A stretch of DNA of 39,201 bases. Source: Gammaproteobacteria bacterium (GTDB lineage Bacteria; Pseudomonadota; Gammaproteobacteria; UBA6429; Thiohalophilaceae). Of this stretch, positions 1 through 39,201 are shown piece after piece. Position numbers and translations under genes: made by a program. The DNA is taken from NCBI GenBank assembly GCA_030617815.1, contig JAUWUS010000012.1, positions 1-39,201 on the forward strand, in the 5' to 3' direction. The notes below the pieces were generated by a model. It saw only the letters and a program-made list of their open reading frames with translations. It searched no databases and had not been told where the DNA came from. How positions within the stretch are numbered: position 1 is the first letter of the stretch; each line of letters starts with the position of its first letter.

Positions 1-32
1 AAAAAAAAGCGGAAATATTTTCATATTTCCGC
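1..32 (-). terminator. Rho-independent terminator of the Rrf2-family gene
   Basis: A perfect 10-bp stem (GCGGAAATAT at 9-18 with ATATTTCCGC at 23-32) closes a 4-nt loop. Read on the minus strand it is followed at once by eight T residues (8 down to 1). It lies about 55 bp beyond the stop codon of the minus-strand regulator gene. In the plus direction no U-run follows, so it should act mainly on minus-strand transcripts. Confidence 0.8.
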
Positions 33-88
33 AATTTAAATGGGGGCTTATTCGTTAAAACGAATTAAAATTTTTTAAATAAAGATTT

Positions 89-502
89 TTAGTCTTTATT
101 TGTCGCTTCCGGTGTTTTGTAAATGCTATGTAATTCAGCAAGACTAATGCTGTCAAGATAACCACCGATTAGCTCAAGTAAACTCAACCAGAGAGTATGG
201 CTGTCTGATTTGTTAAATTCAGGTTCCATGCTTGTTTCTTTAACCGTTGCTTTATCAACTGCTTTTACAATTGCAGCGATTGAAATGTCGGTTAATGGTT
301 TGTTTAGCATATAACCGCCACCTGGGCCGCGTGCGCTTTTAACAATGTCACATTTTCGTAATAAAGCGAAAATTTGCTCCAGGTACGAAATCGAAATATT
401 TTGAGCCTGCGCGAGGTGCGCTAAAGTCACAGGTTCATCGGCGTGAGTTGAAAGTTCTAAAACTGTCTTAATGGCATAATGTGCGCGTGATGATAATTTC
501 AT
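89..502 (-). CDS. Rrf2-family transcriptional regulator lacking the usual cluster cysteines
   Basis: A 137-residue DNA-binding regulator of the Rrf2 superfamily (the family of IscR, NsrR and CymR). It opens with the family's KLSSRAHYAI-type start and a winged helix-turn-helix at about residues 1-65, including the SISYLEQIFALLRK recognition helix and the wing motif RGPGGGY at 58-64. The dimerisation helix and C-terminal part (LWLSLLELIGGYLDSISLAEL) resemble IscR. In IscR and NsrR three cysteines just after the wing region bind an Fe-S cluster; here that stretch (about 85-105) has none, and the only cysteine is C51 in the helix-turn-helix. It may therefore work without a cluster or sense something else. 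It is transcribed alone, divergently from the Lon-like protease gene across 277 bp, and ends in a strong terminator. The target genes cannot be told from the sequence. Confidence 0.88.
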   Translation of the reverse strand: MKLSSRAHYAIKTVLELSTHADEPVTLAHLAQAQNISISYLEQIFALLRKCDIVKSARGPGGGYMLNKPLTDISIAAIVKAVDKATVKETSMEPEFNKSDSHTLWLSLLELIGGYLDSISLAELHSIYKTPEATNKD

Positions 503-632
503 AGTAGAGCCCCTTTTCTTGTTTTTCCCTGTTTTTGTGCTTTATTAAAGTTAAAACTTAAAAGACACATTGAAATACGGTTTATGTGAACAATGGTTAA
601 TTCTAAGTGAATTACTCGGGTATAGCCATTTT

Positions 633-644
633 TGTTACGTAACA
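633..644. promoter_or_regulatory. Perfect 12-bp palindrome, candidate operator
   Basis: TGTTACGTAACA is a perfect dyad with T/A-rich flanks. It sits in the 277-bp divergent gap between the Rrf2-family gene and the Lon-like protease gene, about 130 bp upstream of each start codon. It could be an operator for either gene or an autoregulatory site. No promoter hexamers could be placed with confidence in relation to it. The rest of the gap (503-779) shows no gene; a TATAAT-like hexamer lies at 733-738 without a good -35. Confidence 0.3.
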
Positions 645-779
645 TAAAAATCATGAAGGTTATCAAGTAATTATGATGCCTTCGTCCCTGAACATACATC
701 GGTATTTACTCGCAGCATACACTGCTTTAATTTATAATATAACTCATTTTCATTAAATAACACATAAAAACTGTAGACT

Positions 780-3227
780 ATGACACAATCTAAAGCATTT
801 AGTGCCCTGCAATTACGATCATTTTGCGACCAGGCTGAATTTAATTTCAAAACCACGGATGATATCCCTGATTTTGAAGGGATGGTCGGACAAGAACGGG
901 CTATAGAAGCGCTTTCTTTTGCCGTTGAAATCGACAAACCGGGTTATAACATGTACCTCATGGGTTCGGCCGGTTTAGGTAAGCACACGTTATTAAAACG
1001 TTTTTTAGATAAAGCGTCCTCAGAACAAAGTCCAGCAGACGACTGGTGTTATATTTTTAATTTTGATGAACCACAAAAACCTAAAGCAATTAGTTTACCT
1101 GCAGGACAAGGCCATAAGTTTCGTGATGATATGCGTCAACTGGTTCGGGATCTACAAACAGCCATCCCCAATGCCTTTGAAAGCGAGCTTTATTATACCC
1201 GGCAACAAGAAGTTCGTGATTCTCTAAAAGAACAAACTCATGCAGCATTTAATTCTTTAGCAGAAGAAGCAAAACAACATGATTTTATTTTTTTACGCAG
1301 TGATGAGGAATTAACTTTTGCAGCTGCTAAAGATGGAAAAAGATTAAGTGCTGAAGAGTATGAAAAATTATCGGCTAAAGATAAACAACACTTTGAAAAG
1401 TTTATTACGGTATTAGAAGAACGGCTGAATAATTTAATTCGATTACGTACTCAGTGGCAAAGAGAGAGCAGAGAAAAAACCACCGAAATAAATCGTGAAG
1501 TAGGTATGTTTGCAGCTGCACATCTTATTGATGAAGTGAAAGTAAAGTATAAAGAAATTAAAGCAATAACAACTTATTTAATGGATCTGCAAGAAGACGT
1601 TATTAATGGACTTTACGAATTTCGTGAGCAGGAACATGCTGATTTTTCTTTTGATAATGGTGAAGATTTTTTTGGCTTTCAGCATTATGAAATAAACCTG
1701 ATTGTTGATAATAAAAACAATGATGGTGCGCCTGTTGTTTATGAAAATAACCCAATGCACCAGAATTTATTAGGGCGTGTTGAATACATATCGCAAATGG
1801 GGACACAGGTAACTGATTATCGTTTTATTAAATCGGGTGCATTACATAAAGCGAATGGCGGTTACCTTATTATCGACGCGCAAAAATTGTTAACTCAACC
1901 CAATTCATGGGAAGCATTAAAAAGAGTATTGGTTGCAAAAAAAATCAATATTGAATCTTTAGGAGATTCCGCTGGTTTAGTTAATACCGTTTCTCTGGAG
2001 CCAGAACCAATACCGTTTGACACAAAAGTTGTACTCGTTGGTAGTCGCGCCTTGTATTATTTATTAGAAGAAGGTGATTCTGCATTTTCTGAGCTTTTTA
2101 AAGTAGAAGTGGATTTTTCTGAAAGTATTGACTGCTCAAAAGAATCATTAAATGAGTATGCACAAGTGATAGCGACCCTGGTCAGAAAAAATAAATTGGC
2201 TGCTTTTGAGCAAGATGCTGTTAAACGTGTCATTGAATATGGCATGCGTCAAATTGAAGACACGACACAATTATCAACACACATGCGCAGCATGCTGGAT
2301 CTTTTAATTGAAGCAGATTTTTGGGCAAAAAAAGAAAATAAATCAAAGGCCACAATTCAAACAGTGCAAAGAAAAGATGTGCAAACGGCGATTGATAAAC
2401 AAATTTATCGTGCAGATCGTAGTCGTGATCAAATTTATGATGAAATCAATAAAGGTATTATTCGTATTAATATTAGTGGTGAAAAAGTTGCCACAGTAAA
2501 TGGTTTGTTTGTTATTGAAACAGGGCGGCTTGAATTTGCACAGCCAGCGCGTATAACGGCTAATGTTCGTATTGGTGATGGTGATATTATCGATATAGAA
2601 CGTGAGGTTGAGCTCGGTGGTGCATTGCATTCAAAAGGTGTGTTGATCCTGTCTTCTTATTTGGGTGCTCATTACGCAACGAATAAACCATTTTCATTAT
2701 CAGCCAGCCTGGTTTTTGAACAGTCTTACGGCAGTGTTGATGGCGATAGTGCAACAGTCGGTGAACTCTGTGCATTAGTCTCTGCTATTTCAAAAGTACC
2801 GGTAAAACAATCATTTGCCATTACCGGTTCTGCAGATCAACACGGCAATGTTCAGGCTGTTGGTGGAATTAATGAAAAAATTGAAGGTTTTTTTGATATA
2901 TGTAAACAACAGGGTTTAACCGGTAAGCAAGGCGTTATTTTCCCTACAACGAATATTCCGCATTTAATATTAAGAGATGATGTGGTTGATGCAATTGAAA
3001 ATAAGCAGTTTGTTTTATATCCCATCAATAATGTAAATGAAGCTATCTCATTATTAACCGGATTGCCTGCTGGAGAACGTAATGCAGAAGGTGAGTTCCC
3101 TGAAAATTCAGTGAATCATAAAGTTGAACAACGTTTACTTGAAATGGCTAAATTAAAACATGAAGATCATCATAAAGATGAACATGATGATCATGAAGAT
3201 GATAAAGAATCAAAAAAGGATAAATGA
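780..3227 (+). CDS. Lon-like AAA+ ATP-dependent protease (LonB/YcbZ type)
   Basis: An 815-residue protein with an N-terminal AAA+ module and a C-terminal Lon protease domain. The Walker A loop GSAGLGKHT is at residues 62-70. A long inserted helical region (about 150-290) separates it from the rest of the ATPase core, as in the bacterial LonB/YcbZ branch rather than LonA, and there is no LonA substrate-binding N-domain. The proteolytic Ser-Lys dyad is visible: Ser657 in DGDSATV and Lys700 in INEKIEG. Their spacing of 43 matches that of E. coli Lon (S679/K722). The last 30 residues form a His/Asp/Lys-rich tail (HEDHHKDEHDDHEDD) that could bind metal or be disordered. bolA follows after 9 bp, suggesting cotranscription. 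No convincing Shine-Dalgarno precedes the ATG. Likely role: ATP-driven degradation of unfolded or regulatory proteins in the cytoplasm. Confidence 0.88.
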   Translation: MTQSKAFSALQLRSFCDQAEFNFKTTDDIPDFEGMVGQERAIEALSFAVEIDKPGYNMYLMGSAGLGKHTLLKRFLDKASSEQSPADDWCYIFNFDEPQKPKAISLPAGQGHKFRDDMRQLVRDLQTAIPNAFESELYYTRQQEVRDSLKEQTHAAFNSLAEEAKQHDFIFLRSDEELTFAAAKDGKRLSAEEYEKLSAKDKQHFEKFITVLEERLNNLIRLRTQWQRESREKTTEINREVGMFAAAHLIDEVKVKYKEIKAITTYLMDLQEDVINGLYEFREQEHADFSFDNGEDFFGFQHYEINLIVDNKNNDGAPVVYENNPMHQNLLGRVEYISQMGTQVTDYRFIKSGALHKANGGYLIIDAQKLLTQPNSWEALKRVLVAKKINIESLGDSAGLVNTVSLEPEPIPFDTKVVLVGSRALYYLLEEGDSAFSELFKVEVDFSESIDCSKESLNEYAQVIATLVRKNKLAAFEQDAVKRVIEYGMRQIEDTTQLSTHMRSMLDLLIEADFWAKKENKSKATIQTVQRKDVQTAIDKQIYRADRSRDQIYDEINKGIIRINISGEKVATVNGLFVIETGRLEFAQPARITANVRIGDGDIIDIEREVELGGALHSKGVLILSSYLGAHYATNKPFSLSASLVFEQSYGSVDGDSATVGELCALVSAISKVPVKQSFAITGSADQHGNVQAVGGINEKIEGFFDICKQQGLTGKQGVIFPTTNIPHLILRDDVVDAIENKQFVLYPINNVNEAISLLTGLPAGERNAEGEFPENSVNHKVEQRLLEMAKLKHEDHHKDEHDDHEDDKESKKDK

Positions 3228-3236
3228 GTAATTGAT

Positions 3237-3548
3237 ATGACAGTACAAGCAACAATCGAAAAAAAATTGGCTGATGATTTTAACCCATTACATTTAGAAG
3301 TTATAAACGAAAGCAGTAATCATAACGTGCCTGAAGGTTCGGAGTCTCACTTTAAAGTTGTTGTAGTTTCTCCTGCTTTTGCAGGAAAAAATTTACTCGC
3401 CCGTCATAGAATGATTAATGCAACCTTAGCGGATGAATTAAAAAATGCCATTCATGCTTTAGCGATTCATACATATACAGAAGAAGAGTGGCAGGAGACA
3501 TCAGGTGGAGCGCCGATGTCACCACCTTGTTTAGGTGGTGGGAAGTAA
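3237..3548 (+). CDS. bolA: BolA family protein
   Basis: A 103-residue BolA-like protein. BolA proteins pair with monothiol glutaredoxins to bind [2Fe-2S] clusters and influence iron-sulfur homeostasis, stress morphology and transcription. The family core is clear: LHLEVINES at about 18-26, then [25 protein letters not shown], and the helix around [22 protein letters not shown]. The C-terminal stretch (about 90-103, [14 protein letters not shown]) is short, Gly/Pro-rich and carries one cysteine. The gene starts 9 bp after the Lon-like protease stop and is probably in the same transcript. It is the last core gene before the cassette array. Family assignment is secure; which BolA paralogue it is cannot be decided from one gene. 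Confidence 0.88.
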
Positions 3549-3730
3549 AGTTACTGACTGTTATCGACCCATTGCTGCCGTTCATTCTTCTCTTTAAATA
3601 ATGATTTCATATCCCTAAAGCAGACATTAAAAATAAGACTGTTCATCTCTTGCATTCTGCAACTAGTGGGCCCGATTTGCTTTTATTGATATCAGGACCC
3701 CTTTACGGTAAGTTGTTGATATGAAAAAAG
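3549..3730. other. Non-coding left boundary of the cassette array
   Basis: No gene is visible here. The stretch contains CGACCCATTGCTGCCGTT (3565-3582) and AAAGCAGACATT (3617-3628). Similar elements recur at the right edge of the array (CGACCGCTAATGGCCGTT at 9460-9477 and CGACATTCAG at 9481-9490). They look like parts of one family of intergenic repeat. Two TTGATAT motifs lie near 3690 and 3717. No tyrosine recombinase gene is found on either strand where an integron integrase would normally lie. Confidence 0.45.
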
Positions 3731-3788
3731 TTTACAAAACAATATTAGAGTTATTTAATAATGATATACGGACCCACGGGTCCGTATA
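3731..3788 (+). promoter_or_regulatory. Candidate cassette promoter (Pc-like) with a start-site hairpin
   Basis: TTTACA (3731-3736, 5 of 6 matches to TTGACA) and TTTAAT (3754-3759, 5 of 6 matches to TATAAT) are separated by exactly 17 bp. The expected start falls at about 3766, inside an 11-bp perfect stem (3765-3775 with 3778-3788) closed by only two bases. It points into the first cassette and sits where an integron's Pc promoter would be. The hairpin might stabilise the 5' end or belong to an attI site. Confidence 0.5.
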
Positions 3789-3795
3789 ATCATCT

Positions 3796-3802
3796 GTTAG
3801 GT
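3796..3802 (+). other. Orphan core half-site (attI-like or R' only) at the array start
   Basis: GTTAGGT matches GTTRRRY and pairs with the R'' box ACCTAAC at 4185-4191, so it is the true left end of the first cassette. No R'' box lies upstream of it, so it is not a complete attC. It is either the remnant of an attI site whose integrase gene has gone or the right half of a decayed attC. Confidence 0.6.
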
Positions 3803-3812
3803 TTACAAAAAC

Positions 3813-4190
3813 ATGCATGGTTATCAAACAAAAATTGCATTAAGCTGGAGCATATTAATACTAGCTTTATTACATTGGTTATTTCTTGAGTCCGACTATT
3901 TTATTTACAAAATAGTAATAATAATTGCAGTTGCAATAAGAGCAAATTCTAGAGAAAGCGATAGAATTGAAAAAATAATTAAAAGTAATTCGTTGTCTGT
4001 AAAGTTATCTTTTATTTATGTATTTGGGTGGTTTCTATATGTTATGTACATATATTTCCAAAACCCTAATAGCTCCGAGCAAATATTAAATAGCATGCAA
4101 TTAACTCTGTTTTTAATACCAATATTCAGTATATTTATTATTAATGATATTAAATGGTATTTTAGGTGTAATGAAAATCAAAAAACCTAA
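3813..4190 (+). CDS. Cassette gene: small polytopic membrane protein, unknown function
   Basis: I do not recognise this 125-residue protein. It is strongly hydrophobic, with likely membrane segments at about 7-25, 31-43, 62-81 and 95-115. A charged loop lies at about 44-60 (RANSRESDRIEKIIKSN), and the C-terminus is short and polar. It is probably an inner-membrane protein with three or four helices. The ATG starts 10 bp after the core site, leaving an A-rich leader with no clear Shine-Dalgarno. The TAA stop lies within the R'' box of the following attC, which is typical of tightly packed cassettes. As first cassette it is the one most likely to be transcribed from the candidate promoter at 3731-3759. 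Confidence 0.7.
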   Translation: MHGYQTKIALSWSILILALLHWLFLESDYFIYKIVIIIAVAIRANSRESDRIEKIIKSNSLSVKLSFIYVFGWFLYVMYIYFQNPNSSEQILNSMQLTLFLIPIFSIFIINDIKWYFRCNENQKT

Positions 4191-4286
4191 CAAGTGCATC
4201 AAGAACATTCGCTTACCGCTCATTGGGACTTTTAAAAGAGGCGCTCTCGCTTCTCTTTTAAAAGCCCCTTATGCTAATCGTTAGGC
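4185..4286 (+). other. attC site 1 (102 bp)
   Basis: R'' is ACCTAAC at 4185-4191, followed by AAG; R' is GTTAGGC at 4280-4286. The centre has extended complementarity (ACTTTTAAAAGAG with CTCTTTTAAAAG), giving the long hairpin used for single-strand recombination. Its last 14 bases before the final GC (4271-4284) recur exactly at 11722-11735. Confidence 0.9.
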
Positions 4287-4296
4287 TTACAAAAAA

Positions 4297-5016
4297 ATGA
4301 ATCCGGAAGAACTTAATAAGATAATTACAGAAGCCCTTAACCAAGGTTCCAGTATACCGTGGTGGACATATTTGCTGTTTATAGTGCTACCATTTATTGG
4401 CAGTTATATTGGGGCATACTCGAAGAAAAAGGGTGAAAATCTCGCAACAAAAGAGGATGTTAATGTAATTACTCAAAAAATTGAGTCAGTTAAAGCTGAA
4501 ATACTTTTAACTAAAGAATTAGAAAAGCAATACCTCAATAAGAAGCTTGACCTGCTAATTTCCTTTTTTGATCATATTTCCGAATTTCACTATGAGTTAA
4601 TGGCGGTTAATTTCGGAGAATTTCCAAGCGATGAAGGTAAGTCACTTTATGAATATCAAGTAGCTTTTTATAAAGCAGTTGCAGAAATCACTAAAAGTTA
4701 TCAACGTTTGGTTGTGTTTATTACTCCTGACTCTCAAATACTTCATCATGCGGAGCAATTAACTACAGCAGTAATTTCATCAAGGAAAATTTTGAAGAAA
4801 CACTTTTTTAAAATAAAAACAACTGCCGCACAAGAAAGAGAGGCATACCTTTCTGGTGATACGAGTAAATTTAAAACTGCGGCAAAGGAAGCAGATGAGG
4901 CAAGCTCAATTTATTGGGGTGAAATGAAACCAACCGTAGAGGTATTCAAAGAGTACTTCCAGAAGTTTATAACTGATTTAAATGAATATGTTAAACCTGA
5001 AAGTAAAAAAGCCTAA
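4297..5016 (+). CDS. Cassette gene: membrane-anchored helical protein, unknown function
   Basis: A 239-residue protein with a single N-terminal membrane segment at about 22-41 (WWTYLLFIVLPFIGSYIGAY), followed by KKKGENLATKEDV at 43-55. The rest is a long mostly helical region rich in Lys and Glu, probably facing the cytoplasm. The segment reading (K)KGENLATKEDV is one I associate with a widespread family of uncharacterised bacterial proteins; its function is not known to me. The start is 10 bp after the core site with an A-rich leader. The stop codon lies inside the R'' box of attC 2. A structural or effector role at the membrane is possible, but nothing in the sequence shows an active site. 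Confidence 0.75.
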   Translation: MNPEELNKIITEALNQGSSIPWWTYLLFIVLPFIGSYIGAYSKKKGENLATKEDVNVITQKIESVKAEILLTKELEKQYLNKKLDLLISFFDHISEFHYELMAVNFGEFPSDEGKSLYEYQVAFYKAVAEITKSYQRLVVFITPDSQILHHAEQLTTAVISSRKILKKHFFKIKTTAAQEREAYLSGDTSKFKTAAKEADEASSIYWGEMKPTVEVFKEYFQKFITDLNEYVKPESKKA

Positions 5017-5091
5017 CAAGAAAATCAAGTCATTCGCTTCGCTCATTGGGACGCGCAAAAAGCGGCGCGCCCCTTATTGAAAACGTTAGAT
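5011..5091 (+). other. attC site 2 (81 bp)
   Basis: R'' is GCCTAAC (5011-5017) and R' is GTTAGAT (5085-5091). The centre contains GGGACGCGC and GCGGCGCGCCCC, which can pair. Over 81 positions it differs from attC 8 (8885-8965) at only eight. Confidence 0.92.
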
Positions 5092-5099
5092 TTATAAAA

Positions 5100-5474
5100 A
5101 TGAAAATAGCACCTATTCTCATATTGTTACTCTTCTCAGCGTCATTGCAGGCTGAATCATTATGTTTTAGCCCAGTTAAAGAGAAACAAGGCGATAAAGA
5201 TACTAAACGATCTTTCTGGCAGTCATTTGATTATAAAGTACAGGTAGATGATGGGCCGGTTATTACTCCGTCAGAAACAAAAAGCACTAAATACGAAATA
5301 TCAACAGAAAGACCACTTGTAAAAATAATACTAGGAAAGAAAGTTATTGAATCTTTCCATGTAAAAAACAAATGGTTAAAAGAAGGCAGAAACTGTATTT
5401 ACTTTAAAAATATTTACGAAACTTGGTCAGTTGTTGAAAAATGGCAGGCAGAGAAATTATGTTCGTGCAAATAA
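5100..5474 (+). CDS. Cassette gene: small secreted protein, unknown function
   Basis: The start was placed at 5100 because the reading frame upstream lies within attC 2, while MKIAPILILLLFSASLQA from this ATG forms a good Sec signal peptide with cleavage after about residue 18. The mature part of roughly 105 residues is Lys-rich, contains YKVQVDDGPVITPSE and three or four cysteines (including one CSC near the end), and looks like a small beta-rich periplasmic domain. I do not recognise the family. The leader between the core site and ATG is 8 bp, too short for a normal Shine-Dalgarno. Possible roles such as an immunity or inhibitor protein are only speculation. Confidence 0.72.
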   Translation: MKIAPILILLLFSASLQAESLCFSPVKEKQGDKDTKRSFWQSFDYKVQVDDGPVITPSETKSTKYEISTERPLVKIILGKKVIESFHVKNKWLKEGRNCIYFKNIYETWSVVEKWQAEKLCSCK

Positions 5475-5475
5475 A

Positions 5476-5554
5476 ATCTAACAAGGCACTTCAGTTGACC
5501 ACCAAAAGCGGCGCTTTGCTTGCTTTTGGAGTCAACTGAGCTTAATCGTTAGAT
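5476..5554 (+). other. attC site 3 (79 bp)
   Basis: R'' is ATCTAAC (5476-5482) and R' is GTTAGAT (5548-5554). The inner arms CAGTTGACCACCAAAAGC and GCTTTTGGAGTCAACTG pair with small bulges, giving the expected hairpin with extrahelical bases. Confidence 0.92.
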
Positions 5555-5568
5555 GTAAATAGAAAAAT

Positions 5569-5970
5569 ATGGAGATACTCTCACTTTTAATTCCAGCAAT
5601 GCTAGTAACTTTATTTTTCTTCTTTTTATTTGTCGGTAAATTAAGAGGTAAAATAGAAAAAGAATCGAATGCATTATTGGGCTTTCAGTGTGGTGGAATG
5701 TTTGGGTGGACAAGTTTATGTACTCCGTTAGTTAGACATACTATGTATGATGATTATTTAATCATTGGATATGGTAGTACACGGCATATTATTAAGTATG
5801 AAGATATAGATTTTGTTTCTAAATCACTAAGCCTATTAACTGAGAATCTGAGGTATCATCATAATAATCAAGAGTTACCTAAAAGAATTATAATATATAC
5901 AAACAATGCTTCTGACATACTTTCAATACTAAAGCTAAAGCATGTAGATATTAAATCAAAAGCATTATGA
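5569..5970 (+). CDS. Cassette gene: membrane-anchored protein with PH-like segment, unknown
   Basis: A 133-residue protein with one hydrophobic segment at about 4-23 (LSLLIPAMLVTLFFFFLFV). A soluble part contains YDDYLIIGYGSTRHIIKYEDI, which has the look of a bacterial PH-like (bPH) beta domain where a small membrane protein reads out its own level. That domain assignment is a guess from pattern only. The codon use is very A/T-rich. The gene begins 14 bp after the core site. Between the stop and attC 4 there are about 50 bp without features, so this cassette is less tightly packed than its neighbours. Confidence 0.68.
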   Translation: MEILSLLIPAMLVTLFFFFLFVGKLRGKIEKESNALLGFQCGGMFGWTSLCTPLVRHTMYDDYLIIGYGSTRHIIKYEDIDFVSKSLSLLTENLRYHHNNQELPKRIIIYTNNASDILSILKLKHVDIKSKAL

Positions 5971-6019
5971 CCCTAGTGGCTTGATGTGATATTGGATATA
6001 GTGAGTTTATGAGAAAAAC

Positions 6020-6118
6020 ATCTAACAAGGCACTCAAGACGGAAAAACAAAACTGTCACACCTTTTGCTACTGCAAAAGCTGCGCCAGTTTTGTTTTCCG
6101 CTTAATGCGACGTTATGT
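6020..6118 (+). other. attC site 4 (99 bp)
   Basis: R'' is ATCTAAC (6020-6026) and R' is GTTATGT (6112-6118), which departs from GTTRRRY at one base. The arms GACGGAAAAACAAAACTG and CAGTTTTGTTTTCCGC form a long stem. The unusual R' is explained by the next cassette, whose own R'' is ACATAAC. Confidence 0.9.
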
Positions 6119-6176
6119 GTATTAAAAACCACAGTTACCAATTACAAGCAATGCTAATAAAATCACGAGAATAAAT

Positions 6177-6482
6177 ATGCCGCTTTGTCCAAGTTGTAAA
6201 AAATGGAGTCCATTTATTTTTTCAAATAGAGAAAGAATAGAATGCGATAAATGTGGTGCAATTTATCGTGAAAATAAAAAATTTAATTATTCGCTTAGAG
6301 TGTTGCTCTTTTCAATGTGTTTTTTTATTCCTTTTATACTGACTTATTTACTTTCAGATAAAATTCTTATTGGAATTATTACAACCATTATAGTTATACT
6401 TGGTCATGATATTGGCATCAAATATGAAATATTAGAAAAAAAAGAAAAAGCTAATAACCCAGTTCCGCCATTTAATAATTAA
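6177..6482 (+). CDS. Cassette gene: zinc-ribbon plus two-helix membrane protein, unknown
   Basis: A 101-residue protein. It begins with a four-cysteine zinc ribbon: CPSC at residues 4-7 and CDKC at 23-26. Two hydrophobic helices follow at about 38-55 and 60-80, then a Lys-rich tail. This layout (cytoplasmic zinc ribbon, then membrane hairpin) occurs in many small uncharacterised proteins and gives no specific function. The ATG lies 58 bp inside the cassette, the longest leader of the array, and AATAAAT precedes it rather than a Shine-Dalgarno. The stop is followed 20 bp later by attC 5. Confidence 0.72.
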   Translation: MPLCPSCKKWSPFIFSNRERIECDKCGAIYRENKKFNYSLRVLLFSMCFFIPFILTYLLSDKILIGIITTIIVILGHDIGIKYEILEKKEKANNPVPPFNN

Positions 6483-6502
6483 AACTATATAATGAAATTA
6501 AC

Positions 6503-6562
6503 ACATAACAAGTCATTCAAACCGACGCCGAAAAGCGGCGCGGTTTAACTCAATCGTTAGAT
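6503..6562 (+). other. attC site 5 (60 bp, short type)
   Basis: R'' is ACATAAC (6503-6509) and R' is GTTAGAT (6556-6562). The centre CCGACGCCGAAAAGCGGCGCGG is compact. R'' breaks the consensus but is the exact complement of the GTTATGT at the start of the same cassette. It is close in length and sequence to attC 9. Confidence 0.9.
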
Positions 6563-6578
6563 ACAACCAAGGTATCAT

Positions 6579-7244
6579 ATGGACCTCAATAATAAAGCCA
6601 ACGAAAAAGTAAATGTAGAATGCAGAGAGTGTAAAAGAAGTACAAAACATTTAATCCTTGCATCTGCTGATTTATCGGATAGTGAAGTTATAGGTCATGA
6701 TTATGAAATATACTGGTCATCTAGTTACCAAATAGTTCAGTGCATGGGTTGTGAAACAATATCATTTAGACGTTGTAGTGAAAGCTCAGAAGACAATCCC
6801 ATTCAAATTGGTCCTAACGAGTGGGAGGAAAATATAAATGAAGATCTATACCCAAATCCAAATGAAGGCCGAGAACCATTATCAGACTCTAATATCTTGC
6901 CACCAAAAATTGAACGTATATATGAAGAAACAATAACTTCTCTTAATAGTCGCCAACCTGTTCTATGCGGCATTGGTATTCGCGCTTTGATTGAAACTAT
7001 TTCTAAAGAAAAAAATGCGAGTAGTAGAGACTTATTTGGAAAAATAAATGACCTTGTTTCAATGGGAGTTCTTACACAAGAAGGTGCTGATATTTTACAT
7101 AAATTAAGAACACTTGGTAATGCAGCAGCACACGAGGTTAAACCACATTCAGAACAACAATTAGGTCTAGCTATGGATGTTGTCGAACATCTATTAAACG
7201 GTGTATATATATTGCCATACCACGCAAAACGTACTTTTGACTAA
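6579..7244 (+). CDS. Cassette gene: DUF4145 domain protein with zinc ribbon
   Basis: A 221-residue protein. The N-terminal part carries two CxxC pairs (C15/C18 and C55/C58) that probably bind zinc. The C-terminal half, about 115-205, fits the DUF4145 family: CGIGIRALIETISKEK, then LHKLRTLGNAAAHEVKPHS, a helical arrangement with conserved R, N and H. DUF4145 occurs as small stand-alone proteins and fused to restriction-type nucleases, so a role in defence or nucleic acid metabolism is plausible but unproven. There is no membrane segment, so it is probably cytoplasmic. The gene starts 16 bp after the core site, with AAGGT as a possible ribosome-binding site. Family call is fairly sure, function unknown. 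Confidence 0.82.
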   Translation: MDLNNKANEKVNVECRECKRSTKHLILASADLSDSEVIGHDYEIYWSSSYQIVQCMGCETISFRRCSESSEDNPIQIGPNEWEENINEDLYPNPNEGREPLSDSNILPPKIERIYEETITSLNSRQPVLCGIGIRALIETISKEKNASSRDLFGKINDLVSMGVLTQEGADILHKLRTLGNAAAHEVKPHSEQQLGLAMDVVEHLLNGVYILPYHAKRTFD

Positions 7245-7256
7245 TGCGAAATATGT

Positions 7257-7349
7257 ATCTAACAAGACGTTCAAAACCGCTATGCACGGCATGGCTCGGA
7301 TTTTTAAAAAGCAGCGCTTTTTAAAAACCGTTTAACTATAACGTTAGCT
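7257..7349 (+). other. attC site 6 (93 bp)
   Basis: R'' is ATCTAAC (7257-7263), extended to GTATCTAAC, which is the exact complement of GTTAGATAC at the cassette start. R' is GTTAGCT (7343-7349). The arms TTTTTAAAAAGC and GCTTTTTAAAAA form the central stem. Confidence 0.9.
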
Positions 7350-7368
7350 CTATACAAATAGGTTTAGT

Positions 7369-8343
7369 ATGAATTTACATTTCCTTAAACTTTTTTCCAC
7401 TACAGTATTACTCTTTCTTTGTATGAGTTTTGCGCAAGCGGCAGACATAAATAAACCAATTATTGCAGTTGCCCCAGATAAAGAGTTATGCAAAGGGAGT
7501 GATGGTTTTATACCAATACCTAAAAAATCAAAAAAAATATCATTTAAGTATCTCATGGCTGTTATTGATAAAAAACTTGGGAAAAAGTGTAAATTAAACG
7601 GCATATACTTAGGTGGTCGAATTGAAGATGGTGAACTAGAACATATAAAACTAGCCTACAAACTATTAAATAACAGAAGAAATCCTACAACTATTGGTGC
7701 CAATACAATATGGCTGAATAGCCCCGGTGGGCTAATCCATGAGGCAATGAAAATAGGAGATTTTATTGCTGAAAAGAGAATGAAAGCAATTATAACGCTC
7801 AATGGAAAATGTTTTAGCTCATGTGTTTTTATATATGCCGCAGCTAAAACTCGTAGCGGCATTGGCGATGTTGGTATTCACCGTCCATTTGCTAATGAAA
7901 TTTCAGCAGAGTCACTTAGTTATTCTAAATATCTTTCACAATACAATAAGATCACTCCTGTTTTAAAAGATTACTTTGCAAAATATGGTGTCTCACCTTC
8001 TATAGTTGATGTTATGAATATTACGCCATCTGATAATATTAAAATTCTTACCCGCGAAGAAAGAAAAGGCTTTGGTTTGGGTTTTCAAAATATCGCTGCA
8101 AAAGAACACAATAAGGCAAGAACAATTCAGCTTTGTGGAAAAAAATACTATGACCTGCATCTACGGTTTCATGCAACCATTAAAAGTTGCCGGAATAAAA
8201 TGAAACTCAATACATTCTCTGCATCAGATGCCGGTAATCCATGTTGGGAAATCGCACGAATTGCTATGCCGCAATATATCGAGGAATTTGATAAATGCAA
8301 AACATTAAAAGAGATAAATCAAAAGACAAGAGCTAACAAGTAA
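7369..8343 (+). CDS. Cassette gene: periplasmic ClpP/SppA-like putative serine protease
   Basis: A 324-residue protein with a Sec signal peptide (residues 1-24, ending SFAQA). The body has a ClpP/crotonase-type fold signature: WLNSPGG for the oxyanion and turn region, then CFSSC at 148-152 with a likely nucleophile Ser150 or Ser151, and GDVGIHRPF with His171. This order is that of the periplasmic ClpP-like proteins related to COG3904. The C-terminal region contains further cysteines that may form disulfides. The last codons (RANK) come from a remnant of an attC R'' box (AGCTAAC at 8331-8337), so the original C-terminus or stop may have changed. It starts 19 bp after the core site with AGGTTT as a weak Shine-Dalgarno. 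It is large for a cassette protein. Protease activity is inferred, not shown. Confidence 0.78.
   Translation: MNLHFLKLFSTTVLLFLCMSFAQAADINKPIIAVAPDKELCKGSDGFIPIPKKSKKISFKYLMAVIDKKLGKKCKLNGIYLGGRIEDGELEHIKLAYKLLNNRRNPTTIGANTIWLNSPGGLIHEAMKIGDFIAEKRMKAIITLNGKCFSSCVFIYAAAKTRSGIGDVGIHRPFANEISAESLSYSKYLSQYNKITPVLKDYFAKYGVSPSIVDVMNITPSDNIKILTREERKGFGLGFQNIAAKEHNKARTIQLCGKKYYDLHLRFHATIKSCRNKMKLNTFSASDAGNPCWEIARIAMPQYIEEFDKCKTLKEINQKTRANK
8331..8340 (+). other. attC remnant (R'' only), site 7
   Basis: AGCTAACAAG is the exact complement of the GTTAGCT at the start of this cassette and carries the TAACAAG found in every other attC of the array. No hairpin or R' follows: the sequence runs directly into another gene's leader. 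The right part of this attC and the start of the next cassette are missing. Confidence 0.75.
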
Positions 8344-8386
8344 ATTAACATGGACAAAATAAAGACTGATTTTACGGAGAGAAATT

Positions 8387-8881
8387 ATGGCTGACCCACA
8401 TTGGACTGGTTATGTAGGCATGGTAAGTGGTATAGCTGGAGCTGTACTTAGTATAATAAGCTATAGAAAAAGTAGTAGCATTAAAAATCTAGATTTAAGG
8501 CTCGAACTTCGTAAAGAAATTAATAACACACATACAAACCTTGCTCATTTAACAGGCTTATTACCTCATGCTAACAATTCAAGGAGAGCAGTTGCAGCTG
8601 CTACCGGTAATTTTCATTCAGGAAATATGCAAAGATGGAATAATGAATTAGAAATAGACAATGAGCAACTAACATCTATTGCTGAAAAAGCACCAGATTT
8701 AGAAGCAAGCTATGATTCTCTTAATACAAAAGAACTTGAATCTAAACTTATCGAAGTTCATAGCTTACAAAGCGAAATTAATACATTAGTTAATAAATAC
8801 CAATCAGCAATTGATTCAGATGATTCTGAAAGAAATCATATACGTGAAGATATTCGGGCACGAAATATACCTCATGACTAA
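8387..8881 (+). CDS. Cassette gene: anchored coiled-coil protein, unknown function
   Basis: A 164-residue protein with a short hydrophobic segment at about 9-25 (YVGMVSGIAGAVLSIIS). A mostly helical, Glu/Asn-rich body follows, likely coiled coil at about 36-55 and 95-140. I do not recognise the family. It is the only array gene with a good Shine-Dalgarno (ACGGAGAG about 8 bp before the ATG). It lacks the usual core site before it because attC 7 and the start of this cassette are deleted; the R'' of its own attC (ACCTAAC) predicts that a GTTAGGT once stood upstream. Layout resembles the anchored helical protein at 4297-5016, without obvious sequence identity. Confidence 0.7.
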   Translation: MADPHWTGYVGMVSGIAGAVLSIISYRKSSSIKNLDLRLELRKEINNTHTNLAHLTGLLPHANNSRRAVAAATGNFHSGNMQRWNNELEIDNEQLTSIAEKAPDLEASYDSLNTKELESKLIEVHSLQSEINTLVNKYQSAIDSDDSERNHIREDIRARNIPHD

Positions 8882-8884
8882 AAC

Positions 8885-8965
8885 ACCTAACAAGAAAATT
8901 AAGTCATTCGCTTCGCACATTGGGACGCGCCAAAAGCGGCGCGCCCCTTATTAAAGACGTTATAC
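8885..8965 (+). other. attC site 8 (81 bp)
   Basis: R'' is ACCTAAC (8885-8891) and R' is GTTATAC (8959-8965). It is nearly the same as attC 2, including GGGACGCGC and GCGGCGCGCCCC. Its R' departs from GTTRRRY but matches the R'' of the next cassette. Confidence 0.9.
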
Positions 8966-8977
8966 CCATTAAATACA

Positions 8978-9412
8978 ATGAGAAAAATACTAGCCATAAT
9001 AATTGCACCACTCATGCCAGCCATATTAATAATTGGTTTACCTATTATATTTTCCCAATCCTGGCCATTCAACGATACTGATTACAAAATAATTATCTTT
9101 GTCTCTGTCATTGTTGGTTATTTTAGTTTGGCTATTATTGGCATACCCATCGTCTACTGGTTAACTAAAATGGGTAAGGTTAACTTTATAAATCTATCAC
9201 TATCTGGCGCAATTGCCGGAGCTGTGGTGTTTTCATTATTCTCAATAATTCTTGGCGCATCCTTAGATTCTACTACCTCACTGAATCTCGGTAGTATCAT
9301 ATGGGGTGCAGCTTTGGGTTTAAGTGTTGCATTAACATATAGTGCTATCTCGGGTATAACAAGTCGCTCAACAACGACGCCAAAAAGCGGCGCGGTTGAT
9401 ACTAATCGTTGA
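8978..9412 (+). CDS. Cassette gene: polytopic membrane protein whose end is coded by attC
   Basis: A 144-residue hydrophobic protein with probable membrane segments at about 5-24, 33-60, 72-95 and 100-125. Glycine-rich stretches (GAIAGAVVFSLFSIILGAS and IIWGAALGLSVALTY) suggest closely packed helices. I do not recognise the family. Translation runs through the R'' box and hairpin of attC 9, so the last 17 or so residues (SRSTTTPKSGAVDTNR) are encoded by the recombination site, and the stop codon lies in its R' box. Loss or exchange of that site would change the C-terminus. The leader is 12 bp, A-rich, without a Shine-Dalgarno. Confidence 0.68.
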   Translation: MRKILAIIIAPLMPAILIIGLPIIFSQSWPFNDTDYKIIIFVSVIVGYFSLAIIGIPIVYWLTKMGKVNFINLSLSGAIAGAVVFSLFSIILGASLDSTTSLNLGSIIWGAALGLSVALTYSAISGITSRSTTTPKSGAVDTNR

Positions 9413-9414
9413 AC
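9354..9414 (+). other. attC site 9 (61 bp, short type), right end of array
   Basis: R'' is GTATAAC (9354-9360), within GGGTATAAC, the exact 9-base complement of GTTATACCC at the cassette start. R' is GTTGAAC (9408-9414). It overlaps the end of the preceding gene. No further cassette with a matching GTTCAAC box is seen downstream. Confidence 0.88.
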
Positions 9415-9545
9415 GTCTGCTTTTGATGTTTGCCAGGGGTAATTATCTTATTTGATGAACGACCGCTAATGGCCGTTAACCGACATTCAGGATTAATCAA
9501 TATTTAAAACCTCAATCCCTCCAACCCCTTCTTATTTTACGCACC
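9415..9545. other. Non-coding right boundary of the array
   Basis: No gene seen. It holds CGACCGCTAATGGCCGTT (9460-9477) and CGACATTCAG (9481-9490), which resemble elements on the left side of the array near 3565-3628. The stop codon of the minus-strand heme protein gene follows directly. Confidence 0.4.
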
Positions 9546-11162
9546 CTAGCGCGCCTTGCCCTCGAGTCCCACCACCACAGTGCGCGCACGTAAATGTGAG
9601 AACACACCGGCGGGTACCTCCATTGATACCGTCTTCACTTTCTTCAGGCTATGTGCATCATAGATCACGAGTCGGTCACCATCATATCCAGCTATTCGGT
9701 CACCGCCAACTGAGGAGCTGACATAGAGGTAATCACCTCGTGCCGTGTATTCCGGAAAGTGTGAATGACCGAGTGTGCCTGAGACTGTTAGGGTCTTGGC
9801 AACTTTAAGAGTATTCTTGTCTATGAATTGAATCTTGTTCGCATTCGGACCGGTACCAACGATGTCGACCACAATATAAGGGGCTTTGGGATGAGCAGCT
9901 GGTGATTCAGTGGGGCCAAGGACAGGAATGCGCTTGACTACCTCGAAGGTATCCATGTCAAAGACGGTTATTTCATACGACTTGCAGGACTGTGAACCGA
10001 TATTGGTACCAATACCCAGCAGTCGGCCTTGCGATCTCACCACGGCACCCGAACCGAGGTGCGGCTGACACCCGGCAGGAATCTTTTTAACAATACGTCT
10101 TTTGGCCAGATCGATGACAGCATTGATATTGTCATCGTAAGAGGAAACCACGACGTAACGACCATCCGGTGAGAGAAAAGCATCATGCAGATGCCTGCCT
10201 ACGTTAGTTATTTTTGTAATTGGCATGTCAGGTTTATTCAGATCTATAATCCAAACCTGGCCGGCTTGTTCGAGTGCGATCACGAAGACATCTGCAAAGG
10301 GAGTGCTGGTGATCATGCCCGAGTCAGCTTCGACCATTTTGCCATCCGGGTTGATGCCACGCAGCTCTATCAACTTGAGTGGCTTCAAAGTTAAGGCATC
10401 CAGAATCACCGCAGTATTGGGTACGAAGGAACCCGCGGCCAGGTATCGCCCGTCGCGTGATACCGCGAGTGACGTGCCATTCAATCCAGCTCGTATCTTG
10501 CGAACAATCTTTAATGAGTAAAGATCAATTTTCAGGATATAGCCGGCATCATCCCGAACATAGGCCCAGCGTTCCTGCTTGGGATGAAAGTCCATTAGGT
10601 GCGGGGCAAAGTCGGTGGCTACCTCACCAATTTTTTTGTTGGTTCTGCCATCGAAGAACACGACCTTGGCTTTATCTCCGGCAGCGAAGCGTCCGCGTGC
10701 CATGATGGCCATTAGATCGTCGAGGTTCTTGATTTTGTAAGTTGGTTTGCTTGGCAGGGTTGATTCATCGGCTACGAGTACTTCAAGTGAATCTTGTATG
10801 TCGTTCAATCCCCAAGACATGGATTGCTTCGGGCGCTGCGCGATAAGCGAGGCTAGCAGATTCATTTTCCTGGTCGATAATTTGCCGGGCCACGTCGGAT
10901 GTTGCGGCATCAAGGTTGTGGCTCCTCCTTCGCGGATCCTGGATTTGATCTGCGCCTGGGTGAGCTCAGTTTGATCGCTGTTCAATGCTGGCCCAATGTA
11001 TCCGCCGCGATCCGCCCCGTGACATACCGCGCAATGATCAGCATACAGCCGCTCGGCCTCATCAAAATTTTCAGCCCAGGAAGCAGACGGCATTCCCAGT
11101 AGTGTTGTTATACATAAGATAGTTGCTATGACATGCTTCGTGTGATTTGCTGATCTATTCAT
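9546..11162 (-). CDS. Periplasmic c-type/d1-type heme protein (NirS/NirN-like)
   Basis: A 538-residue exported protein. Residues 1-30 form a signal peptide (cleavage near SWA/EN). A cytochrome c domain follows with CAVCH at 44-48 and a likely axial Met85 in TTLMPQHP. From about residue 135 the sequence is a beta-propeller of the cytochrome d1 family, with repeated blades such as FHPKQERWAYVRDDAG, LSPDGRYVVVSSYDD and DGRYLAAGS, and histidines (FAPHLMDFHP, GRHLHDAFL, GHSHF) that could ligate or serve heme d1. NirS is the cd1 nitrite reductase and NirN a related dihydro-heme d1 dehydrogenase; the sequence alone does not decide. No other nir gene is in the window, so heme d1 would have to be made elsewhere. 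Codon use is clearly more GC-rich than in neighbours and the strand is opposite to the array, suggesting transfer. A 17-bp palindrome lies about 40 bp upstream. Confidence 0.85.
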   Translation of the reverse strand: MNRSANHTKHVIATILCITTLLGMPSASWAENFDEAERLYADHCAVCHGADRGGYIGPALNSDQTELTQAQIKSRIREGGATTLMPQHPTWPGKLSTRKMNLLASLIAQRPKQSMSWGLNDIQDSLEVLVADESTLPSKPTYKIKNLDDLMAIMARGRFAAGDKAKVVFFDGRTNKKIGEVATDFAPHLMDFHPKQERWAYVRDDAGYILKIDLYSLKIVRKIRAGLNGTSLAVSRDGRYLAAGSFVPNTAVILDALTLKPLKLIELRGINPDGKMVEADSGMITSTPFADVFVIALEQAGQVWIIDLNKPDMPITKITNVGRHLHDAFLSPDGRYVVVSSYDDNINAVIDLAKRRIVKKIPAGCQPHLGSGAVVRSQGRLLGIGTNIGSQSCKSYEITVFDMDTFEVVKRIPVLGPTESPAAHPKAPYIVVDIVGTGPNANKIQFIDKNTLKVAKTLTVSGTLGHSHFPEYTARGDYLYVSSSVGGDRIAGYDGDRLVIYDAHSLKKVKTVSMEVPAGVFSHLRARTVVVGLEGKAR

Positions 11163-11199
11163 TGGTACACTCTCCTATGTTTATTACAAAGTAACAAAC

Positions 11200-11216
11200 T
11201 TGATTGCGCTAATCAA
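11200..11216. promoter_or_regulatory. 17-bp dyad upstream of the heme protein gene
   Basis: TTGATTGCGCTAATCAA has TTGAT and ATCAA ends like a CRP/FNR-family site, but the half-sites are separated by 7 bases rather than the usual 4. It lies 38-54 bp upstream of the heme protein start codon. It could be an operator for a redox or nitrogen-oxide regulator, or chance. The remaining sequence to 11521 holds no recognised gene. Confidence 0.3.
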
Positions 11217-11521
11217 TTGCTCGCTGATACCTGTTTTCATATTTTTATAGTTGTTTATCTACAGGGTATGTTGATTTCTGTTCCTCATACTGTGAATGCC
11301 TTCAAAGATTGGCGTAGCAATATTATAAGAAATTCTTTGGTAAGTTAGACATAACAGAAATTAAAAGGGCTGGAGAGGATAAATATTGATTAATCCTAAA
11401 TGTCCGCAACTCAAGGCGGCCATTCGATAAAGTACTTGAAGGAATATTGAGCCTGTTCACTTTTACTTATTTTAGGTGCTAATAAGTGAAACTAATTAGA
11501 ATGAGTATAAGCGAATCCACT

Positions 11522-11620
11522 ATGTTAACTTTTGGACCAGTTCCATCTCGTCGTCTGGGACGAAGCCTGGGTATTAATAACATCCCCCCAAAATACTACC
11601 TTTTTATTATGGAGCACTAG
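11522..11620 (+). pseudogene. 5' stump of a radical SAM protein gene (COG0731-like)
   Basis: The 24 codons from the ATG read MLTFGPVPSRRLGRSLGINN-IPPK, the characteristic start of a radical SAM family (COG0731-like Fe-S oxidoreductases) in which the CxxxCxxC cluster motif should follow at once. Instead the match stops after the IPPK codons (about 11593), the frame ends after eight unrelated codons, and no cysteine motif appears. Only the extreme 5' end of the gene is left, joined to the tail of an unrelated membrane-protein gene. It cannot code for a working enzyme. The deletion or insertion end therefore lies at about 11594. Confidence 0.75.
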
Positions 11621-11793
11621 CAATTGGCGCAATACTCGGTCTTGTTGTTACATACTTGATTTTTAAAAAACATAAAAACAAATGGCTATGGCTCTCCACG
11701 CCAATAAACATTACAGTTCTAATGCTAATCGTTAGCGTCCGCTTTCAGTACACTTGCAAGAAAGTTATATTTAATACGAATGGCTGCTACTAG
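11594..11793 (+). pseudogene. 3' fragment of a membrane-protein gene, likely a cassette remnant
   Basis: In the frame that passes through 11581, an open stretch reads FYYGALAIGAILGLVVTYLI, followed by a Lys-rich loop and WLWLSTPINITVLMLIVSV, then ends at a TAG at 11791. It has two membrane-like helices but no start codon, and it begins where the radical SAM stump ends. It runs through ATGCTAATCGTTAG (11722-11735), which equals the 3' end of attC 1. This suggests the tail of a former cassette gene, as seen also in the gene at 8978-9412. No R'' box or hairpin is left beside it. Confidence 0.5.
11722..11737 (+). other. Isolated attC 3' end
   Basis: ATGCTAATCGTTAG is identical over 14 bases to 4271-4284, the right end of attC 1, followed by CG. 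No matching R'' or stem lies within 100 bp upstream. It indicates that cassette material once extended, or was copied, to this side of the heme protein gene. Confidence 0.5.
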
Positions 11794-11815
11794 CCGTTTA
11801 CAGTCATCAATTTTT

Positions 11816-12118
11816 TCAAATATTTTTGTCGAGAAATCTTTCGTTAATAGAAGGAAGGGGATTTTTATTGATTTGAGGATTCTCTGGCATTTGTAAATGA
11901 AATCCTTGTTGTTCAATACTTTTGATCACTTCGGCGCCTGTCCCTCTAGCCATTTTCTTTTCAGGCGTTATTGTTAATGACATGACTTTTTCGGTTTCGC
12001 CTAATACATTTTTCAGTTCGTCAGGTAAATCAGATAATGGCGTTTCCGTTGGGATAAAAACATAGGTTTCATCTTTTTTTAGACTTTTATAAATGGTGCA
12101 TTCTATTTTTTTATTCAT
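11816..12118 (-). CDS. ycgL: YcgL domain protein
   Basis: A 100-residue protein of the YcgL family, small soluble proteins of gammaproteobacteria with no established biochemical function. The family pattern is visible: ECTIYKSLKKDETYVFIP near the start, LPDELKNVLGETEKVMSL in the middle, and the IEQQGFHLQMPENP end. About 20 residues beyond the usual domain end are Asn/Lys-rich and of doubtful meaning. The start at 12118 was chosen over an upstream in-frame ATG because it matches the family N-terminus and gives an ATGA overlap with the stop of the preceding gene, pointing to translational coupling. It is the second gene of a two-gene minus-strand unit. Confidence 0.85.
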   Translation of the reverse strand: MNKKIECTIYKSLKKDETYVFIPTETPLSDLPDELKNVLGETEKVMSLTITPEKKMARGTGAEVIKSIEQQGFHLQMPENPQINKNPLPSINERFLDKNI

Positions 12119-12807
12119 GAATTTTCCATGTCTTCTGAAATGGCATTTAGCGCAAGTTTGATTTGTTGAAAACGTTCCCATGCGTGGGGAATTTCATGGC
12201 CGTCTTTGCGTAATTCTTCGAGTAAGGATTTAGCATCTTTACAAACCAGCTCAAGTTGTTCCGGGCTGAATAATTGCAGTGCGGCTTCAAGATCATCGGC
12301 TTCTTCATTTAATAAAGTCGGAGTTAATTCATTTTCAAGTATAGGTGAATTTTCCAGCATTAAATCTGCAATTAAATTTCGTTGGTGTAACTCGTTATGC
12401 ATTTTTCTGGCGATGTCTTCTTCATCGAGTTTTTTTAATGCAGTTGGATCATCTGCTGCACCTTTACGAATTGCGGCCATGATCGCAGTGATGAGTTTAT
12501 TAATTGCCATTTTTAAGGCGGCGTGATCTCCGGGCATTGCACAACTCGTTGCATAACATTCATCAAGTTGTTCTTTTATTTCTAAAACAACATCACTTTC
12601 ACTATTACCACCGAGCTCAGTGGCTTTTTGCACAACTGACTGAAAATGAGTCATAAATGAGAGTAAATTTTCTTCATCCATTTTTTGCGCAGCTTCAATA
12701 TCCTGTTGCGTGAGTTCATGTTCGGGTTTAGGAAATAATGGGTTTAATAAACGGCGTTTTAAATGTCGTTCATGTGGGCCGGGGGCAGGGCTGAAATTCA
12801 TGGTCAT
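12115..12807 (-). CDS. Conserved-looking soluble helical protein, unknown function
   Basis: I do not recognise this 230-residue protein. It is acidic, mostly helical, rich in Leu, Glu and Lys, with no signal peptide or membrane segment. It starts with a short basic stretch (PHERHLKRRLLNPLFPKPEHELTQQ when read around residues 11-35). It is coupled to ycgL by an ATGA overlap, so the two products may act together. Three cysteines (in DECYATSCAMPG and LVCKDAK) show no metal-site spacing. The start ATG lies 37 bp from the edge of a G-rich non-coding stretch with no obvious Shine-Dalgarno. Codon use matches the core genes around it, so it looks native rather than imported. Confidence 0.75.
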   Translation of the reverse strand: MTMNFSPAPGPHERHLKRRLLNPLFPKPEHELTQQDIEAAQKMDEENLLSFMTHFQSVVQKATELGGNSESDVVLEIKEQLDECYATSCAMPGDHAALKMAINKLITAIMAAIRKGAADDPTALKKLDEEDIARKMHNELHQRNLIADLMLENSPILENELTPTLLNEEADDLEAALQLFSPEQLELVCKDAKSLLEELRKDGHEIPHAWERFQQIKLALNAISEDMENS

Positions 12808-12872
12808 AGGGGGATTAGCCAGGTTGATTTTGAAAAAGGGGGATTATACACATTGAATTGTGATTTTTCATG

Positions 12873-12980
12873 TTGTCATTGCGAGTAAACACTAAAAATA
12901 ATTATTTTAGTGTTTACGTGGCAATCTCATGATGCGGCGGTATAGTTATGAGATTGCCGCGCTATCGCTCGCAATGACAA
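12873..12980. repeat. Nested palindromic interspersed repeat
   Basis: Outer arms TTGTCATTGCGAG (12873-12885) and CTCGCAATGACAA (12968-12980) are perfect complements, and the GCAATCTCAT / ATGAGATTGC segments pair further in. In the left arm the expected CGATAGCG-type joint is replaced by a second perfect 13-bp inverted repeat (12885-12897 with 12905-12917, 7-nt loop). Repeats built on TGTCATTGCGAG with GCAATCTC are widespread in bacterial intergenic DNA. It separates the glc operon end from the ycgL pair. No gene is seen between 12808 and 12986. Confidence 0.7.
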
Positions 12981-12986
12981 GCAATA

Positions 12987-14201
12987 TTAAGGTTTAAGGT
13001 TTTCCGCAACAATCTCAACCCAATGCCGAACAGGTACAGTGCTTCCTGCATTCATGTGATGCAGGCAGCCAATATTTGCGGTGGCTATCATGTCGGGTTG
13101 ACCGACCATGAGGCCGGAGAGTCTTTGTTCACGAAGTTGTGCTGATAATTCAGGTTGAGTGATGGAATAGGTTCCGGCTGAGCCGCAGCATAGATGTTTA
13201 TCTTTTATGGTGCTGAGTTGATAACCACAGCTGGATAAAATATTTTCAATATTTAATGGCAGCTTTTGCGCGTGCTGCAAGGTGCAGGGGGTGTGCACGG
13301 CAATATTGAGGTTTTTATTTACATTTAATTTATTTTTTAATTTTTCAGTATTAATTATTTCGGTCAAATCAAATGTTTTATTTGCGATAATTTCAGCTTT
13401 ATTTTTATAGTGCTCATCATTACGCAACAAATGAGGATACTCTTTAAACATTGCGCCACAACCACTGGCAGTCATAACGATACCTTCAATATCATTATCA
13501 AACTCAGCGATTAAACGGTCAATATTATTTTTTATTATAACTAATGCTTTTTCTTCATCGGATAAATGTTGGTTGATAGCGCCGCAACAACCACTAAAGG
13601 AGACAAGTTCAATATCGAGTGCATCAAGTACTTTTCTTGTTGCATGGTTTATTTCAGGCGCAAGAGCGGGTTGGGCGCAACCATCCAGAATGAGCATTTT
13701 TGTTTTATGATTTTTTAACGAAAGTTTAGTGAGCCTGGTTTTAGCTGGAATTTGTTTTTTCAATATGCCCGGTAATACTGGACGAAATAACTGACCCGTT
13801 TGTAAAAGCACAGCAAAGCGTTTTGGAAAAGGTAAAATAAGTAATAATGTTTTTCGTAAAACTTTTTGCAATAGAGATCGTTTAACCCGTTTTTCAACTT
13901 CACTTCGGCCAATTTCAAGTAAGTGTCCATACTCGACCCCAGAAGGGCAGGTTGTTTCACAAGCACGACAGGTTAAACAGCGATCAAGATGATTAAGTGT
14001 TTCTTTGGTAACCGTATGGCCTTCGAGCATTTGTTTGATTAAATAAATGCGTCCGCGTGGCCCATCAAGTTCATCCCCCAATATTTGATAAGTCGGGCAG
14101 GTTGCAGTACAAAAACCACAGTGAACGCAACTGCGTAATATTTTATCGGCGAGTTGTCCCTTTTCGGACTGCAAAAAATCGTGTTTTATTTTTGTTTGCA
14201 T
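12987..14201 (-). CDS. glcF: Glycolate oxidase iron-sulfur subunit
   Basis: The 404-residue electron-transfer subunit of glycolate oxidase (GlcDEF), which oxidises glycolate to glyoxylate at the inner membrane and passes electrons to quinone. Two [4Fe-4S] ferredoxin motifs are present: C25, C28, C31 and C35-Pro, and C75, C78, C81 and C85-Pro. Two CCG domains follow, each with a cysteine-rich Cys-Cys-Gly motif (FSGCCGAIN and HLCCGSAGTYS), as in GlcF, LutA and heterodisulfide reductase subunits. Length and order match E. coli GlcF. It is the last gene of glcD-glcE-glcF, 20 bp after glcE. No glcC regulator, glcB malate synthase or glcA permease is in the window, so glyoxylate use must be encoded elsewhere. 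Confidence 0.93.
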   Translation of the reverse strand: MQTKIKHDFLQSEKGQLADKILRSCVHCGFCTATCPTYQILGDELDGPRGRIYLIKQMLEGHTVTKETLNHLDRCLTCRACETTCPSGVEYGHLLEIGRSEVEKRVKRSLLQKVLRKTLLLILPFPKRFAVLLQTGQLFRPVLPGILKKQIPAKTRLTKLSLKNHKTKMLILDGCAQPALAPEINHATRKVLDALDIELVSFSGCCGAINQHLSDEEKALVIIKNNIDRLIAEFDNDIEGIVMTASGCGAMFKEYPHLLRNDEHYKNKAEIIANKTFDLTEIINTEKLKNKLNVNKNLNIAVHTPCTLQHAQKLPLNIENILSSCGYQLSTIKDKHLCCGSAGTYSITQPELSAQLREQRLSGLMVGQPDMIATANIGCLHHMNAGSTVPVRHWVEIVAENLKP

Positions 14202-14221
14202 AGTGATGTTTAAATTAAAGG

Positions 14222-15313
14222 TTATAAATCTGAATAAAGTCGGCCGTAATTAAGAATGCCGCGAGGATCAAAACGCATTTTTAAATTAACATGCAGTTGT
14301 TTTATTTTTGCTGGCAGCGGCATGAAACAATCTTGCGCATTTTTTTCTGCTTTAACTTGATGTGTTCTAAACAGCATTGCAGAGCCACCTTGTTCAATCG
14401 CATGTTGCTGGATTTCTTCTGCTTTTTTGTCACTGTGTATCCAATACAATGCGCCGGCCCAGTCAATAAGACTATTTTCGTTTAAATCGATATTTGCAAT
14501 ATAGGGTACAGATAAACGCCATAATGGTTTATTGTTACTTTCCGTGAAAAATGAAAAAGTTTGTTCGTTAATTTCCTGCCAGAGTTTTTCAGCATGCAGC
14601 AGTGTTTCTCCACCTACTTTTTTTTGTGCGGAAGTCACTGCACTTAAAGCACCGCTTAAACGAACATAAAGTTTTTCATTTTCGTAGGTTAAAGCAGAAA
14701 GAGGTAAAGACGTTTGATTGAGTTTGTGCATTGTTATTAATGCATCTTGCTGTGACATAGCAATAACTTGAGTGGCTTCAGTGTTTGGTTTGGGTAAGAC
14801 TTTAATCGAAATTTCCAGTAGCAATCCTAATGTACCTAAAGCACCGACCATTAAACGCGAGACATCATAACCGGCAACGTTTTTCATTACTTGTCCGCCA
14901 AAGGACATGACATCACCTTTGCCGGAAATAATCTTGCTGCCTAAGACAAAGTCGCGCGCGGAGCCGGTAAAAGGACGACGCGATCCAGATAAACCTGTTG
15001 CAATGGCTCCACCTAAGGTTGCATGTTCACCAAAATGAGGGGGGTCAAACGGTAGCATTTGATTATTTTCTGCGAGCAACGCTTCTATTTCTTTTAAGGG
15101 GGTACCCGCGCGTGCAGTAATAACCAGTTCACTGGGTTCGTAACTAATAATGCCCTGATGAATACGTGTTTCTATCACGTTGGTTTTTTTTGCGTTCGAT
15201 TTGTTGCCATAAAAATGTTTAGTGTTGCCACCAACAATTTTTAACGCGGTTTTATCATTGAATGCTGCACGCACATGATCTTGCAATTCCCGGGTTCTGT
15301 TCATTGTTTCCAT
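14222..15313 (-). CDS. glcE: Glycolate oxidase FAD-binding subunit
   Basis: A 363-residue subunit of glycolate oxidase with an FAD-binding type 4 domain (about 1-180). Visible motifs are KIVGGNTKHFYG at about 20-31, the ATLGGAIATGLSGSRRPF flavin segment near 103-120, and MSFGGQVMKNVAGYDVSRLM with the typical NVAGYD sequence. The shorter C-terminal domain distinguishes it from GlcD. It starts 2 bp after the glcD stop, so translation is almost certainly coupled, and ends 20 bp before glcF. The end of the protein (PRGILNYGRLY) keeps the family's GRLY signature. The first ATG and another three codons later are both possible starts. Confidence 0.92.
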   Translation of the reverse strand: METMNRTRELQDHVRAAFNDKTALKIVGGNTKHFYGNKSNAKKTNVIETRIHQGIISYEPSELVITARAGTPLKEIEALLAENNQMLPFDPPHFGEHATLGGAIATGLSGSRRPFTGSARDFVLGSKIISGKGDVMSFGGQVMKNVAGYDVSRLMVGALGTLGLLLEISIKVLPKPNTEATQVIAMSQQDALITMHKLNQTSLPLSALTYENEKLYVRLSGALSAVTSAQKKVGGETLLHAEKLWQEINEQTFSFFTESNNKPLWRLSVPYIANIDLNENSLIDWAGALYWIHSDKKAEEIQQHAIEQGGSAMLFRTHQVKAEKNAQDCFMPLPAKIKQLHVNLKMRFDPRGILNYGRLYSDL

Positions 15314-15315
15314 TA

Positions 15316-16788
15316 TTAAAAACGTTCCAGTTCAGGATGAGGAAGCAAACCATCATGCACATGCATGCCGCCAAGTTCTGCACAGCGATGTAAAGTTGGC
15401 ACAGCTTTACCCGGATTAAGTAATTCTTGTGGATCAAACGAATGTTTAATGTCATGAAAAATTTGTAATTCAAGAGATTTAAACTGTACACACATTTGGT
15501 CAATTTTTTCTTTACCAACACCGTGTTCACCCGTAATGGTGCCACCCGCTTTAACACAGAGCTCAAGAATTTTTCCGCCAAATTCTTCGGTTCGTTCTAG
15601 TTCGCCTTCGATATTTGCATCATAAAGAATGAGTGGGTGTAAGTTGCCATCACCGGCATGAAAAACATTCGCAACGAGTAAATTATATTCTTTGGATAAG
15701 TCACTAATTTTTTGTAATATAAAGGGCAGTTGATGACGAGGAATAGTGCCGTCCATACAATAGTAATCAGGTGAAATACGACCCACTGCGGGGAAAGCCG
15801 ATTTGCGACCTAACCAGAGTTTTAAACGTTCTGCTGTATTTTGTGAGGTGCGTAAACTGGTTGCGCCTTTTTGCGTTAATAAATTTTCGACAAACTGAAT
15901 TTGTTCTGTGACTTCTTCGTTTGTGCCATCAAGTTCACAAAGTAATATTGCTTCGGCATCAACGGGGTAGCCTGCATGAGCATAATCTTCTGCAGCACAG
16001 ATAGCGGGGTTGTCCATCATTTCTAAACCGGCAGGAATAATGCCTTCGGCAATAATGGCGCCAACGGCTTCACCAGCTTTAACCACATCATCAAATGCAG
16101 CAAGAATAACCTGGGCTTGTTCAGGTCGAGGTAAAAGTTTAACTATGACTTCAACAATGATACCTAACATACCTTCCGAGCCGGTCATTAACGCAAGTAA
16201 ATCATAACCGGGAGTATCTAACGCCTGAGAGCCAATGGTAATTAACTCTCCATCAATTGTAATAATTTTAAGTTGTAAAATATTGTGTACGGTTAAACCA
16301 TATTTTAAACAATGCACACCACCCGCATTTTCTGCCACATTGCCGCCAATGGTGCAGGCAATTTGCGAGGAGGGATCAGGTGCATAATATAGATTAAATT
16401 TTTCCACTGCTTCTGAAATGGCCAGGTTTCGCACACCAGGTTCAACGGTTGCGCTGCGGTTGGCAGGATTAATATCAAGGATACGGTTAAACTTTGCCAA
16501 ACTAAGTAACAGGCCATTGGCTAAGGGCAAAGCACCACCGGAAAGTCCGGTACCGGCACCGCGGGCAACAACGGGTACGCCTTCTTTATGACATAAACGG
16601 ATGATAGTTTGTACTTGTTCTATTGATTCAGGTAAAACAACCATCCACGGTTTTTGCTGGTAAGCGGTTAATCCATCGCTTTCATAGGGGATTGTTTGTT
16701 CCGGGGTTTCCAATATGCATGTCTTGGGTAAAACCTGGTGCAATTGTTTACGCAGAGATTTTCGATTGTCTTTTGTGGCGCGGGTCAT
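15316..16788 (-). CDS. glcD: Glycolate oxidase subunit D, FAD-linked
   Basis: About 490 residues: the catalytic flavoprotein of glycolate oxidase, related to D-lactate dehydrogenases. Motifs include the family's IPYESDGLTAY near the N-terminus, VVARGAGTGLSGGALP in the FAD pocket, CTIGGNVAENAGGVHCLKYG, and in the C-terminal domain NVFHAGDGNLHPLI and GGTITGEHGVGKEK, with the histidines that hold the metal/substrate region. Two further in-frame starts lie upstream (16806 and 16839). The start at 16788 was preferred because it gives the usual family N-terminus and leaves more room for the divergent hslR promoter, but no start has a strong Shine-Dalgarno. It is the first gene of glcDEF. Confidence 0.92.
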   Translation of the reverse strand: MTRATKDNRKSLRKQLHQVLPKTCILETPEQTIPYESDGLTAYQQKPWMVVLPESIEQVQTIIRLCHKEGVPVVARGAGTGLSGGALPLANGLLLSLAKFNRILDINPANRSATVEPGVRNLAISEAVEKFNLYYAPDPSSQIACTIGGNVAENAGGVHCLKYGLTVHNILQLKIITIDGELITIGSQALDTPGYDLLALMTGSEGMLGIIVEVIVKLLPRPEQAQVILAAFDDVVKAGEAVGAIIAEGIIPAGLEMMDNPAICAAEDYAHAGYPVDAEAILLCELDGTNEEVTEQIQFVENLLTQKGATSLRTSQNTAERLKLWLGRKSAFPAVGRISPDYYCMDGTIPRHQLPFILQKISDLSKEYNLLVANVFHAGDGNLHPLILYDANIEGELERTEEFGGKILELCVKAGGTITGEHGVGKEKIDQMCVQFKSLELQIFHDIKHSFDPQELLNPGKAVPTLHRCAELGGMHVHDGLLPHPELERF

Positions 16789-16864
16789 GCGACAATGATA
16801 CCGCATGAAAATAAAATTCTCAGCACAGTACTCAAGCATTTATCTTTTTTAGAATAATACTTAC

Positions 16865-17281
16865 ATGATGAACAAAAAAATAGAAAAAGAACCAATAAAA
16901 ACCCGACTTGATAAGTGGTTATGGGCAGCTCGTTTTTATAAAACCCGTCATTTAGCAGCGGAAGCCATTAATGGCGGTCATGTGCATCTTAACGGCCATC
17001 GCATTAAACCCTCACGAGTGATACAGGTTAACGATGAGTTAAGCATTCAAAAAACACCGTTTACTTTTGAAATAACAGTTGCAGGTTTAAGTATTCGGCG
17101 AGGTCCTGCCAAAGAGGCGCAACTGCTTTATGTTGAAAGTGAGGAGAGTATTCAAAAACGGGAAACGTTAGCCGAACAACGAAAACTCAATGCGGCACAA
17201 TTCCCTCATGCAGAGCGTCGCCCGGATAAAAGAGACAGACGACGAATTATTCGTTTTAAAAATGTTAACCGAGAAAACTGA
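16865..17281 (+). CDS. hslR: Ribosome-associated heat shock protein Hsp15 (S4 domain)
   Basis: A 138-residue RNA-binding protein. Hsp15 binds free 50S subunits that carry nascent-chain tRNA and helps recycle stalled ribosomes. The S4 RNA-binding domain covers about 13-75: [19 protein letters not shown], then [20 protein letters not shown] and NDELSIQ. The highly basic C-terminus ([19 protein letters not shown]) is as in the family. The last base of its stop codon region overlaps the ATG of the next gene (TGATG), so the Nudix gene is translationally coupled. It is divergent from glcD. Two consecutive ATG codons are possible starts. Confidence 0.92.
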
Positions 17282-17748
17282 TGCCAGATAACCGAGCCAC
17301 AAATTATAAACCACGTACTCCCTTACTTGCTGTTGATGCCATCATTGAATTGCTGGATCAACCCGGGCGACCTATTGTTTTGATTGAGCGAAAAAATCCA
17401 CCTTATGGTTGGGCGATCCCTGGTGGTTTTATGGATGTGGGTGAACGTTTAGAAACAGCGGCAATCCGTGAGGCAAAGGAAGAGGTGTGTCTGGACGTGA
17501 CTCTGACAGCGTTATTAGGTATGTATTCCGATCCAAAACGGGATGATCGAGGTCATACTGTTACCGCGGTTTATGTGGCTGAAGCCAAAGGCCAGCCGCA
17601 AGCGGCGGATGATGCTAAAAATCTGGCGGTATTTAATTTAGATAATTTGCCAGATGAGCTGGCTTTTGATCATAAGCAAGTGCTTGAGGATTATAGACAG
17701 TTTCGGGAAACAGGGCAGGTGGCTAGTCTGAATGTTCCAAAATTATAA
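17281..17748 (+). CDS. NUDIX hydrolase
   Basis: A 155-residue hydrolase of nucleoside-diphosphate-linked compounds. The Nudix box lies at 49-71 ([13 protein letters not shown] then REAKEEVCL), with the catalytic Glu residues present. The glycine near the end of the box (REUXEEXGU) is replaced by Cys70, a common variant. The preceding [10 protein letters not shown] is the usual lead-in. The substrate cannot be read from the sequence; the general form resembles ADP-ribose or 8-oxo-dGTP type hydrolases. The start overlaps the hslR stop by one base. A CACAGAG-type inverted repeat begins just after the stop. Confidence 0.88.
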
Positions 17749-17750
17749 AC

Positions 17751-17905
17751 TTGAACCACAGAGAACACAGGGTTACACAGAGGTTTTTAATATAAAATCA
17801 TGAGAGAGATTCCAGATTTATTTTTCAATAAAACTTATTTTAAAACGGAAATCTATATTTAAATCAATTTTTTCTCTGTGTACCTCCGAGACCTCTGTGG
17901 TTCAA
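17751..17905. repeat. CACAGAG-type inverted repeat, copy 1
   Basis: The ends TTGAACCACAGAG (17751-17763) and CTCTGTGGTTCAA are exact complements, and the inner parts (ACACAGAGG and CTCTGTGTACCTCCGAGACC) pair imperfectly around an A/T-rich centre of about 100 bp. Related to the copy at 18411-18490. It lies between the Nudix gene and the thioredoxin gene and has no coding capacity. It resembles small palindromic (MITE-like or REP-like) elements common in proteobacterial spacers. Confidence 0.75.
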
Positions 17906-18013
17906 TCTCTTTTACCCTTGAAGCTCGCATATTTATCCCTAAATAGTTAAAATATAAGTATTCCCTAATGTTAATTTTAATTTCAGTCTGATTTAATTCT
18001 GGCGGAGGCTCAC

Positions 18014-18388
18014 ATGGCAACAGTAGATTTAACTAACAGTAATTTCAAAGAAACGATCGATAATAATGATTTTATTATTCTGGATTTTTGGGCACCGTGG
18101 TGCGGTCCTTGTAAACAGTTCGGCCCTGTTTTTACTGAAATTTCAGAAAAGCATCCTGATATTGTTTTTGCAAAAATTAATACTGAAGATGAGCAGGAAA
18201 TTGGCGCGATGATGAATATTCGTTCAATTCCTACTTTAATGATTTTGCGTGACCAGGTTGTGCTTTATTCAGAAGCCGGTGCATTACCTGCGGCTGGATT
18301 AGAAGATATTATTGCAAAAGCTAAGTCACTGGACATGGCTGAAGTGCATAAACAAATCGCTGAAGAACAAGCTAAAGCGCAGGCTTAA
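18014..18388 (+). CDS. Thioredoxin family protein
   Basis: A 124-residue cytoplasmic thiol-disulfide protein. The thioredoxin active site WCGPC is at 29-33 within LDFWAPWCGPCKQF, and the cis-proline loop is RSIPTLMI. The last 20 residues (about 105-124, EVHKQIAEEQAKAQA) extend beyond the standard fold as a helical tail. There is no signal peptide, so it acts in the cytoplasm. A strong Shine-Dalgarno (GGCGGAGG) precedes the ATG. The gene stands alone between two copies of the same inverted repeat. Whether it is the main thioredoxin or a side paralogue cannot be told here. Confidence 0.92.
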   Translation: MATVDLTNSNFKETIDNNDFIILDFWAPWCGPCKQFGPVFTEISEKHPDIVFAKINTEDEQEIGAMMNIRSIPTLMILRDQVVLYSEAGALPAAGLEDIIAKAKSLDMAEVHKQIAEEQAKAQA

Positions 18389-18410
18389 TTAAAGACTAAA
18401 AGAAAATTTT

Positions 18411-18490
18411 TACCACAGAGGTCACGGAGGTTCACAGAGGAAAGATAGGCTAAATAAAAACTCTGTGTACCTCTGAGACCTCCGTGGTTA
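18411..18490. repeat. CACAGAG-type inverted repeat, copy 2
   Basis: TACCACAGAGGTCACGGAGG at the left pairs with ACCTCTGAGACCTCCGTGG at the right with a few mismatches, leaving a 20-bp centre. It is a shorter member of the family at 17751-17905. It fills the space between the convergent thioredoxin and moeA genes, where a stem-loop could end transcription from both sides, although no T-run is seen. Confidence 0.7.
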
Positions 18491-18502
18491 AAGATTTGAT
18501 CT

Positions 18503-19762
18503 TTACATTAACCCACGGAAAGGTTGTACATCAACTAACGTTCCGGCTTCTACGTTGCCCCAGTCTTGAGGCAATATAATAAAACAATTCGCTTTACTCA
18601 TTCCACTTAAAACATGGCTTGCTTGCATGCCGATGCTTTCGACCACGAGTTCACCTTGTTCATTAGTTTGTAAAATACCACGTTGAAAATCTGTACGTCC
18701 CGGTGTTTTGCGCAAGTCTGTCTTACAAGCAACTTTAACAACCGTTGCTTTGGTTATATTTAATCCCATCATAGTTTTTAAAGTGGGCAGGGCAAATTGA
18801 TAAAAAGTGGCCATTACTGAAACAGGGTTACCAGGCAGGCCAAAAAATACCGCGTCATCAACAAATCCAAATGCGAGCGGTTTGCCGGGTTTCATGGCGA
18901 TTTTCCAAAAATCCACTTTGCCTAGTTTATCGAGTGTTTCTTTAACGTAATCAGCTTCGCCTACTGAAACACCGCCAGAAGTGACAATAGCATCCGCATT
19001 TTTTGCGGCCTGTTTAAAAGCGTCTTCAACGGCCTGGCGATCATCTGGAATGATGCCCATATCGATCAATTCAACCCCCAGGTTTTTTAACATGCCAAAA
19101 ATCGTATAACGGTTACTGTCGTAAATTTGGCCTTCCTCTAATGTTTCATCGACATTACGTAATTCATCGCCGGTAGAGAAAAAGGCAACACGTATTTGTT
19201 TTTGCACGGTGACTTCGGCAATACCCAGCGAAGCAAGCACACCTAATTCTGCGGGTGTGAGTTGTTGGCCGGGTTTTAAAACGGTATCACCGTCTTTAAT
19301 GTCTTCACCAATATGGCGCACATTTTCATTTTTACAGTGACCGGATTTAATGGTCACCGCATTTCCATTGACCTGAACTTGCTCTTGCATGATCACGGTA
19401 TCGGTACCGTTGGCGATTTGTGCACCTGTCATAATGCGAACACATTCACCTGATTTAACTTTACCCTCAAATGGAATACCGGCGAAAGATTTCCCAACTA
19501 GCGTTAATGTGTTTTCACCCGAAGAGGGTAAGTCAGCGGAATTAAACGCATAGCCATCCATCGCGGAGTTTGCATAAGGAGGAACGTTGATTGTTGAAAT
19601 TATTTCTTTTGCTAAAACACGATTTAAAGCATCACGAAGAGCAACGACTTCTGTTTCTTGTGTTTTTTTAACGGCACTCGTCATGCGGTTAATTGCTTCG
19701 TTTACGTTAAGCCAGGGTGTTTGTGGTTTATCGCAAGAAGTAACAGGGATAGATTTGTTCAT
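18503..19762 (-). CDS. moeA: Molybdopterin molybdenumtransferase
   Basis: The 419-residue MoeA inserts molybdate into adenylylated molybdopterin in the last step of molybdenum cofactor synthesis. Family features are INVPPYANSAMDGYAF (about 57-72), RIMTGAQIANGTDTVIMQE, the MoCF_biosynth domain motif TSGGVSVGEADYV (about 255-270) with its Gly-Gly and Asp, and FFGLPGNPVSVM (about 305-316). The C-terminal domain IV is complete. It follows mobA after 36 bp, so the two cofactor genes are cotranscribed. Molybdoenzymes that would use the cofactor are not in the window. Confidence 0.94.
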   Translation of the reverse strand: MNKSIPVTSCDKPQTPWLNVNEAINRMTSAVKKTQETEVVALRDALNRVLAKEIISTINVPPYANSAMDGYAFNSADLPSSGENTLTLVGKSFAGIPFEGKVKSGECVRIMTGAQIANGTDTVIMQEQVQVNGNAVTIKSGHCKNENVRHIGEDIKDGDTVLKPGQQLTPAELGVLASLGIAEVTVQKQIRVAFFSTGDELRNVDETLEEGQIYDSNRYTIFGMLKNLGVELIDMGIIPDDRQAVEDAFKQAAKNADAIVTSGGVSVGEADYVKETLDKLGKVDFWKIAMKPGKPLAFGFVDDAVFFGLPGNPVSVMATFYQFALPTLKTMMGLNITKATVVKVACKTDLRKTPGRTDFQRGILQTNEQGELVVESIGMQASHVLSGMSKANCFIILPQDWGNVEAGTLVDVQPFRGLM

Positions 19763-19798
19763 TGGCTAAACTCTATTAAGTTAAAAAGTTAAATTATA

Positions 19799-20401
19799 TT
19801 ATCGCATAACTGAGTCGAAATATTTCTCAGCGTTGTTAAGTTCTTCCTGAGTATTGATGTTGATAAAAGCGTCAGCTTGATCTGAAAAGTCCACAATAGT
19901 GTGGGGTTGTTGTTGCATCCATACCCGGGTTTTACGTTCACCTTTTTGCAGAAAGTCTTTTAAAGAGCTTTCCAGACTTTTATGAATTAAAGAGAATGTA
20001 GGTTGCAACCGCTCGCCATCGTGCGCTATGGCAATTTTGTTATCCTCAATATTCTGAATTAAACGCTGGGCAAGATCGTCAGCAATAAAAGGGCTATCAG
20101 CAGGAATGGTTAATAACCATTCGCTTTGGCACTGTTGTAACGCTTTTAAAATACCGGCGAGTGGGCCGGCAAAGTCACTGATTTCATCCTTATAAACGGA
20201 AAAACCTAAATCTGTGTAGACGTCTAAATTTCGATTTGCACTAATAATTATTTCGGTGACCTGCGGTTTAATACGGTTAATAACGTGTTGTATTAGCGAT
20301 ATTTGCTGGAGTTGGATTAAACCTTTATCAAGCCCACCGAGCCGTGAGCCCTGGCCTCCCGCGAGGATAACGGCTGTAAGATTTTGTGTTTTTGTTGGCA
20401 T
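19799..20401 (-). CDS. mobA: Molybdenum cofactor guanylyltransferase
   Basis: A 200-residue nucleotidyltransferase that joins GMP to molybdenum cofactor, giving the bis-MGD form used by the DMSO reductase family. The N-terminal nucleotide-binding motif is AVILAGGQGSRLGGLDKGLI (about 10-28), with the signature LAGGxGxR and the Lys that contacts GTP. LTIPADSPFI (about 97-106) carries the metal-binding Asp. The length is normal. It is the first gene of mobA-moeA on the minus strand, divergent from the His-rich lipoprotein gene. Upstream of its ATG there is no strong Shine-Dalgarno. Confidence 0.93.
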   Translation of the reverse strand: MPTKTQNLTAVILAGGQGSRLGGLDKGLIQLQQISLIQHVINRIKPQVTEIIISANRNLDVYTDLGFSVYKDEISDFAGPLAGILKALQQCQSEWLLTIPADSPFIADDLAQRLIQNIEDNKIAIAHDGERLQPTFSLIHKSLESSLKDFLQKGERKTRVWMQQQPHTIVDFSDQADAFININTQEELNNAEKYFDSVMR

Positions 20402-20543
20402 ATTGAGATATTGTTGTGGATTTTGGCAGATTATAGCGAAAAAAAGCGATATAAATGGTTAAAGGTGGAATTTAATACTAAAAATTTACCCTGTATGAAG
20501 CTGATAATATATAGTGTAAAGAGTTCTGATTAGGATATAAATT

Positions 20544-20999
20544 ATGAAACAAGTTGTATTTTTGAGTGTGTTGAGTCTTTTTTTATTCACAGGTTGTCAT
20601 GGTGTTGGCGGCGGCGTCAGGGTTGATGCAGGTTCTCATAGCCATGCACCACCGTCACATGCTCCGGCACACGGTCGACGTGATCATTATCGATATAATT
20701 ATTACCCCACTGCAGAATTTTATTTTGATACGGGTCGTAATATGTATTTTTATCTGGACTCAAGAGGACGATGGTCTTTTTCAGTAAATCTGCCTCTTCA
20801 TTTACGTAGTCATTTACATGATGGTTATGTTGAAATTGAAATGGAATATGATCGTCCTTATTTGCGACACAAAGATCATAAAAACAAATATAAGAAACAT
20901 AAATATAAGAACAAGAAAAAGAAACCTCATAATAAGCATGATAAACATAGAGATAATGACGATGATCGTCACGAGGAGGGGGAAAGATATCATTATTGA
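20544..20999 (+). CDS. Histidine-rich putative lipoprotein
   Basis: A 151-residue exported protein. A lipoprotein signal peptide ends in LFTGC, so Cys18 is the likely lipidated residue. Next comes a His/Ala/Pro-rich stretch (SHSHAPPSHAPAHGRRDHYR, about 32-51). A central domain (about 52-105, with YPTAEFYFDTGRNMYFYLD) looks beta-rich. The last 40 residues are almost all Lys, His, Asn and Asp. The His clusters suggest binding of Zn, Ni or Cu, or periplasmic metal buffering, but no known domain is seen. It is convergent with queG, with only two bases between the stop codons. Function unknown. Confidence 0.8.
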   Translation: MKQVVFLSVLSLFLFTGCHGVGGGVRVDAGSHSHAPPSHAPAHGRRDHYRYNYYPTAEFYFDTGRNMYFYLDSRGRWSFSVNLPLHLRSHLHDGYVEIEMEYDRPYLRHKDHKNKYKKHKYKNKKKKPHNKHDKHRDNDDDRHEEGERYHY

Positions 21000-21001
21000 G
21001 A

Positions 21002-22114
21002 CTAATTTTTTACCTTTTCGTGTTGTTGTAATGCCCATTCAATATGTTCTTTAACAAGAACTGAACTAGAATGCAGTTTTTCTTTTAGTGCTGTAATAAT
21101 ATTTGTATTCGTGTTGTTTGTATTTTCTCCTGCTATGTTACCAAGGGCAACGGCAATATTTCTTAACCAGCGTTCGTGACCAATGCGCCGGATAGCAGTA
21201 CCCTCGGTTTTACTGAGAAACGTTTTTTCATCCCAGTTGAAAAGTTCAAGCAAGGTTACATCGTCTAAACTATGCCGTGGCATAAAATCTGTTTCAGGTG
21301 AATCAGTGGCGAATCGGTTCCAGGGACAACAAAGCTGGCAATCATCACAACCATAAATACGGTTTCCCATTAGCGGGCGAAGGGTTTCAGGTATTGCTCC
21401 TTTTAGTTCAATGGTTAAATACGAAATACATAAACGTGCATCAACCACATAAGGTTTGATGATTGCCCTGGTTGGACAAACATCAATACAGGTTTGACAG
21501 GTGCCGCAATGTTTTTCCGCAGGGCTATCGATGGGCAAGGGAAGATCGGTATAAATTTCGCCAAGAAAAAACCATGAGCCGGCATCTTTGTTTAACAAGT
21601 TGCTGTGTTTACCAATCCAGCCGAGGCCGGCTTTTTCAGCCAGGGGCTTTTCCATTACCGGCGCACTATCGACAAAAACACGATAGCCAAAAGGTCCAAT
21701 TTCATTTTCAATTTTTGTTGATAATTTTTGTAAGCGTTTACGCAAAACTTTATGGTAATCACGGCCTAAAGCATAACGGGAAATATAGGCCTTGCCTGAA
21801 TCAGCAAGAACGGATTCAGCTTTAATAATGTCGGGTGGCCAATAATCCATGCGACCAGTAATAACCCGGTGGGTACCGGCGATAAGTTCAGCAGGACGTG
21901 TTCTCTTGGTACCATGTTGAGTCATCCAGTCCATATCGCCATGACAACCTTGTTCCAGCCAGTTGGTTAAGGTTTTTTCTGCCTGATTTAGTTTTGTATC
22001 AGTGATCGCTATTTCCTGAAAGCCCAGTTCTTTGCCCCAGATTTTTATTTGTCGGGCTAATCTGACAAGTTGCTCTTTATTATATAGACTGGACTGATTC
22101 TGAATTTTATTCAT
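21002..22114 (-). CDS. queG: Epoxyqueuosine reductase
   Basis: About 370 residues. QueG uses cobalamin and two [4Fe-4S] clusters to reduce epoxyqueuosine to queuosine in tRNA. The start at 22114 was chosen because the in-frame ATGs further upstream lie within the divergent nnr gene. Family motifs: CGTCQTCIDVCPTRAI and YGCDDCQLCCPWN supply the cluster cysteines, MDWMTQHGTKRTRP and AYISRYALGRDYHKVLRKRL form the N-terminal half, and IGKHSNLLNKDAGSWFFLGE lies between. The C-terminal region has HEAT-like residues (VALGNIAGE, HIEWALQQH). It is divergent from nnr with about 20 bp between starts. Confidence 0.93.
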   Translation of the reverse strand: MNKIQNQSSLYNKEQLVRLARQIKIWGKELGFQEIAITDTKLNQAEKTLTNWLEQGCHGDMDWMTQHGTKRTRPAELIAGTHRVITGRMDYWPPDIIKAESVLADSGKAYISRYALGRDYHKVLRKRLQKLSTKIENEIGPFGYRVFVDSAPVMEKPLAEKAGLGWIGKHSNLLNKDAGSWFFLGEIYTDLPLPIDSPAEKHCGTCQTCIDVCPTRAIIKPYVVDARLCISYLTIELKGAIPETLRPLMGNRIYGCDDCQLCCPWNRFATDSPETDFMPRHSLDDVTLLELFNWDEKTFLSKTEGTAIRRIGHERWLRNIAVALGNIAGENTNNTNTNIITALKEKLHSSSVLVKEHIEWALQQHEKVKN

Positions 22115-22133
22115 ACAGGCTATGATAACGCGC

Positions 22134-23603
22134 ATGAAGCAACTACCAAACAATTTATACACCGTAGAAAAAACACGTGAACTTGATCGGGTTACTATTG
22201 AAGAATTTGATGTCTCGGGAACGGTTCTTATGGAGCGTGCCGGAACGGTTGCTTTTGAGACATTAAAGGATCACTGGCCTGATGCCAAAGTATTGTGCAT
22301 CGTCTGTGGCATAGGAAATAACGGTGGTGATGGTTTTGTCGTGGCGCGTCTGGCGTATGAGCAAGGATTGCAGGTTGAGGTATTAATTGTTGGTGATGGT
22401 AATAAAATTAAGGGTGATGCACTGTCGGCAAAGCAACGACTCGAAGGTTGTGGTGTTAATACCAAGGTCTATGGAAATGGAAAGTTACCTCTAAGCGATT
22501 TAGTGGTGGATGCTGTTTTTGGCACAGGTTTAAAAGGTGAAATAAGTGGTGACGCTTTGTATGTGGTTAATGCGATCAATCAACACGGTACCCCTGTTTT
22601 GGCATTAGATATACCGTCTGGTTTACTGGCGGATACGGGGCATGTTTTAGGTGAGGTGGTGCAGGCTGATGTCACTATTTCATTCGTAGGTTTGAATCAG
22701 GGTTTATTGACCGCAAAAGGCCCGGGTTGTTGTGGTGAACTTATTTTTGATGATTTACAAATTCCTTCTGGCGTTGCGCTTAAAGTGCCCGCTTCAGTAC
22801 AGCGTCTGGAGATTTCTGCGTCGGCCTTTAAAAAACGCGATAAAGAATCCCATAAAGGCTTGTTCGGTCATGTGCTGGTTGTCGGTGGTGATGTTGGTAT
22901 GAGTGGTGCAGCGCGTTTGGCGTGTGAAGCAGCTTTGAGAACAGGAGCAGGTTTGGTGAGTTTAGCCACACGTTATGCTCATGCTTCGGTCATTAGTAGT
23001 GTACGGCCTGAGATTATGAGTCACCCGGCTGAACGGGAAAATGAAATTCAGTTTTTAATAGAAAAAGCGAATGTTGTCGCTATTGGCCCTGGTTTGGGTA
23101 AGAGTGATTGGGCCGCGACATTATTTGCCGCAGCAATTAGTAGTGATAAACCGCTTGTGGTTGATGCTGACGCGCTAAATTTATTGGCAGTGGAACATAT
23201 TCGCCGTGATAACTGGATATTAACGCCACATCCGGGCGAAGCGGCGCGTTTACTTGGTATTACTGTTGAAGACGTTCAGGCCGATCGTTTTAATGCAGTG
23301 CAACAAATTGCTGAAAAATTTGGTGGTGCGGCTGTTTTAAAAGGCAACGGTAGCCTGGTTTATTCTGAAGGAGCCACTTATTTATGCGATAAAGGAAACC
23401 CCGGTATGGCCAGCGGCGGCATGGGTGACGTTTTAACCGGAATTATAGCCAGTTTACTGGCGCAAGGTTTTTCTTTGACGGATGCTGCAACAGTGGGTGT
23501 ACATTTACATTCAGCTGCCGGTGATGCCGCTGCAAAAGGTGCAGGTGAGCGGGGCTTACTTGCCAGCGATCTGATGCCCGCAATACGTCGTCTGATTAAT
23601 TAA
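22134..23603 (+). CDS. nnr: Bifunctional NAD(P)H-hydrate epimerase / ADP-dependent dehydratase
   Basis: About 489 residues with two domains. The N-terminal YjeF-N epimerase (about 1-210) shows VCGIGNNGGDGFVVARLA and AVFGTGLKGEISG. The C-terminal ribokinase-like dehydratase (about 225-489) shows HVLVVGGDVGMSGAARLA, VVDADALNLL, TPHPGEAARLLG and the nucleotide site NPGMASGGMGDVLTGIIAS. Together they repair hydrated NADH and NADPH. An ATG 12 bp upstream (22122) is an alternative start; both leave almost no space to the divergent queG. tsaE follows after 25 bp, an arrangement common in gammaproteobacteria. Confidence 0.94.
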   Translation: MKQLPNNLYTVEKTRELDRVTIEEFDVSGTVLMERAGTVAFETLKDHWPDAKVLCIVCGIGNNGGDGFVVARLAYEQGLQVEVLIVGDGNKIKGDALSAKQRLEGCGVNTKVYGNGKLPLSDLVVDAVFGTGLKGEISGDALYVVNAINQHGTPVLALDIPSGLLADTGHVLGEVVQADVTISFVGLNQGLLTAKGPGCCGELIFDDLQIPSGVALKVPASVQRLEISASAFKKRDKESHKGLFGHVLVVGGDVGMSGAARLACEAALRTGAGLVSLATRYAHASVISSVRPEIMSHPAERENEIQFLIEKANVVAIGPGLGKSDWAATLFAAAISSDKPLVVDADALNLLAVEHIRRDNWILTPHPGEAARLLGITVEDVQADRFNAVQQIAEKFGGAAVLKGNGSLVYSEGATYLCDKGNPGMASGGMGDVLTGIIASLLAQGFSLTDAATVGVHLHSAAGDAAAKGAGERGLLASDLMPAIRRLIN

Positions 23604-23628
23604 AATCAGAACAACACCCGTTATTGAT

Positions 23629-24105
23629 ATGTCGATTTTTCTCGCAGACGAACAAGCTACGATGGCTTTTGGTCAAACGCTGGCCAGGTTTTGTCCGTCT
23701 GGTTTGAACGTTTATTTGTACGGTGATCTGGGTGCAGGAAAAACCACCCTGGTTCGTGGATTTATTCAGTCTTTTTTACCTGGGATAAAAGTTAAAAGCC
23801 CTACCTATACCCTGGTTGAGGATTACGATATTACCGCTGCAGAGCAAAATCCTAATGAATTAAGTCATATTTATCATTTTGATCTTTATCGTCTGGGTAA
23901 TCCTGAAGAACTGGAATATCTTGGGGGGCGTGATTATTTCTCAGCTGATGCAGTTTGCCTGGTCGAGTGGCCACAACGGGGAAAAGGGTGGTTAGTCAAA
24001 CCAGATTTGGAAATAACCCTTAAATATCAAGAAGATGGTAGAAGTGTTGAGTTGATAAGTCATACTGATAAAGGAAGAGAATTATCCCAAAAATTGTCAT
24101 TATGA
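23629..24105 (+). CDS. tsaE: tRNA t6A synthesis ATPase
   Basis: The 158-residue P-loop ATPase works with TsaB and TsaD to make threonylcarbamoyl-adenosine at position 37 of ANN-reading tRNAs. Walker A is GDLGAGKTT at 32-40. The TsaE signature KSPTYTLVEDY (about 65-75) and the HFDLYRL motif follow, then VCLVEWPQRG. The length is typical. Upstream nnr is 25 bp away and the amidase gene follows after 135 bp that hold no gene, matching the conserved order nnr-tsaE-amiC/B-mutL-miaA-hfq. Confidence 0.94.
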   Translation: MSIFLADEQATMAFGQTLARFCPSGLNVYLYGDLGAGKTTLVRGFIQSFLPGIKVKSPTYTLVEDYDITAAEQNPNELSHIYHFDLYRLGNPEELEYLGGRDYFSADAVCLVEWPQRGKGWLVKPDLEITLKYQEDGRSVELISHTDKGRELSQKLSL

Positions 24106-24240
24106 TGAGTGAAACAGTACCAGTATTCTCGATTCAGTCGAGATAAATAGGCTATCTACTTAAAATATATAGAAAAATACTTGATTTTAGTCTCTTTTTT
24201 ATCCAATATTAGTCGTATACATGGGTAAAGGGGTATCCAA

Positions 24241-25557
24241 GTGTTTATGTCGGTATCAATAAAACAGTTTCGGTTTTTCATCTATCTCAGCTTGGCAGCT
24301 ACTTTACTGCCGAACATTTTGTCTGCGGCTGAAGTTCGTGGTTTACGCCTGTGGCCTGCACCGGATAATACCCGTCTTGTGTTTGACCTTAACTCGCCGG
24401 TTGAACACCGCTTATTTACCTTACGTAATCCTAATCGTATTGTTATTGATCTTAAAAATACCAACGTCAGCGGTGTCCTGCCCTCTGCAACCTATAATGA
24501 ATCACGTATAAAAGGAATTCGTTATGCCAAGCGTGGTAACAATGGTTTGCGTGTTGTCTTGGATTTAAATAATGCAGTAAAGCCTAAAAGTTTTGTACTA
24601 AAGCCCCATGGTGCATACGGTCATCGTTTGGTGGTGGATTTATTTGATGCAGCGGAAGCCAGGAAAGTTATTAAAAAAAGACCCGTTTATAAAACAAAAA
24701 AATACGCCAGAGATTTAATTATTGCTATTGATGCAGGTCACGGTGGCGAAGATCCCGGTGCGATTGGCCAACGTGGTACGCGTGAAAAAGATGTGGTTTT
24801 ACGTATAGCGAAAGAACTCGAAAAATTAGTTAAACGTGAACGCGGTATGAAACCGTTGATGATTCGCAAAGGTGATTATTATATTGGTTTAAAGCAACGG
24901 GTTAAAAAAGCACAAATTGCACAAGCCGATTTATTTATCTCGATTCATGCTGATGCCTTTAAAAATGGCAAAGCACGTGGTACTTCAGTCTTTATTTTAT
25001 CGGAGCGTGGTGCCAGTTCGGATTTAGCAAGCTATCTGGCAGACAGCGAAAACAGTGCAGATTTAAATGGTGGTGTGAGTAGTACCAATGATGATTTGTT
25101 AAACATGGTGCTGGCCGATATGGTTAAAAACTCAACTTTGGAAGACAGTCACCAAATTGCCAGTAAAGTATTAGCCGGTTTAAAAGGGGTGAATCGTTTA
25201 CACAAAAAAACGGTAGAGCAAGCAGGTTTTGCCGTATTAAAAGCAGGACGCCCGGCTATTCTGGTTGAAACCGCGTTTATTTCAAATAGAAATGAAGAAC
25301 GTAAATTGCGCTCCCATAAACACCAACGTGCCTTGGCAAAAGCAATTTTTAAAGGTACCCGATCTTATTTTCGTTCAAATCCTATCCCCGGAACCTTGTT
25401 AGCGGTTCGTGATCGTAAACATCGTATTGCACGTGGTGAAACCTTAAGTGGTATTGCGCAACGTTATCAAATCAGTTTGGCGTCTATTCGTGGAGCCAAC
25501 AATTTACGTGGAGACAACTTACGTATCGGAAAAATGCTGAGCATACCTGCTATCTGA
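24241..25557 (+). CDS. N-acetylmuramoyl-L-alanine amidase (AmiB/AmiC type) with LysM
   Basis: A 438-residue periplasmic hydrolase that cleaves the amide bond between MurNAc and the stem peptide during cell separation. Residues 1-29 form a signal peptide. An AMIN domain (about 30-140) would direct it to the septum. The Amidase_3 catalytic domain (about 155-375) has IAIDAGHGGEDPGAIG with the first zinc His, ISIHADAF with the second, and VETAFISN with the catalytic Glu. A LysM peptidoglycan-binding repeat closes the protein (about 391-436, RGETLSGIAQRYQI). The GTG start at 24241 has AAAGGGG 7 bp upstream; an ATG two codons later is possible. The position before mutL is conserved. AmiB and AmiC cannot be told apart with certainty. 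Confidence 0.92.
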   Translation: MFMSVSIKQFRFFIYLSLAATLLPNILSAAEVRGLRLWPAPDNTRLVFDLNSPVEHRLFTLRNPNRIVIDLKNTNVSGVLPSATYNESRIKGIRYAKRGNNGLRVVLDLNNAVKPKSFVLKPHGAYGHRLVVDLFDAAEARKVIKKRPVYKTKKYARDLIIAIDAGHGGEDPGAIGQRGTREKDVVLRIAKELEKLVKRERGMKPLMIRKGDYYIGLKQRVKKAQIAQADLFISIHADAFKNGKARGTSVFILSERGASSDLASYLADSENSADLNGGVSSTNDDLLNMVLADMVKNSTLEDSHQIASKVLAGLKGVNRLHKKTVEQAGFAVLKAGRPAILVETAFISNRNEERKLRSHKHQRALAKAIFKGTRSYFRSNPIPGTLLAVRDRKHRIARGETLSGIAQRYQISLASIRGANNLRGDNLRIGKMLSIPAI

Positions 25558-25601
25558 TTTTTCAACCGTTAAGATATTTAGAGCATCAAAAAATATTCTA
25601 A

Positions 25602-25640
25602 ACCACTGAGTAACTCCGTAACCTCAGTGGTAAATTTCTT
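25602..25640 (+). terminator. Possible terminator or decayed palindromic repeat after the amidase gene
   Basis: ACCACTGAG (25602-25610) and CTCAGTGGT (25623-25631) are perfect complements around a 12-bp loop, followed by a T-rich but interrupted stretch. It may stop transcription between the amidase gene and mutL. It also resembles the CACAGAG repeats near 17.8 and 18.4 kb, so it could be a decayed copy. Confidence 0.4.
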
Positions 25641-25683
25641 TATTTTTATTCTTCTATCATTCTTCTTCCTGTAAGCTTACTGT

Positions 25684-27396
25684 ATGCAGGCGATTACAAA
25701 ATCTCGACAATCTATTTATCAACTTTCACCACAACTGGCTAATCAAATTGCCGCCGGTGAAGTGGTTGAACGTCCTGCTTCGGTGGTTAAGGAATTACTG
25801 GAAAATTGTTTAGATGCTGGCGCGACGAAAATTGAAATTGACATTCAGGCCGGTGGCACACAATCAATACGCATTCGTGACAATGGTTCGGGTATTCCGC
25901 AAGATGAACTGGTGTTGGCGTTAAGCCCTCATGCAACCAGTAAAATTCGTACCCTGGATGATCTCATTCATATAAACAGCATGGGCTTTCGTGGCGAAGC
26001 CCTCGCAAGTATTGCTTCGGTTAGTGAGTTGATTTTAACGTCTGCTCAGGATGATATGGCGTGGAGTATAACAGCCAAAGAAGGACAGTCTGATTTAGCT
26101 CCTGCTTCACACCCAATGGGTACAACAGTCGAAGTGAACAATCTCTTTTATAACACCCCCGCAAGGCGTAAATTTTTAAAAGCAGAAAGAACAGAATACA
26201 AACATATTGAAGATGTGGTTAAACGTATTGCTTTAGCACGTTTTGATGTAGCGTTTACTTTTAAACATAATCAACGACAGGTTTTTTCCTTACCCGCAGC
26301 AACATCCAGTGAAAACAAACTGCAACGTTTAACCCGTTTAATTAATAAAGAATTTATTCAGTCGGCAGTTGCTCTTGAGTTTGAAAACGCAGGTTTAAAA
26401 TTATCAGGTTGGTTAGCAACCGGTGAATATTCACGCAGTCAGTCTGACATGCAATACTTTTTTGTTAATGGCCGAATGATTCGTGACAAAGTCATAACCC
26501 ATGCCGTACGCCAGGCTTTTCAGGATACACTTTATCCGGGTCGTTTTCCTGTTTATGTATTACAGTTAGAAATGGATGCAGAGCAAGTTGATGTCAATGT
26601 ACATCCAACCAAACATGAAGTGCGTTTTCGACAAGGCCGCTTGATTCATGATTTTTTATTTTATAGTTTGCGTGAAGCGTTAACGCCTAAATCAGGAGAT
26701 GGTTTTAAACCTGAAGTAAAAAACTTTAACGCACAGACTTATCAATCTTTATTTAATGCTGGGAAATTTAATTTAGGGCAGGGCATATCTGTTTCTGAAA
26801 CTACTTCTGTATATTCATCTTCACCTTATCAAAATTTAATGAATGCCGACGATGTGAATAAACCATTAGGTATCGCGATAGCAAAATTGAAAAATAATTA
26901 TTTACTTGCACAAAATCAACAAGGTTTATTGGTGGTGCAGTTGTTGCAAGCAAGAGAAAGTTTACTTAAGCAGCAAGTTGGACTTGCTTTAACTGAACAT
27001 AATAAATTGATTTCCAAACCGGTACTTATCCCTTTTAGTCTTCATTTGAAAGTTAATGCTGAGAATTGGCTGGAACAATATAAAAACAACTTGCAACAAC
27101 TGGGTTTTGAATTTGCGCTACTTGGTGAGAATGAAATAATGGTACGGCAGGTTCCGGCGATGTTAAATGCAACAGACCTTAAACAAAGCCTTAAGCAGCT
27201 TATTAATGTTATAGACATGAATGAACAGGATTGTTTAACGGCTTTGATTGAAATTATTGTTAACGATGATTTTAGTGATGACCCAACAGAGTGGAATACG
27301 TTGTTACGTGATTTGGAAGAGTGTGGGTTAGAACAAAGTAAAAATTATTATCATCAAATTTCAGATGAAGATTTTTCTATTTGGTTTAAAAAATAA
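25684..27396 (+). CDS. mutL: DNA mismatch repair protein MutL
   Basis: The 570-residue MutL couples MutS mismatch recognition to the downstream repair steps. The N-terminal GHKL ATPase has [12 protein letters not shown] (about 37-48), DNGSGIP (about 64-70), the lid [16 protein letters not shown] (about 98-113) and HPMGTTVEV. The transducer region contains [11 protein letters not shown] and [14 protein letters not shown] linker at about 350-390 varies, and the C-terminal dimerisation domain follows. I see no DQHAxxExxxxE-type endonuclease motif, which fits the gammaproteobacterial MutL that works with MutH. It ends 1 bp before miaA. Confidence 0.95.
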
Positions 27397-27397
27397 A

Positions 27398-28348
27398 ATG
27401 TCTTCTTCTTTACCTAAAATAATTTGTTTAATGGGTCCAACGGCATCGGGTAAAACGGATCTGGCTATTTATTTAACCGAACATTTTCCTGTCGATATTA
27501 TTAGTGTCGATTCTGCTATGGTTTATCGTGGTTTGAAAATTGGTTCTGCCAAACCGAGTGTTGAAGAGTTGCAAAAAGCACCCCATCGTTTAATTGATGT
27601 GGTTGATCCTTTAGAAATTTATTCTGCTGCACGATTTCGAAAAGATGCATTAAAGGAAATAGCAAAGATTATCCAGGTGGGCCGTATTCCTTTGTTGGTG
27701 GGTGGCACGATGTTGTATTTTCGAGCCTTACTACAGGGTTTATCTGAATTACCCGAATCAGATGAGGTGATCCGGAAAAAATTAGAACAACAAGCAAAGG
27801 AAATAGGTTGGGAAAAAATGCATCAACGGTTAGCCGAGGTAGATGCTGAAGCGGCGGAGCGTATTCATCCGAACGATCCACAGCGTATTTCACGCGCTTT
27901 AGAAGTATATGAAATGACGGGCACTGCCATGAGCCAGTTACAAAAAGAACAAAAGGCGGAACCTTTAGCTTATCAAGTACTCAAACTTGCACTTATCCCT
28001 TCTGATCGTGCTCTGTTGCATCAACGGATTGAAAAGCGTTTTTCGCAAATGCTGGAGCAGGGATTGATTGATGAAGTAAAAACATTACGAAACAGGGGGG
28101 ATTTGCATCAGGATTTACCGGCTATCAGGGCGGTGGGTTATCGTCAGGTTTGGGACTATCTTGATGGAATAATAGACTATACTGAAATGCAAGAAAGAGG
28201 TGTCATTGCTACACGCCAGCTGGCAAAAAGACAATTAACCTGGTTGCGCTCGGAAAAAGACTTAACTATTTACGATTTAAGTCGAGATTCGATGCAACAT
28301 ATTCAGGAAAATGTCTTGAAAACTGTTAAAGAGTACCTATCTAGATAA
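27398..28348 (+). CDS. miaA: tRNA dimethylallyltransferase
   Basis: The 316-residue MiaA adds a dimethylallyl group to A37 of tRNAs reading UNN codons. The P-loop is [11 protein letters not shown] (about 12-22), followed by [20 protein letters not shown] (about 34-53) with the catalytic Asp, and [15 protein letters not shown]. The C-terminal part has the helical [14 protein letters not shown] and [13 protein letters not shown]. The start at 27398 was preferred to an upstream in-frame ATG (27365) because that codon lies inside mutL and the family N-terminus is short. One base separates the mutL stop from this ATG. hfq follows after 135 bp. Confidence 0.95.
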
Positions 28349-28373
28349 TAGTAGATTAACAGTTTTGTTAGCG

Positions 28374-28391
28374 GTCGTTAGACGACTTTTT
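28374..28391 (+). terminator. Weak candidate terminator after miaA
   Basis: GTCGT and ACGAC form a 5-bp stem with a TAG loop (28374-28386), followed by TTTTT. The stem is short, so any termination would be partial. It lies about 25 bp after the miaA stop. Confidence 0.3.
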
Positions 28392-28483
28392 GGTCAACGA
28401 TGTTGCGGTGTGTATTAAAGATAGTATGAAACCTGGTGTTTTCATCTATCCATTAATAACAATAATAGTTGGAGATAATAATT

Positions 28484-28747
28484 ATGAGTAGAGGCCAATC
28501 TCTGCAAGATCCATTTCTTAATGCCTTGCGTAAAGAACGTATTCCCGTATCAATTTTTCTGATAAATGGTATTAAACTTCAGGGCCAAATTGAGTCTTTT
28601 GATCAGTTTGTTGTCTTGCTGCGAAATACGGTTAGTCAAATGGTTTATAAGCATGCTATTTCAACGGTTGTTCCTGCACGTAATATAAAAGCGTCGATTT
28701 CCACTGAAGAAAGTAAAGGTTCGGACAGTCAGGGCGGTAATGTTTAA
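28484..28747 (+). CDS. hfq: RNA chaperone Hfq
   Basis: The 87-residue hexameric Sm-like protein brings small RNAs and mRNAs together. The Sm1 part has [20 protein letters not shown] (about 5-24) and [17 protein letters not shown], and Sm2 has the signature [14 protein letters not shown], including the YKHA motif that binds U-rich RNA ends. The C-terminal tail is short and Ser/Gly-rich. The ATG at 28484 has GGAG 9 bp upstream, better than the in-frame start five codons earlier. Next is hflX, reading in the same direction after 35 bp. Confidence 0.97.
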
Positions 28748-28782
28748 TTATTTTAAGCATGTTTTAACTGAGGGTATCTTGC

Positions 28783-30096
28783 TTGTTTGAACGTCCTCAA
28801 GGTGGCGAACGTGCGGTACTCGTTCACCTCAATTTGCATACTGGATTTGATGATGAGTCCCTCGAAGAATTTAAAGAGCTAGCTCTTTCTTCGGGTGCTG
28901 AGCCTGTTGCGGTTGTAACAGGCTCACGTAGTTCACCGCATCCGCGTTATTTTGTCGGTACCGGTAAAGCGGACGAAATTCGTGACATGGTTTTAAGTGA
29001 AGAAGCCGATGTAGTGCTCTTCGACCACGATTTATCCCCCGTTCAGGAGCGTAATCTCGAAGCATTGCTCGAATGTCAGGTGCTGGATCGCACCGGTCTT
29101 ATTTTAGATATTTTTGCTCAGCGCGCGCGCAGTCATGAAGGTCAGCTTCAGGTTGAACTGGCACAATTACGTCATTTATCGACCCGTTTAGTTCGTGGCT
29201 GGACCCACCTTGAACGGCAAAAAGGTGGTATTGGCTTACGTGGCCCTGGTGAAACCCAGCTGGAAACAGATCGCCAGTTAATCGGCCACCGGATTCGTAC
29301 TTTAAAACAGCGTTTGGAAAAGGTGCAGCGTCAACGTGAGCAAGGGCGACGTGCACGTAAAAAAGCAGATATCCCAACAATTTCTTTAGTCGGTTATACC
29401 AATGCGGGCAAATCAACGTTATTTAATAATTTAACTAATGCTGAGGTTTATGCGGCAGATAAGCTCTTTGCCACACTGGATCCAACCTTAAGAAGGGTAA
29501 AGTTACCTGCCGGTTTTCCGGTTGTATTGGCCGATACGGTTGGCTTTATTCGTCAGTTGCCACATGATTTGGTTGCGGCTTTTCGCTCGACCTTAAAAGA
29601 AACTCAGGATGCTGATTTATTACTGCATGTGGTTGATGCCTCCAGCGATGAGCGTGATGACAACATGACGCAAGTGAATTTGGTGTTGCAGGCGATTGAT
29701 GCTGAAGACAGGCCACAATTGCTGGTATTTAATAAAATAGATTTACTCGAGGGTATGTCACCTCGCATTGATCGTGATGAAGCCGGTGTGCCGATACGAG
29801 TTTGGGTTTCTGCATTAAGTGGCGAGGGATTGGATTTACTCAATGAAGCCATGGCTGAACGGGTCAATACGGATATGATTCACCGTATTCTTGCATTGCC
29901 GGCCAGCGCCGGAAAACTGCATGCACGCTTGTTTGAAACGGGTGTGGTCAATTTGGATGAAACTCAGGAAACAGGGGGCTGGATGATGGATATCACACTG
30001 CGACGCGCTGATTGGGAGGTATTAGTGAAACATGAAGCCGCGGATCAGTATATCGTTGAAAATCAGGCTGCCGTCCAGCTTGCGGCAGAAGCCTAA
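28783..30096 (+). CDS. hflX: Ribosome-splitting GTPase HflX
   Basis: The 437-residue GTPase splits stalled 70S ribosomes under stress. The N-terminal glycine-rich domain includes VVTGSRSSPHPRYFVGTGKA (about 45-64) and VVLFDHDLSPVQERNLE. The linker ends in GLRGPGETQLETDRQLI. The G domain has GYTNAGKSTLFN (G1), DTVGFIRQLPHDLV (G3) and FNKIDLL (G4). Translation most likely begins at TTG, since FERPQGGERAVLVH follows as in other HflX proteins, with GAGGG at a proper distance. Part of the hfq-hflX-hflK-hflC block. The C-terminus is like the E. coli type. Confidence 0.95.
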   Translation: MFERPQGGERAVLVHLNLHTGFDDESLEEFKELALSSGAEPVAVVTGSRSSPHPRYFVGTGKADEIRDMVLSEEADVVLFDHDLSPVQERNLEALLECQVLDRTGLILDIFAQRARSHEGQLQVELAQLRHLSTRLVRGWTHLERQKGGIGLRGPGETQLETDRQLIGHRIRTLKQRLEKVQRQREQGRRARKKADIPTISLVGYTNAGKSTLFNNLTNAEVYAADKLFATLDPTLRRVKLPAGFPVVLADTVGFIRQLPHDLVAAFRSTLKETQDADLLLHVVDASSDERDDNMTQVNLVLQAIDAEDRPQLLVFNKIDLLEGMSPRIDRDEAGVPIRVWVSALSGEGLDLLNEAMAERVNTDMIHRILALPASAGKLHARLFETGVVNLDETQETGGWMMDITLRRADWEVLVKHEAADQYIVENQAAVQLAAEA

Positions 30097-30170
30097 GCCC
30101 AATAGAATGTCAGCCTTTCGTGTGACGTACATAATTAACCTAATTTTAAAAACAAATGGTGAGCACCAAA

Positions 30171-31382
30171 ATGTCGAAAGAAGATATTTCAAAATTGAAT
30201 GGGCCTAATCAAGAAATGGCCTGGAATGAACCCGGTGGTGGTAATGGCTCAAAAGATCCATGGGGCAATAAAGGCGGTAATAAGCAGGATGGCCCCCCTG
30301 ATCTGGATGAAGTATTCAAAAAGTTGAATGAAAAAGTCACCAGTTTGTTTGGCGGTAAAGGTGGTAAATCCGGTGGTGGCAGTGCACAAGGTGGCGCAAA
30401 AGGCTTTGGTTTTATTGCAGCTGTTTTGCTTGTCCTCTGGGGATTTTCTGGTATTTATATTGTCGATGAAGGCCGTGAAGGGGTTGTTTTGCGATTTGGT
30501 GGCTTTGACCGTATTACCTCACCAGGCCCGCACTGGTATCCCCGTTTTATTGAGACAGTTGAAATTGTTGATGTTGAACGTGTGCGCAGTGTCAATATTG
30601 GTGCAACAACACATGAATCACTGATGTTGACCAAAGATGAAAATATTGTCGATATTCAGTTTGCGGTTCAATACAAAGTCAGTAACGCAAAAGACTATAT
30701 TTTTAATGTCAGGGATCCTGATACGACATTACGCCAGGTCACTGAAACAGCGATGCGTGAAATTGTCGGCAAAAACGGTATGGATTTCGTTATTAAAGAT
30801 GGTCGTGTTCAGGTTGCAAACGAGACAAAAGATTTAATGCAAAAAATTCTGAATGTCTATAAAACGGGTTTGGTTGTAACCAATTTAAATATGCAAAATG
30901 CACAACCGCCTGAGCAAGTACAACATGCCTTTAATGATGCAATTAAAGCACGTGAAGATAAAGAACGTTTAGTGAATGAGGCAGAAGCCTATTCAAATGA
31001 TATTTTGCCAAGAGCGCGGGGTAAAGCTGCACGTATGGGGCAGGAAGCGGCTGCTTATCGTGATGAAATTATTGCTAAAGCAAATGGTGAAACTAATCGT
31101 TTTATTAAAATATTAACTGAGTATAAAAAAGCTCCAACGGTTACTCGTGAACGTCTTTATTTAGAAACCATGGAGTCTGTTTTAGGTAGCAGTAATAAAG
31201 TAATGATTGATGTAAAGAAAGGCAATAATCTTATGTATCTGCCATTGGATCGTTTAGGTTCACGTCAGGGTTCAGGTTTAAGTGCGCAAGATTTAGAGGA
31301 TATGAAACAATCATTACCTGACTCTACAAATAATAATTCATCACGTTCACGTGATCTTTTACGTGACCGGGGAGGTCGTTAA
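30171..31382 (+). CDS. hflK: FtsH modulator HflK (SPFH membrane protein)
   Basis: About 403 residues. HflK and HflC form a large ring complex in the inner membrane that controls the FtsH protease. A Gly/Asn/Lys-rich N-terminus with GGNGSKDPWG and a second Gly-rich segment (about 55-80) precede one membrane helix (about 83-101, FGFIAAVLLVLWGFSGIYI). The SPFH domain follows (VDEGREGVVLRFGGFDRI), then a long coiled coil rich in Ala, Glu and Arg. The ATG at 30171 has GGTGAG 8 bp upstream; an ATG five codons earlier is possible. hflC starts two bases after the stop, so they are translated together. Confidence 0.94.
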   Translation: MSKEDISKLNGPNQEMAWNEPGGGNGSKDPWGNKGGNKQDGPPDLDEVFKKLNEKVTSLFGGKGGKSGGGSAQGGAKGFGFIAAVLLVLWGFSGIYIVDEGREGVVLRFGGFDRITSPGPHWYPRFIETVEIVDVERVRSVNIGATTHESLMLTKDENIVDIQFAVQYKVSNAKDYIFNVRDPDTTLRQVTETAMREIVGKNGMDFVIKDGRVQVANETKDLMQKILNVYKTGLVVTNLNMQNAQPPEQVQHAFNDAIKAREDKERLVNEAEAYSNDILPRARGKAARMGQEAAAYRDEIIAKANGETNRFIKILTEYKKAPTVTRERLYLETMESVLGSSNKVMIDVKKGNNLMYLPLDRLGSRQGSGLSAQDLEDMKQSLPDSTNNNSSRSRDLLRDRGGR

Positions 31383-31384
31383 TC

Positions 31385-32251
31385 ATGTTTGATATAAAAA
31401 CTTCAGGTTTAATTACCGCCGTTGTTATTTTAGTTATTGGCTTAATGTCCATCTTTATTGTTGATGAAAGAGAATTAGCCTTAAAGTTTCGTTTAGGTGA
31501 AATCGTTGAGTCAGAATTTACGCCGGGTATTCATTTTAAAATGCCGCTGGTCAACAATGTTAAAAAGTTTGATAAACGTATTTTAACGCTGGATGCACGT
31601 CCGGCAAATTATCTGACCAAAGAAAAGAAAAACGTCAATGTTGATTTTTTTGTAAAATGGCGCATTAACGATGTGGCAACATATTACAAAGCAATGTCCG
31701 GTGGTAATGAACGTATTGCTGCAGAACGTTTGTACACTATTGTAAATGACAGTTTGCGAGATCAATTTAGTAAGCGCACGATTCAGGATGTGATATCCGG
31801 TGAACGTGAGGCAATCATGAGCACCAGTACAACTGTTGCGAATGAGCAGGTTAAAAAGTTTGGTATTGCCGTTGTTGACGTTAGGGTAAAACGTATTGAT
31901 TTTAGTGAAGATATTAGTAACTCTGTTTACCGACGTATGGAAGCTGAACGTACCCGTGTCGCAAAAGATTATCGTTCGCGCGGTGCAGAAGCAGCAGAAA
32001 AAATTCGTGCAGATGCAGATCGTCAACGTACAGTAACACTTGCTGAAGCCTATCGCGATGCTGAAAAAACACGTGGTGATGGCGATGGTAAAGCTGCGGG
32101 AATTTATGCAAAGGCCTATAATAAAGATAAAGAATTTTATTCTTTTTATCGTAGCTTAACCGCATACAAAAATTCATTTAATGCGCAAAACGATCTTATG
32201 GTGATTGATCCAAGTTCTGATTTCTTTAAATATTTTAAAAAATCAAAATAA
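31385..32251 (+). CDS. hflC: FtsH modulator HflC (SPFH membrane protein)
   Basis: A 288-residue partner of HflK. One N-terminal membrane helix (about 7-25, GLITAVVILVIGLMSIFIV) is followed by the SPFH domain (about 26-190: DERELALKFRLGEIV, PGIHFKMPLVNNVKKFDKRI, DARPANYLTKEKKNVNVDFF). The helical part has GAEAAEKIRADADRQRTV and the GKAAGIYAKAYNKDKEFYSF segment typical of HflC. Only the helical tail after about residue 270 is shorter than in some relatives. The HflKC complex surrounds FtsH and limits its access to membrane substrates. A DUF2065 gene follows after 9 bp. Confidence 0.94.
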   Translation: MFDIKTSGLITAVVILVIGLMSIFIVDERELALKFRLGEIVESEFTPGIHFKMPLVNNVKKFDKRILTLDARPANYLTKEKKNVNVDFFVKWRINDVATYYKAMSGGNERIAAERLYTIVNDSLRDQFSKRTIQDVISGEREAIMSTSTTVANEQVKKFGIAVVDVRVKRIDFSEDISNSVYRRMEAERTRVAKDYRSRGAEAAEKIRADADRQRTVTLAEAYRDAEKTRGDGDGKAAGIYAKAYNKDKEFYSFYRSLTAYKNSFNAQNDLMVIDPSSDFFKYFKKSK

Positions 32252-32260
32252 GTTTTTAGA

Positions 32261-32449
32261 ATGTGGGATTCATTATGGATAGCATTGGGTTTAGTGTTGG
32301 TGATAGAAGGCTTATTGCCATCACTGAACCCAAAAGCGTTTAAGCAGACCATGAGTACAATAAGAGAAATGAATGAAGGTACTCTGCGTGTAATGGGCTT
32401 AATCAGTATGTCGATTGGTGCAGCTGTCGTTTATTTTTTTACACTTTAA
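32261..32449 (+). CDS. DUF2065 small membrane protein (YjeT family)
   Basis: A 62-residue protein with two hydrophobic helices at about 3-22 (DSLWIALGLVLVIEGLLPSL) and 43-62 (VMGLISMSIGAAVVYFF), joined by a short polar stretch with FKQTMSTIREM. This matches the YjeT/DUF2065 family that is regularly found right after hflC in gammaproteobacteria. Its function is not known. The start lies 9 bp after the hflC stop, so it belongs to the same transcript. hisZ begins 36 bp later. Confidence 0.88.
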   Translation: MWDSLWIALGLVLVIEGLLPSLNPKAFKQTMSTIREMNEGTLRVMGLISMSIGAAVVYFFTL

Positions 32450-32485
32450 TAAATCTTTAAATAAAATCTAATATAAATAAAAATA

Positions 32486-33667
32486 ATGAATAAAACTGAC
32501 CGCTGGTTATTACCCGAAGGAATTGAAGAAGTTTTGCCTGAGCAGGCAAAACGACTGGAACAGTTGCGTCGGCAATTATTAGACATGTATGCAACGTGGG
32601 GTTATGAGCTGGTCATGCCTCCTTTCATTGAATACCTGGAATCATTGTTAACCGGTACCGGTAATGATCTTGATTTACAAACCTTTAAACTGACCGATCA
32701 ATTGACCGGACGTTTGATGGGTGTGCGAGCAGATATGACACCACAGGTTGCGCGTATAGATGCGCACCAGTTAAACCGTGAAACCCCAACTCGCTTATGT
32801 TACATCGGCACTGTTTTACATACGCGTACCGATGGTTTTGCCGGTTCACGTAGCCCGATACAGGTCGGTGCGGAACTCTATGGTCACGCGGGCATTGAAA
32901 GTGACGTTGAAGTGATAATGTTAATGTTGGAAACCCTGAATGTTTCAGGTATTGAAGCACCCTTTGTTGATTTAGGTCATGTTGGTATTTACCGTGAACT
33001 GGTTAAACAAGCCGGCTTAAGTGAAGAACAGGAAGCCACTTTGTTTGATAGTTTACAACGCAAAGCAAATACTGAAATTGCTGCGTATTTAAAAGAATGG
33101 AAACTGGACTCAAAAGTAGCCACTGCGCTTGCTGCACTCACAAATTTGAATGGTGATGAGTCAGTTTTAGATGAAGCAAAAACTGTTTTGAAAAAAATGG
33201 GTAAGGGCGTGTTAAACGCATTGAATGAATTAACCAATGTTGCTGCATTACTTAAAAAACGTTTACCCGATATCGAAGTGCATTATGATTTAGCCGAGTT
33301 ACGTGGTTATCACTATCACACCGGTACCGTTTTTGCTGCATATGTGGCTGGTCGAGGCCAGGCGCTTGCTTTAGGTGGGCGTTATGACGACATTGGTGAA
33401 GTGTTTGGCCGTGCTCGTCCCGCTACTGGGTTCAGTACAGACCTTAAAACACTGCTTTCATTATCGACGCATAAAAATAATCAGGTTGCAGCTATTTATG
33501 CACCCGCGGACAATGACGTTGAGTTACAAAAAGCAATTTTAGAATTACGTCAGCAAGGCGAAAAGGTTATTTGTGCTTTACCCGGACAAACGGGCAATGC
33601 AAAAGACATGCTTTGTGATCGTCAGTTAAAGAACGACGGCTCGGGCTGGCAAGTTAAAAATTTATAA
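32486..33667 (+). CDS. hisZ: ATP phosphoribosyltransferase regulatory subunit
   Basis: A 393-residue HisRS-like protein without aminoacylation activity, which partners with the short HisG to start histidine synthesis and gives it feedback control. Class II synthetase-like motifs are GYELVMPPFIEYLESLL (about 37-53), GVRADMTPQVARIDAH (about 78-93), ELYGHAGIESDVEVI and GRYDDIGEVFGRARPATGFS. The histidyl-tRNA synthetase anticodon domain is lacking, which distinguishes it from HisS. It lies between the hfl genes and purA, a position that is frequent in gammaproteobacteria. hisG is not in the window. Confidence 0.94.
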   Translation: MNKTDRWLLPEGIEEVLPEQAKRLEQLRRQLLDMYATWGYELVMPPFIEYLESLLTGTGNDLDLQTFKLTDQLTGRLMGVRADMTPQVARIDAHQLNRETPTRLCYIGTVLHTRTDGFAGSRSPIQVGAELYGHAGIESDVEVIMLMLETLNVSGIEAPFVDLGHVGIYRELVKQAGLSEEQEATLFDSLQRKANTEIAAYLKEWKLDSKVATALAALTNLNGDESVLDEAKTVLKKMGKGVLNALNELTNVAALLKKRLPDIEVHYDLAELRGYHYHTGTVFAAYVAGRGQALALGGRYDDIGEVFGRARPATGFSTDLKTLLSLSTHKNNQVAAIYAPADNDVELQKAILELRQQGEKVICALPGQTGNAKDMLCDRQLKNDGSGWQVKNL

Positions 33668-33673
33668 ATTTAA

Positions 33674-34999
<1,326 letters not shown>

Positions 35000-35011
35000 A
35001 ATTAATTATGC

Positions 35012-35045
35012 AAAAAAAAGCCTGTCACAAGACAGGCTTTTTTTA
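35012..35045. terminator. Bidirectional Rho-independent terminator between purA and tRNA-Leu
   Basis: AAGCCTGTC and GACAGGCTT form a 9-bp stem with loop ACAA, bounded by a run of A on the left and T on the right. It can therefore stop transcription in both directions: purA from the left and the minus-strand tRNA-Leu from the right. Confidence 0.9.
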
Positions 35046-35096
35046 TACTTCTATCTTGTATTCTAAATGATGTCTGGCAGTGTGTTCTATAAAATT

Positions 35097-35183
35097 TGGT
35101 GCCGAGAAGAGGACTTGAACCTCCACGAGCCAAAGCTCACTAGCACCTGAAGCTAGCGCGTCTACCAATTCCGCCACCTCGGC
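35097..35183 (-). tRNA. tRNA-Leu(CAG)
   Basis: An 87-nt tRNA read on the minus strand, with GCCGAGG at the 5' end pairing with the 3' strand before the encoded ACCA. The D-arm region includes GGAATTGGTAGACGCGC, and the anticodon arm is CTAGC-TTCAGGT-GCTAG, giving anticodon CAG (reads CUG). A long variable arm (GAGCTTTGGCTC) and a T-arm with GGTTCAAGTCC complete it. Such a long variable arm is the mark of leucine, serine and tyrosine tRNAs. There is no sign of an integrated element at its 3' end. Confidence 0.95.
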
Positions 35184-35327
35184 AAAGGTGTGAGGTCGCG
35201 ACTTTACCGAGACTATTAGAGTGTGTCAATCATGACTGTTTAAATTTAGGCAGTCGCCGGTATTTTGTAGTAAAATCGATGTTTTCCAGTTTTCACCCCT
35301 TTTATAACAGGCGTATATCCAATTCCA

Positions 35328-37745
35328 ATGAATAATAGTAAAGACAACAAAAATATAAGCGATCCACATGCTCAACGAGAATCGAGCAAATATGATAATC
35401 CGATCCCCAGTCGTGAATATATTATTGAACAATTAGAAGCTGCGGGACAGCCGCTGGATCGTGCTGCAATATCTGATTTATTAGGCTTATCTGATGAAAA
35501 TGGGCTGGAAGCGTTGCGTCGCCGATTACGTGCGATGGAACGTGATGGTCAACTCATGTTTAACCGTAAAAAAGAATACGCCTTGATCAGCAAAATGGAT
35601 TTATTGACCGGACGTATTATTGGTCATGCCGATGGTTTTGGTTTTCTTGTGCCTGAAGATGGCTCAGATGATTTATTTATGACCGCATTTCAAATGCGTC
35701 GTTTGTTTCATGGTGATCGGGCTATTGTGCGTATTGCCGGTGTTGATAGAAAAGGGCGCCGTGAAGGTGCCCTGGTTGAAGTACTGGAACGAGCCCATCC
35801 TTTTATAGTGGGGCGGTTATTTATTGAGAGTGGTGTAGGTTATGTTGTTGCGGATAATAAACGAATCAGCAATGATATTTTAGTGCCGCAAGAAAATGTC
35901 GGTAACGCTCATCATGGTCAGGTTGTTTCGGTTGAGATTGTGGAACAACCAACCCGTCATCGCCAGGCCATCGGTAAAGTAGTTGAAGTACTCGGTGAAC
36001 ATATGGCTGCCGGTATGGAAATTGATATTGCGATGCGTTCGCATGGTATTGCAACAAACTGGTCAAATGAAGTTGAGGCTGAAATTAAAGGCTTAAGTCG
36101 TGATGTCCCTGAGTCAGCAAAAAATGAAAAAGGCCGAGTCGATATTCGAGACTTACCTTTGGTAACTATTGATGGTGAAGATGCGCGTGACTTTGATGAT
36201 GCGGTTTTTGTTGAAGCAAATGATAAAGGCTGGCGTTTACTGGTCGCAATTGCCGATGTATCCCATTACGTTGAACTTGATACCGCATTAGATAAAGAAG
36301 CCCATGAACGTGGTACATCTGTTTACTTTCCTGAACGGGTTATTCCCATGTTACCCGAAGTTTTATCCAATGGTTTGTGTTCGCTTAATCCGGAAGTGGA
36401 TCGTCTTTGCATGGTTTGTGAAATGCAACTGGATAATAAAGGAAAAGTTATCTCACATCATTTCTTTGAAGGGGTGATGCGTTCTCATTGTCGTTTTACT
36501 TATACCAAAGTGGCCGACATTATTGAAAGTGAAGATAGTGATTTACGTAAAAAACACAAAGATTTTGTACTTCAGTTATTAGAAATGCATCAGTTGTTTA
36601 AAGTGTTATTAAAACGTCGTAAAAAACGTGGTGCAATTGATTTTGACACTACCGAAACACGTATTGTGTTTGGTGAGGATCGCAAGATTGATCGTATTGT
36701 TCCCCTGGTTAGAAACGATGCACATAAACTGATTGAAGAATTCATGATCCTGGCTAATGTCAGCGCGGCAAAATATTTACTTAAAAATAATATGCCAGCG
36801 TTATATCGTGTCCATGGCAGTCCTAAGGAAGCTAAAATAGAAGGTTTAAAAGAGTTTTTAGCGGAAGTTGGACTTACGCTGGCGGGTGGTGAAAATCCGG
36901 GGCCGGGTGATTATGCTGAGTTACTTGCAAGTATTCAGGAGCGTCCTGATATGCATTTGATTCAAACTGTTTTATTACGCAGTTTACAACAAGCAGTTTA
37001 TACCCCGGATAATAATGGCCACTTTGGTTTAGCTCATGAAGCCTATGCCCACTTTACTTCGCCGATTAGACGTTACCCTGATTTATTAGTGCACCGTGCT
37101 ATTCGCCACGTTATTCGCGGTGGTGAAGCAGATAATTATTATTACACTCATAATAAAATGCAAAACCTGGGTGAACATTGTTCTCAAACTGAACGTCGTG
37201 CAGACGAAGCGACACGTGATGCAGTAGATTGGCTTAAGTGCGAATTTATGATGGATAAAGTCGGTGAAGTTTTTGAAGGTACCATCACCAGCGTTACCGG
37301 TTTTGGTGTTTTTGTTGAGCTGGATAAAATTTATGTTGAAGGTTTGATTCATATCACTTCACTGGATAATGATTATTATCATTTTGATGCTGCACACCAT
37401 CGTTTAGTTGGCGAACGTAGCGGACAAGTTTTTCGCTTAGGCGATCATCTTGTAGTGAGTGTGGCAAAGGTTAATCTTGAAGATAAAAAAATTGATTTTG
37501 ATTTAGTTTCCGCACAAAGAACACCAAGAAAAACGGCTGCAAGAAAGAAAAAAGAAGCGCAAGAAGATACTTCTGAAAATAAGTCAAAAAAGAAAAGTGC
37601 CAGTAAAAAAACATCGGGAAAGAAAGTTGCTAGTAGTAAAAGAGATGCAGATGGCAAAAAAATAAGGCATAAAAAAAAGAAGCTCAATAAAAAAGCGAAA
37701 AAAAGACTCGAAGAGAAAAAAAAGAAAGACAAAAAGAAAAAATAA
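35328..37745 (+). CDS. rnr: Ribonuclease R
   Basis: An 805-residue 3'-5' exoribonuclease that degrades structured RNA. The order of domains is an N-terminal helix-turn-helix (about 25-85, REYIIEQLEAAGQPLDRAAI), two cold-shock domains (about 85-240), the RNB catalytic domain with DGEDARDFDDAVF from residue 282 carrying the Mg-binding aspartates, an S1 domain (about 645-730, GEVFEGTITSVTGFGVFVEL) and a very Lys-rich tail (about 735-805) that helps with double-stranded RNA. The ATG at 35328 was taken because the family N-terminus begins soon after. rlmB follows after 6 bp, as in E. coli. Confidence 0.95.
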   Translation: MNNSKDNKNISDPHAQRESSKYDNPIPSREYIIEQLEAAGQPLDRAAISDLLGLSDENGLEALRRRLRAMERDGQLMFNRKKEYALISKMDLLTGRIIGHADGFGFLVPEDGSDDLFMTAFQMRRLFHGDRAIVRIAGVDRKGRREGALVEVLERAHPFIVGRLFIESGVGYVVADNKRISNDILVPQENVGNAHHGQVVSVEIVEQPTRHRQAIGKVVEVLGEHMAAGMEIDIAMRSHGIATNWSNEVEAEIKGLSRDVPESAKNEKGRVDIRDLPLVTIDGEDARDFDDAVFVEANDKGWRLLVAIADVSHYVELDTALDKEAHERGTSVYFPERVIPMLPEVLSNGLCSLNPEVDRLCMVCEMQLDNKGKVISHHFFEGVMRSHCRFTYTKVADIIESEDSDLRKKHKDFVLQLLEMHQLFKVLLKRRKKRGAIDFDTTETRIVFGEDRKIDRIVPLVRNDAHKLIEEFMILANVSAAKYLLKNNMPALYRVHGSPKEAKIEGLKEFLAEVGLTLAGGENPGPGDYAELLASIQERPDMHLIQTVLLRSLQQAVYTPDNNGHFGLAHEAYAHFTSPIRRYPDLLVHRAIRHVIRGGEADNYYYTHNKMQNLGEHCSQTERRADEATRDAVDWLKCEFMMDKVGEVFEGTITSVTGFGVFVELDKIYVEGLIHITSLDNDYYHFDAAHHRLVGERSGQVFRLGDHLVVSVAKVNLEDKKIDFDLVSAQRTPRKTAARKKKEAQEDTSENKSKKKSASKKTSGKKVASSKRDADGKKIRHKKKKLNKKAKKRLEEKKKKDKKKK

Positions 37746-37751
37746 TTCACC

Positions 37752-38504
37752 ATGGCAGAGAATAATTTACATTATGTTTATGGTTTGCATGCGGTTCAGG
37801 CAGTACTGGAACGTGAGCCAGAAATGGTTTCTAAAGTCTGGTTGGAAAATTCACGTCGTGATGCCAAAGCTAAAAATATTCTGCAACTGGCTCACGATGC
37901 TAACGTTAAACCAGAACGGGTTAAGCGTGATGTTCTTGACAAACTCGTTGGTGAAAATGCGAATCATCAAGGTGTTGTAGCCCAAAGCAAAGACACGCCT
38001 GCGGGTAATGAAAAAACGTTAAAACAACTGATTGAAAATTTATCGGTTCCCGCCTTTTTACTCATTTTGGATGGTGTGCAAGATCCGCATAATTTAGGTG
38101 CCTGTTTACGCACCGCGGATGCTGCCGGTGTACATGCGGTCATAGCGCCAAAAGACAAAGCCTCTGGATTAACCTCTGTTGTTCGCAAAGTTGCCTGTGG
38201 AGCCGCTGAAACGGTACCTTTTATTCAGGTGACTAATTTGGCCCGCACCATGCGAGAATTACAACAATCTGGCGTATGGATGATTGGTACTTCTCTAGAA
38301 ACGGAGCAGGATATATATCAGGCTGATTTAACCGGTTCACTGGCGCTGGTATTAGGCGCAGAAGGGAAGGGTTTGCGCCGTTTAACGGCTGAAAGCTGCG
38401 ATTCTTTGGTTAAATTACCCATGTTAGGCACGGTGCAGAGCCTAAATGTCTCAGTGAGTGCCGGGGTATGTCTATATGAAGCTGTGCGCCAGAGAACAAA
38501 ATAG
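37752..38504 (+). CDS. rlmB: 23S rRNA (guanosine-2'-O-)-methyltransferase RlmB
   Basis: A 250-residue SpoU-family enzyme that methylates the 2'-OH of G2251 in the peptidyl-transferase centre. The N-terminal substrate-binding domain begins with HYVYGLHAVQAVLERE (about 7-22). The knotted catalytic domain has motif 1 NLGACLRTADAAGVHAVI (about 115-132), motif 2 LALVLGAEGKGLRRL and motif 3 LPMLGTVQSLNVSVSAGVCL, with the conserved Arg, Glu and Asn residues. It is translated from the same message as rnr. Its stop is followed by the rpsF promoter region. Confidence 0.95.
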   Translation: MAENNLHYVYGLHAVQAVLEREPEMVSKVWLENSRRDAKAKNILQLAHDANVKPERVKRDVLDKLVGENANHQGVVAQSKDTPAGNEKTLKQLIENLSVPAFLLILDGVQDPHNLGACLRTADAAGVHAVIAPKDKASGLTSVVRKVACGAAETVPFIQVTNLARTMRELQQSGVWMIGTSLETEQDIYQADLTGSLALVLGAEGKGLRRLTAESCDSLVKLPMLGTVQSLNVSVSAGVCLYEAVRQRTK

Positions 38505-38533
38505 CGAAATAACCAGATTTAGCCCCATTTCTC

Positions 38534-38562
38534 TTGTAGATCAGCCAATTTTTGAGTAAAAT
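38534..38562 (+). promoter_or_regulatory. Candidate promoter of rpsF-rpsR
   Basis: TTGTAG (38534-38539) and TAAAAT (38557-38562, 5 of 6 matches) are separated by exactly 17 bp, placing the start about 95 bp before rpsF and upstream of the predicted leader stem-loop. Confidence 0.5.
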
Positions 38563-38616
38563 CCCGCCCCTGTTTATCCCAGAATGTTGGGTGACAGCTA
38601 CAATTTGATTAACTCC

Positions 38617-38646
38617 TTGCCTCACCGAATAGTTCGGGAGGCTCAA
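38617..38646 (+). promoter_or_regulatory. Candidate S6:S18 autoregulatory leader element of rpsF
   Basis: In the rpsF leader, TTGCCTC (38617-38623) pairs with GAGGCTCAA (38638-38646) and an inner CCGAA/TTCGG stem carries a TAG loop. Many bacteria have an S6:S18-binding structure with a CCG element in this position that lets the two proteins shut down their own translation. The position, 18 bp before the rpsF ATG, and the CCG agree, but the fold was drawn by eye. Confidence 0.5.
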
Positions 38647-38663
38647 TAGCCACGAGGAGCGCT

Positions 38664-39149
38664 ATGAGACACTACGAAATCGTGTTTTTGGTCCACCCTG
38701 ACCAAAGTGAACAGGTTCCAGCAATGATCGATCGTTATCGTAAACTGATCGAAGATGCAAAAGGAACTATCCATCGTTTAGAAGATTGGGGACGCCGTCA
38801 ACTGGCTTACCAAATCCAAAAAATCCACAAAGCGCATTATGTAATGATGAACATTGAATGTGATCAAGCCACATTGGATGAGCTGGAAAGTGGTTTCCGT
38901 TTTAATGATGCTGTTCTACGTAATTTAGTTATTCGTCGTAAAGCTGCGATTACTGAACCTTCACCTATGGCGCAAACTGAAGAGCGCGATAGCCGAGGTC
39001 GTGATGATCGTCCTAATCGTACTAGCCGTGAAGAAAAACCGGTAGCAGCTGCACCAGCAGAAACTAAACCTGCTGAAGAAGCCAAAGTTGAAGAAACTAA
39101 AGTTGAAGAAACTAAAGCTGAAGAAGCTAAAACAGAAGAAGGAGCATAA
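38664..39149 (+). CDS. rpsF: 30S ribosomal protein bS6
   Basis: The 161-residue bS6 binds the central domain of 16S rRNA as a heterodimer with bS18. [20 protein letters not shown] (start) and [20 protein letters not shown] are standard. E. coli bS6 has roughly 130 residues; here the acidic tail continues to about 161 with repeats of the type (K)VEET and AEEAK. E. coli bS6 receives added glutamates at its C-terminus; this tail encodes many. A good Shine-Dalgarno (GAGGAG) precedes the ATG. rpsR follows two bases after the stop. Confidence 0.96.
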
Positions 39150-39151
39150 AG

Positions 39152-39201
39152 ATGGCACGTCATTTCCGTCGTAGAAAATTCTGTCGTTTTACTGCAGATA
39201 A
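39152..39201 (+). CDS. rpsR: 30S ribosomal protein bS18 (partial, cut by window end)
   Basis: The first 16 codons read MARHFRRRKFCRFTAD, the usual bS18 start with the Arg-rich N-terminus. It follows rpsF directly with AAGGAG as Shine-Dalgarno within the rpsF end. The remainder lies beyond the window. Confidence 0.9.
   Translation, partial: MARHFRRRKFCRFTAD

Follow-up and report, generated by a model that had tools for sequence, protein, structure and literature searches.

A probable attI site parted from its integrase gene heads a cassette array in a gammaproteobacterial draft genome

We find that positions 3731-3802 of a gammaproteobacterial window are, very probably, the attI site of an integron integrase clade that we call type A, left behind or moved in without intI, and the cassette entry point of a CALIN. 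The window, meaning the whole 39,201-nucleotide stretch analysed, is contig C98; the draft genome to which it belongs has 130 contigs, totals 2.34 Mb and is 93% complete. CALINs, which have at least two attC sites and no integrase nearby, are described as commoner than complete integrons (PMC9668308). They are usually studied through attC, since attI sites show little conservation and are difficult to recognise (PMC3607928).

A first-pass annotation of this DNA had noted a pair of promoter-like hexamers, a hairpin and a GTTAGGT core without R'', and had suggested that they could represent an old attI with its Pc promoter after loss of intI. Every one of these letters is confirmed: TTTACA at 3731-3736, a 17-nt spacer, TTTAAT at 3754-3759, the hairpin, and GTTAGGT at 3796-3802. 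Together with two elements further upstream, the hairpin and core make up the following site.

3652 to 3681, plus strand: upstream block of type-A attI, TTGCATTCTGCAAC..GGGCCCGATTTGC, from alignment with type-A sites
3742 to 3748, plus strand: ATATTAG box, common to most type-A attI sites
3765 to 3788, plus strand: attI palindrome TATACGGACCC-AC-GGGTCCGTATA, 11 perfect pairs with a 2-nt loop, conserved in intI-linked attI sites
3796 to 3802, plus strand: attI core GTTAGGT, which fits GTTRRRY, heads the first cassette and holds the putative crossover point between G and TT

We found no R'' partner upstream of 3796, nor the R''-L''..L'-R' inverted homology of an attC; with no R'', we rejected an attC remnant as the identity of the core. 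What stands here is a GTTRRRY core that heads the first cassette without R'' (the first attC begins at 4186), as in an attI. The hairpin stretch folds as single-stranded DNA with z = -4.5, and perfect stems of at least 11 bp occur on average 0.15 times per dinucleotide-shuffled copy of the whole window. Despite that low expectation the hairpin alone is unremarkable, because three other stems of 12-14 bp lie elsewhere in the window. It gains meaning because it is conserved at the same place in other genomes.

A 78-bp search of 144 relatives recovered the hairpin with the core in several genomes, and an integrase search then showed linkage to intI. In the alignment the sites share a TTGCA..TTGCAA block, a TATTAG box, a CGGACC..GGTCCG palindrome, a short spacer and GTTRRRY. 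This layout lies directly upstream of, and divergent from, an intact intI in three genomes. In G015 (JAOUNS010000003.1) the site is about 200 bp upstream of the gene on the opposite strand and heads an array with attC sites; in G021 and G026 the same layout is found at the array head adjoining intI. The window site is 86% identical to the G015 site over 44 nt, and the three integrases, with 72-79% identity, group in a single clade (support 100/100). The proposal of an attI without intI is thus supported: intact integrons of these three genomes have this site as their attI, so that the comparison with integrase-positive relatives is positive, and no remnant of intI occurs in the window region. 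The chromosomal integrons of G015, G021, G026 and a Candidatus Thiodiazotropha (L233), all from uncultured Gammaproteobacteria, have the same block, box, palindrome, spacer and core with cassettes after them, and differ from the window in that intI is present.

The site is not confined to these genomes. With a sequence model named R1, built without base pairs because a consensus fold of the alignment gave none, we detected it in 15 of 40 family genomes. One genome with a type-A site, G008, is essentially complete and has no integron integrase match. Scanning named genomes for the exact pattern gave ten loci in gammaproteobacterial metagenome-assembled genomes, several of them labelled Chromatiales or Candidatus Thiodiazotropha. 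An intI lies upstream of the site in three of the ten (L233, L236 and L234, the last being G015 again). The other seven have no type-A intI in the sequence examined, some stretches of which are short, and L230 has a distant integrase-like match only. The same pattern scan of viral contigs returned nothing.

These comparisons bear on whether the cassettes could have entered a chance GTT in intergenic DNA, with the hairpin unrelated to their arrival. For IntI1, rare insertion at secondary sites needs little beyond the core. About 150 bp of the layout, however, is common to intI-linked attI sites in several genera, which contradicts such an event and makes it very improbable here.

We found no piece, remnant or pseudogene of intI in window positions 1-12000, the stretch 3549-3795 included. 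Adjacency to intI is seen for the same site in G015, G021, G026, L233 and L236 and is lacking in the window; we therefore file the site as an orphan attI and not as part of a complete integron. The genome has a single integron integrase, on contig C38, whose array runs on into C80 through an exact 141-bp contig overlap. This resident enzyme falls in a different clade, with 45-47% identity to the type-A integrases, and its attI is built of different repeats. Since the draft is 93% complete, a type-A intI may lie elsewhere in the genome. The array behind the orphan site has eight complete attCs, which we located by pattern and folding; automatic folding of the attC alignment gave no structure.

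4186 to 4286, plus strand: attC 1, 95% identical to a C38 attC
5012 to 5091, plus strand: attC 2
5477 to 5554, plus strand: attC 3, 94% identical to a C80 attC
6021 to 6118, plus strand: attC 4
6504 to 6562, plus strand: attC 5
7258 to 7349, plus strand: attC 6
8886 to 8965, plus strand: attC 7, 87% identical to a C80 attC
9355 to 9414, plus strand: attC 8, the last of the array, with a core (GTTGAAC) that runs into the right boundary repeat

With eight attCs here and intI only on C38, the array is a CALIN. Its attCs reach 95% identity with those of C38 and C80 and at most 73% with those of the G015 and G021 arrays. Because of the former figure, we consider that the window cassettes and those of the resident integron were drawn from one pool. 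Given that the genome has another integron integrase, and that its attCs are so similar to those of the window, capture by the C38 enzyme acting in trans is plausible on sequence grounds. Within the array, positions 8332-8386 hold an R''-like CTAACAAG after a 324-aa Clp-protease-like cassette gene, and because the rest of an attC is missing there, two cassettes look fused.

The genome carries further orphan attI-like heads, of three types, on other contigs. A type-A site is also present on C115 and on C20, and a further one on C92. The array head on C17 (L028, about 330-485) matches the attI of the intI in G033 (72% over 210 nt) and has a different palindrome. The array head on C5 (L027, about 9950-10060) duplicates the resident C38 attI (85% over 118 nt) and lacks intI. 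We found no intI fragment in the examined stretches of C5, C17, C115 and C20.

We then considered the palindrome itself across intI-linked upstream regions. In 14-15 of 75-76 such regions a stem of at least 6 bp ends 5-13 nt ahead of a GTTR core, against 1.9 in shuffles. Reversed sequences were a moderately clean control (5 of 75 at 6 bp or more), and decoy-triplet and gap controls were therefore added: decoy triplets in place of GTT gave 1-4, from fewer sites, and neighbouring gap windows gave 0-1. A second maximum lies 29-36 nt from the core (11 regions) and makes plain that palindromes abound in these regions, with tandem ones among them. The palindrome sequences differ between integrase clades (TATACGGCGAGCCGTATA, AGACGACATGTCGTCT and TAGGAATAAATTCCTA, for example). 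This enrichment near unrelated integrase genes suggests that the palindrome is an overlooked component of attI, most likely a clade-specific part of the integrase recognition region. Two described sites can be set beside it. The Shewanella attI, with GCGCATGCGC before ACTAATAAAATGTT (PMC9892861), fits the pattern. The attI1 of class 1 integrons, whose core is GTTAGGC, fits it weakly, with GGGC-AGTC-GCCC nine nt before the core; this palindrome has only 4 bp, attI1 has two direct repeats (PMC4792948), and we noted no sequence similarity to the window site. We found no description of a core-adjacent attI palindrome in the literature that we searched, which left out most subscription papers, and we make no claim of priority. 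As a separate observation, three integron integrases have an N-terminal extension of about 140 aa (L072 in G004:C59, L161 in G016:C26 and L180 in G002:C268). Upstream of them, too, palindromes adjoin a core-like GTT, and L072 has a tandem pair.

The hairpin could instead be chiefly an element of transcription or translation, such as a 5'-UTR hairpin, a repressor operator or a terminator shielding intI, within the attI region and outside the recombination site. Regulator sites are present in the attI region of class 1 integrons (PMC8876359), and in our sequences both arms are conserved, as for a dimer-binding site, with weak covariation of the pairs. The minus strand also passes a simple terminator scan, but its T-rich tail is not conserved in the intI-linked copies. 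Moreover, next to unrelated integrases there are palindromes of unrelated sequence at 5-13 nt from the core, a pattern easier to reconcile with a core-associated site than with one regulator. We consider the regulatory reading unlikely as the chief role. Two specific forms of hairpin were rejected in their own right. Against a Rho-independent terminator, the minus strand has a tail that is weakly T-rich in the window and not in intI-linked copies; against an RNA-style hairpin, covariation is weak (one of 12 pairs has changes in both members, and the score is reached in 28 of 500 shuffles).

A Pc promoter is generally expected of an attI, and the first-pass annotation had proposed the hexamer pair as one. 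This part of its claim found no support. The pair scores 10/12, and sites of at least 10/12 arise in about 10% of shuffles of 3549-3802, so that the hexamers are at chance level. Neither the -10 nor the -35 is conserved in other copies of the site. A stricter promoter scan of 3500-9600 returned 24 sites, against 26.8 in shuffles, and the noted pair was not among them.

To place the array in its genomic setting, we compared the locus among relatives. In the closest of these, G004, whose BolA is 93% identical, ycgL and its neighbours come immediately after bolA, and everything from 3549 to about 11815 of the window is absent; in G001, G003, G005 and G007 other genes follow bolA and there is no attI. 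Since the neighbours of bolA differ in this way, the spot is variable, and the array either entered it or was lost from it. A left region present without cassettes, which would have spoken against an attI, was not found, as G004 lacks the whole segment. For the same reason intI may have been lost at this locus, or attI may have arrived already without it. The segment is bordered by repeats.

3552 to 3632, plus strand: left boundary repeat TGACTGTTATCGACCC..CTAAAGCAGACATTAAA, in the place expected for intI; type-A sites of other genomes also have a similar repeat end next to them
9409 to 9490, minus strand: right boundary repeat, opposite in orientation to the left copy; over 82 bp it shares 96% identity with the right-hand end of the C17 array
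11690 to 11807, no strand assigned: second, degraded cassette array end (..GCTAATCGTTAGC, 11690-11740) and outer repeat (11745-11807) at the far end of the inserted segment
C17 (L028) 147 to 225 and 3727 to 3808, and C115 (L029) about 6578 to 6626: further copies of the repeat

The left and right flanks carry the same repeat in opposite orientations and in diverged form, and the C17 array has an equivalent pair. This rare repeat of about 80 bp lies almost only at the ends of cassette arrays. We counted seven copies of its exact end motif in the genome, and all but one are on the three array contigs C17, C98 and C115. Across the 40 family genomes the motif falls within 3 kb of 8 of 21 type-A sites, where about 0.1 would be expected from about 90 motif copies in 118 Mb; in G015 it lies about 50 bp past the intI stop. 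Between the right repeat of the array and the second, degraded array end, in the segment missing from G004, there is a gene for a cytochrome d1-type protein (9546-11162).

The distribution of the repeat suggests defined ends for the integron units of this family, and possible movement of intI-free versions as non-autonomous units. The strong form of this idea is that attI, array and flanks arrived as one inverted-repeat-bounded unit, already without intI, and were never part of an in situ integron history. We regard it as slightly short of an even proposition. The direct junction of bolA and ycgL in G004 would follow from it, as would the inverted copies at both ends of the window and C17 units and the repeat ends close to type-A sites in other genomes. 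Of the marks of a transposon-like unit, inverted boundary repeats and a segment-free locus in G004 are seen, but the repeat copies are diverged, we recognised no target-site duplication and found no transposase, and the segment could also have been lost independently from G004 or been inserted and then rearranged. Another locus resembles loss of intI in place: at L237 (JAHXHN010000007.1; type-A site 3688-3721) the upstream flank matches the leader of the L233 intI, and intI is absent. The MITE-flanked class 1 integron of Acinetobacter johnsonii likewise places a cassette-bearing segment between copies of one repeat (PMC3934969). There the repeats are identical 439-bp MITEs, whereas the window has short, diverged repeats with no intI between them.

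Returning to the preferred reading, an orphan attI of the type-A clade, we infer a course of recombination from the position of the site, its sequence family, its intI linkage in relatives, the absence of intI in the window, and the attC identity with the resident integron. An IntI of the type-A clade would bind the attI and exchange strands between the G and the TT of the core (3796), and each new cassette would be placed next to the hairpin. The palindrome would be part of the clade-specific recognition region, in a role comparable to the direct repeats of attI1. Present activity would be possible only through the resident C38 integrase of the other clade, acting in trans; otherwise the array would be frozen.

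An orphan attI at the head of a CALIN is already known from Shewanella prophage M16-3 (PMC9892861), where a Shewanella-type attI heads a CALIN without its own integrase and has a palindrome (GCGCATGCGC) before the core, as in the window. In that prophage, however, a complete integron is headed by this attI type too, while the resident integrase of our genome has a different attI, and the sequences are unrelated. Our case adds the type-A attI with its palindrome, the occurrence of more than one type of orphan attI within a single genome, and a setting bounded by repeats. We offer only tentatively, as a rather doubtful proposal, the wider picture in which intI-free attI sites with cassettes circulate in the family as inverted-repeat-bounded, non-autonomous units that are filled in trans by an unrelated integrase of the host, with the palindrome as a clade-specific component of attI that has been overlooked.

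An attI type that can be recognised in the absence of its integrase allows an integron without intI to be told apart from cassettes scattered by recombination, and shows how rows of genes can persist, and perhaps move, without their enzyme. It also offers a direct test of whether an integrase may serve an attI that belongs to another clade, together with a sequence model by which further sites can be sought. Should the palindrome prove common to attI sites in general, the customary view of attI as non-palindromic would need correction.
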